A stretch of 64,000 bases of DNA from a bacterium. Its GTDB lineage: Bacteria > Sysuimicrobiota > Sysuimicrobiia > Sysuimicrobiales > Segetimicrobiaceae. The position numbers were made by a program, and so were the translations under genes. This document shows positions 1-64,000 of the stretch, piece by piece. The stretch spans positions 92,117-156,116 of the forward strand of contig DATGHU010000007.1 of the NCBI GenBank assembly GCA_035307765.1, given 5' to 3'. Under the pieces are notes generated by a model. The model was not told the DNA's origin, did not search any database, and saw only the letters and a program-made list of their open reading frames with translations. Within the stretch, counting starts at the first letter, position 1. The number at the start of each line of letters is the position of its first letter.

Positions 1-2
1 AC

Positions 3-860
3 CGTGGGGGAGTCGAGCCGATCGGCCGCGACCTACTCGCTTCCATCCTGGGCCTGGCTTCTGCTGTGTCATGGGGGGCCGGCGATTTCGTGGGAGGGCT
101 GACCGCCCGGCGGACACATGTGCTGGGAGTCGTGGTCATCTCGCAAGCGGCTGGCGTGCTCTTTCTGGTCTCCCTGGCCCTCATCCGTACCGAACCGCTC
201 CCGACCATCGCCGACCTGATCTGGGCGAGCGCGGCCGGACTATCGGGCGGGGTGGGGCTGACCGCCCTATATCGGGCTCTGGCGGTTGGCCAGATGGGGG
301 TCGCGGCCCCGATCACGGCAGTCGTTGCCGCCGCCCTCCCGGTGCTCTATGGGGTCCTGTCCGCAGGAATCCCCGGGACCCCCAGGCTCGTGGGATTCGC
401 CATGGCGATCGCGGGAATTTGGCGTATTTCCCAGGGGGGCGGGCGGGTAGACCGGTTCGATGGGATCGGCGCTGCGGTGCTGGCCGGCGTTGGCTTCGGC
501 GCGTTCTTGATCTTGATCCATCAGGTCGGCGCGCCCGCCGTGTTCTGGCCGCTGGCCGCGGCTAAGGCCACCTCGGTGGCCCTCATGTCCGCCACCGCCC
601 TGCTCGGCCGCCGCCGGTGGGTCCCGACGATGTCGTTGATCCCCGTGTTGGCCCTGGCCGGGGGATTGGATGTCGGCGGCAACGTTTTCTTCTTGCTGGC
701 CTCTCAGGTCGGCCGCCTCGACGTGTCTGCCGTCCTCTCTTCGCTCTACCCGGCCACCACGGTCCTCCTGGCGCGCGGGATGCTCAAGGAGCACATCACC
801 CGGGCACAGGCGATTGGGATGGCGGCCGTGCTGATCGCCATCCCGCTGATCGCAGCCTGA
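3..860 (+). CDS. EamA/DMT-superfamily transporter, 5' end outside window
   Basis: Integral membrane transporter of the drug/metabolite (EamA) superfamily, probably exporting or importing a small metabolite across the inner membrane; substrate unknown. The protein is a chain of hydrophobic helices in two EamA-like halves. The reading frame is open right up to the window edge: residues encoded upstream of the GTG at 66 (RDLLASILGLASAV) read as the first half of a typical EamA first helix. The true start is therefore very likely before base 1, and a GTG start at 66 would cut the first helix. It is followed after 88 bases by a decarboxylase on the same strand. Confidence 0.8.
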   Translation, partial: RGGVEPIGRDLLASILGLASAVSWGAGDFVGGLTARRTHVLGVVVISQAAGVLFLVSLALIRTEPLPTIADLIWASAAGLSGGVGLTALYRALAVGQMGVAAPITAVVAAALPVLYGVLSAGIPGTPRLVGFAMAIAGIWRISQGGGRVDRFDGIGAAVLAGVGFGAFLILIHQVGAPAVFWPLAAAKATSVALMSATALLGRRRWVPTMSLIPVLALAGGLDVGGNVFFLLASQVGRLDVSAVLSSLYPATTVLLARGMLKEHITRAQAIGMAAVLIAIPLIAA

Positions 861-948
861 GCACTGGCGCCGCCCGACGCCGCGCGATACGCTACAACAA
901 GCGGGGCCCGCGGGCCGCCGCCCGAAGGTCCGTGAGAGGAGGAGATCC

Positions 949-2481
949 GTGGGGGCCAGCGAGGGATTGCCATCGTCAGGATGTGGGGAGAGGTCCTCAT
1001 CTCGACTCTCCTTCCGATCGGAGACGAACTCGCGATGGGAGTGGTCCCCGGAGGAGATCAGGCACGTCGGCCACCGGGTGGTGGATCTCATCGCCGAACA
1101 CTTGAGCACCCTGGCAGAGCGGCCGGTGTTCCGGCCGCTTCCCGAGGATCTCGCCAGGGAGTATGTCGAGGACGCCGCTCCGCTGGAGGGCGCAGAGCCC
1201 TTGGCGATCCTCGACGAGTTTGCCGCCCGGATCGAGCCGTATCCCTTCGGCAACGGCCACCCGCGCTTCTACGGCTGGGTCAACTCACCCCCGGCCGTCA
1301 TGGGGATCTTCGCCGAAGCCCTGGCGGCGGCGATGAATCCCAGTTGCGCCGGTGGAAATCACGCGGCCATCTACGTGGAGCGGCTCGTGCTGAATTGGTT
1401 CAAGTCGATGCTGGGTTTCCCGCGGGAGAGCATGGGCCTGCTGGTCAGCGGAGGCTCGATGGCCACACTCACCGCCTTGGCGGTCGCCCGCCACGCCAAG
1501 GCGGGTGCGAACGTCCGGGCGCGGGGCGTCCAGGGCCGAACCTCCCCGCTCACCGTCTACGCGGGCGACGAGGGGCACAGCTGCGTGCGCAAGGCCGTCG
1601 AACTATTGGGGATCGGAAGCGACTACCTGCGCATCATTCCGTCGGATGCCCACTTCCGCATGCGGGTCCCGGACCTGGAAGCCGCGATCGAGCGCGATCT
1701 GCGCGACCACGCCCAACCCATCGCCGTGGTCGCCAGCGCCGGCACCGTCAACAGCGGGGCGATCGACCCTCTTGACGACCTCGCCGGGGTATGCCGGCGG
1801 TACGGCCTGTGGCTTCACGTGGACGGGGCGTACGGCGCGCCGGCCATCCTCACCGGGCGGTACCGCGAGGCGCTGGCGCCGATCGCGCTGGCGGACAGTA
1901 TCGCCGTGGACCCCCACAAATGGATGTACGTGCCGGTGGAGGCCGGCCTGGTGCTCGTGCGGGACGCGGCCGTGATGCGCGACGCGTTCAGCCTGATCCC
2001 TCCCTACCTTAGAACCGACGGCAGTCCCGCCGGCGTGGGAGGCCCCCCGTGGTTCAGCGAGTTCGGTTTCCAGCAGACCCGAGGGTTCCGGGCCCTCAAG
2101 GTTTGGATGGCCCTCAAACACCACGGGCTCAGGGGCTATGCCGAGGCGATCGAGCGGGACATCGCCCTCGCCGAGCATCTCGCCGCCAGGGTGGAGGCGA
2201 CCCCCACCTTGGAACTGTCAGCTCCTCCAGGCCTCAGCATCGTCTGTTTCCGGTACGCTCCGTCCCCCCTGCGTGGGGACGATCCCCGACTCGACGCCGT
2301 CAACAGAGCGGTGTTGGAGGAGATCCAGTTGGGCGGCCAGGCTTTTCTCTCCAGCACCACGCTGGGCGGCCGGTTCGTGCTTCGGGCCTGCATCGTGAAT
2401 CCCCGGGCCTCGCCCGAGGACCTCGATGCCCTGGTGGACCTCGTCCAGGCGGCGGGGGCCCGGGCGGCGCGCACGCTGTAA
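949..2481 (+). CDS. Group II pyridoxal-dependent decarboxylase (aromatic-L-amino-acid decarboxylase family)
   Basis: PLP enzyme of the aromatic amino acid / glutamate decarboxylase family, predicted to decarboxylate an L-amino acid to the amine in the cytoplasm. 510 residues, a normal family length. The VDPHKW motif gives the Schiff-base lysine at about residue 324; HVDGAYG near residue 287 is the usual cofactor-binding Asp/Ala segment. The GTG start at 949 has a strong purine-rich site (GAGAGGAGGAG, 934-944) five bases upstream, so it is preferred although the first 25 residues are not family-like. Substrate (tyrosine, tryptophan, DOPA, other) cannot be read from the sequence. Confidence 0.88.
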   Translation: MGASEGLPSSGCGERSSSRLSFRSETNSRWEWSPEEIRHVGHRVVDLIAEHLSTLAERPVFRPLPEDLAREYVEDAAPLEGAEPLAILDEFAARIEPYPFGNGHPRFYGWVNSPPAVMGIFAEALAAAMNPSCAGGNHAAIYVERLVLNWFKSMLGFPRESMGLLVSGGSMATLTALAVARHAKAGANVRARGVQGRTSPLTVYAGDEGHSCVRKAVELLGIGSDYLRIIPSDAHFRMRVPDLEAAIERDLRDHAQPIAVVASAGTVNSGAIDPLDDLAGVCRRYGLWLHVDGAYGAPAILTGRYREALAPIALADSIAVDPHKWMYVPVEAGLVLVRDAAVMRDAFSLIPPYLRTDGSPAGVGGPPWFSEFGFQQTRGFRALKVWMALKHHGLRGYAEAIERDIALAEHLAARVEATPTLELSAPPGLSIVCFRYAPSPLRGDDPRLDAVNRAVLEEIQLGGQAFLSSTTLGGRFVLRACIVNPRASPEDLDALVDLVQAAGARAARTL

Positions 2482-2488
2482 CCGGTGT

Positions 2489-2516
2489 GCGTCAGGCGGT
2501 GACGCGGGTCTTCTTT
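2489..2516 (+). terminator. Possible weak terminator after the decarboxylase
   Basis: A six-base-pair stem (GCGTCA 2489-2494 with TGACGC 2500-2505) followed by a T-rich run (2509-2516) lies just after the decarboxylase stop and reaches the end of the convergent M24 gene. The stem is short and the T-run is interrupted. Confidence 0.4.
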
Positions 2517-3855
2517 ACCGACGCCCGCCCGCGCCGCTGCCTTCGTGCCGGGCGCCGGCGGCCACTCGGTCCTTGGGGGTCCCCGACGGACGGTTCAGGT
2601 TGGACTGCGTCTCCCGCGTGGTGGGGAGCGGCCCGTCGACGGTCCAGTAACGGGTCCCCGCCACGAGGAGCTGTTCCGCCGGGAAGCGGGTGATCACTTC
2701 GCATCCGTCTTTGGTCACGACCAGCTGTTCCTCGATCCGCGCCGCGGACCAACCATCTGAGGCGGGCCAGAACGTTTCCAGCGCGAAGACCATCCCCTCC
2801 TCTATCACCTCGGGGTGATCCAGTGAGACCAACCGGCTGAAGATTGGCTTTTCCCAGATGGAGAGCCCGACCCCGTGCCCGTACTGGAGCGCGAACGCCG
2901 CCTCTTCGTTGGCGAACCCGAACTCCTTCGCCTTGGGCCAAACCCTGACCACGTCGGCCGTGGTGACCCCCGGCCGAATCAGACTCAACGCGCTGTCCAG
3001 ATAGTCCCGGCACCGTTTGTAGGCGTCCACCATCGCGGGGGAGGCGCTGCCGACACAAAAGGTCCGGTAGTAGCAGGTGCGATAGCCATTGTAACTGTGC
3101 AGGATGTCGAAGTACGCCGGATCCCCGACGTGCTCCGAGCCCAGATCGTAGAGCACCTTACTCACCAAGCCAACGCACTCGTTCTCGCGCATTCCGGGGC
3201 GGAGGGCGCGAAAGAGCTCCTCGTATGCCGCGTCCACCATCATCACCGCGGTGGTGGTCAGGGTGATCTCATCCTGGGTCTTGATCTTCCGGGCTTCCTG
3301 CATCAGCGCCTCGGCCATCAACCACATGTTCTGCGCAGCCAACCCTCCGGCCAGCATGTGCGTCGCCTCGCCGTGGATGTGCGGCCCGCCCTTGGACGGG
3401 TCGGCGATGAGCGCGATCGCGGCCGGCACCCCACTCCACTCGGGATGCTCGCCGCGGCTCTGCTTGTACTCGGGGAACCAATGACCGGAGATCCGAACCG
3501 ATTCCTCCGCGAGATCCTGCAGGCGGGCGAGGTGTGCGCGGTCGCGCAGGGTCACGTAGCGAATCGGCTGGAAGTTGCCCGCGGAGGGCGCCCAGCGTGC
3601 CGCCCGCAACACCTCGAAGAGATATTCCGCGGGAATGGGGCGCTCGACGAACTGGGTGTTCCGGCACAGCCCGGTCATCGTGGTCCGCAGGGCGGGGAGC
3701 GGAAACGCCGCGTCACGCTCAACCAGAAGCTCGGGCGGCGCCGGAGCGCCGTACCGCTCGGATGAGACCAGATCGCGAAGCGGCAAGCGGGTGAGGGAAA
3801 TTTCCAGGATTTTCGGGTTGATGCGCTTGAGATCGGGAGAGCCCACCCCCATCAC
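2515..3855 (-). CDS. Nitroreductase-M24 (creatinase-like) chimeric protein
   Basis: 446 residues. Residues 1-47 complete the C-terminus of the frameshifted nitroreductase upstream. Residues about 60-184 are a second nitroreductase-type FMN domain (ARWAPSAGNFQPIRYVTL) that stops at AAQNMWLMAEAL, before the usual C-terminal part. Residues about 185-410 are an M24 'pita-bread' domain beginning at MQEARKIKTQDEI and lacking the N-terminal creatinase domain. Expected metal ligands: Asp250 present, second Asp replaced by Cys261 (GYRTCYYRTF), His327, Glu360 and Glu375/376 present; the second conserved His is Trp (SIWEKP). A creatinase- or ectoine-hydrolase-like C-N hydrolase is more likely than an aminopeptidase. 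The junction near base 3300 could be a genuine fusion, a deletion scar or a misassembly. Confidence 0.65.
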   Translation of the reverse strand: MMGVGSPDLKRINPKILEISLTRLPLRDLVSSERYGAPAPPELLVERDAAFPLPALRTTMTGLCRNTQFVERPIPAEYLFEVLRAARWAPSAGNFQPIRYVTLRDRAHLARLQDLAEESVRISGHWFPEYKQSRGEHPEWSGVPAAIALIADPSKGGPHIHGEATHMLAGGLAAQNMWLMAEALMQEARKIKTQDEITLTTTAVMMVDAAYEELFRALRPGMRENECVGLVSKVLYDLGSEHVGDPAYFDILHSYNGYRTCYYRTFCVGSASPAMVDAYKRCRDYLDSALSLIRPGVTTADVVRVWPKAKEFGFANEEAAFALQYGHGVGLSIWEKPIFSRLVSLDHPEVIEEGMVFALETFWPASDGWSAARIEEQLVVTKDGCEVITRFPAEQLLVAGTRYWTVDGPLPTTRETQSNLNRPSGTPKDRVAAGARHEGSGAGGRR

Positions 3856-4381
3856 CCCGATCGTGTCCCACTCGAATGGAATGTCCAGGAGCTGCTTTCA
3901 GCTTCTCGTGGGAGAAGTGCGTGTACATCACGAGTGCCATCCCGTGACATCGAGCCGCCAGCGCCAGGTGTTCGGTCGCCGCGGCCATCGCGATCTGGTG
4001 GTTCCAGGTGTTGTGGATGTGGCGGGGTCCTAGGACCGAATCCGCACAGACGGCAATACAAAAAGGGGTCGAGGCCCACGTCTGCACATACCCCCGCAGC
4101 CCCGACGGCTTGAACAGCCCCTCCCAGTGATTGGAGATGTCCTTCGACTCGCGGGTCAGCCGCTGGAGTTTCCGCTTGAGCGCGGGGTCATCCAACACGA
4201 TGAATCGCACGGGGTAGCGGTCGCCCGCGGCCGGCGCGCAGCGTGCCGCGTCGAGGATCGAGGCACGCGTGTCAGCGCCGACGGGGCGCCGGTGAAAGGC
4301 GCGCAGGGTCCGGCGCGTGAGCAGACCCCTGCGCACATCCGGAGAAGGGCTCAGGTCAAGGGGCGGGACCGCAACGGCCAT
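3719..4381 (-). pseudogene. Nitroreductase family protein, frameshifted near 3902
   Basis: FMN-dependent nitroreductase-fold protein. Residues from RRTLRAFHRRPV through HFSHEKLK follow the family pattern, including the AARCAPAAGDRYPVRF cofactor segment. After LK the frame becomes non-family sequence running antisense over the next gene. Removing one A from the AAA at about 3902 restores LKQLLDIPFEWDTIGVMGVG and runs straight into the start of the chimeric nitroreductase-M24 frame, which has exactly the missing C-terminus. The real gene thus spans 4381 to about 3715 or continues into the next domain. A one-base indel in a homopolymer may be a sequencing error or a real mutation. Confidence 0.7.
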
Positions 4382-4483
4382 CCCAGTGCATTTGTGTGCC
4401 TCACCGAGAACCCCTTCCGCCGCCCGCCCCCCACGGCGGACGCCGGAGCGGGGAGCGGGCTGCCGGCTCAGCGCGGCGCGGCA

Positions 4484-5083
4484 TTACGGAGCGGGTGCGG
4501 TCAGGGCGTCGGCGACCGGCGCGACGGCCGGCACCAGGGCATCGTGCAGGACCCGCTGGGTGAGGAGGGAACGGGTGGTGCCGAGCGCGGACGCCGCCTG
4601 CCGGGTCTCGGCCACGCGGCGTCCTTGTGCCGCATCAAACACCTGGATCACAAGGTTGACCTCGGCGTTCGGCGGGCCCTCCCCGTCGGGGGGGATCGCC
4701 ATGCCGCCGCCGCCGGCATCGACGGACAGCAGCGGGATCCACCCCAAAATCAGCGCATCGGCCCCTACCGAGCGGGCCAGCACACCCAGGCGATCGTAAT
4801 GGAGGACGTCCACATCTTGCCACCGCAGCGACCCCTCCGCCCGTTCCATCGTCCCGCGAGGGATCACGGTGAACCGCCCGTTCGCCGCACGCGCGAGCTG
4901 CGCGGAGAGATCGTCGGCCGCGAAGCGCTCGGGAAAGACGCCGACAAACACCCCCAGCGGAGTGGGGGAGTAGAAATCCACCACCCCCACCGATTTGACG
5001 CCGGGGGCGGCGCCCCCGGGTTCTCCCAACAGGATGACCGCGCTCACGAGCACTGCCAGTGCCACAGCGCTTTTCCGTCTCAT
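4484..5083 (-). CDS. Secreted protein with CsgG/TolB-N-like fold (hypothetical)
   Basis: 199 residues with a clear signal peptide (MRRKSAVALAVLVSAVILLG, cleavage likely around GGAAPG). The mature part begins with a beta-strand VGVVDFYSP followed by an Asp/Leu-rich helix and FTVIPRGTM. This is the layout of periplasmic CsgG/TolB-N-like proteins, where a strand, a helix ending in a 'GRFxVxxR' element and an alpha/beta core repeat. A glycine-rich loop (VDAGGGGMAIPPDG) is unusual. The function is unknown; the resemblance is by pattern only. It is a single gene, 102 bases upstream in map terms of the nitroreductase start and divergent from the ABC exporter. Confidence 0.6.
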   Translation of the reverse strand: MRRKSAVALAVLVSAVILLGEPGGAAPGVKSVGVVDFYSPTPLGVFVGVFPERFAADDLSAQLARAANGRFTVIPRGTMERAEGSLRWQDVDVLHYDRLGVLARSVGADALILGWIPLLSVDAGGGGMAIPPDGEGPPNAEVNLVIQVFDAAQGRRVAETRQAASALGTTRSLLTQRVLHDALVPAVAPVADALTAPAP

Positions 5084-5241
5084 CGGCGACCCTCCGCGCC
5101 AGGAGTCATTCCCTGCACGCCGTCCGCTCCCCTCTCATGGTTCCTCGTCCATGCAACGGTTCCGTCACATCCGTAATTTCGCAGACCGGCGAGGGGGACC
5201 CAGCGCGGCGGAGGACGGACGACCGGTGCGGCGCGGAGTGG

Positions 5242-5247
5242 TATAAT
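5242..5247 (+). promoter_or_regulatory. -10 box for the ABC exporter operon
   Basis: A perfect TATAAT lies 40 bases before the first exporter start in the gap between divergent genes. No good -35 hexamer is seen at the usual spacing, so the promoter may need an activator or be read by another sigma factor. Confidence 0.5.
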
Positions 5248-5286
5248 CGCCGGTAACGTCCCCGACCGCTGATCCGCAGGAGCCTC

Positions 5287-7032
5287 ATGCTCAGCCGACG
5301 ATTCTGGGAGTACATCCAGCGGCACCGGCGTGCGTACCTCTGGGGGTATGCGGCGGTGCTCGCATCGATCCTGATGGCCCAGCTCTCCCCGTGGGCGCTG
5401 AAGCTCGCCATCGACGGCATCCGGCAAAACGTGTCGAGCACGCGGCTGCTCGCGTACGCGGGCGTCCTGGTGCTCCTGGCGTTGCTGGAGGGTGCCTGCA
5501 ACTATACCATGCGGATTCAGATCCTGGGCGCAGCATACCGGATAGAGGCGGAGCTGCGACGGGACTACTTCGCGCACCTACAGCGGATGCACCTGGGATT
5601 CTTCCAGGCGGCGAAGATCGGAGACCTGATGGCGCGCGCGGTCAACGACATCCGGGCGGTCCAGCGATTCGCCGGGGTGGGCTTGATGCGGTCCTGCCAT
5701 ACCACCGTCATGCTGATCGTCTCCGTGGCGTTCATGTTCTCGATCGACGGCCGACTGACGGTATGGACGATGACGGTCCTCCCGTTGGTCACCGTGCTCT
5801 TCGTGGCGCTGGGGCGGCAGATCCACCAGCGGTTCGACCGAGTGCAGGCACAGTTCAGCGCGCTCTCCGCCCGGGCGCAGGAAAACTTCAGCGGCATCCG
5901 CGTCGTCAAGGCCTTCGCTCAAGAAGACGCCGAAACCGCCAGCTTCCGCGTGGAGAACGAAAAGCTCGTCGACACCAACCTGATGCTGGCCAGGATTCAA
6001 GGAGCGCTCTGGCCGGCGATCGGGCTCATCCTCGGCATCGCGGCCGTCCTGCTCCTCTGGCAGGGAGGAAGCGACGTGATCCGCAGGCGGATCACCCTCG
6101 GCCAGATGGTGCAGTTCTCCTACTACCTGGCCCGGCTCAGCTTCCCCATGATCGCGTTGGGGTGGGTCACGAACCTCTGGCAGCAGGGGCGCGCGTCGAT
6201 GGAGCGGCTGGACGAAATCTTCATGCAGTCTCCGCGGATCGCGGACGCCCCGAACCCCGTCGTCCTCGACGCCCCACACGGCCGGATCGAGTTTCGCGAC
6301 GTGACCTTTGCCTACGGCACGACGCCGATCCTGAGCCACATCACCCTCTCCATCCCCGCGGGGAGCAGCGTCGCGATCGTCGGCCCCACCGGAGCGGGGA
6401 AAAGCACGCTGGTCAACCTGATCCCGCGTCTCTTCGACGTGAGCGAGGGACAGGTCCTCATCGACGGCCACGACGTCCGCGAGATCGCCCTCCCGTCGCT
6501 GAGGCGAGCGATCGGCATCATCCCGCAGGAAACATTCCTGTTCTCAGACACGCTGTCCGAGAACATCGCCCTCGGCGACGCCACCGCGACCGAGGACGCG
6601 ATTGCCGGCGCCGCGGCCGTCGCCGGGATCGCCGGGGACGTGGAGGAGTTCCCCCACAAATATGCCACGGTCGTCGGCGAGCGCGGGGTAACCCTGTCCG
6701 GCGGCCAGAAGCAGCGAACCGCGATCGCCCGCGCGCTCCTCCGCGATCCGAGCATCCTCATCTTGGATGACGCGCTGAGCAGTGTGGACACCCACACCGA
6801 GGAGATGATCCTCACCGGACTCAGACGGATCAAAGCGTCGCGGACGGTGCTCTTGATCTCCCACAGGATCTCCACGATCCAAGACGCCGATCTGATCGTG
6901 GTCCTGAACGAAGGACGCATCGTCGAACAGGGCACGCATGCCTCGCTGCTCGCGCAGGGAGGGCTCTACACGGGGCTGGTTGAGAAACAGCTGATCCGGG
7001 ACGCCCTGGAGGCCGAGGATCCGGCGCCGTGA
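5287..7032 (+). CDS. ABC exporter half-transporter, degenerate ATP site
   Basis: 581-residue ABC exporter half with an N-terminal six-helix membrane domain (about residues 15-310) and a C-terminal nucleotide-binding domain. Walker A (GPTGAGKST) is near residue 367, the signature LSGGQ at about 470, and Walker B is ILILDD: the catalytic glutamate is replaced by Asp495. The next gene carries a normal Glu, so the two should form a heterodimer with one consensus and one degenerate site, as in BmrCD or TM287/288. AGGAG at 5277-5282 sets the ATG start. Likely exports a lipid, drug or peptide; substrate unknown. Confidence 0.92.
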   Translation: MLSRRFWEYIQRHRRAYLWGYAAVLASILMAQLSPWALKLAIDGIRQNVSSTRLLAYAGVLVLLALLEGACNYTMRIQILGAAYRIEAELRRDYFAHLQRMHLGFFQAAKIGDLMARAVNDIRAVQRFAGVGLMRSCHTTVMLIVSVAFMFSIDGRLTVWTMTVLPLVTVLFVALGRQIHQRFDRVQAQFSALSARAQENFSGIRVVKAFAQEDAETASFRVENEKLVDTNLMLARIQGALWPAIGLILGIAAVLLLWQGGSDVIRRRITLGQMVQFSYYLARLSFPMIALGWVTNLWQQGRASMERLDEIFMQSPRIADAPNPVVLDAPHGRIEFRDVTFAYGTTPILSHITLSIPAGSSVAIVGPTGAGKSTLVNLIPRLFDVSEGQVLIDGHDVREIALPSLRRAIGIIPQETFLFSDTLSENIALGDATATEDAIAGAAAVAGIAGDVEEFPHKYATVVGERGVTLSGGQKQRTAIARALLRDPSILILDDALSSVDTHTEEMILTGLRRIKASRTVLLISHRISTIQDADLIVVLNEGRIVEQGTHASLLAQGGLYTGLVEKQLIRDALEAEDPAP

Positions 7033-8870
7033 GCGTCCATTTTCAAGAAGACGACATTCTCGGAAAGACCTACGATGCCAGGCTGATCGGGCGACTGCTG
7101 GGATACGTGCGCCCGTATCGCGGGGTGACCGGGCTGGCCGTGGCGCTCCTCCTCCTGGCCTCGTTCACCGATCTGGTGGGCCCCTACCTGTACCGGATCG
7201 CCATCGATCGGTACATCGTGCCGGGGGCAGCGGGCGGAGCCAGGGCGGGAGATCTGCGCGGGGTGGCGCAGATCGCCGTCCTCTACCTGGGCGTCCTCGG
7301 GATCGGGTTCATCGCCCGGTGGCTCCAGAGCTACCTGATGCAGGTCGTCGGGCAGCGGGCAATGTACGACCTGCGGATGCACATCTTCCGGCACGTGCAG
7401 GAGCTGCCCATCGGGTTCTTCGCCCGGACGCCCGTGGGCCGACTGCTCACCCGCGTGACGAACGACGTCGACGCCCTCAACGAGCTGATTACGTCGGGGG
7501 TCGTGGCGATCTTCGGCGATATCGCCACGCTGTTCGGGATCATGGCGGTGATGCTGTGGATGGACTGGCGGTTGGCGCTCGTGGTGTTCTCTGTGCTGCC
7601 GCTGGTCTACCTGATCACCGAGCAGTTCCGCTTGCGGGCGAGAGACGCCTACCGGGCCGTGCGCACCCGCCTCGCGCGAATCAACGCCTACCTCAACGAA
7701 CAGTTCATGGGGGTGACGGTCGTCCAGCTCTTCACGCACGAACGGGAGAGCCTGCGCAAGTTTGAGGCCCTGAACACCGATTACCTGGACGCGAGCCTCT
7801 CCGCGACGCGCAACTTCTCGCAGTTCTACCCGGCGATCCAGGTCGTGGGGACGATCGCCGTCGCCCTGCTGCTGTGGTTTGGAGGCGGACAGGCCGTCCG
7901 GCATGCCGTGACGCTGGGGGTCCTCGTCGCCGCGCTCCAGTACGCCGACCGCTTTTTCGAGCCGATCCGGGACATCTCGGACAAGTTCAACATCTTCCAG
8001 GCGGCGATGGCATCGTCCGAACGCATCTTCCGGCTGGTCGACGAACCCGTCACCCTGCAGGACCCCCCGGACCCCGTGGAGCTTCCCCGGGTGGAGGGAC
8101 GGATCGAGTTCCGGGATGTCTGGTTCGCCTACGAAGAGGACGAGGGCTGGGTCTTGCGGGGGGTGTCCTTCACCATCGAGCCCGGGCAGACCGTCGCCGT
8201 CGTCGGGCACACCGGGGCCGGGAAAACCTCCATCATCAACCTGCTGACGCGTTTCCACGATCCGCAGCGGGGACAGGTGCGCATCGATAACGTCGACGTG
8301 CGCCGGGTGCGCCAGCGTGACCTGCGCCGACGCATCGGCCTCGTGCTGCAGGACGTGTTCCTCTTTTCCGGGACGATCGCGGACAACATCCGGTTGGGCA
8401 ACGCCGCGATCACCGATGCGCAGATCCGCGAGGCCGCCCGCTACGTCGGGGCCGACCGGTTCATCGACGGACTCCCGCAGGGCTACGGCACAGAGGTACA
8501 GGAGCGCGGCGCCCGCCTCTCCGTCGGGCAGAAGCAGCTGATCGCGTTTGCCCGGGCGATCGCCCAAAACCCGGAGATCGTGCTGGTGCTCGACGAGGCG
8601 ACGAGCAGCGTGGACGCGGACACCGAGCAGTTGATCCAGCAGGCGCTGGCCACACTCCTCCGCGGACGGACCTCGATCATCATCGCCCACCGGCTGTCGA
8701 CGATCCAGCACGCCGACCGGATCATCGTGCTGCACAAGGGGCGGATCGCCGAGGAGGGGACCCACCGCGAACTGCTCGCCCGGGGCGGGATCTACGCCAA
8801 ACTCTACCAGCTGCAGTATAAGGATCAGGAACGGACCGAATCGATCATCGCCGACCCGCGCGCGACCTGA
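7029..8870 (+). CDS. ABC exporter half-transporter, catalytic partner
   Basis: 613-residue ABC exporter half, translationally coupled to the first half by a GTGA overlap (7029-7032). Six-helix membrane domain, then a nucleotide-binding domain with Walker A GHTGAGKTS, Walker B VLVLDEATSS with catalytic Glu523, and a non-canonical signature LSVGQ. In the head-to-tail dimer this altered signature faces the Asp-substituted Walker B of the partner, so both deviations fall in the same ATP site. This is the expected arrangement for an asymmetric heterodimeric multidrug/lipid exporter. Confidence 0.92.
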   Translation: MSVHFQEDDILGKTYDARLIGRLLGYVRPYRGVTGLAVALLLLASFTDLVGPYLYRIAIDRYIVPGAAGGARAGDLRGVAQIAVLYLGVLGIGFIARWLQSYLMQVVGQRAMYDLRMHIFRHVQELPIGFFARTPVGRLLTRVTNDVDALNELITSGVVAIFGDIATLFGIMAVMLWMDWRLALVVFSVLPLVYLITEQFRLRARDAYRAVRTRLARINAYLNEQFMGVTVVQLFTHERESLRKFEALNTDYLDASLSATRNFSQFYPAIQVVGTIAVALLLWFGGGQAVRHAVTLGVLVAALQYADRFFEPIRDISDKFNIFQAAMASSERIFRLVDEPVTLQDPPDPVELPRVEGRIEFRDVWFAYEEDEGWVLRGVSFTIEPGQTVAVVGHTGAGKTSIINLLTRFHDPQRGQVRIDNVDVRRVRQRDLRRRIGLVLQDVFLFSGTIADNIRLGNAAITDAQIREAARYVGADRFIDGLPQGYGTEVQERGARLSVGQKQLIAFARAIAQNPEIVLVLDEATSSVDADTEQLIQQALATLLRGRTSIIIAHRLSTIQHADRIIVLHKGRIAEEGTHRELLARGGIYAKLYQLQYKDQERTESIIADPRAT

Positions 8871-9031
8871 TCCTCGGGGTTCCGGCGCCGCGCGGAGAGG
8901 CCTCGTCCCGCCCCGAGGCGAATGAGCACGTATTCGAGCCCGCCGGGTCCACTTGGCCGCAGGATGCCGGGCTGCCGCCTCTCAGGACCCGCAGACCGGC
9001 ACCCGCGACGGGATTGGAGGGATGGTCCACC

Positions 9032-9382
9032 ATGGCGACAAGCCCGCTCGCCGACAAGAAGTGTGTTCCCTGCCTGGGAGGCGTCCCGCCCCTGACGGCG
9101 GCGCAGATCGCGCCGCTTCTGGCGCAACTCGACGGCTGGCAGGTCGAGGAGCACAAAAAGCTTGTGAAGCCGTTCAAATTTCGGAACTTCGTTGAGGCCG
9201 TGGATTTCGTCAACGCCGTGACCCCGGTCGCGGAGGCGGAACAGCATCACCCCGATCTCTACGTCCGCTGGGGGGAAGTCCGGGCCTACCTCTGGACCCA
9301 CAAGATCGACGGCCTCACCGAAAGTGACTTTGTGATGGCCGCGAAGATCGACCGCGTGTACACCGCCCGGCGGCCGCGGTAG
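9032..9382 (+). CDS. Pterin-4a-carbinolamine dehydratase
   Basis: Dehydrates 4a-hydroxytetrahydrobiopterin (pterin recycling); in bacteria without aromatic hydroxylases the family can also support molybdopterin cofactor function. The AEQHHPD motif with the catalytic histidines, and the family's THKIDGLTESDF end, are present. The ATG at 9032 is chosen over an upstream TTG at 9014 because a GGAGGG site lies just before it and the protein then has the usual length (116 residues). It is followed by an FAH-family gene after 25 bases. No phenylalanine hydroxylase is seen here. The molybdenum enzyme at 31769-35429 makes a cofactor-related role possible, as inference only. Confidence 0.88.
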   Translation: MATSPLADKKCVPCLGGVPPLTAAQIAPLLAQLDGWQVEEHKKLVKPFKFRNFVEAVDFVNAVTPVAEAEQHHPDLYVRWGEVRAYLWTHKIDGLTESDFVMAAKIDRVYTARRPR

Positions 9383-9407
9383 ACGCTCGCGCACAGGGGG
9401 GAGACGG

Positions 9408-10283
9408 ATGCGACTGGTGACCTTCGAACACCGCGGCGAAGCTCGCGTGGGGGTTCAGAGCGACAACGTGGTGATCGACCTCCGCGGCGCGTGGGGCAAG
9501 GACGGCGGCCCGGCGACGATGCTGGCGCTCCTCAGCGGCGGCCCCGCGGCCATCGCCCGCGCCCGCGAGGTCGCCGGGGCGGCGCCGGCGTCGGCACGGC
9601 TGCCCCTCGCCTCGGTCCGGCTGCTCGCGCCCATCCCCCGCCCTCCAAAGATGCTCTGCGTGGGGCTCAATTACCGCGACCACGCCGAGGAGACAGGGGC
9701 GGCGATCCCTCAGGTGCCGATCTTCTTCACCAAGGCTCCCTCCTGCGTCATCGGCCCGGGGGCGGCGATCGCGCTCCCGCCGGAGTCCCAGCAGGTCGAC
9801 TATGAAGCAGAGTTCGCGGTCGTGATCGGCGCCAGGTGCCGGCGCGTCACCCCCGAGGCGGCGCGCGCCGCCGTCGCCGGCTACACGATCGTCAACGACG
9901 TCAGCGCGAGGGACTGGCAGTTCCGCACCAGCCAGTGGTTTATCGGGAAGACGTTCGACACCTTCGCGCCGATGGGCCCGGCGCTGGTGACCCCCGACGA
10001 GGTGGGCGATCCGCACGTCCTCGACGTCGGCCTGCGGCTCAACGGCCAGGAGATGCAGCGGTCCAACACCCGGCATCTCATCTTCGGGGTGTTCGACCTC
10101 GTTGCCGAGCTCTCGCGGGTGATGACGCTCGAGCCCGGCGACGTGATCGCGACCGGCACACCGGGAGGGGTGGGGTTCACCAGAAAGCCCCCGGTGTTCC
10201 TCAAGCCCGGAGACCGGGTCGAGATCACCATCGCCAAACTCGGCACGCTCGCCAACCCCGCCTCAGCCGACGGTCCGGCGTAG
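9408..10283 (+). CDS. Fumarylacetoacetate hydrolase (FAH) family protein
   Basis: 291-residue cytoplasmic FAH-fold protein, acting on C-C or enol bonds of oxoacids (acylpyruvate hydrolase, hydratase or decarboxylase). An N-terminal RLVTFEHRG...VGV domain is followed by the catalytic core GLNYRDHAEE, the metal-binding VDYEAEFAVVIG (Glu-x-Glu), and TGTPGGVGF. GGGGGGAGACGG precedes the ATG. Probably co-transcribed with the carbinolamine dehydratase, which points towards aromatic or pterin metabolism; the exact substrate is not identifiable. Confidence 0.88.
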   Translation: MRLVTFEHRGEARVGVQSDNVVIDLRGAWGKDGGPATMLALLSGGPAAIARAREVAGAAPASARLPLASVRLLAPIPRPPKMLCVGLNYRDHAEETGAAIPQVPIFFTKAPSCVIGPGAAIALPPESQQVDYEAEFAVVIGARCRRVTPEAARAAVAGYTIVNDVSARDWQFRTSQWFIGKTFDTFAPMGPALVTPDEVGDPHVLDVGLRLNGQEMQRSNTRHLIFGVFDLVAELSRVMTLEPGDVIATGTPGGVGFTRKPPVFLKPGDRVEITIAKLGTLANPASADGPA

Positions 10284-10294
10284 CCGACGCCGAC

Positions 10295-10336
10295 GCCGCG
10301 CGGGCTCGAGGAACAACCTCACTCGACCCGCGCGGC
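10295..10336. terminator. Hairpin shared by convergent genes
   Basis: GCCGCGCGGG (10295-10304) pairs perfectly with CCCGCGCGGC (10327-10336), with an inner TCGAG/CTCGA helix. It sits between two convergent genes and its right arm covers the last base of the creatininase stop codon. No T-run on either strand, so efficiency is uncertain. Confidence 0.5.
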
Positions 10337-11205
10337 TAGAAGCCGAACGGCAGGGCGAAGGTCGGCGGCGATGCGTGCCGCTCCCGCCGCGGCGGGGCCG
10401 GCCGCGTCCGGAACCAGCGCACCATCTCCACCAGCTGGGTGACGGCGTGGTCAAACACCCGCCGCCCTTTCTCCTTGGTCGCCTGCTCGGGCTGGCCGAT
10501 CACGCCGGTCGGCGTGTAGGTCGACGTCCACTCGATCAGGGTCGCGACCGAGCTCTCGGTCAGGTCGCTGAAATGCCACCGCTCTTCGCCGGGGAGCGCC
10601 TTGTAATCCGCGAGGTGGTCCTTGATCTTGTCGGTGTGCACGTGCGCCTCATCGACGTGAAGGTACATCGACGTCTCGAGTTCGCAGGCGTGGGCGCATC
10701 CTCCGGGAATCACGGAGGTTCGCAATTCCTTGTTCCAGAACGTGCCGACGAGCTGCCACCAGCTGAGGGTGACGCAGAGGGCGTCGGTCTGCATAATCGT
10801 CTGCCGGCCCGCCTGCTCGACCAGATGATGGTTGGACCCGTGGCCGTTGAGGATGATGATCCGCTTGAAACCATGGTAGGCCACCGACCGGGTGATATCC
10901 ACGAGGTATCTGATGAAGGTGGCGGGCTCGATGTTGATGGTACCGGGGAAGTCTTGGACGTGGTGGGTGTACCCATAGGGCACCGGCGGCATGACGAGCA
11001 TGTCCCCGGGCGAGCGGCGGCCGGACTCGTAGGCCACCGAGGACGCGAGCTTGAAATCGGTGTCCAGCGGAAGATGATGGCCGTGCTGCTCGGTCGCCCC
11101 CACCGGCAGGATCACCACCTTCTTCATCGCCACGGCCTCGTTGATCTCCGGCCAGGTCAAGAGGTCGTAGCGGTACTGCGTCGACACTGACTCCGAGGAA
11201 CTCAT
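10336..11205 (-). CDS. Creatininase-family amidohydrolase
   Basis: 289-residue member of the creatininase fold, zinc amidohydrolases that open cyclic or linear amides (creatinine, formamidopyrimidines, mycofactocin precursor). VGATEQHGHHLPLDTD holds the Glu/His/Asp metal ligands, LNGHGSNHH a further segment, and CAHACELETSMY the conserved Glu region. A strong AAGGAGGGGAGACG site precedes the ATG. It is the last gene of the long minus-strand array and ends at the shared hairpin. The substrate is not readable; the presence of hydantoinase A/B upstream in the array keeps a creatinine-like route open. Confidence 0.85.
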   Translation of the reverse strand: MSSSESVSTQYRYDLLTWPEINEAVAMKKVVILPVGATEQHGHHLPLDTDFKLASSVAYESGRRSPGDMLVMPPVPYGYTHHVQDFPGTINIEPATFIRYLVDITRSVAYHGFKRIIILNGHGSNHHLVEQAGRQTIMQTDALCVTLSWWQLVGTFWNKELRTSVIPGGCAHACELETSMYLHVDEAHVHTDKIKDHLADYKALPGEERWHFSDLTESSVATLIEWTSTYTPTGVIGQPEQATKEKGRRVFDHAVTQLVEMVRWFRTRPAPPRRERHASPPTFALPFGF

Positions 11206-11234
11206 CGTCTCCCCTCCTTGAGGATGGTGCGAAT

Positions 11235-12641
11235 TTATCGTCGGTCGTCCCCCGCCAGGCCGTGCCGCACCGCCCGCAGGAGCTGGGCGCTCGCCTCAAT
11301 CACGCGGTCCGCCTCCCCCCGCGCGACATTGGTGTTGGTGAGCCCGTACGCCCAGCGATGCCGGTCCTGGTCGAGAATCTCTTCCAGCGAGACCTGCGGG
11401 ATCAGGTCAAACTCGGAGGTCCCCGGCAAGTACCCGAGGTAGTCGTTGCAGTAGCCGAGGGGGAACGTGGTGGGGAACGGACTCCGCCGCCTGATTTCCT
11501 GCCCGCAGCCGTTGAACAACTCGAACGGGTTGCCGGACACGGCGACATCGCCGATCGCGATCGCCTGCAGTTCCACGTCGAGCGGTTCGTCGCGCCGGCG
11601 CACCATGTCGGCGTACATCGCCGCGGCGCCCTTCTGATACAGCAGCGGGAACCGCTGCGCGGAGTTCATCGTGTGCAGGTCGTCCGGCCAGATCTCCGGA
11701 TACGCCGGTTCCGCCCGGCCGGCCAGGCGGGCCTCGAGCGCGAGCACCTCGGCGTCGGCCCAGGGCAGCCGCCGCCGTTGGAGCGCGAGCCGCCGCGCGC
11801 GGACCCCGATCTTCCGGTCGGGCACGGTGCGGATCTCGGGGAGGAGGCGGAGGACGTGGTCGGCCAGCGCCGCGCCGAGCCGGTCGCGGTGCGCATACGT
11901 CTGCGGCAGAGCCTCCGCGTTGCCGAACCAATAGTTCCAGGGGCCGATGTCCCCCGTGCACCCCTGCAGAAACAGACACGCCGCCCCGGGGTGCGCCGCC
12001 CGGACGGCGGCGCGGAACGGACCGGGGAACTCCGCGTTCCAGAGCCGCGTGTGGCCGGCCAGGGTGATCGGGTGGCAGGCGAAGGCGGCGATCACGACCA
12101 GCAGCCGACCGGCCGCGTCGTCGACCCGCAGCACCGACACGGTGTCGTCGACCGGCACCTCGTGCCGGACGCGGTTGATCGACAGCCCCGGCGCATGCGT
12201 GCTCCCGGCGCCGACTCGCGCGGGCCGGCGGTGGACGTGCGCGCCGTAGATCGCGCCGGCGATCAGATCCGGCAGCAGGGCCTCGTACCGCCCGAACGCG
12301 GGGACGGTCCCCAATCCGGCGCGGGCGGCCGCCCGGGGGAGGCTCGGGGCGCTGTGGTTGTGCGAGGCGTTGATGAGGACGGCCTGGGGAGGCATGCCGG
12401 TCAGCTCGTGAACCCGCGCGCGCACCGCGTCGGTGAGTTCACGGGTGACAAACGCCAGATCCACGGCCGCCACCGCGGCGGTGCGCTCCCCGTCATCGAA
12501 GACCGCGGCCTGCGCCAGCAGCGGCTCGTGCTTCCCCACGGCCAATCCCGTGCGCAGACGCCACAGGCCGTGGGGCAGCCCGTACGGCGGGGTGATGTCG
12601 GCCTCGCCCACCCCCACCTGGATCGCGGTCCTCACCCCCAT
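11235..12641 (-). CDS. Ceramidase-like (neutral ceramidase N-domain) zinc hydrolase, copy 1
   Basis: 468 residues with the N-terminal fold of neutral/alkaline ceramidases: VGVGEADITPP start, the His-rich ASHNHSAPS metal segment, and AFACHPITLAG with the second histidine. The ceramidase nucleophile motif (GDxSPN) is here GCTGDIGPW, with Gly at the serine position, and the ceramidase C-terminal domain is missing. No signal peptide is seen, so the protein is probably cytoplasmic. A zinc-dependent hydrolase of unknown substrate is the safest reading. It lies 29 bases from each of its neighbours in the array; a paralogue is at 17302-18711. Confidence 0.75.
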   Translation of the reverse strand: MGVRTAIQVGVGEADITPPYGLPHGLWRLRTGLAVGKHEPLLAQAAVFDDGERTAAVAAVDLAFVTRELTDAVRARVHELTGMPPQAVLINASHNHSAPSLPRAAARAGLGTVPAFGRYEALLPDLIAGAIYGAHVHRRPARVGAGSTHAPGLSINRVRHEVPVDDTVSVLRVDDAAGRLLVVIAAFACHPITLAGHTRLWNAEFPGPFRAAVRAAHPGAACLFLQGCTGDIGPWNYWFGNAEALPQTYAHRDRLGAALADHVLRLLPEIRTVPDRKIGVRARRLALQRRRLPWADAEVLALEARLAGRAEPAYPEIWPDDLHTMNSAQRFPLLYQKGAAAMYADMVRRRDEPLDVELQAIAIGDVAVSGNPFELFNGCGQEIRRRSPFPTTFPLGYCNDYLGYLPGTSEFDLIPQVSLEEILDQDRHRWAYGLTNTNVARGEADRVIEASAQLLRAVRHGLAGDDRR

Positions 12642-12669
12642 CGCCCCCCGTCCCTCACCGAGCCCCCGT

Positions 12670-13692
12670 TCAGAGGAGTTCCTCGTGCCGGCAGGGGTGC
12701 CCCACCACCATCACGCAGTCGCCCTGCGTCGTCGCCGCGATCGCCCGCAGCGAGCAGACGGTCCCGGAGGTCTGGCCGACGATCTCCGTCGGCGCGCGAT
12801 CGGGCCGATCCGGGAAGTGGAGCCGGCCGACGACCTGTCCTCCCCCCACCGTCTCGCCGAGTTCGACCAGGGGTTCGAACAGGCCGCTCTCCGGGGAGAG
12901 GTGGTAGTCGCCAGGATCCAGCGCGCGGAGGACCACGGCCTCGGGGAGGCCGAGCGACGCCCGCGTCTCCACCGGGCCGGCCAGCACGCCGGTCTGCCTG
13001 AGAAAGTTCCTCAGGCCGCGTTCCGCCAACCGGTGGATCCCCGCGGTGGCGTGGCCCCCACCCCCGAGCTCGGTCCCGACGACCACCTTCCCCTGCCGCT
13101 CGGCCTCGTCCACGAGCAGCCCTCCCCCGGCGATGTTGATGTACACGAAGTGGTACGCGGTGATCCAGGACCGCATCGCTTCGACCATCCGGGCCCGCTG
13201 CCCGCGGTTGTCGACCAGGTGCACCTCCGACCACGCGAGGCAGCGCATCGATCGCCCGCCGCTGTGCATGTCGCAGATGGCATCCGCGACCGGGAACAAC
13301 ATCCGGGTGAGATAGTCGGCGAGCTGCGCGTCGGGAGGCCCGGCGGGAGAGCCGGGGAAGCTGCGGTTGAGGTTTGCCCCGCTCGGCCAGAGGCGGGTGT
13401 AGGCCCGCGAGGCCTCCGGGGAGAGACAGGGGAGGATGATCAACCGTCCGCGCACGTCGGCCGGCTGGACTGCCCGGGCCAGGGCGAGCGCGGCGATCTG
13501 CCCCTCGGGCTCGTCCCCGTGCACCCCGCCCGTCACGACCACGGTCGGCCCGGGGCCGTTGGCGAGGCAGATCAGGGGGACGAAGAGGTTCGACCACCCG
13601 CTCTCGTTGGTGGACCGAGGGATCTGGAGCCGGCCGACCTGTTTGCCCGGCTTGTCGAAATCCACGCTGGCGATGATCGGCGAGTCGCTCAT
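12670..13692 (-). CDS. Succinylglutamate desuccinylase/aspartoacylase-family (M14) deacylase
   Basis: 340-residue zinc carboxypeptidase-fold deacylase. Zinc ligands are His58 and Glu61 (GGVHGDEPEG) and the later CDMHSGG histidine; SGANLNRSFPG carries the substrate-binding Asn/Arg. The family cleaves N-acyl groups from amino acids, such as N-acetylaspartate, N-succinylglutamate or N-acetyl-diaminobutyrate (DoeB). The C-terminal beta domain (GETVGGGQVVGRLH) is intact. Together with a peptide-type importer just upstream in the operon it suggests uptake and deacylation of an N-acyl amino acid, as inference. Confidence 0.82.
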   Translation of the reverse strand: MSDSPIIASVDFDKPGKQVGRLQIPRSTNESGWSNLFVPLICLANGPGPTVVVTGGVHGDEPEGQIAALALARAVQPADVRGRLIILPCLSPEASRAYTRLWPSGANLNRSFPGSPAGPPDAQLADYLTRMLFPVADAICDMHSGGRSMRCLAWSEVHLVDNRGQRARMVEAMRSWITAYHFVYINIAGGGLLVDEAERQGKVVVGTELGGGGHATAGIHRLAERGLRNFLRQTGVLAGPVETRASLGLPEAVVLRALDPGDYHLSPESGLFEPLVELGETVGGGQVVGRLHFPDRPDRAPTEIVGQTSGTVCSLRAIAATTQGDCVMVVGHPCRHEELL

Positions 13693-13698
13693 GGTCTC

Positions 13699-14592
13699 CT
13701 ATGCATCCCGGAGTTGAGGGTCGAGGATGTCCCGCAGGCCGTCCCCCAGAAAGTTGAAGCCGAGCACGACGGTCATGATGGCCAGCCCCGGCGAGATCGC
13801 CAGCCAGGGCGCCCGCTCCATGTAGGAGCGCGAGGCGTTCAGCATGCTCCCCCACGAGGGCTCGGGCGGCTGCGTCCCCAGCCCCAGGAAGCTCAGCGCG
13901 GCCTCGGCGAGGATCGCCGTGGACAGGTAGACCGTGGTGAGCACGATCAGCGGCGCCAGGATGTTGGGGAGGAGATGCCGGACGATGATGCGGGCGTCCG
14001 ACGTTCCCAGGCTTCGCGCCGCCTCGACATAGGGGAGGCTGAGCACGCTCAACGCCGACCCCCGGACGACGCGCGCGAAGGCCGGGGCGTAGACGATGCC
14101 GATCGCGATCATCGCGTTGGTCCGGCTGGGGCCGAGCAGCCCCGCGATCAGGATCGCCAGGACGAGGCCGGGGAAGGCGAACATGATGTCGACCCCACGC
14201 ATCAGCGCCGCGTCGACCGCCCGTCCGTAGAAGCTCGCGGCGACCCCGATCACCGTCCCGGCGACGAGGGCGATCACCACCGAGATCATCCCGACTTGGA
14301 GGGAGACCTGCGCCCCGTGGATGATCCGGCTCAACTCGTCCCGACCGAGCTCGTCGGTCCCCAGCGGATGGCCGGCGGCCGGCGCGAGCAGCCGCCGGGA
14401 AGCCTGGCTGGCGTAGTCGGGCTGCCAGGCCAGGGGTCCCAGCAGTGCGATCAGCACGGTGACGAGGATGATCGCGGCTCCGAGCACGCCGATCGTGTTC
14501 CGCCGCAGGCGGGAAACCTGCCCCCAGAGCCGCGGTGTACCCATCCGGGAGTGGGCGCCGATGGAGATATCGAGCAACGGTTGGGCGGTCAT
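13699..14592 (-). CDS. Peptide/nickel-type ABC permease, DppC family
   Basis: 297-residue inner-membrane permease of the DppC/OppC type. The N-terminal helix VLGAAIILVTVLIALLG is followed by the family's HPLGTDELGRDELSRIIHGAQVSL segment and the EAA loop YVEAARSLGTSDARIIVRHLLPN. The start ATG at 14592 overlaps the DppB stop by four bases (ATGA), and the longer frame upstream of it is antisense to DppB, so it is rejected. It forms an importer with DppB and the binding protein at 15588-17189. No DppD/DppF ATPase gene is nearby. Confidence 0.92.
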   Translation of the reverse strand: MTAQPLLDISIGAHSRMGTPRLWGQVSRLRRNTIGVLGAAIILVTVLIALLGPLAWQPDYASQASRRLLAPAAGHPLGTDELGRDELSRIIHGAQVSLQVGMISVVIALVAGTVIGVAASFYGRAVDAALMRGVDIMFAFPGLVLAILIAGLLGPSRTNAMIAIGIVYAPAFARVVRGSALSVLSLPYVEAARSLGTSDARIIVRHLLPNILAPLIVLTTVYLSTAILAEAALSFLGLGTQPPEPSWGSMLNASRSYMERAPWLAISPGLAIMTVVLGFNFLGDGLRDILDPQLRDA

Positions 14593-15539
14593 GCCTGTTC
14601 GATCCGGGGATCCAGCACCCCGTAGAGGAGATCGACGCACAGGTTGACGATCACGAACACGGCGGCGAGAAAGAGCGCCGTGAACTGGATGACCGTGTAG
14701 TCGCGGGTGAAGATCCCCTGCACCAGCGTGTAGCCCATCCCGGGGAGGCCGAAAATCACCTCGACGATCGTCGCTCCGCCCATCAGCGTTCCGACCTGAA
14801 ATCCGATCACCGTGATCACCGGAATCAGCGAGTTCCGGAGCGCGTGCCGGAACATCACCACACCCGCCGGCGCGCCCTTGGCCCGGGCGGTGCGGATGTA
14901 GTCCGCCCGCAGGACCTCGAGCATACTCGCCCGCGTCATCCGCATCACCGCGGCCATCAGGTACACGGCGATGGCGAGCGCCGGCAGGGCCATCTGTCCG
15001 AGGTTCCCGAGAGGGTCCTGCCAGGGGGGGATCCAGGTCACGGGCGGGATCCAGTGGAAGAACACGGAGGTGACGAGCAGCGCCAGCGTGGCGAACCAGA
15101 AGTTGGGCAGCGAGAGTCCGACCAATCCCCCCACGCGGGCCGCGAGATCGACCCCGGTATTCGGGCGAACGGCCGACACCACCCCCAGCGGCACACCCAC
15201 CGCGGTCGCCGTGATCGTGGCGAGCGCCGCGAGCTCCACCGTGATCGGAATGGCCCGCACCATGATCTTCGCCACCGGCTCGCCGCTCGTCAACGACGTG
15301 CCGAGTCTGCCGGTGACCACCCCCCCGGCGAAGCGGAAATACTGGAGCGGCAGCGGATCGGCCAGGCCCAGCGCCTTGCGGACCGCCTGCTTGGCCCCCG
15401 CGGAGGCGCTGGCGTCGCCGACGAGCATCGCGTCCACGACGTCGCCGGGGAGCAGACGGACCATGGCGAAGATCAGCACCGACATCCCGACCAGCGTCGG
15501 AACGACGAGCAGCAACCGGTGCAGAGCAAACCGAGCCAC
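14589..15539 (-). CDS. Peptide/nickel-type ABC permease, DppB family
   Basis: 316-residue permease; the first helix (HRLLLVVPTLVGMSVLIFAM) and the following RLLPGDVVDAML segment are standard for DppB/OppB. The EAA loop is YIRTARAKGAPAGVVMFRHALRN. Coupled by ATGA to DppC and 48 bases downstream of the substrate-binding protein. Its role is the membrane pore for import of a peptide or a small solute such as an opine or N-acyl amino acid. Confidence 0.92.
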   Translation of the reverse strand: MARFALHRLLLVVPTLVGMSVLIFAMVRLLPGDVVDAMLVGDASASAGAKQAVRKALGLADPLPLQYFRFAGGVVTGRLGTSLTSGEPVAKIMVRAIPITVELAALATITATAVGVPLGVVSAVRPNTGVDLAARVGGLVGLSLPNFWFATLALLVTSVFFHWIPPVTWIPPWQDPLGNLGQMALPALAIAVYLMAAVMRMTRASMLEVLRADYIRTARAKGAPAGVVMFRHALRNSLIPVITVIGFQVGTLMGGATIVEVIFGLPGMGYTLVQGIFTRDYTVIQFTALFLAAVFVIVNLCVDLLYGVLDPRIEQA

Positions 15540-15587
15540 GCCCCCCCTCCACCGACTAGCCGTCGCCCGAATTCGTACGCGTGGGGT

Positions 15588-17189
15588 TCACTCCACCCAG
15601 GCCCCGATCAGACCTCGCTCCGTGTCGTCGTACGACACGTAGTATCCGTTCAGCCGCCGGCGCACGATCTGATATTTCATCGGGTTGACCAGCGGCATCG
15701 CCGGCCACTCCGTCAGCACGATCTCCTGCAGCCGCCGGTAAATCTGGAGCCGCTTCGCCCGATCGGTGGTGCGCAGGCCCTCGTAGAACAGGTCCGTCAA
15801 CTCCTTGTTGTTGTACCCGGCCTGATACCACGCCTTGTACACGTCGCCCGCGGGATCGAAATCGGCGAGGAACCCGCTGGGGTCTCCGCGCATCCCCCGG
15901 CCGGTGGACTGCCACTCAAACTCTCCCCGGCCGTTGTTCCGGGCAAAGGTGCCGATCTCGAGCGGCTGCACCGTCACGTTGACGTTGATCAGCTTCAACT
16001 GGTCCTTGATCACCTCGGCGTTCTGCGTATAATCGATCGGATGCGCGATCGACTGCACCGTCACCGAGAAGCCGTTCGCGAATCCGGCCTCCGCCATCAA
16101 CTGCTTGGCCCGGGGGATGTCGTAGCGCTCCCACTTGAGCTTGAGGGCATCCTGAGAGAGGGGCCACGCCCCGTAGCCCTGCGGGATCTTGCTCGTGTAC
16201 ACGGCGTCGCCGCCGTACACTTTCTCGATGATCTCCTGACGGTTGATCGCCGCGCTTACCGCCTGGCGAACTTTGACGTTGTCCCACGGCTTGCCGTCGT
16301 TCTTCAGGGTGAATTCCAGCTCCCGGAAGACGGCGGTCAACCCCTTCAAAGTCTCCAGCGACGGGTCGCCCCGAAGGGTGGCGGCCGAGTCGGCGGTCAC
16401 GGATGCCCCATCGATCGCCCCGGAACGCAGCGCGGCCACCCGGGCTTGCTCGTCCTGCAGGACCTTCATGGTGATCTCATCGACGTACGGGAGCGTGGGC
16501 CGCCAGTAATCCTTGAACCGGCTCAAGCGCGTATGGTCGTTGGGAATGTACTCTTCCAACTTGAACGGCCCGGTCCCGTCGGCGTGGGTGCGCAGATCCA
16601 TCCGGTCGTACAGCCCCTTGGGGATGATCCACGAGTATCGTCCCCAGGCCAGATAGCCCAGCATCGTGGCGTCGGGTTGGGTCATGGCCACGCGCACCGT
16701 GTAGTTGTCCACGACCTCGACGCCGGCAATCTTCGGATAGTAGCTCTGCGTGACCCCGGGGGGCGGGGGGGTCTTCTGCAGGTCGAGCGAGTACTTGACG
16801 TCGGCGGCGTCGAGCGCCTTGCCGCTGTGGAACTTCACCCCCTTGCGCAGCCGGAAGATGTAGGTCTTGTCGTCGGGAATCTCCCACGACTCGGCCAGCG
16901 CCGGCTTGAGGCTCAACTGGCGGTCCCACCCCAACAGCGACTCGTAGACGAGCGACGTGATCTCGAAGTTCGATCCGTTGACGGCGCCAAAGGGGATCGT
17001 CGCCACCGGATCCGACGTCATCCCCCAGGTGACCTTGCCCCCCCGCTTCGGCGCGCTCGCCGCGTGCGCGCCTCCGACGACGCCGAGCGACACCCCTCCC
17101 GCCCCGGCCAGTGCCGCGGCCCCGATCAGGAAATCCCGCCGGCTGAGAACCCCACACCCCATCGTGCCTCGGATCCTCGTCGCGTCCAT
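15588..17189 (-). CDS. Peptide-type ABC substrate-binding protein (SBP family 5), Tat signal
   Basis: 533-residue periplasmic or surface binding protein, cluster C (SBP_5). The N-terminus has a twin-arginine signal (SRRDFLIGAAALAGAGG, residues 16-32), so it is probably exported folded by Tat. Family landmarks are KRGGKVTWGMTSDP, LVYESLLGWD, and FRLRKGVKFHSGKALDAADVKYS. It supplies DppB and DppC downstream. The ligand cannot be told from sequence; SBP_5 proteins bind peptides but also nickel, opines, glutathione or sugars. Confidence 0.92.
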   Translation of the reverse strand: MDATRIRGTMGCGVLSRRDFLIGAAALAGAGGVSLGVVGGAHAASAPKRGGKVTWGMTSDPVATIPFGAVNGSNFEITSLVYESLLGWDRQLSLKPALAESWEIPDDKTYIFRLRKGVKFHSGKALDAADVKYSLDLQKTPPPPGVTQSYYPKIAGVEVVDNYTVRVAMTQPDATMLGYLAWGRYSWIIPKGLYDRMDLRTHADGTGPFKLEEYIPNDHTRLSRFKDYWRPTLPYVDEITMKVLQDEQARVAALRSGAIDGASVTADSAATLRGDPSLETLKGLTAVFRELEFTLKNDGKPWDNVKVRQAVSAAINRQEIIEKVYGGDAVYTSKIPQGYGAWPLSQDALKLKWERYDIPRAKQLMAEAGFANGFSVTVQSIAHPIDYTQNAEVIKDQLKLINVNVTVQPLEIGTFARNNGRGEFEWQSTGRGMRGDPSGFLADFDPAGDVYKAWYQAGYNNKELTDLFYEGLRTTDRAKRLQIYRRLQEIVLTEWPAMPLVNPMKYQIVRRRLNGYYVSYDDTERGLIGAWVE

Positions 17190-17301
17190 GGGCTCCCCCT
17201 TCTGGCCTCCCGGGGTGCTCCCGGGCGGCTGGATCTTCGTGGTGACCGGACCCGGGGGGACGGCTGACCCGCCCGGGCGGGCCCCATTTTCGTTGGCGAG
17301 C

Positions 17302-18711
17302 TTAGCGCACCGTTTCCCGGTGCATGTCGTGCAGCGCCGCGACCGTCCCGTCGATCACCCGCCCGGCCGCCTCGGGCGCGAAGGGCGAGGTCTCGACCTC
17401 GTACCCCCCGCGCGGGTACTCCGCGGGTGTGGGGATGTACCCCGACCACCCGCCCACGTACCCGCCGAACCAGGTGTGGCGGAACGGCGAGCGGGCCTTG
17501 ATCGCCAGCGCGATGTCCGCGAACGGCTCGCACGGGATCCCCGCCAGCACCGCCGGGCCGATCCGGAGCAAGTGCAGCTCAACCGGCAGATCGGGCCGTC
17601 CCCCAAACGCGCGCGCCCGCTCCCGGGCCATCGCCGCCCGCTTGGTGGCGAACGTGGCCGCCTCGATCTCCGCCGCCGGCGCGTCATGCGCCACCAGCGT
17701 CTCCCGGCGGCGGCGCGCCGCCTCGGCCTGCGCGTCCGCCTCCGCCAGGGCAGGCTGGGGGCGAAGCGGGAGACGCAGTTCGCGCGAGGACACCCGCACC
17801 ACCGGGACGGGCTCCGCCACCGGCACCCCCGTCCACTTGCCGAGCGGCGCGCCGGACTCCCAGACCCGCTCGTGCCGGTACTGCACCGCCGGGACGGCCA
17901 GCGCGAAGTAGACGCGGGCGGCTTCGCACCCGACCTGCACCCCCAGTTTTCGAATCACCCGCGCATCGTCGGTGAATCCCTCCGGCCCCGGCCCGACGTT
18001 GCCCGTCGCCCCCTGGGCGAACAGGCACGTCGCCCCGGTGAGCCCCTCCACCACCCGCTTCAGGTGCCCGGGCCAATCGGCGCTGATGTACCGGTTCGTG
18101 GGACCCATCGTCGTGGCATGCATCGTGTACCCGGCGATCACCGCGAGAGGGGCGCCGTCCGCGCCGTCGATGCGAACCACCAGAACGTGAGGATCGATCA
18201 CCCCCTCCGGGTTGACCCCGGTCACCACCCGCCCGCCCGGGGCCGTTTCCCGACGGTTGACGGCGACCCGGCTGTCCCCCGCCCCCACCGCGACGCGGGC
18301 CGGCCGGAGACGCGCCATCGCCATGCGCGCCGCTCCCGCGGCCAGATCGGGGAGCTGCTCATAATAGCGCCGGAGCGCCGCGGTCCCCTCCTCCATCCAC
18401 GCCCAGGTGCCAGGGGGTGGGCCGGCGTGGTTGTGGGTCTCGGCCACCCGGACCTTCTGGGGGGGGAGCCGGAGGACGCGCGCCACCTCGGCCCGCACCG
18501 CCTCGGCGTCCGCGATCGTGACGGCGACCAGATCCAGGTCGACGACGGCCGCGGTCTCCTCCCCATCGGAGACCACCAGGACCGTCGCCCAGAGATCGGT
18601 CTCGACGCCGTCCGCGTAGAGGTGCGTCTGCGCCCCCCAACCGGCGTGCGGGACCACGAGCGGCGGTGTGATGATCGCCCGGCCGGCGCCGGCGCGGAAT
18701 CCGGGGGTCAC
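17302..18711 (-). CDS. Ceramidase-like zinc hydrolase, copy 2
   Basis: 469 residues from a GTG at 18711 that overlaps the stop of the aminotransferase upstream (GTGA). A longer frame is open, but the family-like sequence begins at FRAGAGRAIITPP. Zinc-binding segments are VAETHNHAGPP and AGYTMHATTMG; the position of the ceramidase serine nucleophile is Gly (GATGNVGPG). Like copy 1 it lacks the C-terminal ceramidase domain and a signal peptide. It is clearly diverged from copy 1, so not a recent duplication. Function unknown; presumably a metal-dependent amidase or esterase acting on the imported solute. Confidence 0.75.
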   Translation of the reverse strand: MTPGFRAGAGRAIITPPLVVPHAGWGAQTHLYADGVETDLWATVLVVSDGEETAAVVDLDLVAVTIADAEAVRAEVARVLRLPPQKVRVAETHNHAGPPPGTWAWMEEGTAALRRYYEQLPDLAAGAARMAMARLRPARVAVGAGDSRVAVNRRETAPGGRVVTGVNPEGVIDPHVLVVRIDGADGAPLAVIAGYTMHATTMGPTNRYISADWPGHLKRVVEGLTGATCLFAQGATGNVGPGPEGFTDDARVIRKLGVQVGCEAARVYFALAVPAVQYRHERVWESGAPLGKWTGVPVAEPVPVVRVSSRELRLPLRPQPALAEADAQAEAARRRRETLVAHDAPAAEIEAATFATKRAAMARERARAFGGRPDLPVELHLLRIGPAVLAGIPCEPFADIALAIKARSPFRHTWFGGYVGGWSGYIPTPAEYPRGGYEVETSPFAPEAAGRVIDGTVAALHDMHRETVR

Positions 18712-20072
18712 GCCCCGACCCCCACCAGCGCCCGTTGGGCGACCGCAATGCTCTCGCCGAGGATCGCGCACATCTCATCGATATCCTGCGGCGTGACGAC
18801 GAGCGGCGGGGCGAACGCGGCGAATTCGTTCCCGCAGCGCAGGATCATCCCCCGCTCGCGCGCCGCGCGCTCCACGAGCTTACCGGGGCGCGCCGGTGGG
18901 GGAAATGCCGCCCGGGTACGGCGGTCCTGCACGAACTCGACGCCCTGGAGCAGCCCGGCGCCCCGGACGTCCCCGATGATCGGATAGCGATCGGCAAGTT
19001 CGACCAAGCGCGCCCGAAGGCGCTCCCCCTGGCGCTTCGCGTTCCCGACGAGATCGCGTTCGATCAACTGGGTCAGCGCCGCCACCCCCGCGGCGCAGGC
19101 GACGGGGTTCCCGGCATAGGTGTGGCCGTGGTGGAACTGCCGGTTCTCATCGGCCTCGCCGTAAAACGCCTCGGCGATGCGGTCCCGGATCAAGATCGCG
19201 GCGAGCGGCGCGTAGCCGCCGCTCATCCCCTTGCCGCAGCACGTGATGTCGGGGACGGCATCGTAGAACTGGGAGGCGAACATCGTCCCCAGGCGGCCGA
19301 ACCCGGTGATGATCTCATCGTAGATGAGCACGACGCCGTGTCGGGTGCAGATCTCGCGCAGCCGCGGGAGATAGTCGGGGGGCGGGACGACGAACCCCGC
19401 CGAGGAAATCGAAATCGGTTCGACGATCACCGCCGCCACCGTTTCGGGATCCTCGGCCTCGATCGTGCGCTCGATCAGGCCGACGCAGGTCCGCCCGCAC
19501 CCGGGATAGGTCTGATCGAACGGGCACCGGTAGCAGTACGGCGGATGGACGTGGATGAACCCCACGCCGAGCGGCTCGTAAACCGACTTGCGGTCGCGGC
19601 CGCCGCCCGCGGACAGCGCGCCCATCGTGCCCCCGTGGTAGGCGCCGTACCGGCTGATGATCTTATACCGGCGCGGGTGCCCGGTCTGCTGATGGTACTG
19701 GCGGGCCAGCTTCATCGCCGACTCCGTCGCCTCCGAACCGCCGCTGAGGAGCTTGAGGGCTCCCACCCCCGGTGGGGCGATCCGCAGGAGGAGCTCGGTC
19801 AGCTGCAGCGCCGGCAGACTGGTGCCGTGCAGCGGCGGCGCGAACGCCAGCTGCCGAGCCTGGGCCGTCATCGCCTCGATCACCGGCATGTTGCCGTGCC
19901 CCAGGCTGCAGACGAACACGCCGGAGAGACCGTCGATGTACCGCCGCCCGGCGGTGTCGGTGAGGCGGATCCCCTCGCCGCCGGCGAACACGAGCGGGTC
20001 CTTGGCGAACTCCCGCATCTGCATGAAGTCGAGAAAGATGTGCGGGATCGTCTGCGTCGCATCCATCCCCAT
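18708..20072 (-). CDS. Class III (omega) aminotransferase, copy 1
   Basis: 454-residue PLP aminotransferase of class III, transferring an amino group from an omega-amino acid, amine or similar compound to pyruvate or 2-oxoglutarate. The Schiff-base lysine is in CCGKGMSGGYAPLAA; IYDEIITGFGR is the cofactor Asp motif, and LLSGGSEATESAMKLAR is the phosphate-binding region. A Cys-containing segment (YRCPFDQTYPGCGRTC) is shared with the paralogue at 30309-31679. Start ATG 20072 has GGGGAGG before it; the open frame further upstream runs antisense over the enolase-family gene and is rejected. Coupled by GTGA to the ceramidase-like gene. Confidence 0.9.
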   Translation of the reverse strand: MGMDATQTIPHIFLDFMQMREFAKDPLVFAGGEGIRLTDTAGRRYIDGLSGVFVCSLGHGNMPVIEAMTAQARQLAFAPPLHGTSLPALQLTELLLRIAPPGVGALKLLSGGSEATESAMKLARQYHQQTGHPRRYKIISRYGAYHGGTMGALSAGGGRDRKSVYEPLGVGFIHVHPPYCYRCPFDQTYPGCGRTCVGLIERTIEAEDPETVAAVIVEPISISSAGFVVPPPDYLPRLREICTRHGVVLIYDEIITGFGRLGTMFASQFYDAVPDITCCGKGMSGGYAPLAAILIRDRIAEAFYGEADENRQFHHGHTYAGNPVACAAGVAALTQLIERDLVGNAKRQGERLRARLVELADRYPIIGDVRGAGLLQGVEFVQDRRTRAAFPPPARPGKLVERAARERGMILRCGNEFAAFAPPLVVTPQDIDEMCAILGESIAVAQRALVGVGA

Positions 20073-20113
20073 CGAGCCTCCCCGCTCCTGCGAGTCCGAG
20101 CGCCCCGTCGACC

Positions 20114-21235
20114 CTAGCGGTCCGACCGGTACCGCTCGACGATCTCTTCGTTCAACTCGACGCCGAGGCCGGGCGTCTGCGGAATTTGTGCCACCCCGTC
20201 CTCGACGCGGACGGCGGTGCGGACGAGGTCCCGCCGCAGCGGCGACTCCGCCACCGTGTATTCGACGAACGGGATCTCCGCCAAGGTGGCCGCGAAGTGG
20301 AGCGTCGCGGCGACCAGGATGCCCGACTTCCAGGCGTGCGGCACGCACAGCGCGTGGTGGGCGACCGCGAGATCGGCGATCCGACGGCCCTGCGTGAACC
20401 CCCCGGCGCGGGCCAGGTCCGGCTGGATGACGTCGACGCGGCCCACCTCCAGCAGGTTCCGGAACGCCTCCGCCAGGGTCTCCTGCTCCCCCGTGGCGAT
20501 GCGCGTGCCGCGCGAGGCGGCGGTGAGCCGAGCCCAACCGTCGAGGTCGTCGCTGGCGAGGGCCTCCTCCAGCCAGAACGGCTGGTACTCCTGGAAGGCA
20601 TCGAGGCGGCGGATCGCCTCTCGCGCCGTCCACGGAGCTCCCGCGTCCACGAGCAACGCGGCATCCCCGATCGCCTCCCGCGCCGCCCGGACGAGCCGGA
20701 CGTCGGTGGCCAGGTCCGGGCCCATCGGCCCCCAGCCGAACTTGACGGCGCGGTAGCCCTCGGCGATGTGGCGCTGCGCGCGGTCGCGCATCAGGCCGAG
20801 ATCCGCCTCGAACAGCATGCTCGCGTACACCGGAATCGAATCCCGGCGCGCGCCGCCGAGGAGCGTGTGCACGGGGAGGCCGAGGGCCTTGCCCTTGATA
20901 TCCCAGAGGGCGAGGTCGACCGCGCTGATCGCCTCGATCGTCACCCCGCCCCGGCCCATCCAGAGGGTACCGTGGTACATCGCGTCCCACAGCCGGTCCG
21001 TATGCAGCGGGTCCTCTCCCACAAGCACGCCCGCGAGTCCCCGGGATCGCATCCACGACTCCGGAGCGTCCACGATCGCCTTAACCACATCGGGAGAAGC
21101 GTCGGCCTCGCCGATTCCGGTGATCCCGGCGTCGGTGTGCACGCGCACGATGACGTCGTCCTGGATGCCGTCGGCGCGGGTCCAATCCAGATCGGGAATC
21201 CGCAGAGGGATCGCCTCAACGTTGGTGATCTTCAT
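20114..21235 (-). CDS. Enolase-superfamily (mandelate racemase/muconate lactonizing-like) enzyme, copy A
   Basis: 373-residue TIM-barrel enzyme that abstracts the alpha-proton of a carboxylate. The second-strand motif is AVKFGW (Lys-x-Gly rather than Lys-x-Lys), metal ligands are in LLVDAG, FWLEEAL and IATGEQE, and a barrel-end histidine is present (VPHAW) as in the mandelate racemase subgroup. This pattern fits an acid-sugar dehydratase or racemase more than an N-acylamino acid racemase. Start ATG 21235 is preceded by GAGGAGGGGG; it overlaps the M20 hydrolase by 20 bases, suggesting coupled translation. Confidence 0.85.
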   Translation of the reverse strand: MKITNVEAIPLRIPDLDWTRADGIQDDVIVRVHTDAGITGIGEADASPDVVKAIVDAPESWMRSRGLAGVLVGEDPLHTDRLWDAMYHGTLWMGRGGVTIEAISAVDLALWDIKGKALGLPVHTLLGGARRDSIPVYASMLFEADLGLMRDRAQRHIAEGYRAVKFGWGPMGPDLATDVRLVRAAREAIGDAALLVDAGAPWTAREAIRRLDAFQEYQPFWLEEALASDDLDGWARLTAASRGTRIATGEQETLAEAFRNLLEVGRVDVIQPDLARAGGFTQGRRIADLAVAHHALCVPHAWKSGILVAATLHFAATLAEIPFVEYTVAESPLRRDLVRTAVRVEDGVAQIPQTPGLGVELNEEIVERYRSDR

Positions 21236-22466
21236 GCCCCCTCCTCTGCTCGGACGCTTCGTCCGCTGCCGCCCCCGGCCCGCCGCCCAAGTAGTGGCGG
21301 GCCGCCTGTACGTACACCCGCGCGGCGCGCACCAATTCGTCCACCTCAATCCATTCCACGTCGCCGTGGGCGCCCGCGCCCTGCGGACCGTGGTAGACGG
21401 CGGGGATGCCGCCGTCGTTCACGAAGATCGAAACGTCCCCGACGATGCTCACCCCGCCGAGCGGCAGCGGCTGCCCCGTGACCTCCCGGTAGGCGCTCCG
21501 CACCGCCGCGACGATCGGAGAGAGCGGATCGAGTTCGAAGGCATCGCGGTCGCGCTGCGCCCGGACCTCCCACACGACGTCGTGACCCTCCACGGCGCGC
21601 GCGACCAGCTCCTCGAGTTCCTGGCGCACGCGGGCGAACCCGGTCCGGACGCCGTACCGGCGCGTGCCGGTGATCTGCGCGGCCGTGGGGAAACGGTTGT
21701 AGAAATCGCCGCTGTGGAGCATCCCGACGAAGTACGTCTCGGGGCCGACGTGCGGCAGAGGAGCCGACGCCAGCTCCCGGGACCGGGCGGCCATCGCCCG
21801 CGCCACCTCGACGGCGAGCAGCAGCGGATTCGGGGTGCCGGGCGGCGTGCGCACCTCGTGGGTGCCCTCGCCGTCGCGGCGGATCGTCACCTCGAAGACG
21901 ACATTGCCCTTGCCGATGACCGGGAGGATGGTGCTGGCCCCCTCCGCGACGATCGCGGCGTCGCCCTTCACCCCCCGCCGGACGAGCGCCTCGAGATCCT
22001 CCCCGTAGCCCGTCGGCGCCTCGTGCAGCCCGTGCGCGACCACCAGCAGTTCGCCCCGCAGGGCCTCCCGGCGCGCCGAGAGCAGGCGCACCGCCTCGCA
22101 GATCGCCACCAGGCCGCCCTTCATGTCTGCCGCACCGCGGCCGTAGACCCGCGACCCCTCCCGCCGGGGCGGCGCATGGGGGACGGGCACCGTGTCGAGG
22201 TGCCCGTTGAACTCCAGCACGGGACCGGGACCATCCAGGGGCATCCGCGCCACCACGCTCGGCGCCCCCGGGAACTCCTCGATCATCTCGACGGCCATGC
22301 CGAGCGTTCGGAGCCGTTCGGCGTAGTGGCGCGCCGCGGCGCCGCTGTCCCCGGTCGGGCTGGGAATCCGCACCATCTCCAGGAGGAAGGCGGCCATGCG
22401 CTCGGGGTCCGCGTCCTCGCCGACCTCCTGCCGGTCGACCGGTCCGTGGGGCATCGGCATCATCAC
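21216..22466 (-). CDS. M20-family metallohydrolase (ArgE/DapE-like)
   Basis: 416-residue di-zinc hydrolase for N-acyl amino acids, dipeptides or N-carbamoyl compounds. Metal ligands: FNGHLDTVPVP (His/Asp) and GRGAADMKGG (Asp). The usual catalytic EE pair after this segment is not obvious: VVAHGLHEAPTG has a single Glu. The C-terminal His is in VYHGPQGAGAHG. Start choice is uncertain because several ATG codons lie close together without a clear ribosome site. Coupled to enolase-family copy A, a pairing seen in N-acylamino acid racemase/deacylase systems, though copy A lacks the Lys-x-Lys motif. Confidence 0.8.
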   Translation of the reverse strand: MMMPMPHGPVDRQEVGEDADPERMAAFLLEMVRIPSPTGDSGAAARHYAERLRTLGMAVEMIEEFPGAPSVVARMPLDGPGPVLEFNGHLDTVPVPHAPPRREGSRVYGRGAADMKGGLVAICEAVRLLSARREALRGELLVVAHGLHEAPTGYGEDLEALVRRGVKGDAAIVAEGASTILPVIGKGNVVFEVTIRRDGEGTHEVRTPPGTPNPLLLAVEVARAMAARSRELASAPLPHVGPETYFVGMLHSGDFYNRFPTAAQITGTRRYGVRTGFARVRQELEELVARAVEGHDVVWEVRAQRDRDAFELDPLSPIVAAVRSAYREVTGQPLPLGGVSIVGDVSIFVNDGGIPAVYHGPQGAGAHGDVEWIEVDELVRAARVYVQAARHYLGGGPGAAADEASEQRRGHEDHQR

Positions 22467-22514
22467 CGGGGTCCGAGTCGTGGGGGCGGCCCGGGGCCGC
22501 CCCCACGACCGCGC

Positions 22515-23390
22515 CTATTTGGTCACAACGGGCCAGTACCACATATTCCGGAGGCCGAGGCCGCCGTCTTCGAGGATCTTGGGGATCCCGTCCCGCTTCC
22601 CGCGCAGTTCGTCGATGGCGCGCGAGATGGCGAAGTTGAGGTCGACGTCGTCCTTCCGGATCCCGTACCGGGCATAGCCGTACTCTTCCAGCGAAGGCGA
22701 ATAGCCGGTGGCAAACTCGATCGGCACGCCGGGGTGGTTCTTGATGAACAGGCCGACCTTGATGTCGTCCTCCATCGACACGTCAATCCGCCCCGCCAGC
22801 AGGTCGGCAAATTCCGCGTCGTTCGTGGCGTAGAGCTTGAGCTCTTTCAGATCCTTCCGCCGCGACAGGAGGTCGTGGTTAAAGCTGCCGCGGACCGTCC
22901 CCACGATCTTGCCGGCGAGGTCGGCCGCCGTGTGGATGTTCTTGGGGTTCCCCTTGCGCACCGCAAGCGATGACCCGTACCAGTACGCCGGGCTGGTGAA
23001 ATCGATCACCGCCAGCCGCTTCGGGTTCTCGTGGATGTTGTCGGCGGCGACGTCCCAGCGCTTTGAGATCAGCCCGGGAATCATCGCATCGAACTGGACG
23101 ATCTGCCAGGAGACCTTCTCGATACCGAGCAGCTTGGCGATCATCCGAAAGATCCTGACGTCGAGCCCGTCCATCTCCTTGGTCTTCTCGTCCTGATAGG
23201 TGAACGGGTAATCGTTGGCGATGCCGATCACGATGCCTTCGCGCAGCACGCGCTTGAAGGAACCGTCGCCGCCGGTGAAGGAGCTGACGCCGCCGATCCC
23301 CCCCACTCCGGCGTTGACAGGAAACGACGTGCCGACCAGACACACCGTGGCGAGGAGCACGAACACCATTCCCCGACTCTTGCCCCGCAT
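22515..23390 (-). CDS. Amino-acid-type ABC substrate-binding protein (SBP family 3)
   Basis: 291-residue exported binding protein with a Sec signal (MVFVLLATVCLVGTSFPVNA). SBP_3 landmarks: IVIGIANDYPFTYQD, the MDGLDVRIFRMIAKLLG segment, QFDAMIPGLISKRWDVAADN and MEDDIKVG. Ligand is probably an amino acid or a related compound. Start ATG 23390 has AAGGAGGGATG upstream. It completes the importer with the ATPase at 25885-26694 and the permease at 26691-27425, but two enolase-family genes lie between, so all are likely one operon. Confidence 0.9.
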   Translation of the reverse strand: MRGKSRGMVFVLLATVCLVGTSFPVNAGVGGIGGVSSFTGGDGSFKRVLREGIVIGIANDYPFTYQDEKTKEMDGLDVRIFRMIAKLLGIEKVSWQIVQFDAMIPGLISKRWDVAADNIHENPKRLAVIDFTSPAYWYGSSLAVRKGNPKNIHTAADLAGKIVGTVRGSFNHDLLSRRKDLKELKLYATNDAEFADLLAGRIDVSMEDDIKVGLFIKNHPGVPIEFATGYSPSLEEYGYARYGIRKDDVDLNFAISRAIDELRGKRDGIPKILEDGGLGLRNMWYWPVVTK

Positions 23391-23511
23391 GCCGTCATCC
23401 CTCCTTCTGCATCTGACCGACTGGACCGACCTCATCCCCGTCCGGCGCACCCCACCCCCCCTCTCGATTGGCACGGCGGAGCCATGACCGCCCCTGCCGC
23501 GGCGTGATCGC

Positions 23512-24711
23512 TCAGAGGCCAGATCGTCTCGCCCGAGCCGGGGCGGAAGCGGTGCCGTCGTGTGAAAATCGACGTCGCTCCCACCCGGGCTCGAAGAGAT
23601 TGAAGAAGCCTTGGACGTACGGGTGCTCTCGCGCCGCATCTTCATTGAGGTCCGCGCCGATGCCCGGTCCGCCCGGCAGAGGGAGGCATCCCTCCACGAC
23701 CCGGGGGACCCCGCTGAACACCTCCCAGAGCCAGGGCTCCTGGAAATCGTCAAACACCTCGAGGATCCTGAAGTTGGTCATCGCCGCACAAGCGTGGGCG
23801 GTGGCGGCGGTGCACAACGGGCTGTTCGCGTTGTGTGGGGCGACCGTCACGTAATGGGCATCGGCCATCGCGGCGATCTTCTTCAGCCCCAAGAAGCCCC
23901 CGGCGTGCGCAATGTCCGGCTGCACGACATCCGGAATCGCATGCTGGAAGAGCCGCCCGTATTCGACGTGACCGAAGACGCGCTCACCCGTCGCGATCGG
24001 CACCGGGCTGCCCTCGACGACCCGGCGGAGCGCTTCTAGGTTCTCCGGCGGGACGGGCTCTTCGAACCAGGAGGGCCGGGAGGGCGCCAGCGCGCGCGCC
24101 AGCGCGAGAGCGGTGGCGGGGGTGAAGCGACCGTGTCCCTCCACGTGGATCTCGAACTGCGGACCCACCGCGTCGCGCACCGCCGCCACGATCTGGACGC
24201 TGCGATCGAACTCGGCGTGCTCGAGCTCATAGAATCCGGGGCCGAACGGATCGACCTTCAGCGCTCGGTATCCCTTCTGCGCCACGTGCGCGGCCAGCCG
24301 CGCAAATTCGTCGGGCGACCGCGTCTCCGTCTGATACCAGCCGTTCGCGTACACCTGGAGCCGATCCCAGCACGCCCCGCCCAGCAGCTGATAGACGGGC
24401 TGGTGGGTCACCTTGCCGAGGATATCCCAACACGCCATCTCCACCGCGCTCAGTCCGCTCATGGCGATGACCCCGCCCCGCCAGAATTCGTCGCGGTACA
24501 TCCGGTTCACGAGATCCTCGATGCGGAGCGGGTCGGCGCCGAGCACGAACCGCTGGAACAGGCCCTGCAGGTACCCCACCACCCCCTCTTCACGGTTCTG
24601 CGTTGTCGCCTCCCCGACGCCGTACAGGCCTTCGTCGGTCGTGGCCTTCACCAGGATGAGGTTGCGCCAGCTGGTGCCGATGACGATGGTCCGGACGTCG
24701 CTGATCCTCAT
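23512..24711 (-). CDS. Enolase-superfamily enzyme, copy B (galactonate dehydratase-like)
   Basis: 399 residues. N-terminal capping domain, then a barrel with LKVDPFGPG (Lys-x-Asp on strand 2), IHVEGHGRF (Glu where Asp is common), FEEPVPPEN and ATGERVFG as metal ligands, and VAPHNANSPLC with the barrel histidine. The VAPHN...NF.ILE pattern is typical of D-galactonate/aldonate dehydratases, which dehydrate a sugar acid to a 2-keto-3-deoxy acid. A DHDPS-type aldolase and an MDR dehydrogenase in the same array fit that pathway. The C-terminal tail after residue 375 is basic and not conserved-looking. Confidence 0.85.
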   Translation of the reverse strand: MRISDVRTIVIGTSWRNLILVKATTDEGLYGVGEATTQNREEGVVGYLQGLFQRFVLGADPLRIEDLVNRMYRDEFWRGGVIAMSGLSAVEMACWDILGKVTHQPVYQLLGGACWDRLQVYANGWYQTETRSPDEFARLAAHVAQKGYRALKVDPFGPGFYELEHAEFDRSVQIVAAVRDAVGPQFEIHVEGHGRFTPATALALARALAPSRPSWFEEPVPPENLEALRRVVEGSPVPIATGERVFGHVEYGRLFQHAIPDVVQPDIAHAGGFLGLKKIAAMADAHYVTVAPHNANSPLCTAATAHACAAMTNFRILEVFDDFQEPWLWEVFSGVPRVVEGCLPLPGGPGIGADLNEDAAREHPYVQGFFNLFEPGWERRRFSHDGTASAPARARRSGL

Positions 24712-24727
24712 CCCGCGATCCCCCGCC

Positions 24728-25888
24728 TCACCAATCGGCGACGGCGCCGTCGGCGTGGAAGTACCGCATCAGCGGCTCCTGCGCCATCGGGTGCTTCGCC
24801 GCCTTGCGTTCGTCAATGTTGACGCCGAGCCCCGGACGGGTCGGCGGGAGCATCTGCCCGGCCCGCCGCTCGATCGGCTCGTCGACGATGTCGTCGCGCC
24901 AGGGGACATCGGCCCACATCTGTTCCTGGATCAGGAAATTCGGGGTGGAGAGGGCAAAGTGGAGGCACGCGGCCTGCGCCACCGGGCCCCCGGGGTTGTG
25001 GGGCGCCACGGAAATGTAGTAGCATTCCGCCATCGCGGCGATTTTCTTCAGTTCCGAGAGCCCGCCGCAGTGCCCGACGTCGGGCTGCAGCACCGCGCAC
25101 GCTCGTTGCTCCAGCAGGGGCCGGAACTGAAACCGCGTCACCAGCCGCTCCCCCGCCGCCACCGGGCACGGCTGCTGGCGGGCCACCTCCGCCATCGCCT
25201 CCACGTTCTCCGGCAGACACGGTTCTTCGATGAACAGGGGCGCGTAGGGAGCGACCGCCCGACCGTACTGGATCCCCATCGCAGGGGTCGTGCGGCCGTG
25301 GAAGTCGAGCATGATGTCCACCGCATCCCCCACGGCGTCTCGCAGCGCCCCCATCAGCCGCTCGACAAGCTTCACCGGCTTCGGGCCGTCGAGGGGGGCG
25401 GTCCGGGGAACGCACACCGCCTTCACGGCCGTGAAGCCTTGCTCCACGGACGCCCGCGCGTGCGCGGCGACCTCTTCCGGGGTGAACGATTCATAGACGG
25501 CGTCCGTCCGCCCACCCCCGAGGTGATCATAGAGACGCACCCGGTCGCGCACGGCCCCGCCGAGGAGGTGGTAGGTGGGCACCCCGCGCACCTTGCCGGC
25601 GATGTCCCACAGCGCCTGGTCCACGCCGCTGATGGCACTCATCGCGATGATCCCGCCGCGGAAGAAGCCCTGGCGGCTCATCACCTGCCACAGATGCTCG
25701 ATGCGCAGGGGATCCTCGCCGACGAGAAACGCGGCGAGGTCGGCCAGGCCCGCGGCGACCGATCGCGTCTTCCACTCGGTGGTGCACTCGCCCCACCCCA
25801 CGACCCCCGCGTCGGTCTCCACCTTCGCGAACACCCAGTTGCGCATGCCGGCTCCCACGATCACCGGGGAGACCGCGCTGATCTTCAT
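24728..25888 (-). CDS. Enolase-superfamily enzyme, copy C (galactonate dehydratase-like)
   Basis: 386 residues, related to copy B and 16 bases upstream of it in the operon. Strand-2 motif is AVKAV (Lys-x-Val), metal ligands [16 protein letters not shown] and AAGERL, and histidine in [10 protein letters not shown]. The different strand-2 partner residue means copies A, B and C probably act on different acids or different carbons. The start overlaps the ATPase stop by four bases (ATGA), so it is translated with the transporter. Likely a sugar-acid dehydratase. Confidence 0.85.
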
Positions 25889-26694
25889 CGAGGGGGGGTG
25901 GCCGAGAACGCCGCCGGGTCGTCCCCCAGCTCGGCGTTCCGCTCGAGGATCGACTGGAGGAACTGTCTCGTGCGCTCGTTCCTCGGGGCCGAGAAGATCT
26001 GCTGCGGCGCGCCCTGCTCCATGATGACGCCATCGGCCATGAAGATCACCCGGTCGGCGACGTCCCGCGCGAACCCCATCTCGTGGGTGACGACGAGCAT
26101 CGTCATGCCCTCGCTGGCCAGCTGGCGCATCACCCGCAGCACCTCGCCGATCAGTTCCGGATCCAGGGCCGAGGTCACCTCGTCGAAGAGCATCGCCTTC
26201 GGCTGCATGGCCAGCGCCCGCGCGATGGCGACCCGCTGCTGCTGGCCGCCGCTCAACTCGTGTGGGTACGCACCGATCTTATCGGAGAGGCCGACCTTCG
26301 CCAAAAGCGCGGCGGCGCGTTGGCGGACCTCTTCCTTCGCCTCGCGCCGGACGTAGACCGGGGCGACCATCAAATTTTCGAGCGCCGTCAGATGCGGGAA
26401 CAGGTTGAAGGACTGGAACACCATGCCGACCTGCGACCGCAGCGCCTCGATCTTGTGATCGGCATCGGCAATCCTCTGCCCCTCCCGTGTGTAGCGGTAG
26501 ACCGGGACCCCCTCGATGTAAATCGTCCCGCTGTCCAGCGGCTCCAGATGGTTGATGCACCGCAGCAGCGTCGACTTCCCCGCCCCCGACGGCCCGATCA
26601 GGCAGACCACCTCGCCCTTTTGGACCTCGAGCGAGACGTCCCGCAGGACGTGCAGACGGCCGAATGACTTGTTGATCCCCTCCAGCCGGATCAT
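25885..26694 (-). CDS. Amino-acid-type ABC transporter ATP-binding protein
   Basis: 269-residue GlnQ/HisP-type ATPase. Walker [10 protein letters not shown] near residue 34, signature LSGGQQQR, Walker [13 protein letters not shown], and the H-loop VVTHEMGFA are all intact. Coupled on both sides: its ATG overlaps the permease stop, and its stop overlaps the enolase copy C start. It powers the importer built from the neighbouring permease and the SBP_3 protein at 22515-23390. Confidence 0.95.
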
Positions 26695-27425
26695 GACACC
26701 GCTCCCTGCGGCGCGCCCCGGGTGGGACCGCCCATCGGCGCGTCCCGCCGCGGCCGGTAGCCGATCTTCATCCGGCGCTCGAGGTACTGCACGCCGAGCG
26801 ATCCCGGGTAGGAGATGGCGAGGTAGATGACGCCGATGATCGTGAAGATGGCGAAGTACTGAAAGTTCGTCGCCGCGATGATCTGTCCGGTAAAGATCAA
26901 CTCCTTGACCGTGATCAGCGAGGCGAGCGCGGTGTCCTTGAACAGGGAGATGAAATAGTTCCCCAGCGGCGGGACGACGATGCGGATGGCCTGGGGCAGG
27001 ATAATCAGCCGCATCATCAGCGTCCGGGACATCCCCAACGCCTGCGCGGCTTCGAGCTGCCCCTTCGCCACCGCCTGGATCCCGGCGCGGTACACTTCCG
27101 AGAGGTAGGCGGAGTAGTTGATCGTCAGCCCGATCACCCCGGCCGTGAACGGGTCGAGCTTGATTCCGAACGCGGGCAGCACAAAGTAGATGTAGAAGAG
27201 CTGCAGCAGCGCCGGGGTCCCGCGGATGATCTCGATGTAGATGGTGGCCACCGTCCGCACCGCCCGGAACCTGGTCATCCTCGCCAGCGCCACGATCAGC
27301 CCGAACACCAAGCTGAGCGCCATGACGGTGAGGGTGAGCTCGACGCTGATCAGCGCTCCGCGGAAGAGATCGGGGAGGTATTCCCCCGCGCTGCTGAAGT
27401 TAAAGAGCGTGAAGATTCCGTTCAT
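26691..27425 (-). CDS. Amino-acid-type ABC transporter permease (HisM/GlnP family)
   Basis: 244-residue membrane protein with the His/Glu/Gln/Arg/opine permease pattern: [20 protein letters not shown] and the EAA loop [25 protein letters not shown]. Only one permease gene is present, so it probably acts as a homodimer. The C-terminus ([17 protein letters not shown]) is a soluble tail. It lies 13 bases after the MDR dehydrogenase gene in map terms and is part of the same minus-strand operon. Confidence 0.93.
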
Positions 27426-27438
27426 ACCGCCCTCCTCC

Positions 27439-28458
27439 TCAGCTCGCCGGCGTCAGCACGGCTTTGATCAGATCGCCGGGATCGGTGGTGAGCCGCTCGA
27501 ACACCTCCGGGCCCGCCTCGAGTGGATAGGGCCGGGCCCACTCCCCTTCGACCAGCCCGGATCTCAGGAACTCCACGGCGTGGACAAAGTTGTCGTAGGT
27601 GTAGGCGTACGAGCCGTGGACCTCGATCTCGCGGTTCACGATGTCGACGGCGTTGAACGGCGTGGTCTCTTCCCCCAGTCCCAGCAGCGCCACCCGTCCG
27701 CCGCTGCGCACACAGGCCACCGCCGCCTGCCGGGTCGGCGAGCTGCCCACCGCCTCGATCGCCAGGTCCACCCCGTCGCCGTCCGTGAGCTCCCGAATCC
27801 GGCCCGCCACATCCGCCGCCCGCCCGTCGAGCGCCGCCGTGGCCCCCAACCGCCGCGCCACGGCGAGCCGCGCCGGGACGAGGTCCACCGAGACGAGGAC
27901 GACCGGCGACAGCAGGCGCGCCAGGTGGAGCGCCATCAACCCCTGCGTCCCCGCCCCGAAGATGGCGATCCGCCGCGGCAGGCCGCGCGCATTCCGGTCG
28001 AAGATGTGGACGGCGTTCGCCAGGGGCTCCGCCAGGCTCGCCGTAAACAGGGAGACGCCCGGGGGGAGGGGGACGACCGAGGCCCGGGGCACCGCGACCA
28101 GGTCCGCGAATCCGCCGGGACGGTGGACCCCGATCACCTGCCGCGACCGGCACTGGGACGTGTCCCCGCGACGACAGGCCGGACAGCGGCCGCAGGTGAT
28201 CAACGGGTAGACGGCGACCGGGGATCCCACCGCGAGGTCGCGCACGCCCGGCCCGACGGCGGTCACGGTTCCGGAAAACTCGTGCCCCATCACCAGCGGC
28301 GGCACCCGGTTCAGGCTCTTCCCCAGGTACCCGTGCAGGTCCGATCCGCAGATGCCGGAGGCCTGCACGTTGACGACGACCTCTTCGGGTCCCGCCGCCG
28401 GCGGCGGCGCGTCCCGGAGCTCCATCCGCCGGGGGCCGAGGTAGACGAGGGTGCGCAT
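27439..28458 (-). CDS. Zinc-dependent medium-chain dehydrogenase (MDR)
   Basis: 339-residue NAD(P)-dependent alcohol/polyol dehydrogenase. Catalytic zinc region ASGICGSDLHGY and GHEFSGTV, structural zinc cysteines in CGRCPACRRGDTSQC, Rossmann motif FGAGTQGLMA. Typically oxidises a secondary hydroxyl of sugars, sugar acids, threonine or sorbitol. Its place between a DHDPS-type aldolase and the importer suggests it oxidises the imported sugar acid or its product. The start is a GTG or ATG at 28458, six bases after the aldolase stop. Confidence 0.9.
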   Translation of the reverse strand: MRTLVYLGPRRMELRDAPPPAAGPEEVVVNVQASGICGSDLHGYLGKSLNRVPPLVMGHEFSGTVTAVGPGVRDLAVGSPVAVYPLITCGRCPACRRGDTSQCRSRQVIGVHRPGGFADLVAVPRASVVPLPPGVSLFTASLAEPLANAVHIFDRNARGLPRRIAIFGAGTQGLMALHLARLLSPVVLVSVDLVPARLAVARRLGATAALDGRAADVAGRIRELTDGDGVDLAIEAVGSSPTRQAAVACVRSGGRVALLGLGEETTPFNAVDIVNREIEVHGSYAYTYDNFVHAVEFLRSGLVEGEWARPYPLEAGPEVFERLTTDPGDLIKAVLTPAS

Positions 28459-28464
28459 CGGCGT

Positions 28465-29340
28465 CTACTCCCCCAGCAGCGGCAACACGCTGTCCAGGAT
28501 CCGCCGGCGCACGGCGCTCAACGGCGCGAGCGGCGCCCGCACCTCATCGGAGGCGATGACGCCTCGATGCCGCAGCGCGTACTTGATCACCGCGGGGTAG
28601 TCATCGGTGCCGATCATCACCTCGTTGATGAACGGCAGCAGTTGGGCGAAGAGCCGGGTCGAGGCGGTCAGGTCTCCGCCGCGCGTCGCTTCGAACCACG
28701 CCCGGCATCGCCCGGGAAATACTTGCGGGGTCGCGGTGATCGCCCCTTCGCACCCCCGCACGACCTGCTGCTGCATCACCTCGTCGGACCCCGAGAGCAG
28801 GATGAGATCCCCTCGGGCCTTGGCGGCATCCACCTTGGTCAAGGTCGTGTCCGTGATCTTGACGTGCCGGATGTTGTCCCGCAGCGCGGCCAGGCGGGAG
28901 TAGTCGACGGGGGTGAGCACGGTCTTCGTGGTGGACGGATTGTCGTAGATGACGATCTCGCGGTCGGTGTAGCCGGAGACCTCACGGAAGAACGCCGCAA
29001 TCGTCTCGCCGGTGTGCCGGAAGTAAAACGGGAGCGGCACAAGATAGCCGACGGCGCCGTGCTCGTCGCCGAAGCGGATGAGCGCACGGATCGTTTCCAG
29101 ACTCGTCTCCGCCACCCCCACGATCAGGTGCATCCGCCCCCCCATCGCCCGGCCGAAAAGCTCGATGGTCTGCGTGCGCTCCGCGAAGGTCAGGCTGGGG
29201 CCCTCCCCCGTGCTGCCGGCCACCACCATGCCGTCGAGGTGCGGGGCACAGGAAGCCACCAGGTGCTCGATGCTGTCACCGTCCACCCGCCCGTCTCGAA
29301 ACGGGGTGATCACCGGAGGAATCAACCCGCGAAACTCCAT
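28465..29340 (-). CDS. Dihydrodipicolinate synthase/N-acetylneuraminate lyase family aldolase
   Basis: 291-residue class I aldolase (TIM barrel). Schiff-base lysine in IRHVKITDTT, catalytic tyrosine in IVIYDNPS, and the GSTGEGPSLT substrate-carboxylate loop are all present. Because it sits among acid-sugar dehydratases rather than lysine genes, it more likely cleaves or dehydrates a 2-keto-3-deoxy sugar acid than makes dihydrodipicolinate. Directly downstream (nine bases) of the IclR regulator, so probably under its control. Confidence 0.88.
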   Translation of the reverse strand: MEFRGLIPPVITPFRDGRVDGDSIEHLVASCAPHLDGMVVAGSTGEGPSLTFAERTQTIELFGRAMGGRMHLIVGVAETSLETIRALIRFGDEHGAVGYLVPLPFYFRHTGETIAAFFREVSGYTDREIVIYDNPSTTKTVLTPVDYSRLAALRDNIRHVKITDTTLTKVDAAKARGDLILLSGSDEVMQQQVVRGCEGAITATPQVFPGRCRAWFEATRGGDLTASTRLFAQLLPFINEVMIGTDDYPAVIKYALRHRGVIASDEVRAPLAPLSAVRRRILDSVLPLLGE

Positions 29341-29349
29341 GGCCTCCTC

Positions 29350-30201
29350 CTACCGCCGCGCCAGTGTATCGGGGCGCCGACCAGACGGCGCGCGGATCGT
29401 CTTCAGCCACTCGCCCAATTGACCCCGGTCCGCGGCCAGTGCACCCCGGTACCCCCCGCCGTAGCCCAGTGCGCGGGAGAGGCGCCGCGCCGCCGCGCAG
29501 ACCCCCTCCAGCACCTCGCGGACCCGATCGGCGGGAAGCCGTACCGCGGGCACCGACGCGCTGATCGCCGCGATCGCCTGCCCATGCTGATCCATCACCG
29601 GCGCGGCCAGGCACTGCAGACCATCCGTGGACTCGCCGTCGTCGAAGGCGAAGCCGCGTGCGCGGGTCGTTCGGAGTTCGTCGCGCAGCCGCGCGGCTGC
29701 GGTGAACGTCCGCGGGGTGAGCCGGGTCAGGCGCACCCCCTTCAGGCGGGCGTTGAGGCTGGGTTCATCGAGCATCGCCAGCAGCATCTTCCCGACCCCG
29801 GTGGCGTGCGCCGGGATGCGCCGGCCGACCGCCGAGACCATCCGCATCGGCTGGCTGGACTCCTCCTTGGCGACGTAGACCACGTCGGCCCCGTCGAGCA
29901 CGGCGAGGTGGCAGGTTTCGTCGAGCGTGCGGGACAGTTCGGCCAGCACCCGCTGCCCCTGGTGAACGAGATCGAGGCTCTCCGCATACGCCTGCCCCAG
30001 CGCGAACACCCGGACGTCCAGACGAAACCGGTTCGTCGGGCCGTCGCGCGCCACATACTCGCGGGCCTCGAGAGTGCGCAGGATCTGGAGGGTGCTCGAC
30101 TTGGGAATCCGCAGCGTCTGGCTGATTTCAGCGAGCGAGAGCCCCCGGCGCTGCTGGCTCAGCAGCTCTAACAAATCCAAGGTCCGCCCCGCCGACTTCA
30201 C
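29350..30201 (-). CDS. IclR-family transcriptional regulator
   Basis: 283 residues. N-terminal winged helix (GLSLAEISQTLRIPKSSTLQILRTL) followed by the IclR effector domain (THLAVLDG-type strand ETCHLAVLDGADVVYV; HATGVGKMLLAML; DGLQCLAAPVMD). The GTG at 30201 is chosen because the family usually begins VKSAGRTLDLLELL; a longer open frame extends upstream through a palindrome and into the preceding gene. No good ribosome site is seen. It sits between the aminotransferase and the aldolase on the same strand and probably controls the catabolic genes downstream in response to a carboxylate. Confidence 0.88.
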   Translation of the reverse strand: MKSAGRTLDLLELLSQQRRGLSLAEISQTLRIPKSSTLQILRTLEAREYVARDGPTNRFRLDVRVFALGQAYAESLDLVHQGQRVLAELSRTLDETCHLAVLDGADVVYVAKEESSQPMRMVSAVGRRIPAHATGVGKMLLAMLDEPSLNARLKGVRLTRLTPRTFTAAARLRDELRTTRARGFAFDDGESTDGLQCLAAPVMDQHGQAIAAISASVPAVRLPADRVREVLEGVCAAARRLSRALGYGGGYRGALAADRGQLGEWLKTIRAPSGRRPDTLARR

Positions 30202-30214
30202 TACCAAACAGGCG

Positions 30215-30228
30215 TTCACATATGTGAA
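30215..30228. promoter_or_regulatory. Perfect palindrome, candidate IclR operator
   Basis: TTCACATATGTGAA is a perfect 14-base palindrome ending 14 bases before the chosen regulator start and within the 107-base gap after the aminotransferase gene. Low-GC palindromes of this size stand out in this GC-rich window. IclR-family proteins bind short palindromes near their own gene, so autoregulation is the natural inference. Confidence 0.6.
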
Positions 30229-30308
30229 TGACGTTTTGATTGGGCACCCTCTACCCTGCGGGCGGGATGTTCTCCTGCCCGGTGGGCGAGGCGGATCGAG
30301 ATCCGGGG

Positions 30309-31679
30309 CTACCGCAGTTCTCGATCGATCGCCTCGTGCAGGGTCGCCACGATCCGATCGGCTTCGGCCAGTGTGAGCACGAGCGGAGGGGCGAGGGTCA
30401 CGCAGTTGCCGAGCCCACCGCCCGCCCCGGAAGATCGGCCGACGATCACCCCCCGCTCGAGACATCCGCGGATCACCGCCGCCGTGCGGGCGCCTCCCAA
30501 CGGGCCCCGGGTCTGCTTATCCTCCACCAGTTCCACCGCGAGCAGCAGGCCCTTCCCGCGGACGTCTCCGACTGCGGGCAGCGACAGGAGGCTGCGCAGC
30601 CCCTCCAGCAGGTGCGCGCCGGTCTGTGCGGCGCGTTCCGGCAGCTGCTCCTGTTCCATGATGTCGAGGTTCGCCAGCGCGGCGGCGCAGGCCGCGGCGT
30701 GACCGCCCCAGGTGTTCACTTGGGCGTTCTGGCGGTTCTCCTCCAGTTCCCCCAGGAATCCGTTGAAGACCTCACTCGTGGCCATGACGGCGCCGATGGG
30801 CTGGTAGCCGCTGGTCAGCCCCTTGGCGAGGCAGAGGAGATCGGGGACGACCCCGTAGTGCTGGTGGGCGAACATCTTTCCGGTGCGGCCGAAGCCGTTG
30901 ATCACCTCGTCCAAAATCAACAGCACGCCGTGCCGGCGGCACGCCGCGGCCACCTCGCGAAGGTATTCGTCGGGCGGCACCAGCACCCCCACGGCGCTCT
31001 GGACCGGCTCGAGCACGACCGCCGCCACGGTTTCCGCACCCTCGGCGCGGATCGCGTACTCGATCTGCTTGGCGCAGGCCAAGCCGCACGACGGGTACGA
31101 CAGCCCGAATGGGCACCGGTAGCAGTAGGCGGGGGGGACGTGCAGGAACCCATCGCCCAAGGGCTCGTACTTGGTCTTCCGCTCGGGGACGCACCCGGCG
31201 GCAAGGGTCGCCATGCTGGTGCCGTGATAGGAATAGTGCCGCCCGATGGTCTTGTACCGGGGCTCTCCCGGGTGCACCTGCCGGTGGTACTGCCGGGCCA
31301 GCTTGAACGCGGCCTCGTTGGCCTCCGTGCCGCTGTTCACAAAGTAGGTGTGACACGGCTCTCCGCCGGTCAGCGCGGTCAGTCGGTCCGCCAATTTTGC
31401 CGCCGGGACATTCGCCTGCGTGTGCGGATAATACGGCAACTGCAGCATCTGCCGATAAACGGCCTCGGCGATCTCCCGACGGCCGTACCCCACGTTGACG
31501 CACCAGAGGCCGGCCATCCCGTCGAGGTATTCCCGGCCCTCCGCGTCGACGATCGTCGACCCCTTGGCGCCCACGATGAGTTTCGGAGGCTGCTTCGCCA
31601 GCAGCTTATGCTGGGTCATGGGGTGCCAGACGTTTTCCAGATCGGCTTCCAACACCTGTCTGAGCTCTTGCGGCTTCAC
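30309..31679 (-). CDS. Class III (omega) aminotransferase, copy 2
   Basis: 456-residue PLP aminotransferase; lysine in CLAKGLTSGYQPIGA, Asp motif ILDEVINGFGRTG, and phosphate region FVNSGTEANEAAFKLAR. The YRCPFGLSYPSCGLAC segment matches the paralogue at 18708-20072, but overall the two are well diverged. Likely substrates are beta- or omega-amino acids or diamines. It follows the molybdenum hydroxylase large subunit by 89 bases and precedes the IclR gene. Confidence 0.9.
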   Translation of the reverse strand: MKPQELRQVLEADLENVWHPMTQHKLLAKQPPKLIVGAKGSTIVDAEGREYLDGMAGLWCVNVGYGRREIAEAVYRQMLQLPYYPHTQANVPAAKLADRLTALTGGEPCHTYFVNSGTEANEAAFKLARQYHRQVHPGEPRYKTIGRHYSYHGTSMATLAAGCVPERKTKYEPLGDGFLHVPPAYCYRCPFGLSYPSCGLACAKQIEYAIRAEGAETVAAVVLEPVQSAVGVLVPPDEYLREVAAACRRHGVLLILDEVINGFGRTGKMFAHQHYGVVPDLLCLAKGLTSGYQPIGAVMATSEVFNGFLGELEENRQNAQVNTWGGHAAACAAALANLDIMEQEQLPERAAQTGAHLLEGLRSLLSLPAVGDVRGKGLLLAVELVEDKQTRGPLGGARTAAVIRGCLERGVIVGRSSGAGGGLGNCVTLAPPLVLTLAEADRIVATLHEAIDRELR

Positions 31680-31768
31680 CTCAGATCACCTCCGCTCCAG
31701 TCACGCGCGGCCCCGGCCACTTCGGCGAGGACGCGCCCTCCCCCCGCCGGCAGGCGGCGGCCGATCCG

Positions 31769-34081
31769 CTAGCGATCTCCGAGCAGCCCGAGGGCGGCCG
31801 CCACCCGCTCGGGGGTGATCGGCAGTTCGGTGATCCGCACCCCCACCGCGTCTTCCACGGCATTGGCGATCGCCGCGGCCGGCGGCGCGATCGGCGGCTC
31901 GCCAATCCCTCGGGCCCCAAACGGACCCTTCCCCTCCCCCGATTCGATCAGGATGGGCTCGACGTCCGGCACGTCCAGCGACGTCGGGATCAGATAGGTC
32001 GCAAATAAGGTCGAGAGATTCACGCCGCGATCGAGCGCCACCTCTTCAAGGAGCCCGTAGCCCAGGCCCATCACCGCGCCGCCCTGGATCTGCCCCCGCA
32101 CGCTCTGCGGGTTGATCGCGCGTCCCACATCGTGGCAGGCGACGTGCCGGAGCACCCGAACGGCTCCGGTCTCCGTGTCCACCTCGACCTCCACGGCATG
32201 CGCCCCGAAGGTGTAGTCCGGAAACACCCGCCCCCCGCCCCGCTCGAGGTCGACCGGATCGCCGGCGGGGGCGTGGTAAACGGCCAGGTGGCTGCGCGAG
32301 ACTCCCAGGCGGGCACACTCCCGCATGATCTCCGGCAGCGGCACGCGGCGGCCGTCGGCGGCGACCGCCATCCCGTCCAGCAGCCCAACGCTCCCGGGGG
32401 CGGCCTCCAGCATCTGGGCGGCCACGGCGACCATCTGCTGGCGCAGAGCCTGGCAGGCGGCGAGCACGGCGTTGCCGGACATATAGAGCTGGCGGGTCGC
32501 CGTCGTGGTGCCGGCGAGCGGCGTCAGCGCGCTGTCGGCGATGTGGATGGCGACGCGGGCGGGATCGAGATCGAGCACCTCGGCGGCGATCTGGCAGAGC
32601 GCCGCGGCCTGCCCCCCGCCCACGTCGGGCGCTCCCGTGCGGACCACCAGGCTCCCGTCCATTTCGAATCCCACCCAGGCGCTGGCCCAGTCGTGGAGCC
32701 AGACGATGCGGCCGTACGGCTGGATGTTGCAGGCCAGGCCGCGACCGACGCGGTGCGCGGGGGTGCTGGCGGCCCGGCGGGGGCCGAGCGCATCCCAGAC
32801 CCGGCGGGCGGCTTCGATCACGCCGACGTGGGTGTCGAGCTCTTGCCCGATCGGGAGCGTGTCCCCCTTCGCCAGCGCGTTGCGGGCGCGTAGTTCGACC
32901 GGGTCGATCTGGAGGCGCCGGGCGAGTTGATCCATTTGGGACTCGTACCCCAACACCATCTGCATCGCGCCGAATCCGCGCATCGCGCTCGTCGGCGGAT
33001 TGTTGGTGTAGGCCACGCGCGCCTCGATGGACACGTCCGACACCCGATAGGGACCGGCCGCGGTGACCGCGGCGTACATGAGCACGAGCGCGCTCAAATA
33101 CGCGTACGCCCCGGAATCCGCCAGGAGGTCAATCGCCTGGGCGACCACCCGGCCGTCCCGCGCGGCCCCGGTGCGGTAGCGGAGGATGAAGGGGTGCCGC
33201 TTCGGCCGCGCCAGGAGCGATTCCTGACGCGACCAGGTCATCTTCACCGGCCGCTGCGTGCGCCACGCCAGCAGGCCGAGGAAGACCTCCACCGTGACGT
33301 CCTCTTTCCCGCCGAACCCGCCGCCGAGGTAGGGGCCGATCACCCGGACGGTGTGCTGCGGCAGGCCGAGGACCTCGGCGACGTCCCGGAAGTGCTCGAT
33401 GACCTGGGTGGACACCCGAATCGTCAGGATGCCGCCGCTGTCTATCCAGGCGACCCCGGTTTCCGGCTCCAGGTAGGCGTGGTCGACGAACTGACAGCGG
33501 TAGGTCGTGTCCACCACCACATCGGCCTGGCGCAGCGCCGTCTCAGCGTCGCCGCGCCGGATGTTCCAGCGGGCCAGCAGGTTCCCGCCCTCGTGCACCG
33601 GCGGAGCGCCGGCGGCGAGCGCGGCCTCCGGATCGAACACCCCCGGCTGCGGATCGTAGTCAACCTCGATCAATTCCGCGGCCTGCTGGGCGAGCTCCCG
33701 GCTCGCCGCCGCGACCAGCGCCACCGGCTCGCCCTGATACCGCACGACGTCCTGCGCCAGGACCTGAATCCTGGCGCGGAGGGGCCCCACGTCGCTGGTC
33801 TGGCCCGGAACGTTCGTCCAGAGCGTGTTGTGGGGCACGTCCTGCGCCAAGAGGACCGCGGCCACCCCCGGAAGGGCGCGGGCCGCCGCCGGGTCGATAC
33901 GCCGGATCCGCGCAGCGGGGTACGGCGATCGCACCACCACCCCGTACAGCATCCCCGGCATCTGCCAATCGCCGGCGTAGAGCGTGCGGCCCAACACCTT
34001 GTCCCAAGCGTCGTGGCGGGGGAGCGGCCGCCCGACGACCCGCGGGACCTTCGCCGGCGGCGAGACGGTTTCGCTCTTCAT
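31769..34081 (-). CDS. Molybdenum hydroxylase (xanthine dehydrogenase/CO dehydrogenase family) large subunit
   Basis: 770 residues. Binds the molybdopterin cytosine or guanine dinucleotide cofactor and hydroxylates or oxidises a substrate carbon. GGGFGGKEDV and SAMRGFGAMQ are cofactor-binding segments, and GIGEPPIAPPAAAIANA carries the active-site glutamate. The RGFG motif, and not the AYxCSFR loop, argues against a true CO dehydrogenase. Start ATG 34081 overlaps the iron-sulfur subunit stop (ATGA). It works with the two small subunits just upstream; electrons pass through 2Fe-2S clusters to FAD. Substrate probably an N-heterocycle, aldehyde or hydantoin-like ring, as inference. Confidence 0.92.
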   Translation of the reverse strand: MKSETVSPPAKVPRVVGRPLPRHDAWDKVLGRTLYAGDWQMPGMLYGVVVRSPYPAARIRRIDPAAARALPGVAAVLLAQDVPHNTLWTNVPGQTSDVGPLRARIQVLAQDVVRYQGEPVALVAAASRELAQQAAELIEVDYDPQPGVFDPEAALAAGAPPVHEGGNLLARWNIRRGDAETALRQADVVVDTTYRCQFVDHAYLEPETGVAWIDSGGILTIRVSTQVIEHFRDVAEVLGLPQHTVRVIGPYLGGGFGGKEDVTVEVFLGLLAWRTQRPVKMTWSRQESLLARPKRHPFILRYRTGAARDGRVVAQAIDLLADSGAYAYLSALVLMYAAVTAAGPYRVSDVSIEARVAYTNNPPTSAMRGFGAMQMVLGYESQMDQLARRLQIDPVELRARNALAKGDTLPIGQELDTHVGVIEAARRVWDALGPRRAASTPAHRVGRGLACNIQPYGRIVWLHDWASAWVGFEMDGSLVVRTGAPDVGGGQAAALCQIAAEVLDLDPARVAIHIADSALTPLAGTTTATRQLYMSGNAVLAACQALRQQMVAVAAQMLEAAPGSVGLLDGMAVAADGRRVPLPEIMRECARLGVSRSHLAVYHAPAGDPVDLERGGGRVFPDYTFGAHAVEVEVDTETGAVRVLRHVACHDVGRAINPQSVRGQIQGGAVMGLGYGLLEEVALDRGVNLSTLFATYLIPTSLDVPDVEPILIESGEGKGPFGARGIGEPPIAPPAAAIANAVEDAVGVRITELPITPERVAAALGLLGDR

Positions 34082-34554
34082 GGACGGGCGCCGCCCTTTC
34101 CGGCAACGCTCGCGACCGCATCGATGATCGCCGCGTACCCGGTGCACCGGCAGAGGTTGCCGGCAAGCGCCCGGCGGATTTCGTCTCGCGAGGGCGCGGG
34201 CGACTCGAGCAGGAACGCGTAGGCGGTGAGAATCATGCCGGGGGTGCAGAATCCGCACTGCGCGGCGCCGTGGCGGACGAACGCCTCCTGCAGGGGGTGG
34301 AGCGCATCGCCTCCCAGGCCGCGCACGGTGGTCACACGCCGTCCGGCGACGCGGGGCGCCAGCACGAGGCAGCTGCTCACCGGCTCGCCGTCGAGCAGCA
34401 CGGTGCACGTCCCGCAGACCCCCTCCCCGCACCCTTCCTTGACCTCGATCGCCCCCAGATCGTCGCGCAGGAGGTCGGCGAGCGTTCGGTGGACCGCCGT
34501 CCGGACCTCACACGGCCGCCCGTTGAGCAGGAAGCCCACCACGACCTCCGTCAC
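34078..34554 (-). CDS. Molybdenum hydroxylase 2Fe-2S subunit
   Basis: 158 residues. N-terminal plant-type ferredoxin cluster (CGEGVCGTCTVLLDG plus a later Cys) and a C-terminal helical cluster domain (CGFCTPGMI and CRCTGY). Length and both motifs are standard for the CoxS/XdhC-type small subunit. Coupled on both sides by four-base overlaps to the FAD subunit and the large subunit. Confidence 0.95.
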   Translation of the reverse strand: MTEVVVGFLLNGRPCEVRTAVHRTLADLLRDDLGAIEVKEGCGEGVCGTCTVLLDGEPVSSCLVLAPRVAGRRVTTVRGLGGDALHPLQEAFVRHGAAQCGFCTPGMILTAYAFLLESPAPSRDEIRRALAGNLCRCTGYAAIIDAVASVAGKGGARP

Positions 34555-35429
34555 GCCACCGCCCTCCCAGCCGCCGCCGCCGCGCGGGCGAGGGCCCGCG
34601 CGGTGAGGATCCGAGCCAGATGGCGCCGGTAGGCGGCGGACGCGTGGACGTCGCCCTCCGGCTCGAGGGCGTCGGAGGTCTCGAGCGCCTCACGGCGGAG
34701 GCGGTCGGCATCGGGCCGACCTCCCGCTAGTGCCGCCTCGAGCGCCGGCAGCCGCTGGGGCACCGACCCCACCCCTCCGAGCGCAACGCGGGCGCGGGCG
34801 ATGTCTCCCGCCGGGGACAACTCCATCACGGCCACCGCAGCGACCACGGCAAAGTCGCCGGCGCGCCGGCTGAACTCCTCGACCGCGTAGCCGGTGCGGG
34901 GGCCCAGGACCGGCAGGCGCACGCCGATGACCAGCTCCCCAGGAGCGAGCGCGGTCGTCAGCGCGCCGACGAAGAACTCCGCGGCGGGAACGGCCCGCTC
35001 TCCCCGGGGCCCGCGCACCAGGACCATCCCATCAAGGGCTCGAACGACCGCGGGAAGCTCCGCCGCCGGGTCGGCGTGGGCCAGGCTCCCCCCGATCGTC
35101 CCGAGCGTGCGCACGCGGACGTTCCCGATGAACGACGCCGCCTCCTGGAGCAGCGGGCAGGCTGCGAGCGGTCCGTCCCCCCGCTCCAGGGCGCGGTGCC
35201 GGACCAGGGCGCCGACCTGCAGCCAATCCCCCTCCCGCCGCGTCTCCCGGAGGCCGTCCAGTCCGTTCAAATCGATCAGCACCGCCGGGCGCGCGAGCCG
35301 GAGGGTCAGGAGCGGAACCAAGCTCTGTCCGCCGGCCAGCGGCTTGGCGTCCTCTCCGAACTCCGCGAGGAGTCCTAGGGCCTCGGCGAGCGTTTTGGGG
35401 GCGCGGTAGTCAAATGGCACGGCCGGCAT
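34551..35429 (-). CDS. Molybdenum hydroxylase FAD-binding subunit
   Basis: 292 residues of the CoxM type. FAD motifs AGGQSLVPLLTLRL (near residue 32) and TIGGSLAHADPAAELP (near residue 113) are intact. Start ATG 35429 has AGGAGGG six bases upstream, and the additional open frame before it is not family-like. First gene of the three-subunit unit in transcription order FAD, 2Fe-2S, molybdenum, separated from the SDR gene by 32 bases. Confidence 0.93.
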   Translation of the reverse strand: MPAVPFDYRAPKTLAEALGLLAEFGEDAKPLAGGQSLVPLLTLRLARPAVLIDLNGLDGLRETRREGDWLQVGALVRHRALERGDGPLAACPLLQEAASFIGNVRVRTLGTIGGSLAHADPAAELPAVVRALDGMVLVRGPRGERAVPAAEFFVGALTTALAPGELVIGVRLPVLGPRTGYAVEEFSRRAGDFAVVAAVAVMELSPAGDIARARVALGGVGSVPQRLPALEAALAGGRPDADRLRREALETSDALEPEGDVHASAAYRRHLARILTARALARAAAAAGRAVA

Positions 35430-35461
35430 CGATGCCCTCCTCTCCGCCGGCGGCCGCCTGC

Positions 35462-36247
35462 TCAGACATCCCATCCGCCATCGACGATCAACTCGTGCCC
35501 GGAGATCTGGCGGCTCTCTTCCGAAGCGAGGAAGACCACGGCGTGGGCGACGTCCTCATCCTTAGTAAACCGCCGAAGCGCCATCTCCCGGATGTACTCG
35601 TCGAAGACCTCCTCCGACGACCAGCCCCGCGCCCGGGCCTTCTCGGCGATAATCGTCGTCATCCGATCCCCCTCGACGACCCCCGGACAGATCGCGTTGA
35701 CGTTCACCCCGTAGGGACCGACCTCCAAGGCGAGGGTCCGGGTCAGTCCTCTCACCCCCCACTTCGACGACGAATAGGCCGCCCGGTAGCGGTATCCCCG
35801 CAACCCCGAGGTCCCGGCGATGTTGATAATTTTCCCTGACCGTTGCTCGATCATCGTAGGCACGACCGCCCGGCAGCAGAGGAACACCCCCTTGAGGTTC
35901 ACGTTCTGGACCCGGTCCCAATCCTCGGGGGCGATCTTGTGCAGCGGCGTCTCGATCGGACCGATGACGCCCGCCGCGTTGACCAAGATATCGATTCGCC
36001 CGAACTCGTCGACCGCACGTCGCGCGAGCGCGGCGACCTGCCGTTGGTCCGAGACGTCGGTCGGCACGGAGAGGGCGCGGCGGCCTCCCCCGCGCCGGGC
36101 CAGGGTCTCGGCGAGCGCCGTCAGCGGGCCGGGCTCGCGGGCCGCCAAGACAAGATGCGCGCCCTCGGCGGCCAGGGCGGCGGAGATCGTGCCCCCCATC
36201 CCCTTGGCCGCCCCGGTGACCACCGCCACCCGATCCGCAAGCCTCAT
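35462..36247 (-). CDS. Short-chain dehydrogenase/reductase (SDR)
   Basis: 261-residue classical SDR: cofactor loop TGAAKGMG, NAAG motif (VNAAGVIG), and catalytic Ser plus Tyr-x3-Lys in the GTSGLRGYRYRAAYSSSK region. C-terminal ISGHELIVDGGW is typical. Oxidises or reduces an alcohol/ketone with NAD(P). Its ATG overlaps the hydantoinase B stop by four bases, tying it to the hydantoinase operon. Confidence 0.92.
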   Translation of the reverse strand: MRLADRVAVVTGAAKGMGGTISAALAAEGAHLVLAAREPGPLTALAETLARRGGGRRALSVPTDVSDQRQVAALARRAVDEFGRIDILVNAAGVIGPIETPLHKIAPEDWDRVQNVNLKGVFLCCRAVVPTMIEQRSGKIINIAGTSGLRGYRYRAAYSSSKWGVRGLTRTLALEVGPYGVNVNAICPGVVEGDRMTTIIAEKARARGWSSEEVFDEYIREMALRRFTKDEDVAHAVVFLASEESRQISGHELIVDGGWDV

Positions 36248-37890
36248 CCGCTTCCCCTCCCTCCGCGGTCAGTGAGATAGCCGTTCGCCAAGTCGAGTCG
36301 GTGCGCGGCGGGCGGCCGGTCCTGGAGGGGGCCGTAGCCACCCCCCCCGCAGCTCTCCACGACGACGACGTCGCCCCGCACCAGGTCGAGATGCTCCTTT
36401 CCGCGCACCGGCCGGCGCTCCCCTCCCCGCTCCAGCGTCACCCGGAAGGGGGCACCCTCCTCCCCGCCAAAGATTCCCCACGGCGGCACCCGCATCCGCT
36501 CGACCATCGTGGTCAGTTCCGCCCGCTCGCCGAGCAGGCGGTAGGCGCGTCGGAGCCCCAGCCCGCCGCGGCGTCGGCCCCGGCCGGCGCTGTCCGGGCG
36601 CAGCGCGCTGCACTCCACCCGCAGCGGATACTCGCTCTCGATGACCTCCGCCGGCGTGTTCATGACGTTGCTCATGTGCACCCGGATCGCGTTCGTGCCG
36701 TCGCGCCCCTCGCTCCCTCCCTCACCGCCGCCGTGCACTTCGTACAGCACAAACGCCCGGCCGTCCTCGCGCAGGCCGCTCAGCATCAGCAGCCCCGAGG
36801 TCCCCGCCCCGCCCGCCACCACCCGGTCCCGCAGCGCCGGGGCGAGGGCTTTGAAGATCGCATCGACCACCCGCTGCGAGGTCTCGTGGTTGCCGCCGAC
36901 GCGCGGCGCGTCCGGGGCGGGGTCGAGCAGCGACCCCGCGGGCACCCGGATGGCGAGCGGGCGGTAGCAGCCGTCGTTCACCGGGATTTCGGCGCCGAGC
37001 AGTGCGCGGATCGCGTAGAGCACCGCGGAGGCGGTGACAAACCGCGTCGCGTTGAGCGGGCCCCGAGCCTGAGGCGCCGTGCCCTCGAAGTCCACGCTCA
37101 GCGCGTCGCCGGCGGTGCGCACCGTGACGGCGATCCGAAGCGGCTCGTCGCCGATGCCGTCATCGTCCAGCCAGTCTTCGCCGCGATACTCGCCGGCCGG
37201 CACCTTCGCGATCTCGCTTCGCATCAGCCGATCGGATTCGTCGAGGAATCGGTCGAAACAACCCTGCAGGACGTCCGCGCCAAACTGGTCGCAGACTCCC
37301 CGCAGGCGGGTGGCGGCGACCGCGTTCGTCGCGTACTGCGCCAGAATGTCGCCCTCCCGCTCCTCCCGCCCCCGCACGTTCGAGAGTACCAGCTCCATCA
37401 TCGCCCGATTGGGGCGTCCCCTCTCGAAGAGCGGCAGCGGAGGAATGCAGAGACCCTCCGCGTATCGGTCGCGCGCCGAGACCACGTAGCTTCCTCGCCG
37501 CGCGCCCCCCACGTCCGGCCAGTGCGCCAGGTTGATCGCGAACGCCACCAGCTGTCCCCGGTGATACACCGGCATGATCGCCTTCACATCCGGGAGGTGG
37601 TTTCCCCCCACCTCGGGGTGATTGGTGAAGTACACGTCGCCCTCGTGCAGCGAGTCCACCGGAATGCGTCGCAGGAACTCTTTGACGGTGAAGGCCATCA
37701 CGCCGAGGTGAATGGGAATGTCGTGCCCCTGCGCGATCAGGCGTCCCCGCGCATCGGTCAAGGCGCACGAGAGATCGCCGGCCTCCTTCAGCACGGGGGA
37801 GCGCGCCGACCGCATCAGGATCGCCCGCATCTCCTCGGCGATCGCGTAGACGGCGTGCCGCGCCACCTCCAGGGTCACGGGGTCGATCAT
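36244..37890 (-). CDS. Hydantoinase B/oxoprolinase family protein
   Basis: 548 residues, HyuB family. With HyuA it forms ATP-dependent cyclic-amide hydrolases (5-oxoprolinase, N-methylhydantoinase) or acetone/acetophenone carboxylases. Landmarks: MRSARSPVLKEAGDLSCALTD near the N-terminus, HPEVGGNHLPDVK, and GGGGYGP at the C-terminus. The ATG at 37890 overlapping the HyuA stop is preferred over one six codons upstream. Substrate unknown. Confidence 0.92.
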   Translation of the reverse strand: MIDPVTLEVARHAVYAIAEEMRAILMRSARSPVLKEAGDLSCALTDARGRLIAQGHDIPIHLGVMAFTVKEFLRRIPVDSLHEGDVYFTNHPEVGGNHLPDVKAIMPVYHRGQLVAFAINLAHWPDVGGARRGSYVVSARDRYAEGLCIPPLPLFERGRPNRAMMELVLSNVRGREEREGDILAQYATNAVAATRLRGVCDQFGADVLQGCFDRFLDESDRLMRSEIAKVPAGEYRGEDWLDDDGIGDEPLRIAVTVRTAGDALSVDFEGTAPQARGPLNATRFVTASAVLYAIRALLGAEIPVNDGCYRPLAIRVPAGSLLDPAPDAPRVGGNHETSQRVVDAIFKALAPALRDRVVAGGAGTSGLLMLSGLREDGRAFVLYEVHGGGEGGSEGRDGTNAIRVHMSNVMNTPAEVIESEYPLRVECSALRPDSAGRGRRRGGLGLRRAYRLLGERAELTTMVERMRVPPWGIFGGEEGAPFRVTLERGGERRPVRGKEHLDLVRGDVVVVESCGGGGYGPLQDRPPAAHRLDLANGYLTDRGGRGSG

Positions 37891-39899
37891 CGGCCCGGCT
37901 CGATCCACAGGTGCCCCTCGGGGGTACGCCGCAGGCGCTGCCCCGGGTAGACCACCGTCGTCGACCAGGCATCCTCGACGATCGCGGGACCGGGGATCTC
38001 GCGATCCACCCCGAGCCCGGCCCGCGGGACCACCGAGGCCTCGACCCAGCCGTGTCCGTAAAAGTAGGCCCGCCGCCGTCCCGCCGGCCCGGCCGCGGGA
38101 TCATCGTCGATCTCGGGAAGCGCCGGGGCGGAGGAGGGAACGCGCGCCGTCACCCGCACGTTGACCCCTTCCACCGGTTCATCGGTCGTGTACTCGTAGC
38201 GCCGGGCATGAAACGCGGTGAACCGCCGGCGGATGGCGGCACCGTCCTCGCCCGCCTCGACCGGCACCTCGATCTCGTAGTTCTGCCCCACGTACCGCAG
38301 ATCCATCGACCGCCGCACCTCGCAGTCGCCCGCGGAGACCCCCTCGCCTTCGAGCTGGGTCAACAGCTCGACTTCGATCTCCCGGAACGCCCGCTCCCAA
38401 ACGTCGGGGGCACTGTCTCGAAGATGGACCCGTGCGGTCCTGACCGCATCGTACCGCAGATCCGCGACGAGACATCCGTAGGCAGAGAAGGCGCTGGAGT
38501 GGCGGGGAATCAACACGCGCGCCATGTCAAGTGTCTGCGCGAGGCGCCCGGCGTGGATCGGCCCCGCGCCGCCGTAGGCGATCAGCGCGCAGCCGCGGAG
38601 ATCGTACCCCCGCTGCACTGACACCGTCCGGATCGCCCGCATCATCGCCGCGTTGGCGATCTCAACGATGCCCGAGGCCGCCTCAGGCGCCGCGAGGCCG
38701 TAGGACCGTCCGAGGCGCTCGATGGCGCGGACGGCCAAATCCGGGTCCAGGCGCAACCCGCCAAAGGATCCCTCGGGATCGACGTAGCCCAACACCACAC
38801 AGGCATCCGTGACGGTCGCGTCTTCACCGCCGCGGCCGTAGCAGGCCGGGCCCGGAACGGCCCCGGCGCTCTGGGGACCCACGCGCATCGCGCCCGTCGC
38901 ATCGGCCCACACGATCGAGCCACCCCCCGCGCCCACGCTCTCGACGGCCAGCGACCGCATCCGGACCGGCTGGCCGTTGAGGCGGCGTTCCGACACCGTC
39001 TCGACGTGGCCCTCGCGCAGGAGGCAGACATCGGTCGAGGTCCCTCCCATGTCGAAGGTCACGGCGGCCGCGACCCCGGCCGATGCCCCCACGGCCCGCG
39101 CGGCGGCGACCCCGCCCGCCGGCCCCGACATCAGCATCGACAGCGGTGCCCGCCGGGCCCCGGCGGGGGTGGCCATCCCGCCGCTGGACTGCATCAGCCG
39201 CAGCGGAGCCCGCAGCCCGCGCCCGGCGAGGGCGGAGGTCAGGCCGTCGAGGTATCGATCGACCAAGGGCATGAGCGCCGCGTTCGCGCAGGTGGTGTGC
39301 GTCCGTTCATACTCCCGCGCCTCCGCGTTGATCACCGACGACAAGCAGACGTGGGGCACCGCCCCCGCGAGGAGCGCCCCCATCCGGCGCTCGTGCGCGG
39401 GGTTCGCGTACGCGTGCAGCAAGCAGACGGCAACCACGTCCACCTGCGCGTTCCTCAGCAGGGCCGCGAGCGACGCCGCCTCGGTCTCATCGAGCGGAAC
39501 GAGTACCCGGCCCGTGTGGTCGATCCGCTCGGTGACCTCGAAGCGGAGCGCGCGCGGAACCAGCGGGGGCACTCGGCCCGGCCGGTCGAGGCGGTAGAGG
39601 TGATCGCGCTGCTGCCGGCCGATCTCCAAGACGTCGCGGAATCCGCGCGTCGTGACCAAAGCGGTCCGCGCTCCGGCTCCCTCCAACATCGCGTTCGTGA
39701 CCACGGTCGTCCCGTGGGTCAGGATCGCCACCTCATCGTCCGGACGCAGCAGGCCGCGGAGCCCCTCGAGCACCGCCTGTGAAGGATCGGGGGTCGTGGG
39801 GACCTTCCGCATCCTCAGCGGTCCGCCGCCGATCGGCTGGGCCACCAGGTCGGTAAACGTGCCTCCCGTGTCGATCCCGACGTGCACGCGCTCCGCCAC
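37887..39899 (-). CDS. Hydantoinase A/oxoprolinase family protein
   Basis: 670 residues, HyuA family with an actin/hexokinase-like ATPase fold. GIDTGGTFTDLVA at the N-terminus and FDMGGTSTDVCL in the middle are phosphate-binding loops; YGGAGPIHAG is also conserved. Start is a GTG at 39899. ATP hydrolysis activates a cyclic amide or a ketone; HyuB completes the reaction. The gene is 13 bases downstream of the TIM-barrel isomerase gene. Confidence 0.93.
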   Translation of the reverse strand: MAERVHVGIDTGGTFTDLVAQPIGGGPLRMRKVPTTPDPSQAVLEGLRGLLRPDDEVAILTHGTTVVTNAMLEGAGARTALVTTRGFRDVLEIGRQQRDHLYRLDRPGRVPPLVPRALRFEVTERIDHTGRVLVPLDETEAASLAALLRNAQVDVVAVCLLHAYANPAHERRMGALLAGAVPHVCLSSVINAEAREYERTHTTCANAALMPLVDRYLDGLTSALAGRGLRAPLRLMQSSGGMATPAGARRAPLSMLMSGPAGGVAAARAVGASAGVAAAVTFDMGGTSTDVCLLREGHVETVSERRLNGQPVRMRSLAVESVGAGGGSIVWADATGAMRVGPQSAGAVPGPACYGRGGEDATVTDACVVLGYVDPEGSFGGLRLDPDLAVRAIERLGRSYGLAAPEAASGIVEIANAAMMRAIRTVSVQRGYDLRGCALIAYGGAGPIHAGRLAQTLDMARVLIPRHSSAFSAYGCLVADLRYDAVRTARVHLRDSAPDVWERAFREIEVELLTQLEGEGVSAGDCEVRRSMDLRYVGQNYEIEVPVEAGEDGAAIRRRFTAFHARRYEYTTDEPVEGVNVRVTARVPSSAPALPEIDDDPAAGPAGRRRAYFYGHGWVEASVVPRAGLGVDREIPGPAIVEDAWSTTVVYPGQRLRRTPEGHLWIEPGR

Positions 39900-39912
39900 C
39901 GTCGCCGCGCCC

Positions 39913-40692
39913 CTACGCGCGGAGGACCCCCCGCAGATACGCGAGCGCCCGGGGGACCGCGGTGCGGCTCGGCTCCTGCCCCTCGTACTCCACCGACACC
40001 CACCCGCTGTAGTTGGCCGCGCGAAGCAGCGCCAGCGCCCGATCGTGATCCACGGCCGGATCGCGTCCGTCGCCGTGCACCTGGGTGAACTTGGCGTGCA
40101 CGTGCCAGGCCAGCGGCGCGGCGCGTTCGATCGAAGGGAGGCCGTCCAGGAAGTTCCCCGTGTCGAGGAGCAGGCCGAGCGCCGGGCTGCGCACTTCCTC
40201 GAAGATCGCCCGCACGTCCGCCGCCGTCTGCACGAACCCGCCGTGATTGTGGTTCTCCATCACCAGGCGGACCCCCAGCCGTTCCGCCTCGCCGCACACC
40301 CCCCGCAGCGACGCGATCATGCCCGGCCAGCGCGCGGCCCGGTCGCCCTCCGGCCACCCGGCGAACGTGCGGAGGAACCGCGACCCCAGCCGCCGCCCGG
40401 CATCCATCCATTCCCGGGTGCGGACCGCCTCCCCGCGCCGCCGGGCGTCATCGGCGAGGCCGAAATTGTTCATGAAGGCGATGTTGGCGATCGCCAGGCC
40501 GTACCGCTCCGCGGCCGCCCGCAGGGCGTCGAGGCGCTCGGCGCTGGGGGTGCCGATGTGTTTGTCTTCCAGCTCCACCGCGGTCAGGCCCAATTCATCC
40601 GCGCACATCCGCAGCCACTCCACCAGCGTCAACCGACCGCCTTCGAGAAGGTCGTCGTAGGACTGGGAGCTACACGCGATCTGCATGGTCAT
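39913..40692 (-). CDS. Xylose isomerase-like TIM-barrel protein
   Basis: 259 residues of the AP-endonuclease-2 / sugar isomerase fold. Metal ligands follow the family pattern: ELEDKHIG near residue 40, MENHNHGGF, LLDTGNF, WHVHAKF, and VSVEYEGQE at the end. Probably an epimerase or isomerase of a hydroxy-ketone or keto-acid. Start 40692 (ATG, with AAGGTGGG six bases before) is preferred over an open upstream extension. Confidence 0.85.
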   Translation of the reverse strand: MTMQIACSSQSYDDLLEGGRLTLVEWLRMCADELGLTAVELEDKHIGTPSAERLDALRAAAERYGLAIANIAFMNNFGLADDARRRGEAVRTREWMDAGRRLGSRFLRTFAGWPEGDRAARWPGMIASLRGVCGEAERLGVRLVMENHNHGGFVQTAADVRAIFEEVRSPALGLLLDTGNFLDGLPSIERAAPLAWHVHAKFTQVHGDGRDPAVDHDRALALLRAANYSGWVSVEYEGQEPSRTAVPRALAYLRGVLRA

Positions 40693-40758
40693 CGGTCCCA
40701 CCTTTGGCCGCGGCGATTGTGACCGGTGCGAAAACCCGAGCACGGCGGCGGGAGGGCG

Positions 40759-41397
40759 TCACGGGCCCCGCCGGGCCACCAGCACGCCGTCCCGCAGGGG
40801 GACGATCGTGCCGGCGAACTCCGGGTCGGCGAACACCGCGCGCGTAAACGCGCGCACACCTTCGGTCGCCGCGTCCGTGACGCGGCGGTCGACGGTCCGC
40901 CCCCCCCAGAACATGTTGTCGGTCAGGAGCAGGCCTCCGGGCAGCAGATGCTCCTTGATAACCGGGAGCGACGCCGGGTAGCCCTCCTTGTCGATGTCGC
41001 TGAACACGATGTCAAACTCCCCCGGGGTCTCGCGCAGCACCGCCACGGCCTCACCAACGTGGAACCGCACAAAGGGACGCAGGCCGAGGCGTTCCAGGTG
41101 GCCGCGCGCCGTCTGGGAGAGTTGCTCGTCCCAAACCACGTGGAAGACTTCTCCCCCACCGTTGTCGCGGACGCCCATAGCAAACCACGCCGTGGAGTAG
41201 CCGTACCCCGAGCCGAGCTCAAAGATCCGCCTGGCCCCGCTCAGCCGGGTCAAGAGGTAGAACAGCTGCCCCACCGCCGGTCCAACGATGGGGAAGCGCG
41301 CCTGGCGCGCGTACGCTTCCATCTCCTGGAGCACGGGATGTCGTGCGGGGATGAGCCCCTCGAGATACGACGCAAACGCCTCGTCGACGAGTCCCAT
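40759..41397 (-). CDS. Class I SAM-dependent O-methyltransferase
   Basis: 212 residues of the catechol/caffeoyl-CoA O-methyltransferase type. SAM-binding motif I is FELGSGYGYSTAWFA, the following acidic motif is VWDEQL, and FDIVFSDIDKEGYPASLP is the metal-binding region. First gene of the long minus-strand array; the ATG at 41397 is chosen because GGAGG lies ten bases upstream, whereas a GTG four codons earlier has that site right against it. It is divergent from the lyase at 41552. Confidence 0.85.
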   Translation of the reverse strand: MGLVDEAFASYLEGLIPARHPVLQEMEAYARQARFPIVGPAVGQLFYLLTRLSGARRIFELGSGYGYSTAWFAMGVRDNGGGEVFHVVWDEQLSQTARGHLERLGLRPFVRFHVGEAVAVLRETPGEFDIVFSDIDKEGYPASLPVIKEHLLPGGLLLTDNMFWGGRTVDRRVTDAATEGVRAFTRAVFADPEFAGTIVPLRDGVLVARRGP

Positions 41398-41551
41398 GAT
41401 CTCCCGCACCTCCGCGTACCACGAATCCTTATCTCTACCTACGGAGCGGGGCGAACCGCGTCCTGCCTCCCACGGTACAGGTCGGGGAGGTTCTGACGGC
41501 GAAGCAATCTCACATCCGGTGGGTGCGCGAGGCGTTGAGGATTCGGGAGCG

Positions 41552-43000
41552 ATGGGGCGGGAGCCGCGGTACGTCGAACACGTGCTGGCACCGCGCTACG
41601 CGTTCGGGCGCCGCGAGGAACTTCCGTACCTCCTCGACGTCCTCGTGGCGCACACCCTGATGCTCCGCCGGCAGCGAATCGTTACGCCGGAGTCGGCGGC
41701 GGCGACCCTCCGGGCGTTGACCGCCGTCACCCCGGAAGCGCTCCCCCCCTACGATCCCCGCTACGAGGATATCTACTTCGCGGTCGAGGACCGGGTGGCG
41801 CAGGCGACCGGCGGGATTGGGGAGTTTCGCCTGGCGCTCAGCCGCAACGACGCCTGGGCGGCACTGATCCGACTGATGCTGCGCGATCAGGGGCTGGCCC
41901 TCGTGGAGCACCTCGACGACGTGCGCGAGGCCCTGCTCGACCAGGCGGTCAGGCATCGCGACACGCTGATGTTGGCCCACACCCACCAGCAGTACGCCCA
42001 GCCCACCACGGTCGGCCACTATCTGCTCGCGGCGGCGGCGACCGTCGGTCGATGCGTCGACCGCTATCACGATGCGCTGGCCCGCCTGGATCGCTCACCG
42101 CTCGGGGCCGGCGCGCTGACGACCACCGGGTTTCCGATCGACCGCACCTACACCGCCGCACTCCTGGGGTTTGCCGGCATCGTGGAAAACAGCTACGACG
42201 CGGTCGTCGCGGCGGATCACGTGGCCGAACTCGCCGGCTGCCACGCAGCCCTGGCGACAAGCCTGGGCCGAATCGTCCAGGACCTGCTGGGGTGGGCGAG
42301 CTCGGAGGTGGGTGCGCTCGAGCTGGCGGCCGGCTTCATTCAGATCAGCAGTATCATGCCCCAAAAACGCAACCCGGTCGCGCTGGAACACGTCCGCAGC
42401 GCCCTCAGTCGGCTGCTGGGTGCGTGCCTGGGCATTTGGGCGTCGGCGCACAACGTGCCGTTCGAAGACGTCAACGACCCGGCGGATGACGCGGTGCCGC
42501 TGCTGGTGGAGACGCACCGGGCGTTGGGCGGTACGCTCGCGGTGCTCCGCGCGGCCATCGCCTCGGCGACGATCCGGGGGGACGCCTGGGCTCCGGCCCT
42601 CCGCGGCACGTTCGCCACGAGCACCGAACTCGCCGACACGCTGGTGCGCGAAGGCGGCCTCGGGTTTCCCGAGGCCCATGCGGCGGTCGCCCGCCTCGTC
42701 GAGGACCGGCGCCGGCAGGGCCGCGGGTTTGCGGAGGTCACCCCGGACGAGATTGAAACGGCCGCCCTGGCGGCCGCCGGGCGGCGCGTGCGACTCTCCC
42801 TCGAGACCATCGCGCGGGCGATCGATCCTCGGAGCTTCGTCTCGTCGCGCACCATCCCGGGAGGGCCCGGCCCCCAGGCGGTGGGGGCGATGCTGGACTC
42901 GACCCGGGCAACGCTGGCGACAAGCCGGAAGACGACTCGAGCGGTGAGAGACCGGGTCGCCGCCGCCCGCGCCCGGCGGGGGATGGAGGCGAGCGCGTAA
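41552..43000 (+). CDS. Argininosuccinate lyase-like enzyme (fumarase/aspartase superfamily)
   Basis: 482 residues. The superfamily signature is SSIMPQKRNP (about residues 266-275), with the catalytic serine in the loop. LSRNDAWAALIRL and THQQYAQPTTVGHYL match the ArgH pattern (catalytic region around HTHQQ). It would eliminate fumarate or another acid from a substituted succinate. No other arginine biosynthetic gene is here, and the gene precedes a sugar-type importer, so a catabolic lyase is as likely as ArgH. Start is uncertain: an ATG at 41552 fits the family N-terminus, and a longer frame overlaps the divergent methyltransferase gene. Confidence 0.75.
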   Translation: MGREPRYVEHVLAPRYAFGRREELPYLLDVLVAHTLMLRRQRIVTPESAAATLRALTAVTPEALPPYDPRYEDIYFAVEDRVAQATGGIGEFRLALSRNDAWAALIRLMLRDQGLALVEHLDDVREALLDQAVRHRDTLMLAHTHQQYAQPTTVGHYLLAAAATVGRCVDRYHDALARLDRSPLGAGALTTTGFPIDRTYTAALLGFAGIVENSYDAVVAADHVAELAGCHAALATSLGRIVQDLLGWASSEVGALELAAGFIQISSIMPQKRNPVALEHVRSALSRLLGACLGIWASAHNVPFEDVNDPADDAVPLLVETHRALGGTLAVLRAAIASATIRGDAWAPALRGTFATSTELADTLVREGGLGFPEAHAAVARLVEDRRRQGRGFAEVTPDEIETAALAAAGRRVRLSLETIARAIDPRSFVSSRTIPGGPGPQAVGAMLDSTRATLATSRKTTRAVRDRVAAARARRGMEASA

Positions 43001-43061
43001 CGGAACCACGCGCGGGCCGGTTCTTGATCACCGGCAAACGCACCGGATGGGAGGGAGAATC

Positions 43062-44342
43062 ATGCGGCTGATCGTTCGCGGGGTGTTGCTCGTCTGCGCC
43101 CTTGCCGTCGCGGTAGGGGGAACGGCGGCGCAGGCCCAACAGCGGGTCACGGTGACCTACTGGCAGTACTTCTTTGAGAGCAAGGTCAAGCTGATGGACG
43201 CGTTGATCAAACAGTTCGAGGCCCAGAACCCCGGGATTCATGTCGTCCAGGAGACGTTCCCGTACGACTCGTACAACCAGAAGGTGGCGAGCGCCGTCCC
43301 CGCCGGCCAGGGCCCGGACATCGTCAACCTGTTCTACGGGTGGCTCCCGCTCTACGTGGACAGCGGCTACCTCGTGCCGCTGCCGCAGAGCGCCTTCCCC
43401 ACCACCCAGATCGAGCGCGACTTCGTGCCGATGGTCAAGGCGGCCAGGTTCGAGGGCAAGTACTGGGCGCTGCCGACGGCCGTCCGAACGTTGGCGCTGT
43501 TCTACAACAAGGATCTGTTCCGGAAAGCTCAACTCAGCCGCCCGCCCTTGACCTGGGATGAGTTCCTCGCCGACGCGGAGCGCCTGACGGCGCGGGACGC
43601 GCGGGGCAACATCACCCTCGAAGGGTTCGGGATCTCCCCGGACGGCCAGGACCACCAGTTGATCCGCGAAGTCCTGTTCCGCCAGTGGGGAGCGGCGCCG
43701 TACAGCGGCGACGGGAAGCATCCCACCTACAACACCCCCCAGGGCGCGGCGGCGCTGCAATGGTACACCGACCTCGTCACCAAGGCCAAGGTCGGCGTGA
43801 TCGGCTTCTTCCCCGGAGGGAACGGGTACCGGGACGCGTTCGTCGCCGGGAAAGCCGGGATGATCGTGGACGGCTCGTTCGCGATCGGATCGATCCGGAG
43901 CAGTACGAAATTCGACTGGGGGGTGGCGCAGCTTCCGCGCCGAACCTCCGGCGGCACGCCGAGCAACTTCGGGTCGCTCTGGGTCCACGGCCTGACGAAC
44001 AAGGCCAAGGGCCCCCGATTGGCGGCGGCGGTCAAGTTCCTGCAGTTCATCACCTCACCCGATACCCAGCGGCTCTGGCTGCAGCAGGTGGGGGAGATCC
44101 CGGCGAGCCAGGCACTGGCCAACGATCCCAAGCTCGCCGCCGATCCGATCTACGGGCCATTCATCCAGAGCCTGCCGTTCGCGCACGCGACGTTCTTCGT
44201 CGATGAAGCCGCCCAGCGCCAGGTCCTCCTGGACGCGATCAACGAGGTCATCTTGAACCACACCGATCCCAAGGCGGCGCTCGACGCCGCGGCGGCGAAA
44301 GAAGCGAAGGTCCTGGACGAGTTCTGGGCCAAGCACCGATAG
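43062..44342 (+). CDS. Sugar-type ABC substrate-binding protein (SBP family 1)
   Basis: 426 residues with a Sec signal peptide (LLVCALAVAVGGTAAQAQ). Mature part starts VTVTYWQYFFE and has the family's PYDSYNQKVASAVPAGQGPDIV and GYRDAFVAGKAGMIVDG segments. Binds a sugar, oligosaccharide, glycerol phosphate or similar. GGGAGGGAG lies just before the ATG at 43062; a start five codons upstream is less likely. Followed by two permeases; no ATPase gene is in the cluster, as is common for importers that share an MsmK-type ATPase. Confidence 0.93.
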   Translation: MRLIVRGVLLVCALAVAVGGTAAQAQQRVTVTYWQYFFESKVKLMDALIKQFEAQNPGIHVVQETFPYDSYNQKVASAVPAGQGPDIVNLFYGWLPLYVDSGYLVPLPQSAFPTTQIERDFVPMVKAARFEGKYWALPTAVRTLALFYNKDLFRKAQLSRPPLTWDEFLADAERLTARDARGNITLEGFGISPDGQDHQLIREVLFRQWGAAPYSGDGKHPTYNTPQGAAALQWYTDLVTKAKVGVIGFFPGGNGYRDAFVAGKAGMIVDGSFAIGSIRSSTKFDWGVAQLPRRTSGGTPSNFGSLWVHGLTNKAKGPRLAAAVKFLQFITSPDTQRLWLQQVGEIPASQALANDPKLAADPIYGPFIQSLPFAHATFFVDEAAQRQVLLDAINEVILNHTDPKAALDAAAAKEAKVLDEFWAKHR

Positions 44343-44353
44343 GCCGCGCACCC

Positions 44354-45274
44354 GTGGGGATCTCGATCGCGCGGACGACCTGGGGCGGGCTCGGCCTGGA
44401 GGCGCGCCGGGCCGTGTGGGCGTACGCGTTCCTGGCCGGGCCCCTGGCGTTCTACGTCGTAATCCGGATTTTCCCGGCGGCCTCCGCCCTCTTCATCAGC
44501 CTCCATCGATGGAACATCGTCTCGGCGGAGAGGCCGTTCGTCGGAGCGGCCAACTTCCGGGAGATTCTCTCCGATCCGCTGTTCTGGAAGGCGGTAACCA
44601 ATACCCTGCGATACCTGATCGCCGGGATTCCGGCGCAGCTCATCCTCGGGCTGGGGATCGCCCTGCTGCTTCGCCGGATTACCCGCTTCCGCGGCTTCTT
44701 CCGAGCGCTGTACTTCATCCCGTTCGTCACCCCCATCGTCGCGGCGGCGTGGGTGTGGCAGTGGATGTACACGCCGACCTTCGGCCCCCTCAACCGCCTC
44801 TTCGAAGCCGCCGGCCTCCCCCGGCAGGCGTTCCTGCGCCAGCCCCACCAAGCCCTGTACGCGATTGCGGCAATGGTGGTGTGGGAGTACGTGGGCTTCC
44901 AGGTGGTGATCTTCCTCGCCGGGTTGGAAGCCATCCCCCAGGTCTTCTACGAGGCGGCGGAGGTGGACGGGGCGGGCGGCTGGGGGCTCTTCCGGCACAT
45001 CACCGTGCCGCTGCTGAACCCGACGCTCGTGTTCTCAGCCGTCTACGGCACCATCCTCTACCTCCAGCTCTTCACGCAGGTCCTGAACATGACGTTCGGC
45101 GATCAGGGCGGGCCGCTGGGGAGCACCATGACGATCGTGCTGTACGTGTACATCCAGGGGTTCCAACGGTTCCGGATGGGCCCGGCGGCGGCGGCAACGG
45201 TGGTGCTCTTTGTGGCCATCCTCGCGATTACGCTCCTGCAGCTCCGGTTCTTCTCGCGGCAGGTGGAGTACTGA
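44354..45274 (+). CDS. Sugar-type ABC permease (MalF/UgpA family)
   Basis: 306 residues, six helices, beginning at a GTG 11 bases after the binding protein. EAA loop: QVFYEAAEVDGAGGWGLFRHITVPLLNPT. The cytoplasmic loop and length match the MalF/UgpA family. Its stop overlaps the next ATG by one base (TGATG). Confidence 0.94.
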   Translation: MGISIARTTWGGLGLEARRAVWAYAFLAGPLAFYVVIRIFPAASALFISLHRWNIVSAERPFVGAANFREILSDPLFWKAVTNTLRYLIAGIPAQLILGLGIALLLRRITRFRGFFRALYFIPFVTPIVAAAWVWQWMYTPTFGPLNRLFEAAGLPRQAFLRQPHQALYAIAAMVVWEYVGFQVVIFLAGLEAIPQVFYEAAEVDGAGGWGLFRHITVPLLNPTLVFSAVYGTILYLQLFTQVLNMTFGDQGGPLGSTMTIVLYVYIQGFQRFRMGPAAAATVVLFVAILAITLLQLRFFSRQVEY

Positions 45275-46140
45275 TGGCCGCGCGGGCCGCGACGTCCCGC
45301 GCCCCGGCCGCCGAGGGCCTCTTCCCCCGCCGGCTCCTGGGGGACGCCCTGGCCTACCTGGTCCTCGCCGCGGGGGGAGCGCTCGTCGTCTTCCCGTTCC
45401 TCTGGATGCTGGCGACATCGCTCAAAGGCCCGAGGGAGATCTTCGAGCTGCACTTCTGGCCCCAGGCGCCGACGCTGGACGGCTTCCGCCAGGTCCTCAC
45501 CGCCACGCAGTTCCCACGGTGGTTCCTCAACAGCACCGTGGTCGCGGCGATCACGACGGCGAGCGTGGCGTTCTTCGACTCCCTGACCGGCTACACGCTG
45601 GCCAAGCTGCGCTTCCCCGGCCGGAACCTGATCTTCGTCGTCATCCTCTGCACGTTGATGATCCCGACGGAGATGCTGGTCATCCCCTGGTATTCGCTGA
45701 GCGTGCGCCTGGGGTGGATCGACACCTTCTGGGGGATCATGTTCCCGGGACTGATGAGCGCGTTTGGGGTCTTCCTGATGCGCCAGTTCATGACGGCCCT
45801 CCCCGACGAGCTCCTCGATGCGGCGCGGATCGATGGGCTCTCGGAGTTCGGCCTGTTCACTCGCATCGCGCTGCCGCTGGTACGGCCGGCGCTCGCGGCG
45901 CTGTGCATCTTCACGTTCCTCGGCAACTGGAATGCCTTCATCTGGCCGCTGATCGTCATCCAGACCCCCGTGATGCGCACCCTCCCCGTGGGCATCGCCC
46001 TCTACAGCGGCGAAGCGGGGTCGGCGTGGCATCTGATCATGGCCGCGTCTTCGCTGGCCGTGCTGCCGGTCCTGGCGGTCTTCATCGTCTTGCAGCGGCA
46101 GATCATCGAGGGGGTCGTCCTGACCGGGCTTCGCAATTAA
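45274..46140 (+). CDS. Sugar-type ABC permease (MalG/UgpE family)
   Basis: 288 residues with six predicted helices; FPFLWMLATSLKGP at the start and the EAA loop DELLDAARIDGLSEFGLFTRIALPL. Partners the preceding permease to form the membrane pore. Start ATG 45274 is coupled to the previous stop. Followed after 48 bases by an amidohydrolase, likely the first enzyme on the imported compound. Confidence 0.95.
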   Translation: MAARAATSRAPAAEGLFPRRLLGDALAYLVLAAGGALVVFPFLWMLATSLKGPREIFELHFWPQAPTLDGFRQVLTATQFPRWFLNSTVVAAITTASVAFFDSLTGYTLAKLRFPGRNLIFVVILCTLMIPTEMLVIPWYSLSVRLGWIDTFWGIMFPGLMSAFGVFLMRQFMTALPDELLDAARIDGLSEFGLFTRIALPLVRPALAALCIFTFLGNWNAFIWPLIVIQTPVMRTLPVGIALYSGEAGSAWHLIMAASSLAVLPVLAVFIVLQRQIIEGVVLTGLRN

Positions 46141-46188
46141 TCGACCGCGCACGGCGCGCCGCCGAACGAAAGGAGATGGCCACATCCC

Positions 46189-47139
46189 ATGACCGACCGG
46201 ATCCCCATCCTCGACTTCCACGCGCACTTTCCCGTGCGGGGCGGATGGGACCCCGCGCGCGAGGCGTACGTGGCCAGGCACGGACAGGCGAAATGGGACC
46301 GGGTAATGGGGTGGCTGCGGGAGGACCAACGCGCCTGGCGCCGCGCCTGGGGATTTCCCGAGCCGGAGGCCCCGGGCACGGATGAGGAGATGGCCCGGCG
46401 ATGGGCGGAGGAGGTCGATCGCCACCGGCTCGTCCGGATCGCGTTCGTGACGGGGGGGGACAACGACCGGCTGGCCGCGATCGTCGCCCGGTATCCGGAC
46501 AAGTTCATGGGGTTCGCCCACCATGATCCCTTCCTCCCCGACGCGGCCGCCGAGCTCGAGCGGGCCGTCACCACCCTCGGCTTGCGCGGGTACAAGGTGA
46601 TCGCGCCGCTCGTCCACGGATCGATCGCCGACGAACGCCTCTGGCCGGTGTGGGAAACCGCGGAACGCCTGAACATTCCCGTCCTCATCCACTTCGGCCC
46701 GCTGCGCTACCAGGGGATCGTCGCCCACCCCAACATGAACCCGCTCGTCCTCCAGGACGTGGCGCGCGCCCATCCCGGGGTCCCTTTCGTGGTGCCGCAC
46801 TTCGGCTGCGGCTATCCCCGCGAACTCCTCCACCTCGCCTGGGTGTGCGGGAACGTCCACGTCGATACCTCCGGATCCAACGAATGGATGCGGTGGATGC
46901 CCTACCCCCTCACGTTGCGCGATCTGTTTCGGATGTTCCTCGACACCGTCGGCCCTCGCCGCATCCTGTTCGGCACCGACTCCAGTTGGTTCCCCCGCGG
47001 CTTCGCGGTCCGCTACCTGGAAGAACAACTGCGGGCCTGCTGGGAGCTGGGGTGCCCCGAGGGCGATGTGCGGGGAATCTTCGCGGGCAACGCGGCCCGG
47101 CTGCTCGGCATTCCTCTGCCCGGGGCGGGTGCCGGGTGA
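46189..47139 (+). CDS. Amidohydrolase 2 (ACMSD-like) family protein
   Basis: 316-residue metal-dependent TIM-barrel hydrolase or decarboxylase. N-terminal HxH (LDFHAHF), a barrel histidine in PVLIHFGP, another in VVPHFGCG, and the C-terminal aspartate in LFGTDSSW complete the metal site. The family includes aminocarboxymuconate-semialdehyde decarboxylase and 4-sulfomuconolactone hydrolase. AAAGGAGATGG sets the start. Confidence 0.88.
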   Translation: MTDRIPILDFHAHFPVRGGWDPAREAYVARHGQAKWDRVMGWLREDQRAWRRAWGFPEPEAPGTDEEMARRWAEEVDRHRLVRIAFVTGGDNDRLAAIVARYPDKFMGFAHHDPFLPDAAAELERAVTTLGLRGYKVIAPLVHGSIADERLWPVWETAERLNIPVLIHFGPLRYQGIVAHPNMNPLVLQDVARAHPGVPFVVPHFGCGYPRELLHLAWVCGNVHVDTSGSNEWMRWMPYPLTLRDLFRMFLDTVGPRRILFGTDSSWFPRGFAVRYLEEQLRACWELGCPEGDVRGIFAGNAARLLGIPLPGAGAG

Positions 47140-47169
47140 GGAATCGGGGCCACGCCGGGAGGTGAGCGG

Positions 47170-47841
47170 ATGACACCGGTGGAGTGGATCACGTTTGACT
47201 GCTACGGCACGCTGATCGACTGGGAAGGCGGCGTCGCCGATGCGCTCGCCCCGCTCCTTCCCCCTCCCGTAGACCGCGCCGGGCTGGCCTCGCGGTACAT
47301 CGCCGTAGAGGCCGCGGTGGAGCACGAATCCTACCGACCGTACCGCGACATCCTCGCGGTGGCCAGCGCCCGCCTGATGGCCGACCTCGGCCATCCGCTG
47401 CCGTCGGGCCTGGAGCGGATCCTGCCGGACTCCATCTCGTCGTGGCGGCCGTTCCCCGAGGTCTCCCAAGTCCTGCGAGCGCTCCGTGCGGGGGGAGCAC
47501 GTTTCGCCATCCTCTCCAACGTGGACCGCGATCTGCTCGCCGCCTCGGTCCTCCGTCTCGGGGTGGAACCCGACCTGATGGTCACGGCGGAGGACTGTCG
47601 GAGTTACAAACCGGCACGCGGCCACTGGGATCGCTTCTTGACGGCGAGCGGAGCCGCAGCGGCGCGCACGGTGCACGTCGGGGCGAGCCTGTTTCATGAC
47701 ATCGTCCCGGCGCGCGCGCTGGGATTTCGGACGGTGTTCATCAATCGACACAGAGAGCCCCTCGCCGAAGCCGCCCCTACCCGCGTCCTCCACGACCTCC
47801 GCCCCCTGCCCGATGTGATCCGCGCGCTGGCCGGTTCTTGA
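47170..47841 (+). CDS. HAD-superfamily hydrolase (haloacid dehalogenase type II-like)
   Basis: 223 residues. Motif I FDCYGTLIDWE with the nucleophilic Asp, motif II LSNVDRD, the lysine in SYKPARG, and motif IV with HVGASLFHDIVPARALG. Type II dehalogenase-like subfamily, cleaving C-halogen or C-phosphate bonds. GGAGGTGAGCGG precedes the ATG. The stop codon lies inside the -35 box of the following tRNA promoter. Confidence 0.9.
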   Translation: MTPVEWITFDCYGTLIDWEGGVADALAPLLPPPVDRAGLASRYIAVEAAVEHESYRPYRDILAVASARLMADLGHPLPSGLERILPDSISSWRPFPEVSQVLRALRAGGARFAILSNVDRDLLAASVLRLGVEPDLMVTAEDCRSYKPARGHWDRFLTASGAAAARTVHVGASLFHDIVPARALGFRTVFINRHREPLAEAAPTRVLHDLRPLPDVIRALAGS

Positions 47842-47865
47842 CACGATTTTGACGGCTCCAGTATG
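47836..47865 (+). promoter_or_regulatory. Promoter for tRNA-Leu
   Basis: TTGACA (47836-47841) and TATGCT (47860-47865) with an 18-base spacer, ending 29 bases before the tRNA. The perfect -35 overlaps the HAD hydrolase stop. Confidence 0.7.
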
Positions 47866-47894
47866 CTAAAGGAGCCGCGGGCGTGCACGACCGT

Positions 47895-47981
47895 GCCGAA
47901 GTGGCGGAATTGGCAGACGCGCTACGTTCAGGGCGTAGTGGGCGAGAGCCCGTGGGAGTTCGAGTCTCCCCTTCGGCACCA
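47895..47981 (+). tRNA. tRNA-Leu(CAG)
   Basis: Complete cloverleaf: acceptor stem GCCGAAG/CTTCGGC, anticodon stem CTACG/CGTAG around loop TTCAGGG with anticodon CAG (47929-47931), a long variable arm (GGGCGAGAGCCC) typical of class II tRNAs, T-arm with GTTCGAGTC, and an encoded CCA end (47979-47981). Confidence 0.97.
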
Positions 47982-48086
47982 TCCGATCTCCCGGCCGCGC
48001 CGCCGATCACCGGCGATCCGCGGCCGGGGCAGCCGGGAGGCCCGGACACGGCAACCACTCCCCCACCCCCCAACCTCGACCTGGCG

Positions 48087-48413
48087 GTGCTGGCGCATCT
48101 GCGCGGCTACCCCGAGGAACTCCGGCGGTTCAGCAATCTGCTCAAGCAGGTCCATCCGCACGGGCGGTCCGCCGTGGAGTACTTTCTTTCGCGCGAGGTC
48201 GCCGCGGACTCGTTTCTGGCCGCCCTCTGCCGGTTGGTGCAGGCCGGCGAAGATCTCGTCACGGTCGTGGAAGCGGCCGACCTGCTGGGCACACGCCCGG
48301 CCCGGGTGATGGAGCTGGCCGAGAGCCCGAGCTTTCCCCGCCCGCTCTGGGGAGAAGGCCGCCAGCGGGTGTGGCGGCGCGCGGACATCGCCGACCGACC
48401 GGCCTCGGGTTGA
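48087..48413 (+). CDS. Small helix-turn-helix protein (MerR/AlpA-like), hypothetical
   Basis: About 108 residues. The C-terminal half (VVEAADLLGTRPARVMELAES then FPRPLWGEGR, VWRRADI) has the layout of MerR/excisionase-type winged helices: helix, turn, recognition helix, and a 'FPRP...WRRADI' wing. The N-terminal half is helical. The frame is open back through the tRNA, so the start is a guess; GTG 48087 is the first in-frame start codon after the tRNA, and no ribosome site is evident. It may be co-transcribed with the tRNA. Function unknown. Confidence 0.5.
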   Translation: MLAHLRGYPEELRRFSNLLKQVHPHGRSAVEYFLSREVAADSFLAALCRLVQAGEDLVTVVEAADLLGTRPARVMELAESPSFPRPLWGEGRQRVWRRADIADRPASG

Positions 48414-48417
48414 GCAG

Positions 48418-48639
48418 ATGGCGCGGCTCGCCCTCTCCGTGCGGTGCGGCGCCTGCGGCTGCGAGTTCGACACCGGGATCCGCATCGACCGGCGCAATTT
48501 CGTCCGCGCCACCCTCGCCAGCAACTATCATAAATGTCCGGCGTGCGGGGCGCGCGGCACGTACCGCAAGGAGCAGTACATCACCCGTGAAGACCCGCCG
48601 CCGCGACCCGCCGCGCCGCTCCCGCCCGGCCAGGGATAA
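48418..48639 (+). CDS. Small zinc-ribbon protein, hypothetical
   Basis: 73 residues with two Cys pairs (CGACG, CPACG) at a distance suited to a zinc ribbon, and a proline-rich basic tail. It begins four bases after the HTH gene, suggesting coupled translation. No family is recognised; a nucleic-acid or protein-binding accessory role is possible. Confidence 0.6.
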   Translation: MARLALSVRCGACGCEFDTGIRIDRRNFVRATLASNYHKCPACGARGTYRKEQYITREDPPPRPAAPLPPGQG

Positions 48640-48715
48640 CGGGGCCCCGTGCGCCGCGAGTCGTCGCTCAGCGCCGCGTCGGCGCTGCGGGAAACCGCAC
48701 GCCACGGTGTTCGGC

Positions 48716-48745
48716 TTGCGCCTGTACGCGCTCGGGACGTATAAT
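48716..48745 (+). promoter_or_regulatory. Promoter for superoxide dismutase
   Basis: TTGCGC (48716-48721) and a perfect TATAAT (48740-48745) with 18-base spacing. The -10 lies 82 bases before the chosen start, giving a short untranslated leader. Confidence 0.7.
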
Positions 48746-48827
48746 GAATTCGTCGACCGCACACTCCGCATCCGCGACGTCCCACGCATTTCGACGCGAT
48801 TCCAACACTCCGAAAGGGGGAGACGGC

Positions 48828-49433
48828 ATGGCAAAGTACGAAGCGAAGAAGTTCCGCGCGTTTGAGATCGAGCTCGCCGGCATCAGCAAGAAGACGATGG
48901 AGGAGCACTACAAGCTCTATCAGGGGTACGTGGCCAAGTCCAACGAGATCCTCGACCGGCTGGCCAGCGGCGGGGTCGATCTCACCAAGGCGAACCCGAC
49001 CTATTCCGAGCTCCGCGAGCTCAAGGTGGAACTCTCCCGCGCGATCGGCGGCGTGAAGAACCACGAGGTCTACTTCGATCACCTCGGCGGCAAGGGCGGG
49101 CGGCCGGCGGGGAAACTCTTGGGCCTGATGGAAACGGCGTTCGGATCGTTCGACAAGTGGCAGGCGGACATGAAGGCCACCGGCACCGCGGCGCGGGGCT
49201 GGGTGTGGATGGCGTACGACTGGGATTCGGGAACGTTGCACAACTTCATTGGCGACGAACAGAACACGTACCCGATCTGGAACGCCACGCCCCTGGTGGC
49301 GCTGGATTGCTTTGAACACGCGTACTGGATGGACTACGGGACGGGCAAGGGCTCGTACATCGACGTGTTCTTTAAGCTCCTGGACTGGGATGCCGTCCAA
49401 AAGCGCGCCGACCACTTTGGCATTCTGAAGTAA
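48828..49433 (+). CDS. Fe/Mn superoxide dismutase, divergent subfamily
   Basis: 201 residues. Converts superoxide to oxygen and hydrogen peroxide. Metal ligands are recognisable: His in EEHYKLYQGYV, His in KNHEVYFDHLGG, Asp and His in LDCFEHAYWMDYG. The usual HYGKHHQTYV helix is shortened, and the second-sphere histidines of that helix are replaced by Leu/Tyr/Gln; GTAARGWVWMAYDWDSG is normal. GGGGGAGACGG precedes ATG 48828. Activity is likely but metal choice and gating residues may differ from classical enzymes. Confidence 0.85.
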   Translation: MAKYEAKKFRAFEIELAGISKKTMEEHYKLYQGYVAKSNEILDRLASGGVDLTKANPTYSELRELKVELSRAIGGVKNHEVYFDHLGGKGGRPAGKLLGLMETAFGSFDKWQADMKATGTAARGWVWMAYDWDSGTLHNFIGDEQNTYPIWNATPLVALDCFEHAYWMDYGTGKGSYIDVFFKLLDWDAVQKRADHFGILK

Positions 49434-49450
49434 CCTCGCCGAGATCGACC

Positions 49451-49480
49451 GGCACCCGGGCGCGCCGGCGCCCGGGTGCC
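49451..49480 (+). terminator. Strong hairpin after superoxide dismutase
   Basis: A 13-base-pair perfect inverted repeat with a four-base loop starts 18 bases after the stop codon (arms begin GGCACCCGGG and end CCCGGGTGCC). There is no T-run, so it may act as an mRNA-stabilising or Rho-assisted terminator. Confidence 0.6.
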
Positions 49481-49568
49481 CGCATCGTTCGCGCCATTTC
49501 CTGCACAACTCGGGTATATATCCCTCGGAAGCCACCACAGAACCGGAGGTTGGGGCGAGGTCCCGGTC

Positions 49569-49799
49569 ATGGCCATCCCGCTGACGCGTACCTGCTTGGA
49601 GTGTGAGGCCGAGATGGAGCTCATCACCGTCGACGACGGTGGGGAGGTCGTCATCTACGAATGCCCGGAGTGCGGCCACCAGGTCGAGCTACGCCTGGAA
49701 GACGAGGACGATGAGCCCGACGACGGGGTCGACGAGGCTCAGGACGCCGAAGAGGATCACGCCGTGCGGGAGCTGCTCGAACCTGAGGACGAGGGGTAG
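49569..49799 (+). CDS. Small acidic zinc-ribbon protein, hypothetical
   Basis: 76 residues: CxxC pairs (CLECEAE and CPECGHQ) forming a zinc ribbon, followed by a strongly acidic tail of Asp/Glu. The ATG at 49569 is chosen; an upstream in-frame start would add a non-conserved, overlapping segment. The last 43 bases overlap the end of the convergent amidohydrolase gene. Function unknown. Confidence 0.65.
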   Translation: MAIPLTRTCLECEAEMELITVDDGGEVVIYECPECGHQVELRLEDEDDEPDDGVDEAQDAEEDHAVRELLEPEDEG

Positions 49800-51382
49800 C
49801 ACACCACCCCATCCACGACCGTCATCTCGACGCGAACGTCGCACAACCTCTCCGACGGCACCGCGAACGGATCAGGCGAGAGCGCGACAAAATCCGCCAG
49901 CCGCCCGGGGGTGAGGATGCCTTTGATCGCCTCTTCGCCGGAGGCGAAGGCGGGGCCCACCGTGTAGGCCCGTACGGCGTCTCCCACTGACAGGCATTCT
50001 TCCGGATGCCACGGGGGGCGCTGGGGCTCCTCCCGGCGCTTTCGGGTAACCGCAGCGTACAGCCCGGCCAGGACGTCCAGGGTTTCGACCGGTGCGTCCG
50101 AGCCGAACGCCAGGCAGGCCCCCGATTCCCGCAGCGAGCGCCAGGCGTAGCCGTAGCGGCTGCGGCGGCCCCAGTAGCGGTCGGCGATGTCGCGGTCCTG
50201 CGTACAATGAATGGGCTGCATCGAGGCCACCACCCCCAGCGCGGCCAGGCGGGGGAGGTCTGCGGCGTGCAGGAGCTGCACGTGCTCGATCCGGTGACGG
50301 AGCCCCGCAGAGGCCGGCACCTCCGCCCCCGCCGCTTCGATCGCGTCGAGCGCCTCCCGGTTGGCCCGATCGCCGATCGCGTGCACGGCCGAGGCGATGC
50401 CGTGCTCGGCCGCCCGCCGGATGAGCTCGCACAGCTGCGCGCGGCTGCGCACGACGACGCCCGTGTTCGCCGGGTCGCCGTCGTAGGGTTCCAGCATGCT
50501 CGCCGTCTGCGATCCGAGCGCCCCATCGGCGAAGATCTTCACCCCCCCGATGCGCAACATCGGGTCGCCGAACCCGCTGCGGACCCCGAGGCGGATCGCC
50601 GCCTCCAGCCCTTCCTCCGGGATCATGATGCAGACCCGAATCCCGAGCGCCCCTCTCCCCCGCAGCCGCTGAAGCGCCGCCAGCACGTTCGCGCCTTCCA
50701 TGACGTGCACCCCGGCGATCCCGGCGCGGTGGGCGGCATCGGTGGCATCGCGAATCGCGGCCTCGATCGCCTCCGGGCCCGGCTGGCCGGCCAGGACCAC
50801 GACGGGATCCGCGGCCCGCTCCGCCAGCAGCCCGGTCGGCTCGCCGGTTCGCGGATCGCGCACGATCTTGCCGCCGGGCGGATCGGGGGTGTGCGGACCG
50901 ACGCCCGCGCGCTCCAGCGCGACGGAGTTCACCCATGTCGTGTGCCCGTCCTTGCTGTGGAGGACCGCGGGATGCTCCCCCGTGACGGGATCGAGATCTT
51001 CCCGGCGGGGAAACCGCCCCTCGGGCCAGAGGTTCTTGTCCCACCGGCCACCGCGGATCCACTCGCCGGGTCGAGCACGCCCGGCCGCGGCGGCGACCCG
51101 GGCGACGGCCTCGCGCAGGGAGCGGCAGTCGCGCAGGTTGACGGTGCGCATCGCCAGCCCGACCGCGGCGAGGTGGATGTGGCTGTCCGTGAACGCCGGC
51201 ACCACCGCCCACCCCTGGAGCCCGATGCGGGCGAAGCCCGGAAACGCCTCGCGTAGCGTTTCGCGGTCGCCCACGGCGACGATCCGCCCGCCCCGCACGG
51301 CCAGAGCCGTCGCGGCCGGGCAGGCCGGATCGAGGGTGTGGATCACCCCGCCTTCGAAGAGCACCCCCTGAGCCGGAGGCAT
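49757..51382 (-). CDS. Amidohydrolase family protein (YtcJ-like)
   Basis: 541-residue composite-domain amidohydrolase. HxH metal motif in FTDSHIHLA, barrel histidines in VHAIGDRANREAL and RIEHVQL, final Asp in AFGSDAPVET. YtcJ-like enzymes hydrolyse N-acyl or carbamoyl groups; exact substrate unknown. The C-terminus ends in a Ser-rich tail (SSSGSSSS) that lies over the convergent zinc-ribbon gene. It is 45 bases after lumazine synthase on the same strand, so may be the last gene of that operon. Confidence 0.88.
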   Translation of the reverse strand: MPPAQGVLFEGGVIHTLDPACPAATALAVRGGRIVAVGDRETLREAFPGFARIGLQGWAVVPAFTDSHIHLAAVGLAMRTVNLRDCRSLREAVARVAAAAGRARPGEWIRGGRWDKNLWPEGRFPRREDLDPVTGEHPAVLHSKDGHTTWVNSVALERAGVGPHTPDPPGGKIVRDPRTGEPTGLLAERAADPVVVLAGQPGPEAIEAAIRDATDAAHRAGIAGVHVMEGANVLAALQRLRGRGALGIRVCIMIPEEGLEAAIRLGVRSGFGDPMLRIGGVKIFADGALGSQTASMLEPYDGDPANTGVVVRSRAQLCELIRRAAEHGIASAVHAIGDRANREALDAIEAAGAEVPASAGLRHRIEHVQLLHAADLPRLAALGVVASMQPIHCTQDRDIADRYWGRRSRYGYAWRSLRESGACLAFGSDAPVETLDVLAGLYAAVTRKRREEPQRPPWHPEECLSVGDAVRAYTVGPAFASGEEAIKGILTPGRLADFVALSPDPFAVPSERLCDVRVEMTVVDGVVCYPSSSGSSSSRTA

Positions 51383-51427
51383 CCGCCCTCCCGTCTCAAA
51401 AGCGACCGCGCCGCTTCCGTTCCATCA

Positions 51428-51910
51428 TCATCCCTCGCGCGGCGTGCGAATCATCCGCAGGACGTTGGCGAGCTCCACCGCGGCCAGCGCCGCATCCTCG
51501 CCCTTGTTTCCGTGCGTGCCCCCGCTGCGGGCTTCGGCCTGTTCCAGCGTGTGCGTGGTGAGCACGCCGAACGCCACGGGGAGGCCGGTCTGCAGGGAGA
51601 CGTGCACCAGGCCGGTTGCCGCGCCGAGCGCCACGTACCGATCGTGCGTCGTCTCCCCCCGGATCACACAGCCCAGGCAGATCAGCGCATCGTACCGACC
51701 CGATCGGGCCAGCGCCTGGGCGATCACCGGAAGATCGTAGGTGCCGGGCGCCCACGCGACGTCCACGGCGTCTTCCGCTACGCCGGACCGGTGCAGCGCG
51801 GCAAGCGCACCGGTGAGCAACCGCCGAGTGATCCGGGCGTTGAAGCGGCTGACGGCGACACCGATCCGGAGCCCGGCGCCCGTCTGCCCTCCCTCCAGGG
51901 ATGCCCCCAC
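51428..51910 (-). CDS. ribH: 6,7-dimethyl-8-ribityllumazine synthase
   Basis: 160 residues. Condenses 5-amino-6-ribitylaminouracil with dihydroxybutanone phosphate to lumazine. Landmarks: VAVSRFNARITRRLL, WAPGTYDLPVIAQALA, CLGCVIRGETTHDRYV, and GVLTTHTLEQAEARSGG. GTG at 51910 is taken as start, five bases after the RibBA stop. Last riboflavin gene of the operon; controlled by the FMN riboswitch at its head. Confidence 0.93.
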   Translation of the reverse strand: MGASLEGGQTGAGLRIGVAVSRFNARITRRLLTGALAALHRSGVAEDAVDVAWAPGTYDLPVIAQALARSGRYDALICLGCVIRGETTHDRYVALGAATGLVHVSLQTGLPVAFGVLTTHTLEQAEARSGGTHGNKGEDAALAAVELANVLRMIRTPREG

Positions 51911-51915
51911 CGCGG

Positions 51916-53142
51916 CTACTCGAGGGTCAGGAGGTGGCCGAGTTTGTGCCGCTTCGTCGCCAGGTACCGGTAGTTCTCGGGGTTCGGCGGAACCTCGATC
52001 GGCACCCGGCTCACCACCTCGATCCCGAACCCCTCCAGCCCCACGCGCTTGGCGGGATTGTTGGTCAGAAGCCGGATGCGGCGCAGCCCGAGGTCGGTCA
52101 GGATCTGCGCCCCGACGCCGTAGTCGCGGGGATCGGGCGCGAACCCGAGGAGCACGTTCGCCTCCACGGTGTCCTTGCCCGTATCCTGCAGGGCGTAGGC
52201 CCGAATCTTGTTGGCGAGGCCGATCCCCCGCCCCTCCTGGCGAATATAGACGAGCACGCCCCGCCCCTCCTGGGCGATGACCTCGAGCGCCCGATGGAGC
52301 TGCTCCCCGCAGTCGCAGCGAAGCGACCCGAAGACCTCGCCGGTCAGACACTCCGAGTGCATGCGGACCAACACCGGATCCGCGCCCCCCAGGTCCCCCC
52401 GGGTCACGGCGAGGTGGGTCGCCCCGTCCAAGGTGTTTTGATAGACGACCGCGGTGAATTCACCGTAGGTCGTCGGCAAGCGAGTCCGCCCCTCGCAGAT
52501 CACAAATCGATCCCGCTCCAGCCGGTAGCGAATCAATTCGGCGACAGAGATGATCGGCAGGGCGTGGCGCGCCGCAAACGCCCGGAGTTCGGGAAGGCGC
52601 GCCATCGTCCCGTCGTCGCTCATGATCTCGCAGAGCACTCCCGCCGGGGAGAGGCCGGCGAGCGTGGCGAGGTCAACCGCGGCCTCGGTGTGTCCGGCCC
52701 GGCGCAGGACGCCGCCGGGAGTCGCGCGCAGCGGGAACACGTGGCCGGGCCGGCTGAGATCCTCGGGGCGGGTCGCGGGGTCGACGAGCGCCTGGATCGT
52801 CGCCGCGCGGTCGGGGGCGGAGATCCCGGTCGTGATCTTATGCTTCGCGCCGACCGAGATCGCGAACGCGGTCCCTTGGTGCGAGGTGTTCTGCGCCACC
52901 ATCTGCGGGAGGGCCAAGGCATCCAGCCGCTCGCCGGTCATCGGCACCGTGATCAGGCCGCGGGCCTGCTTCACCATGAAGTTGATCGCCTCGGGGCTGA
53001 TCTTCTCGGCGGCCACGACCAGGTCGCCTTCGTTCTCGCGGGCCTCGTCGTCGACCACGATAACGAACCCGCCGCTGCGGATCGCCTCCACGGCCTCCGC
53101 GATCGTGGCGAACCCCGCCGCCTGCTGTTCCCGTGTGCTCAT
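51916..53142 (-). CDS. ribBA: Bifunctional DHBP synthase / GTP cyclohydrolase II
   Basis: 408 residues. N-terminal domain (1 to about 205) makes dihydroxybutanone phosphate from ribulose 5-phosphate (VDDEARENEGDLV, and HTEAAVDLATLAG); the C-terminal domain opens GTP (HSECLTGEVFGSLRCDCG zinc site, IRQEGRGIGLANKIRAY). Both halves look complete and active-site residues are present. Coupled to riboflavin synthase by a four-base overlap. Confidence 0.96.
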   Translation of the reverse strand: MSTREQQAAGFATIAEAVEAIRSGGFVIVVDDEARENEGDLVVAAEKISPEAINFMVKQARGLITVPMTGERLDALALPQMVAQNTSHQGTAFAISVGAKHKITTGISAPDRAATIQALVDPATRPEDLSRPGHVFPLRATPGGVLRRAGHTEAAVDLATLAGLSPAGVLCEIMSDDGTMARLPELRAFAARHALPIISVAELIRYRLERDRFVICEGRTRLPTTYGEFTAVVYQNTLDGATHLAVTRGDLGGADPVLVRMHSECLTGEVFGSLRCDCGEQLHRALEVIAQEGRGVLVYIRQEGRGIGLANKIRAYALQDTGKDTVEANVLLGFAPDPRDYGVGAQILTDLGLRRIRLLTNNPAKRVGLEGFGIEVVSRVPIEVPPNPENYRYLATKRHKLGHLLTLE

Positions 53143-53810
53143 CGGCGCTCCCTCCGGGGCCTCGCCTCGGGCTCGGCCCGTCCGGCGGGCGTTCGGGTCG
53201 TCCCGTCGGCCGCCGGTGGCGGATACGAGGCAAGCAGTTGTTCCACATACTTCGCCAGGATATCCACCTCAAGATTCACGCGCCCGTCGGCTTTGAGCCG
53301 GCCGAGCGTCGTCACCGCGCAGGTGTGAGGGATCAGCGACACCGTGAACCGATCCCGCTGCCGCGCGACCACGGTGAGGCTGACCCCGTCGATGGCGATG
53401 GACCCTTTTTGGACGACGTATCGGGCGATGGGGCCCGGTGCCTCGACCTCGAGCCACCAAGCGTCCCCGCGACGATCCAGGCGCAGGACGCGGCCCACGC
53501 CGTCGACGTGTCCTTGCACGATGTGGCCGCCGAGACGTCCGCCCACCGCCACGGGACGCTCCAGGTTCACGAGATCTCCCGGTTGAACCTGGCCGAGCGT
53601 CGTCCGCGCGAGAGTCTCGCCCGTCACGTCGGCCTCAAAGGCGTCGTCGGCGATCCGGGTGACGGTGAGGCAGGTCCCGCTGACCGCAATGCTCTCCCCC
53701 ACCCGGATCCCGGCGAGCGCGCCCTCGACTTCCACACGCAGCCGGAGAGCGTCGCGGCCCGGCTGCGCCGTCCGCACCACCCCCGTCCCCTCTACGATCC
53801 CGGTGAACAT
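53139..53810 (-). CDS. ribE: Riboflavin synthase, alpha subunit type
   Basis: 223 residues with two lumazine-binding repeats (MFTGIVEGTGVV, and GGHIVQGHVDGVG). Dismutates two lumazines into riboflavin and the diaminouracil. ATG 53810 is chosen because the family nearly always starts MFTGIVE; it overlaps ribD by 19 bases. The C-terminal 25 residues after ASYPP form a basic, non-conserved extension. Confidence 0.95.
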   Translation of the reverse strand: MFTGIVEGTGVVRTAQPGRDALRLRVEVEGALAGIRVGESIAVSGTCLTVTRIADDAFEADVTGETLARTTLGQVQPGDLVNLERPVAVGGRLGGHIVQGHVDGVGRVLRLDRRGDAWWLEVEAPGPIARYVVQKGSIAIDGVSLTVVARQRDRFTVSLIPHTCAVTTLGRLKADGRVNLEVDILAKYVEQLLASYPPPAADGTTRTPAGRAEPEARPRRERR

Positions 53811-54928
53811 CGCCCCACTTCCTCCCCCCGCCCGAGCACGGCGGGCAGGTAGCCTTCGATCACCACGTCCTGATCGATCTGGCGCACCGCGGTTCGCACG
53901 AGACGCAGAGCGTGGGCAATCGTATCCGCACCGGCCCCGCCGACGGCGCAAGGCCCCGCCCCGCCGACGATCAGGGACCCGAGGAACACCAGCACCTTGT
54001 CGACCAATCCGGCATCAATGAAGGTCCCGTGAATCCGGCTGCCCCCCTCCACCAGCAGGCTGGTCATCCCGCGGCGGCCCAGCGCCTCAAGGATCGTCCT
54101 GACGTCGACCCTCCGATCCGGTCCGTCGGCAACCCAGACGTCGACACCTCGGGCCTCAAGCGCCGCCCGGGCTGCCTGCGGTGCGCGGCTGGTCGTGGCG
54201 ACGATCACCGGCGCGCCGTTCTCAGTAAGCACCCGTGCCGCCGCCGGAATTCGCAGCGCGCTGTCCACGACGATGCGGGCGGGCTGGTGGCGGGCTGGCC
54301 CGCGCGCCGTGAGCTGAGGATCGTCCCGCAACACGGTACCGATGCCCACCAGGATCGCGTCCGCGGAAGCGCGGATTTCGTGGACGAGTCCGCGGGAGGC
54401 CTCCCCGGAGATCCAGCGCGAGTCCCCGGTGCTGGTGGCGGTGCGGCCGTCGAGGGTCATGGCCCACTTGGCGGTTACAAATGGCAGCCCCGTGGTACGG
54501 TGCTTGATGTACGCCTCGTTCAGGCGGCGCGCGTCACCTTCGCCCACCCCCAGGGTCGTTTCGATCCCCGCCTCGCGCAGGCGGCGCAGCCCACGGCCGC
54601 GCACCCGGCGGTCGGGATCCTCCATGGCGGCGACGACGCGGCGGACCCCCCCGCCGATGATCGCCTCGGTGCAGGGACCGGTCCGTCCCCAGTGGGCGCA
54701 GGGCTCCAGCGTCACATACAGCGTCGCCCCTCCCGTCGCGGAGCCGGCCTCCTGAAGGGCGAGGACCTCCGCGTGGGCGCACCCCGGCCGGAGGTGATAG
54801 CCCCGTCCGACGATCCGATCCTTGGAGACGACGACGGCGCCCACCATGGGGTTGGGGCTCGCCGTCTGCGCGCCACAACGCGCCAGCCGAAGCGCCTCGC
54901 GCATATACTCTTCATCTCGGTGCGACAC
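53792..54928 (-). CDS. ribD: Bifunctional diaminohydroxyphosphoribosylaminopyrimidine deaminase / reductase
   Basis: 378 residues. N-terminal zinc deaminase (GCAHAEVLAL and LEPCAHWGRTGPC) and C-terminal reductase (KWAMTLDGRTATSTGDSRWIS, RIVVDSALRIP, LLVEGGSRIHG). Start is set at GTG 54928 (SHRDEEYMREAL). The frame is open to a GTG at 54946, but that part consists of the T-run of the riboswitch terminator (54936-54943), so it is unlikely to be coding. First gene of ribD-ribE-ribBA-ribH. Confidence 0.94.
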   Translation of the reverse strand: MSHRDEEYMREALRLARCGAQTASPNPMVGAVVVSKDRIVGRGYHLRPGCAHAEVLALQEAGSATGGATLYVTLEPCAHWGRTGPCTEAIIGGGVRRVVAAMEDPDRRVRGRGLRRLREAGIETTLGVGEGDARRLNEAYIKHRTTGLPFVTAKWAMTLDGRTATSTGDSRWISGEASRGLVHEIRASADAILVGIGTVLRDDPQLTARGPARHQPARIVVDSALRIPAAARVLTENGAPVIVATTSRAPQAARAALEARGVDVWVADGPDRRVDVRTILEALGRRGMTSLLVEGGSRIHGTFIDAGLVDKVLVFLGSLIVGGAGPCAVGGAGADTIAHALRLVRTAVRQIDQDVVIEGYLPAVLGRGEEVGRCSPGS

Positions 54929-54935
54929 GACGACC

Positions 54936-54970
54936 AATAAAAACACCCCGCAGGCAGACGCCTCCGGGGC
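54936..54970 (-). terminator. Riboswitch-controlled terminator before ribD
   Basis: On the minus strand CCCCG plus AGGC pair with GCCT plus CGGGG around the loop GTCT, followed by TGTTTTTATT. A second stable hairpin (GGACCGG with CCGGTCC, 54982-55003) lies between it and the FMN aptamer. This is a standard transcription-termination expression platform. Confidence 0.75.
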
Positions 54971-55006
54971 AACGCACCGATGGACCGGGGTCGAAACCGG
55001 TCCGCG

Positions 55007-55144
55007 CCTTCTTTCATCCGGACTCTACCGTCGGCTCTGGACTCTCACCAGATCCTGCCCGTCCGCATCATGCGAACGGGCTCGCGGGCTGTACCGCCGA
55101 TCGGGAATTGCCGGCGAACACGCCGGCTCACCCTGCCCCGAAGG
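55007..55144 (-). promoter_or_regulatory. FMN riboswitch (RFN element)
   Basis: Minus strand. Outer helix CCTTC (55144-55140) with GAAGG (55011-55007). In order: CAGGGTGAG, the CAATTCCCGATCGGCGGTA conserved segment, AGCCCGCGAGCCC, GGCAGGATCTGGTGAGA, TCCAGAGCCGACGGTA, and AGTCCGGATGAAAG. These are the signature strings of the RFN aptamer, so FMN should terminate transcription of the rib operon. Confidence 0.96.
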
Positions 55145-55152
55145 CAACAGCA

Positions 55153-55182
55153 AGCATAGCATGGGGTTTCCGGACGGGTCAA
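55153..55182 (-). promoter_or_regulatory. Promoter of the riboflavin operon
   Basis: On the minus strand TTGACC (55182-55177) and TATGCT (55158-55153) are separated by 18 bases, and transcription would begin just before the FMN aptamer. Confidence 0.75.
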
Positions 55183-55300
55183 GCGGCCGAACCACCTCGC
55201 ATCGATCGGCCGATCGTCTCGCCATCTCGCGGGTGGAGGCAGGGCCGCGCGCGGGCCGACGTCGGGACAGGTTCTCGACTCACGGTCGCAGGCGATTCGC

Positions 55301-55813
55301 TCAGCGCCGTTCGAGGGCTTCCGCGAGATCACCGACCACGCCCTGGGTTGCCCGCGCCAGCGCCTGCGGGGCGACGGCGAACACCGCGTGTGGGGTCCCC
55401 GCGGCGGCGTAGACGACCTCGTGGTGCAGCAGTGTTTCATCCAGGAACACGGGAAGGGGGGTGGCGTGGCCGACCGGGGGAACACCGCCGATGCTGAACC
55501 CGGTCGCCGCCCGGGTCACCTCGGCCGTCGCCTTTTCCACTCGGGAGGCGCCCGCGAGGCGGGCCAGCTTTCGAAGGTCCACGCGGTTGGCCCCCGCGGC
55601 GAGCACGAGCACCGGGCGGCCGTCGGCGATGAACACCAACGACTTCACGATCTGTGCAACCGTGGCGCCGACCGCGCGCGCCGCCTCCGCAGCGGTGTGG
55701 GTGCTCTCGGGAAACTCAAGGATTTCGGCGTCGATCTGCCTGTCGGCGAGGGCGGCACGAACCCGTTCGGCGGCGGATCCCAACGGCCGTGGGCCCGCAG
55801 GCTGATCGGTCAC
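55301..55813 (-). CDS. YbaK/EbsC-family aminoacyl-tRNA deacylase
   Basis: 170 residues. Trans-editing domain that clears mischarged tRNAs (Cys-tRNA-Pro or Ala-tRNA-Pro types). Family landmarks: STHTAAEAARAVGATVAQIVKSLVF with the substrate lysine, ANRVDLRKLARLAGASRVEKATAEVT, GFSIGGVPPVGH and FLDETLLHHEVVYAAAG. GTG 55813 is chosen since it overlaps the cytochrome stop by four bases. A prolyl-tRNA synthetase gene is two genes upstream on the same strand, which fits an editing role. Confidence 0.9.
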   Translation of the reverse strand: MTDQPAGPRPLGSAAERVRAALADRQIDAEILEFPESTHTAAEAARAVGATVAQIVKSLVFIADGRPVLVLAAGANRVDLRKLARLAGASRVEKATAEVTRAATGFSIGGVPPVGHATPLPVFLDETLLHHEVVYAAAGTPHAVFAVAPQALARATQGVVGDLAEALERR

Positions 55814-56358
55814 TGGTGGCGCGAGAATGTATGCTCGTACAGAATGACATCCCACCGCTGCTCGGTGCTGAGGACGCTCTCCCACGGCGGCATCGCTGAA
55901 CTGGCCCCGCTGAACGGCGGAACGCCACCGCCCTTTGAGATCCGCCAGAACCAGTACCCGTCCGGCAGTTGGGTGTGAATCCCGGTCGTGAAGTTGGCGG
56001 GCTTGGGGTTGAGCGACGCCGCGGCCCCTCCGTTGCCCAGTCCGGCGCTCCCGTGGCAGATCGCACAGTTGGCGTCGAAGATGGCCTTCCCCTTCGCGAT
56101 GTTCTCCGGCGTTGCCGCGAGCGGGTTCTTTAACGAGGCGAATTCCGCCGGAGGCACGGGGCGCGGCGCGTTCTCGTCCTTCGGGTAGTTCGTCGTTGCG
56201 GAGATCGCCGGTCCCTTGAACGGGGTTGCGGGCGCGACCACCGCGGCCTGCGGCTGTTCGGGATGGCTACGCATCGCCAGAATCTCCCTGCCGGTGCACC
56301 CGGCGAGGCCGAGGCAGGTCGCGAGCATCGCCCCGGCCAACCGCATGGAAGATGACAT
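55810..56358 (-). CDS. Cytochrome c lipoprotein
   Basis: 182 residues: signal peptide ending in the lipobox LAGC, linker rich in Pro/Ala, and one haem-binding CAICH site with an axial Met probably in the AMPPWE region. Membrane-anchored mono-haem electron carrier. The domain is of the type found in alternative complex III or quinol-oxidising chains (ANFTTGIHTQLPDGYWFWRISKGG). No other respiratory genes lie beside it, which is unusual. Confidence 0.88.
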   Translation of the reverse strand: MSSSMRLAGAMLATCLGLAGCTGREILAMRSHPEQPQAAVVAPATPFKGPAISATTNYPKDENAPRPVPPAEFASLKNPLAATPENIAKGKAIFDANCAICHGSAGLGNGGAAASLNPKPANFTTGIHTQLPDGYWFWRISKGGGVPPFSGASSAMPPWESVLSTEQRWDVILYEHTFSRHQ

Positions 56359-56454
56359 CTGCCACCCCCGAACCGCAAACGAGGATTCACGCGTTCGACG
56401 GATCCTAATGCGGGACGGATTTAAGTTATACGAGCACGCCCGAATTCCCTGCGT

Positions 56455-57057
56455 TCAGCGGCGGGCGGATTCGAGCAGACGATCAAGTCGCCCGGCCAGC
56501 GCCCGCTGGCCGTCCGGTCCGACGAACCCCCCGACCACTTTCCCCTGCACGATCCCATTGGGAGCAATGAACACCGTCGTGGGAAGGCCGGGGATTGAGT
56601 AGGCGTCCATCAATTGCTCGCTCGCCACGCGCACGATCGAGTAATCCACATGGTACTGCCCGAGGAACTTGCGTGCGTCGGCGAGTTGGTCCTCGGTGTC
56701 GATGCCAACGAACTCGACGCCGCGCGGCCCATACGACCGGTGGAGGCGCACGAGCAGGGGCATCTCCTCGCGACACGGCTCGCACCAGGACGCCCAGAAG
56801 TTCAAGAGGACCGGCTTGCCCCGCAGATTGTGTAGGCTGAGCGTACCACCGGAGAGCAGCGGGAGCGAGAAGTCGGGCGCCGGACGCCCCACCGGGGGGA
56901 GTCGATCGCCGGCTTGCCCCGCCCCTCCGCGGGGGAGCGGTGGGGCAAGCCGCGGCACGAGCACGAGCGCAATGCCGCCGGCGATCAGCAGGCCGCCGGC
57001 GAGAACCGCCAGCAGCGGGACCCGATTGGGGTGACCGGGGTCACGCGGGGCGTGCAT
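56455..57057 (-). CDS. TlpA/ResA-type thiol:disulfide oxidoreductase
   Basis: 200 residues: N-terminal membrane anchor ([18 protein letters not shown]), Pro-rich linker, thioredoxin fold with active site WCEPC, and cis-Pro loop [10 protein letters not shown]. Extracytoplasmic reductase, often serving cytochrome c maturation; the neighbouring cytochrome c lipoprotein fits this. Begins seven bases after the prolyl-tRNA synthetase stop. Confidence 0.92.
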
Positions 57058-57064
57058 GAATACC

Positions 57065-58525
57065 TTAGTAGGCGCGCGCGTAGTACACGACGTGCCGCGC
57101 CGCCGTTCCGCAGACGGGGCAGTTCCCCGTGGGAGGGGCGTCCGCGATCAGCCGCGGCGACGCTCCGCTGTCGCGGCGCAGGAGCTGCTCGCACTTTTCC
57201 GCGCCACACCACCCGATCCGCACGAACCCTTTCCGCGCCGCGATTGCGGCGACGAGGTCGTCGACGGTCGAGGCGAGCACGATGTGGCCTTCCAGATAGG
57301 CCTTCGCCCGCTGGAACAGCGCCTGCTGGACTTCCTCAAGCGCCGAGGTGACCGCCTCGACCAGGCCGGCGAGCATCACCGATCGGCGATCACCTCCCGC
57401 CCGGGGGATCAGGACGGCCTGCTGCTGCGCCAGATCGCGGGGTCCGAGTTCGATGCGCAGCGGGACACCCCGCATCTCCCAATCGTTGAACTTCCACCCG
57501 GGGGTGACCTCGACCCGTTCATCAAGGCGAACACGCACGAGCGGCCTTAGGCGCTCGACCACCGCGCGTGACTCCGCCAGTACGTCGTCCCGCGCCTTGC
57601 CGGCGAGGATCGGCACGACCACCGCCTGAATGGGGGCCACCCGGGGGGGGAGAACGAGACCTCGATCGTCCCCGTGTACCATGATCAGCCCGCCCACCAT
57701 CCGCCAGCTCAGCCCCCACGATGTGGTGAAGACGAATTTTTCTGTGTTGTCGCTGTCGAGAAACTTGATGTCGAAAGCGCGGGCGAAGTTCTGGCCGAGG
57801 TTGTGGGAGGTCCCGGACTGTAACGCCTGACCGTCCGGCATCAGCGCCTCGATCGTATACGTGTGCAGCGCGCCCGGGAACTTCTCGCTCTCTGGTTTTC
57901 GCCCCCCCAGCACCGGGATCGCCAGGTCGGCTTCTACGAAATCGCGATACACCTCGAGCATCTGGCGCGCCTCGGCCTCGGCCTCCTCGGCGGTCCGATG
58001 GGCCGTGTGCCCTTCCTGCCACAAGAATTCCATCGTGCGGAGGAACGGGCGGGTGGCCTTCTCCCAGCGCACGACGTTGCACCACTGGTTGATCAGCACC
58101 GGCAGGTCTCGGTACGACCGGATCCAGCGGGCGTACATGTGGCCGATCGCGGTCTCCGACGTCGGCCGGACCGCCAGCGGCTCGGCGAGCTCTTCACCGC
58201 CGCCGCGGGTCACCCAGGCCACCTCCGGAGCAAATTTCTCCACGTGCTCGGCCTCGCGTTGCAGAAAGCTCTGGGGGATGAACAAGGGGAAATACGCGTT
58301 CACATGCCCCGTGGCTTTGAACCGGCGGTCGAGACCCTGCTGCATGAGCTCCCAAATCGTGTATCCGTACGGCCGGATCACTGTGCATCCTCGGACCGGA
58401 TAGTAGTCCGCGAGCTCCGCTTTGAGGATGACGGCGGTGTACCAGTCCGCCAGGCGCTCCTTGGAGGGGATCTCCTTGACGAACCCACTCTCCTCGGTGG
58501 GTTGGGACGCCGAGGGTTGGACCAT
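57065..58525 (-). CDS. proS: Prolyl-tRNA synthetase, archaeal/eukaryal type
   Basis: 486 residues. Charges tRNA-Pro. Class II motifs are intact: motif 1 region around GCTVIRPYGYTIWE, motif 2 FLRTMEFLWQEGHTAH, motif 3 region VLPPRVAPIQ. It lacks the bacterial insertion editing domain and has the C-terminal zinc-binding tail (CGAEKCEQLL, CPVCG), so it is the short archaeal-like form found in many bacteria. The missing editing domain may be made up by the nearby YbaK protein. ATG 58525 has GGGAGG nine bases upstream, at the end of a structured leader. Confidence 0.95.
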   Translation of the reverse strand: MVQPSASQPTEESGFVKEIPSKERLADWYTAVILKAELADYYPVRGCTVIRPYGYTIWELMQQGLDRRFKATGHVNAYFPLFIPQSFLQREAEHVEKFAPEVAWVTRGGGEELAEPLAVRPTSETAIGHMYARWIRSYRDLPVLINQWCNVVRWEKATRPFLRTMEFLWQEGHTAHRTAEEAEAEARQMLEVYRDFVEADLAIPVLGGRKPESEKFPGALHTYTIEALMPDGQALQSGTSHNLGQNFARAFDIKFLDSDNTEKFVFTTSWGLSWRMVGGLIMVHGDDRGLVLPPRVAPIQAVVVPILAGKARDDVLAESRAVVERLRPLVRVRLDERVEVTPGWKFNDWEMRGVPLRIELGPRDLAQQQAVLIPRAGGDRRSVMLAGLVEAVTSALEEVQQALFQRAKAYLEGHIVLASTVDDLVAAIAARKGFVRIGWCGAEKCEQLLRRDSGASPRLIADAPPTGNCPVCGTAARHVVYYARAY

Positions 58526-58641
58526 ATCACCGCGCCTCCCATCAGGCCGGGAGCCTCCGCGTCCGCAAGGGACGGGAGGCTCCCGGAACACTACGCGCTC
58601 CCTACGACCCGACGCCCGGGCAAGGGAGCCCTCATCGTCTC
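58526..58641 (-). promoter_or_regulatory. Structured leader of proS
   Basis: From the predicted transcription start near 58641 the leader folds into two hairpins on the minus strand: AGGGAGC/GCTCCCT (58597-58629) and a perfect 12-base-pair stem CCGGGAGCCTCC/GGAGGCTCCCGG (58547-58586) with an inner CGTCC/GGACG helix. CCTCCC inside the stem (58579-58574) is complementary to the ribosome site GGGAGG (58540-58535). No T-box consensus is seen. A translation-level switch is an inference. Confidence 0.55.
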
Positions 58642-58647
58642 GCCGGC

Positions 58648-58677
58648 ATTCTAGCACGCGTTTCGCGGAACCGTCAA
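58648..58677 (-). promoter_or_regulatory. Promoter of proS
   Basis: Minus strand TTGACG (58677-58672) and TAGAAT (58653-58648) with an 18-base spacer, 123 bases before the proS start codon. Confidence 0.7.
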
Positions 58678-58695
58678 ACGCAGGCCGGCCGATCG

Positions 58696-59565
58696 CTACT
58701 TCCGAACGGCGGACGGCGAGGGCTTCTCGATCGGCACCCCGACGAGACTCCCCCATTCCGTCCACGATCCGTCGTAGTTGCGGACGGTGGGGTAGCCCAG
58801 AAGGTACTTCAGGGTGAACCAGGTATGCGATGATCGTTCGCCGATCCGGCAGTAGGCAATGATTTCCTTGTCGGGAGTGATCCCCTTTCCCTGGTACAGC
58901 GTCCTGAGCTCGTCCGCCGGCTTAAAGGTCCCATCCTCGCGCACGTTCTGAGTCCAGGAGATGTTTTGCGCGGTGGGGATATGGCCGCCACGCTGCGCCC
59001 CTTCCTGCGGGTAGGCGGGCATCGCAATGAGCTCACCGGTGAACTCCTGCGGTGACCGCACGTCCACCAAGGCGACGGCGGGTTTGCCGAGACGCTCGAG
59101 GACCTGATCCCGAAACGCCCGGATGCTGAGATCCGCTTCCCGCGCCCGGAACGCCGTCCGGGGGAAGGTGGGGACCTCGATGGTCAACGGGCGGCCCTCG
59201 GCGATCCATTTCCCCCGCCCGCCGTTGAGGATCTTCACACGCTCAGCCCCGTAGATCTTAAACAGCCAGAACGTGTAGGTCGCAAACCAGTTGTTCTTGT
59301 CGCCGTACAAGACCACCGTCGTGTCGTTCGCGACCCCCTGCGCCCCGAGCAACTGCTCAAACTGCGCCTTGCTCACCCAGTCACGACGGACCGGATCCTG
59401 CAACTGCGTCTGCCAGTTGAAGTGAACGGCCCCGGGAATGTGCCCCTGGCCGTACAGGGTCAGGTCCTCTGAGACTTCGACGACTCGAACCGCGGGATCG
59501 CCCAAATGTTCGCTGACCCACCCCGTGTCCACCAGGATATCGGGGTTCGCGTACGCTTCCGGCAT
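58696..59565 (-). CDS. Two-domain rhodanese, thiosulfate sulfurtransferase type
   Basis: 289 residues with two rhodanese domains. The inactive N-terminal domain runs to about 145; the C-terminal domain has the active cysteine in [14 protein letters not shown]. Transfers sulfur from thiosulfate to cyanide or a thiol acceptor. GAGGAGGGAG precedes the ATG. No signal peptide, so cytoplasmic. Confidence 0.92.
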
Positions 59566-59790
59566 GGATCTCCCTCCTCACACATCGCTGGAATATGCGG
59601 CACGTTGGTGCTTTGGAATCGCGGAGGCCGCGCTGACTGAAGACCCGGTGTCGACGAGGGGAAGGGCGGCGAATCAGAGCCCCCCGACGAAGGCTAGAGC
59701 GGCCTCCGCTCGGGACAGATGCACTGGCGAGGCAGATGTGGGATTCGCATCGGCGACTCCTCCTCTTCTAACATTCGAAGAAGGAAGGTG

Positions 59791-59991
59791 TCAAGAGCCG
59801 GCTGCCGCCCCCAGATTGTGCGTGTAGCGCTGCGTGACATAGGCGGCGTATGTTCCGTACGTCAAGAGTTCTCCGTGCGCGAGGTTGGGAATGCTGCTGA
59901 CCGCATACTGCAGCGTGAAGGCAACCGAGGACAGGGCCAGGATCGCGCCCGTCACCACCCCAAATCCAACCCCCAACAGGATCGTGTCCAT
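59791..59991 (-). pseudogene. Truncated LivH-type branched-chain amino acid permease
   Basis: 66 residues matching the N-terminus of LivH permeases: two helices and the signature SSIPNLAHGELLTYGTYAAYV. A normal LivH is about 290 residues. The ribosome site (GGTGAGGAC) and ATG are intact, but the frame ends at 59791 and nothing in the next 225 bases continues the family. It looks like a remnant of a deletion. Confidence 0.75.
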
Positions 59992-60268
59992 GTCCTCACC
60001 CCTGTCGATCGCCGCTTATCCCGACCCCTGCACCCCTCCGCAACCCCCCATCCGCCCGAGCGCCGCCTCCCCGACGGGTCGATGGGAAGGGATCCGGCCC
60101 GCGAATGCACGAGGCTTCCCCCCGCTGCCAGAATAGCCTGACATCGAGAGGAAGCCTCGCCGTCTCACATCGTCACCTCGCGTCCGCTATTCGCGAAGCC
60201 ACGCTGCGCCTGCTATGGAATTGTGGCTGTGCCCGCCCGGACGACCGAGCCGGTCGATCCCTGCCCCG
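59992..60268. other. Non-coding gap downstream of the oxidoreductase operon
   Basis: 277 bases without a supported gene. The only structure seen is one inverted repeat (60110-60159). Short open frames here lack ribosome sites and family features. Confidence 0.5.
60110..60159. repeat. 10-base inverted repeat, possible terminator
   Basis: CGAGGCTTCC (60110-60119) and GGAAGCCTCG (60150-60159) are perfect complements with a 30-base loop. It lies about 110 bases after the end of the beta-subunit gene on the minus strand. No T-run follows. Confidence 0.45.
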
Positions 60269-61303
60269 CTAGGCGGGGGCCTTCTCGTTCAGCAGATCCG
60301 TCGAGAACGGGAGCACGCCTGGGATCAACCACTTCGTCCACATGTCGTCGATCTTTGCCTGGAAGTAGTCGATGTCGTCGTCGGTGAAGTGAGCGAACCG
60401 CCCCTGCTTCAGAAGGTAGTCCCGCACCGGAAGCCGCTTTTGCCGGCCCTCCACGATTCCCCGGCTCTTCCCGTACAGACGAAGCTTGTGATTTTCCACG
60501 TCGTAGAGGGGCCAGATGCCGGTCAGGACCGCGAGTTCACCCAGCTCATGGGAGAGCATCGGATCATAATCCCACCCCTTGGGACACGGGTCGATGGAGT
60601 GAATGAAGGTCGGCCCGCCGATGCTGAGCGCTTTCCGTACCCGATTCATGAAGTCCACGGCATAGCTGGCACAGACCGTGCCGACGTACCGGCATTCCGG
60701 ATGGCCGGCGGCCAGCATCGCCGCCACATTCTTCTTCCAGCGTTTGTGGAGGATTCGCTTGACCTTGCCGGAGGGGCTGAACGTCGTCACCGCCCCGTAC
60801 GGCGTGCTGCCCGAGGCCTGGATGTCGGTGTTCGCGTACGACTCGTTGTCGTAGAGGAGTATCAGGTGGTTGTAGTCCATGTGCTGCAGGGCGCCGGAGA
60901 TCGCAGACAGGCCCATGTCGGCGCCGCCGCCGTCGCCGCAGAAGGAGATCACGTTGATCGGCTCCCGCTTGATCTTGCCCTTGCGCATGAGGGCCCTGAA
61001 GGCCGCGGCCGTTCCGACCGCCGCTGAACCCGAGGAGCCGAGTTGGGTGTGCATCCAGGGCACGACCCATGATGTGCTGTAATAGGTCGTGTTCGCGACG
61101 TACATGCACCCCGTGCTGCCGAGGACCACGGTACGGGGGCCGGCGGCCTTGACCATCAGCTTCATGACCAGGGCGGACTCGCAGCCCTGGCAGGTGCGGT
61201 GGCCCGACGTGAAATACTCCTCCAGCGGCGCCTTCTTGACGCCCTTGATCGGCTCCAGGACGGGAACCGGTGCGTCCAACATCGCGATCTCAGGGGTATC
61301 CAT
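60269..61303 (-). CDS. 2-oxoacid:ferredoxin oxidoreductase, beta subunit
   Basis: 344 residues. Thiamine diphosphate-binding subunit: the GDGGGADMG loop and DNESYANTDIQASGSTP complete the cofactor site; cysteines for a 4Fe-4S cluster are in GHRTCQGCESAL, GSTGCMYV and the GTVCASY segment. Catalyses reversible oxidative decarboxylation of pyruvate or a related oxoacid, giving acyl-CoA (or CO2 for oxalate) and reduced ferredoxin. Thirteen bases separate it from the alpha subunit. Confidence 0.92.
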   Translation of the reverse strand: MDTPEIAMLDAPVPVLEPIKGVKKAPLEEYFTSGHRTCQGCESALVMKLMVKAAGPRTVVLGSTGCMYVANTTYYSTSWVVPWMHTQLGSSGSAAVGTAAAFRALMRKGKIKREPINVISFCGDGGGADMGLSAISGALQHMDYNHLILLYDNESYANTDIQASGSTPYGAVTTFSPSGKVKRILHKRWKKNVAAMLAAGHPECRYVGTVCASYAVDFMNRVRKALSIGGPTFIHSIDPCPKGWDYDPMLSHELGELAVLTGIWPLYDVENHKLRLYGKSRGIVEGRQKRLPVRDYLLKQGRFAHFTDDDIDYFQAKIDDMWTKWLIPGVLPFSTDLLNEKAPA

Positions 61304-61316
61304 CGCTCATCGCCTC

Positions 61317-62549
61317 CTAGGTTCGCACGCCGATCCACAGGGTGTCCGACGGCGCCTTGCCGGCCTCCGCCGCCTTGCGGGTATGGTCGATCATCTCCCG
61401 AACGCCGGGAATCGTCACCTCGCGGCCGCCGAGCCCGATGATGAAGCTGACGACGGGCGGGCGCTTCGGCTGATTGTACAACGTCGCCCGGATCTCGTTG
61501 GCGAGCACCCCGCTGTTGAAGGGGGAGCCCATGGAAAAGTCCCGGTCGATCACCCCGACCGCCTTGAACCGCGACAGGAGCGCACCGAGCCGTTCGTAGT
61601 CGAACGGGCGGAACCAGCGGATGCGCACGAACCCGACCTTCTGTCCCTGCTCGCGCAGCTTCCGCACCACCACTTTCACCGGCATGGACAGCGTCCCCAT
61701 GCCGACCAGAACCAGTTCGGCGTCGTCGGTGCGGTACTCTTCGAAAAATGGGTTGCCGTCCCCCCGACCGAAGATCCGGCGGAAGTCCTTGTACGCCTCC
61801 TCGACCACGCCGCGGGCGTTCCGCATCGCCTGATCGGTCTGCCGCCGGATCTCCATCAGCCAGTCCTCGTTGACCTGGGGGGCGATGGTGATCGGGTTGT
61901 CGGGGTGAAAGCGAAGGTCCCCCCGGTTGTACGGAGGCAGGAACTCGTCGACCCAGGTCTTGGGGGGGATCTTCACCAGCGACTGGGAGTGGGTGAGAAA
62001 CGCCCCGTCTGTGCTGATCGCGCACGGCAGGAAGACACGACGGTCCTCCGCGATGCGATAGGCGAGCAACGTGGTGTCGAGCGCTTCCTGGGCGGTGTCG
62101 ACCCAGACGTGCATCCACCCGAGATCCCGCGCGGCAAGCGCGTCGTTGTGCTCCGTCCCGAATGCCCCGGGATCGTCCAGGGCCCGATTCCCCACCATCG
62201 CCAGCAAGGGGATGCGCAGAGCCGGGGTCACGGCGATGGCCTCAAACGCATAGCACCAACCGACTCCGCTCGAGCCGCACATCGCACGGGCGCCGACGGC
62301 CCCGGCGTGCTTGGCGATTTCGAACTGACTGTGCTCGCTCTCGGCAACGATGTACTCGGCATCCTGCTCGCCGTTGGCGATCTGTTTGGCCACGTACTGC
62401 ATCAACGTATCGTACGGCCGGATGGGATACGCGGTCAGCACGTCCACATCCGCGAGCCTGGTGGCAACCGCGACCGCCTCGCTTCCGCTGATCAGCGCTT
62501 CCTGCTCGGCTTCTGCGATCCGGACCGCGGTCGCCGAATCGGCATCCAT
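61317..62549 (-). CDS. 2-oxoacid:ferredoxin oxidoreductase, alpha subunit
   Basis: 410 residues with the alpha-subunit pyrimidine-binding domain (LTAYPIRPYDTLMQYVA; the usual YPITPS is YPIRPY here) and the domain II transketolase-C-like part. SGVGWCYAFEAIAV is the typical segment. The ATG shares one base with the gamma-delta stop (TAATG). Confidence 0.92.
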   Translation of the reverse strand: MDADSATAVRIAEAEQEALISGSEAVAVATRLADVDVLTAYPIRPYDTLMQYVAKQIANGEQDAEYIVAESEHSQFEIAKHAGAVGARAMCGSSGVGWCYAFEAIAVTPALRIPLLAMVGNRALDDPGAFGTEHNDALAARDLGWMHVWVDTAQEALDTTLLAYRIAEDRRVFLPCAISTDGAFLTHSQSLVKIPPKTWVDEFLPPYNRGDLRFHPDNPITIAPQVNEDWLMEIRRQTDQAMRNARGVVEEAYKDFRRIFGRGDGNPFFEEYRTDDAELVLVGMGTLSMPVKVVVRKLREQGQKVGFVRIRWFRPFDYERLGALLSRFKAVGVIDRDFSMGSPFNSGVLANEIRATLYNQPKRPPVVSFIIGLGGREVTIPGVREMIDHTRKAAEAGKAPSDTLWIGVRT

Positions 62550-63721
62550 TAGTCCTCACCCCCCGGTGTCCCCGTGCCTTGTTTCGTCACCTGCTCCTCG
62601 TACAACCCCCGGTAGCGGAACCCGTGCGACCGCTCGGATCGAACCTTGATCTTCGATTCCACCCAGGCTTTGTAGGCACCCTTGTCCTGCTTGAACTGTT
62701 CCCACTGGCTCTTGTTGTTGTCGAAGGCCGCCTCGTTGACCATGGTGATGCACTGGTCGACCGGGCAGACCGCCTCGCAGACTCCGCAGCCGCAGCAGGA
62801 CTCGGCGTTCAGGTCGTACGTCCCGTCGGGCATGACGTCGAAGCACGAATCGGGGCACTGCAGCCAGCACAGCGTGCACTTGATGCACTTGTCGAAATCG
62901 ACAACCGGCCGCATCGTCCGGGTGGAGAACTTCTTGAAGTAGGGATTCCGCGCCGGCCGGTAGCCGCCGATCTCGTCCCCATACTTGATCGGCTCCCCGA
63001 GCTTGATCGCATCGATCGTGACGCCTTCCCGCATCTTGGTCCAGCCGGGCATGTCGAACCGGTAGGGGACCTCAGGGTTCCCCTCACCCGGCTTCACGGT
63101 GCGTACCGTCGTCTGGTCGTACGCCCGGCGCGCCGACCGAACTTTGAGATCGTCCCGCCACTCATCCTGGATCGCGGCGGTGATGCTGTCGAGGCTCACC
63201 AGTTCCGGGCACACCTTCGGAAGCGCCCCCAGGATCCGGACGTCGGTGTGGTCGTCCTTATACACCCACAGCCCAGAAAAGCTCGGGATCGCCGGGAGCA
63301 CCGCCAGGCGGTAGGGGTGGGTCTTGGTGTGGCAGAACTTGATCAGTTCCTCCGCGGGGAGCGTCGAGGTCACCACCAGCGTGCCGTTCTCGCGGATCTT
63401 CTGATTGATCGGCTGGAGGCCGTACCAGGCCCAGGATTCCACGCCCTTGCACATCATGTCGTCCACGTTGACCGTAACGTCGGTCTGCTCCGGCTCGTAC
63501 TGGGCCATGCTGAGCTGCAGTTCTTCCTCGTCCGGAGCCACGATCGCAAAGTTCTTCGCCGGGATCCCGTTGCGCTCGGGTGAATCCCCATACCGGCCGA
63601 AAGCGGTCCCAATCTTCCCTTCCTTGCGCGCCGCCAAGACGATCCCGCGGCAGATATTCTTCGCCAGGGTCTTCTGGAAGATCCCCCGGTAGACTACCTC
63701 CACCGAGATGGTACGTGCCAT
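62549..63721 (-). CDS. 2-oxoacid:ferredoxin oxidoreductase, fused gamma-delta subunit
   Basis: 390 residues. The N-terminal part (about 1-190) is the gamma domain (RISVEVVYRG-type start, AFGRYGDSPERNG); the C-terminal part is a two-cluster ferredoxin domain with CIKCTLCWLQCP and CCGCGVCEAVCP. The fusion, and the order gamma-delta, alpha, beta, recall oxalate oxidoreductase and some pyruvate synthases. Passes electrons from the thiamine site to external ferredoxin. ATG 63721 has GGAGGTGGGGG upstream; longer frames are not family-like. Confidence 0.9.
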   Translation of the reverse strand: MARTISVEVVYRGIFQKTLAKNICRGIVLAARKEGKIGTAFGRYGDSPERNGIPAKNFAIVAPDEEELQLSMAQYEPEQTDVTVNVDDMMCKGVESWAWYGLQPINQKIRENGTLVVTSTLPAEELIKFCHTKTHPYRLAVLPAIPSFSGLWVYKDDHTDVRILGALPKVCPELVSLDSITAAIQDEWRDDLKVRSARRAYDQTTVRTVKPGEGNPEVPYRFDMPGWTKMREGVTIDAIKLGEPIKYGDEIGGYRPARNPYFKKFSTRTMRPVVDFDKCIKCTLCWLQCPDSCFDVMPDGTYDLNAESCCGCGVCEAVCPVDQCITMVNEAAFDNNKSQWEQFKQDKGAYKAWVESKIKVRSERSHGFRYRGLYEEQVTKQGTGTPGGED

Positions 63722-63740
63722 CCCCCACCTCCTGCCGGGC

Positions 63741-64000
63741 TCACGCCCCGGCTGCGGACCTCGCCCCGGTGCCTGCTCCAGCGCCCGGCGCACGTCCTGC
63801 CTTCTCACCGCCCGCGGAGCGGTCTCCACGTGCGGCCTGACCATCTGCATCCTCTCGCCTCAGCGGGGAGAAGAGGATCTGCTCGATCTCCTCGATGTGG
63901 AGCCGCATTTCGGCCGCGGCCGCCTCTGGATCCCGACTACGGATCGCGTCAAGGATCCGGCGGTGGCCGTTCAGCGACTTCCCGGCACGTCCGGGTCCCT
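63741..64000 (-). CDS. GntR-family regulator (FCD type), C-terminal part; 5' end outside window
   Basis: At least 85 codons of a frame that is open to the window edge and ends in TGA at 63741. GKSLNGHRRILDAIRSRD then AAAAEMRLHIEEIEQIL is the last helix pair of FCD-type effector domains of GntR regulators. The tail after LRRED is Gly/Ala/Arg-rich and of no recognised family. It ends 19 bases before the oxidoreductase operon and probably regulates it. Confidence 0.75.
   Translation of the reverse strand, partial: GPGRAGKSLNGHRRILDAIRSRDPEAAAAEMRLHIEEIEQILFSPLRREDADGQAARGDRSAGGEKAGRAPGAGAGTGARSAAGA

Follow-up and report, generated by a model that had tools for sequence, protein, structure and literature searches.

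Each flavin site of a nitroreductase dimer takes its RR[ST]xR motif from one subunit and its PSxxNxQP motif from the other. Acg proteins are monomers that mimic the nitroreductase homodimer and have a single active site (PMC10404671). Members of this Acg/flavin-dependent oxidase (FDO) subgroup, such as MsAcg and TyzC, are single-chain mimics of a dimer with one flavin site, and from its sequence we would expect the same of the tandem nitroreductase described here. Bacterial genomes also contain deletion-fusion pseudogenes, in which a 3'-truncated gene is joined to a truncated downstream gene. The locus that we analyse likewise consists of two such pieces, carries a frameshift and an internal deletion in addition, and lies in a variable segment with conserved sequence on either side. 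Unlike other deletion-fusion pseudogenes, it keeps everything past the frameshift in one open frame.

The locus is found on the minus strand of the window (the whole stretch of 64,000 nucleotides analysed) and runs from 4381 to 2515. It begins with an ATG at 4381 and a first nitroreductase domain (NTR1), which is interrupted by a one-base frameshift; the C-terminus of NTR1, a second nitroreductase domain (NTR2) and an incomplete M24 domain, of creatinase/prolidase fold, follow in one frame (Table 1). Pfam finds PF00881 twice and PF00557 once, in agreement with the first-pass annotation, which had described two nitroreductase domains and an M24 domain in line. Our hypothesis, which we consider very probable, is that this is a recent double pseudogene made by a deletion that fused two unrelated genes, a second deletion and a frameshift. 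It is supported by the existence of intact, separate copies of both parents in other bacteria, which make the locus almost certainly a fresh dead gene pair and not a new three-domain enzyme.

Table 1. Coordinates of the locus, its surroundings in the window and the intact tandem nitroreductases.
Feature	Coordinates	Strand	Basis
NTR1, first domain of tandem nitroreductase, original frame up to frameshift	3899..4381	-	PF00881, E 6e-15
Frameshift, AAA run, one base more than intact relative L068	3896..3898	-	L068 alignment, three-frame translation
NTR1 C-terminus and linker to NTR2, next frame	3655..3897	-	Continuous alignment with intact tandem proteins L068 and L092
NTR2, lacking last 62 residues of tandem protein	3304..3654	-	PF00881, E 1e-15, residues 68-184 of 446-aa ORF
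Fusion junction GAGGCGCTG	3304..3312	-	DNA alignments of both parents overlap at this site
M24 remnant, first piece, G007 residues 160-222	3127..3303	-	94% identity
Internal 75-bp (25-aa) in-frame deletion in M24 domain	3126..3127	-	Alignment with 24 orthologues; DNA matches break here
M24 remnant, second piece, G007 residues 248-448, to stop codon	2515..3126	-	90% identity, PF00557
Apparently intact pyridoxal-dependent decarboxylase, inside variable segment	949..2481	+	PF00282, profile 6-374 of 375
Conserved hypothetical gene, right flank of variable segment	4484..5083	-	Homologues G001:C83 8535-9122 and G002:C73
Intact tandem nitroreductase, 429 aa, single ORF, complete end	L068:5509-6798	+	Both nitroreductase domains
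Intact tandem nitroreductase G101, 434 aa	L092:6452-7756	-	Phylum search

A pattern scan for the nitroreductase portion, in which each of 84,980 species was represented by a single genome, gave one close relative, in the Candidatus Rokuibacteriota MAG AR17 (L068). When 95 genomes of the Rokuibacteriota phylum were searched, a second intact copy was found (G101, L092), 64% identical. The two proteins have the same NTR1-linker-NTR2 order, at 64% identity, and the same complementary motif losses as the window. They are single open frames with complete ends and without an M24 domain, whereas the copy in the window has a frameshift and is cut short, and no M24 gene is present near either of them within the DNA examined. 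Since both carry the two domains in a single ORF with a complete end, we read NTR1 and NTR2 as one natural tandem-domain protein, not as the products of separate genes, and one that is broken twice in the window.

The first break is visible in the DNA alignment, where the window has GCTGAAAGCAG and L068 has GCTGAAGCAG, that is AAA against AA. From 3897 the protein resumes in the next frame with NTR1's own C-terminus, KQLLDIPFEWDTIGV... A one-base slip ahead of this C-terminus had been proposed in the first-pass annotation, correctly as to the change of frame, but the AAA run is at 3898-3896 and not at 3902. In its two frames the window matches L068 residues 9-166 and 163-367, with residues 368-429 absent; the nitroreductase parts are 64% identical, and the alignment is far beyond chance. 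Other genomes of the window's phylum yielded no close relatives of the nitroreductase part, and the 60 related genomes searched with the 446-aa ORF gave no strong match to its residues 1-180 comparable to those of its M24 part. Searches of plasmids gave one weak match, and the intact tandem protein had no match there.

NTR1 has retained RRTxR in all three copies but no longer has the N-x-Q of PSxxNxQP, while NTR2 has lost RR[ST]xR and kept WAPSAGNFQP. A local search pairs the N-terminal part of 4dn2, a single-domain nitroreductase, with NTR1 and the C-terminal part with NTR2. Because the two motifs come from opposite subunits in the dimers and each half of the tandem protein keeps one of them, a single chain with one flavin site is expected. 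The intact protein is thus probably a single-chain mimic of a nitroreductase dimer, with its one flavin site formed by the RRTxR of NTR1 and the PSAGNFQP of NTR2; a complementary loss of this type would fit a monomer in the manner of Acg. There are no Acg chains among the solved-structure sequence matches of the tandem nitroreductase, even when a profile is used. Its closest NCBIfam model is BluB, followed by F420 FbiB and weak matches to SagB/Rv1355c, all below cut-off. AlphaFold2, run on the tandem protein with a three-row alignment, returned a pLDDT of 33.

The M24 part is incomplete at its own N-terminus, as its Pfam match (PF00557, E 3e-29) covers profile positions 74-208 only. NTR2 ends at about 3304, and the first-pass annotation was thus right that a nitroreductase stops abruptly near 3300 where an N-terminally incomplete M24 domain starts. 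When the 446-aa ORF was compared with 60 related genomes, each matching relative gave two matches, to residues 181-244 and 243-446, separated by about 70 bases of the relative's DNA. Intact, free-standing M24 orthologues are present in 23 of 42 relatives of the phylum, and one further copy is cut by a contig end; most are 445-458 aa long, with lengths of 429-431 aa in three genomes. Relative to the orthologue G007 (451 aa, L039 9353-10705), to which the M24 part is 89% identical, far beyond chance, the window has kept residues 160-222 and 248-448 and has lost residues 1-159, the N-terminal domain, and 223-247. The second, internal loss had been overlooked in the first-pass annotation and was found through alignment of the orthologues. 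In G007 the 25 missing residues are EGVNAISGERCNPHPHVYTDRVLRP and include a PHPH histidine motif, which aligns with KPHGH of the prolidase 5cdl. We take this stretch to be the site of the conserved active-site histidine in the M24 superfamily.

The remnant lacks features of a functional protein of its orthologous group: orthologues of the phylum (G006, G007, G009 and G011), which are 86-89% identical over the retained parts, have both the N-terminal domain and the PHPH segment, while the window copy has neither. At the columns that are invariant among the orthologues, however, it has zero substitutions, the junction excepted, which indicates that the damage is either recent or not real. In a phylogenetic tree the remnant clusters with these same four orthologues (98/95 support), apart from the same-genus copies G001-G004, a position consistent with a foreign or differently inherited cargo.

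As for the M24 family itself, the nearest solved relatives of the orthologues are DddP (4s00 and 4b28) and prolidase 5cdl, although at 127 bits the orthologues fall far short of the 600-bit cut-off for the DddP family. Both the orthologues (L010-L033) and the window (2515-3126) have a Cys (RTCYYRT) in place of the second metal-ligand Asp of prolidase (NSDMTRT), and the usual two-metal binding may therefore not hold for the family. In two genomes, G002 (L043 9749-13127) and G021 (L045 6829-10155), the M24 gene is directly 3' of two genes resembling 2-oxoacid dehydrogenase E1 alpha and beta, a possible hint at its role. Elsewhere in the genome of the window, a short partial M24 match in a 133-aa open frame (G000:C34:158320-158529) is perhaps a second remnant.

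Nitroreductase homology stops and M24 homology starts within GAGGCGCTG, at 3312-3304, where the relatives of the two parents have about 5-8 bp in common. The junction fits a deletion at a short shared sequence, with microhomology as its mechanism, if the ancestral sequence resembled that of these relatives. We propose that the segment carried a tandem nitroreductase gene, which probably arrived by horizontal transfer, together with an M24 gene oriented the same way, and that the two genes would have been near each other before the deletion; the two parents were seen side by side in no genome compared. The deletion would have removed the last 62 nitroreductase codons, any DNA between the two genes and the first 159 M24 codons, joining the remainder in frame. 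A separate 75-bp deletion at 3127/3126 would have taken out the M24 histidine motif, and the gain of one base at 3898-3896 would have shifted NTR1 into another frame. The order of events is conjectural, as the second deletion and the base gain may have come before or after the fusion. The lesions (a frameshift and the loss of 62, 159 and 25 aa) disable conserved parts, and most likely neither enzyme would work. That two genes had been fused by a deletion was among the possibilities raised in the first-pass annotation, and the separate, intact homologues now found for the tandem nitroreductase and for the M24 protein bear it out.

Another issue is whether the lesions are present in the organism at all. 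It could be that a local assembly or consensus error created the fusion, the 75-bp gap and the extra A, an explanation that we regard as unlikely though not negligible. The sequence comes from a draft assembly in 51 contigs, consensus errors commonly add an A to a short run, and the M24 remnant is otherwise pristine. However, such an error needs three lesions of different kinds in 1.3 kb, while the adjoining 30 kb, with about 19 genes, show none: between 5 and 35 kb, about 19 orthologues are full length or nearly so and in a single frame when compared with G002. These intact syntenic genes rule out wholesale assembly indels on the contig, and an apparent gap at 13.7-14.6 kb proved to be an intact permease gene missed by a simple gene caller. 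The missing nitroreductase and M24 pieces were found on no other contig of the genome, which also excludes their relocation within it, and 5-8 bp of overlap would not suffice for a join by the usual assemblers.

To the left of 4.48 kb the window is not colinear with same-genus genomes. Nevertheless, one contig of a same-genus genome (G001:C83) carries both flanks, the homologue of 4484-5083 occupying 8535-9122 and the left flank beginning at 17027, and holds a different cargo of 7.9 kb between them. This rules out a chimeric contig at 4.4 kb and identifies the locus as part of a variable segment. Together with the undamaged neighbours, the presence of both flanks on one contig makes an assembly error less likely. 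The variable segment comprises positions 1-4484 of the window and about 4.7 kb in total between its conserved flanks, the left one being a single-strand DNA-binding protein gene upstream of the window. About 10 kb to the left of the window, an open frame (L046:2-301) resembles a fragment of an IS256-type transposase.

If the lesions are real, the open frame past the frameshift invites the question of whether selection has kept a functional chimera, either of NTR2 and M24 or of all three domains. The 446-aa ORF is open, its codon use looks coding and no decay is seen in the M24 remnant. The in-frame deletions and the unsubstituted M24 columns are indeed somewhat unexpected in a gene undergoing decay, and they fit very recent damage, retained function or error. 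However, as the chance that both deletions keep the frame is about 1/9, the open frame gives weak support for a function. NTR1 lies in a different frame, NTR2 is short of its final 62 residues, and the M24 part has neither its N-terminal domain nor the PHPH motif; moreover, no homologue in the 60 relatives has the fusion, and the parents are free-standing elsewhere. We thus find a selected chimera of any domain composition very improbable, and equally so that the in-frame NTR2-M24 chimera is expressed and selected, for example as a non-catalytic binding protein, soon after the birth of a gene fusion. Programmed frameshifting at 3898-3896, yielding a full NTR1-NTR2-M24 protein from one gene, would account for an open downstream frame that resumes exactly at the NTR1 break, but it is highly improbable, as both intact homologues read through without a shift, three As in a row are not a known slippery signal, and NTR2 would still be without its end.

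A true three-domain enzyme, which the first-pass annotation had also considered, finds no support, given the intact separate homologues, the frameshift and the truncation of both NTR2 and M24. The nitroreductase-nitroreductase-M24 order occurs in none of the 60 related genomes and beside neither of the two intact tandem nitroreductases. Separate homologues with intact ends, named in the first-pass annotation as the observation that would speak against a genuine fusion, were looked for and are present for both parents.

The fusion itself, under the double-pseudogene reading, is ordinary, although an annotation pipeline could record such a deletion-made pseudogene as a multidomain enzyme. More interesting than the fusion is the tandem nitroreductase from which it was made: a rare protein with two intact copies, each in a genome of one other phylum, and with opposite losses of the flavin motifs in its halves, suggesting a single-chain flavoenzyme with one site.
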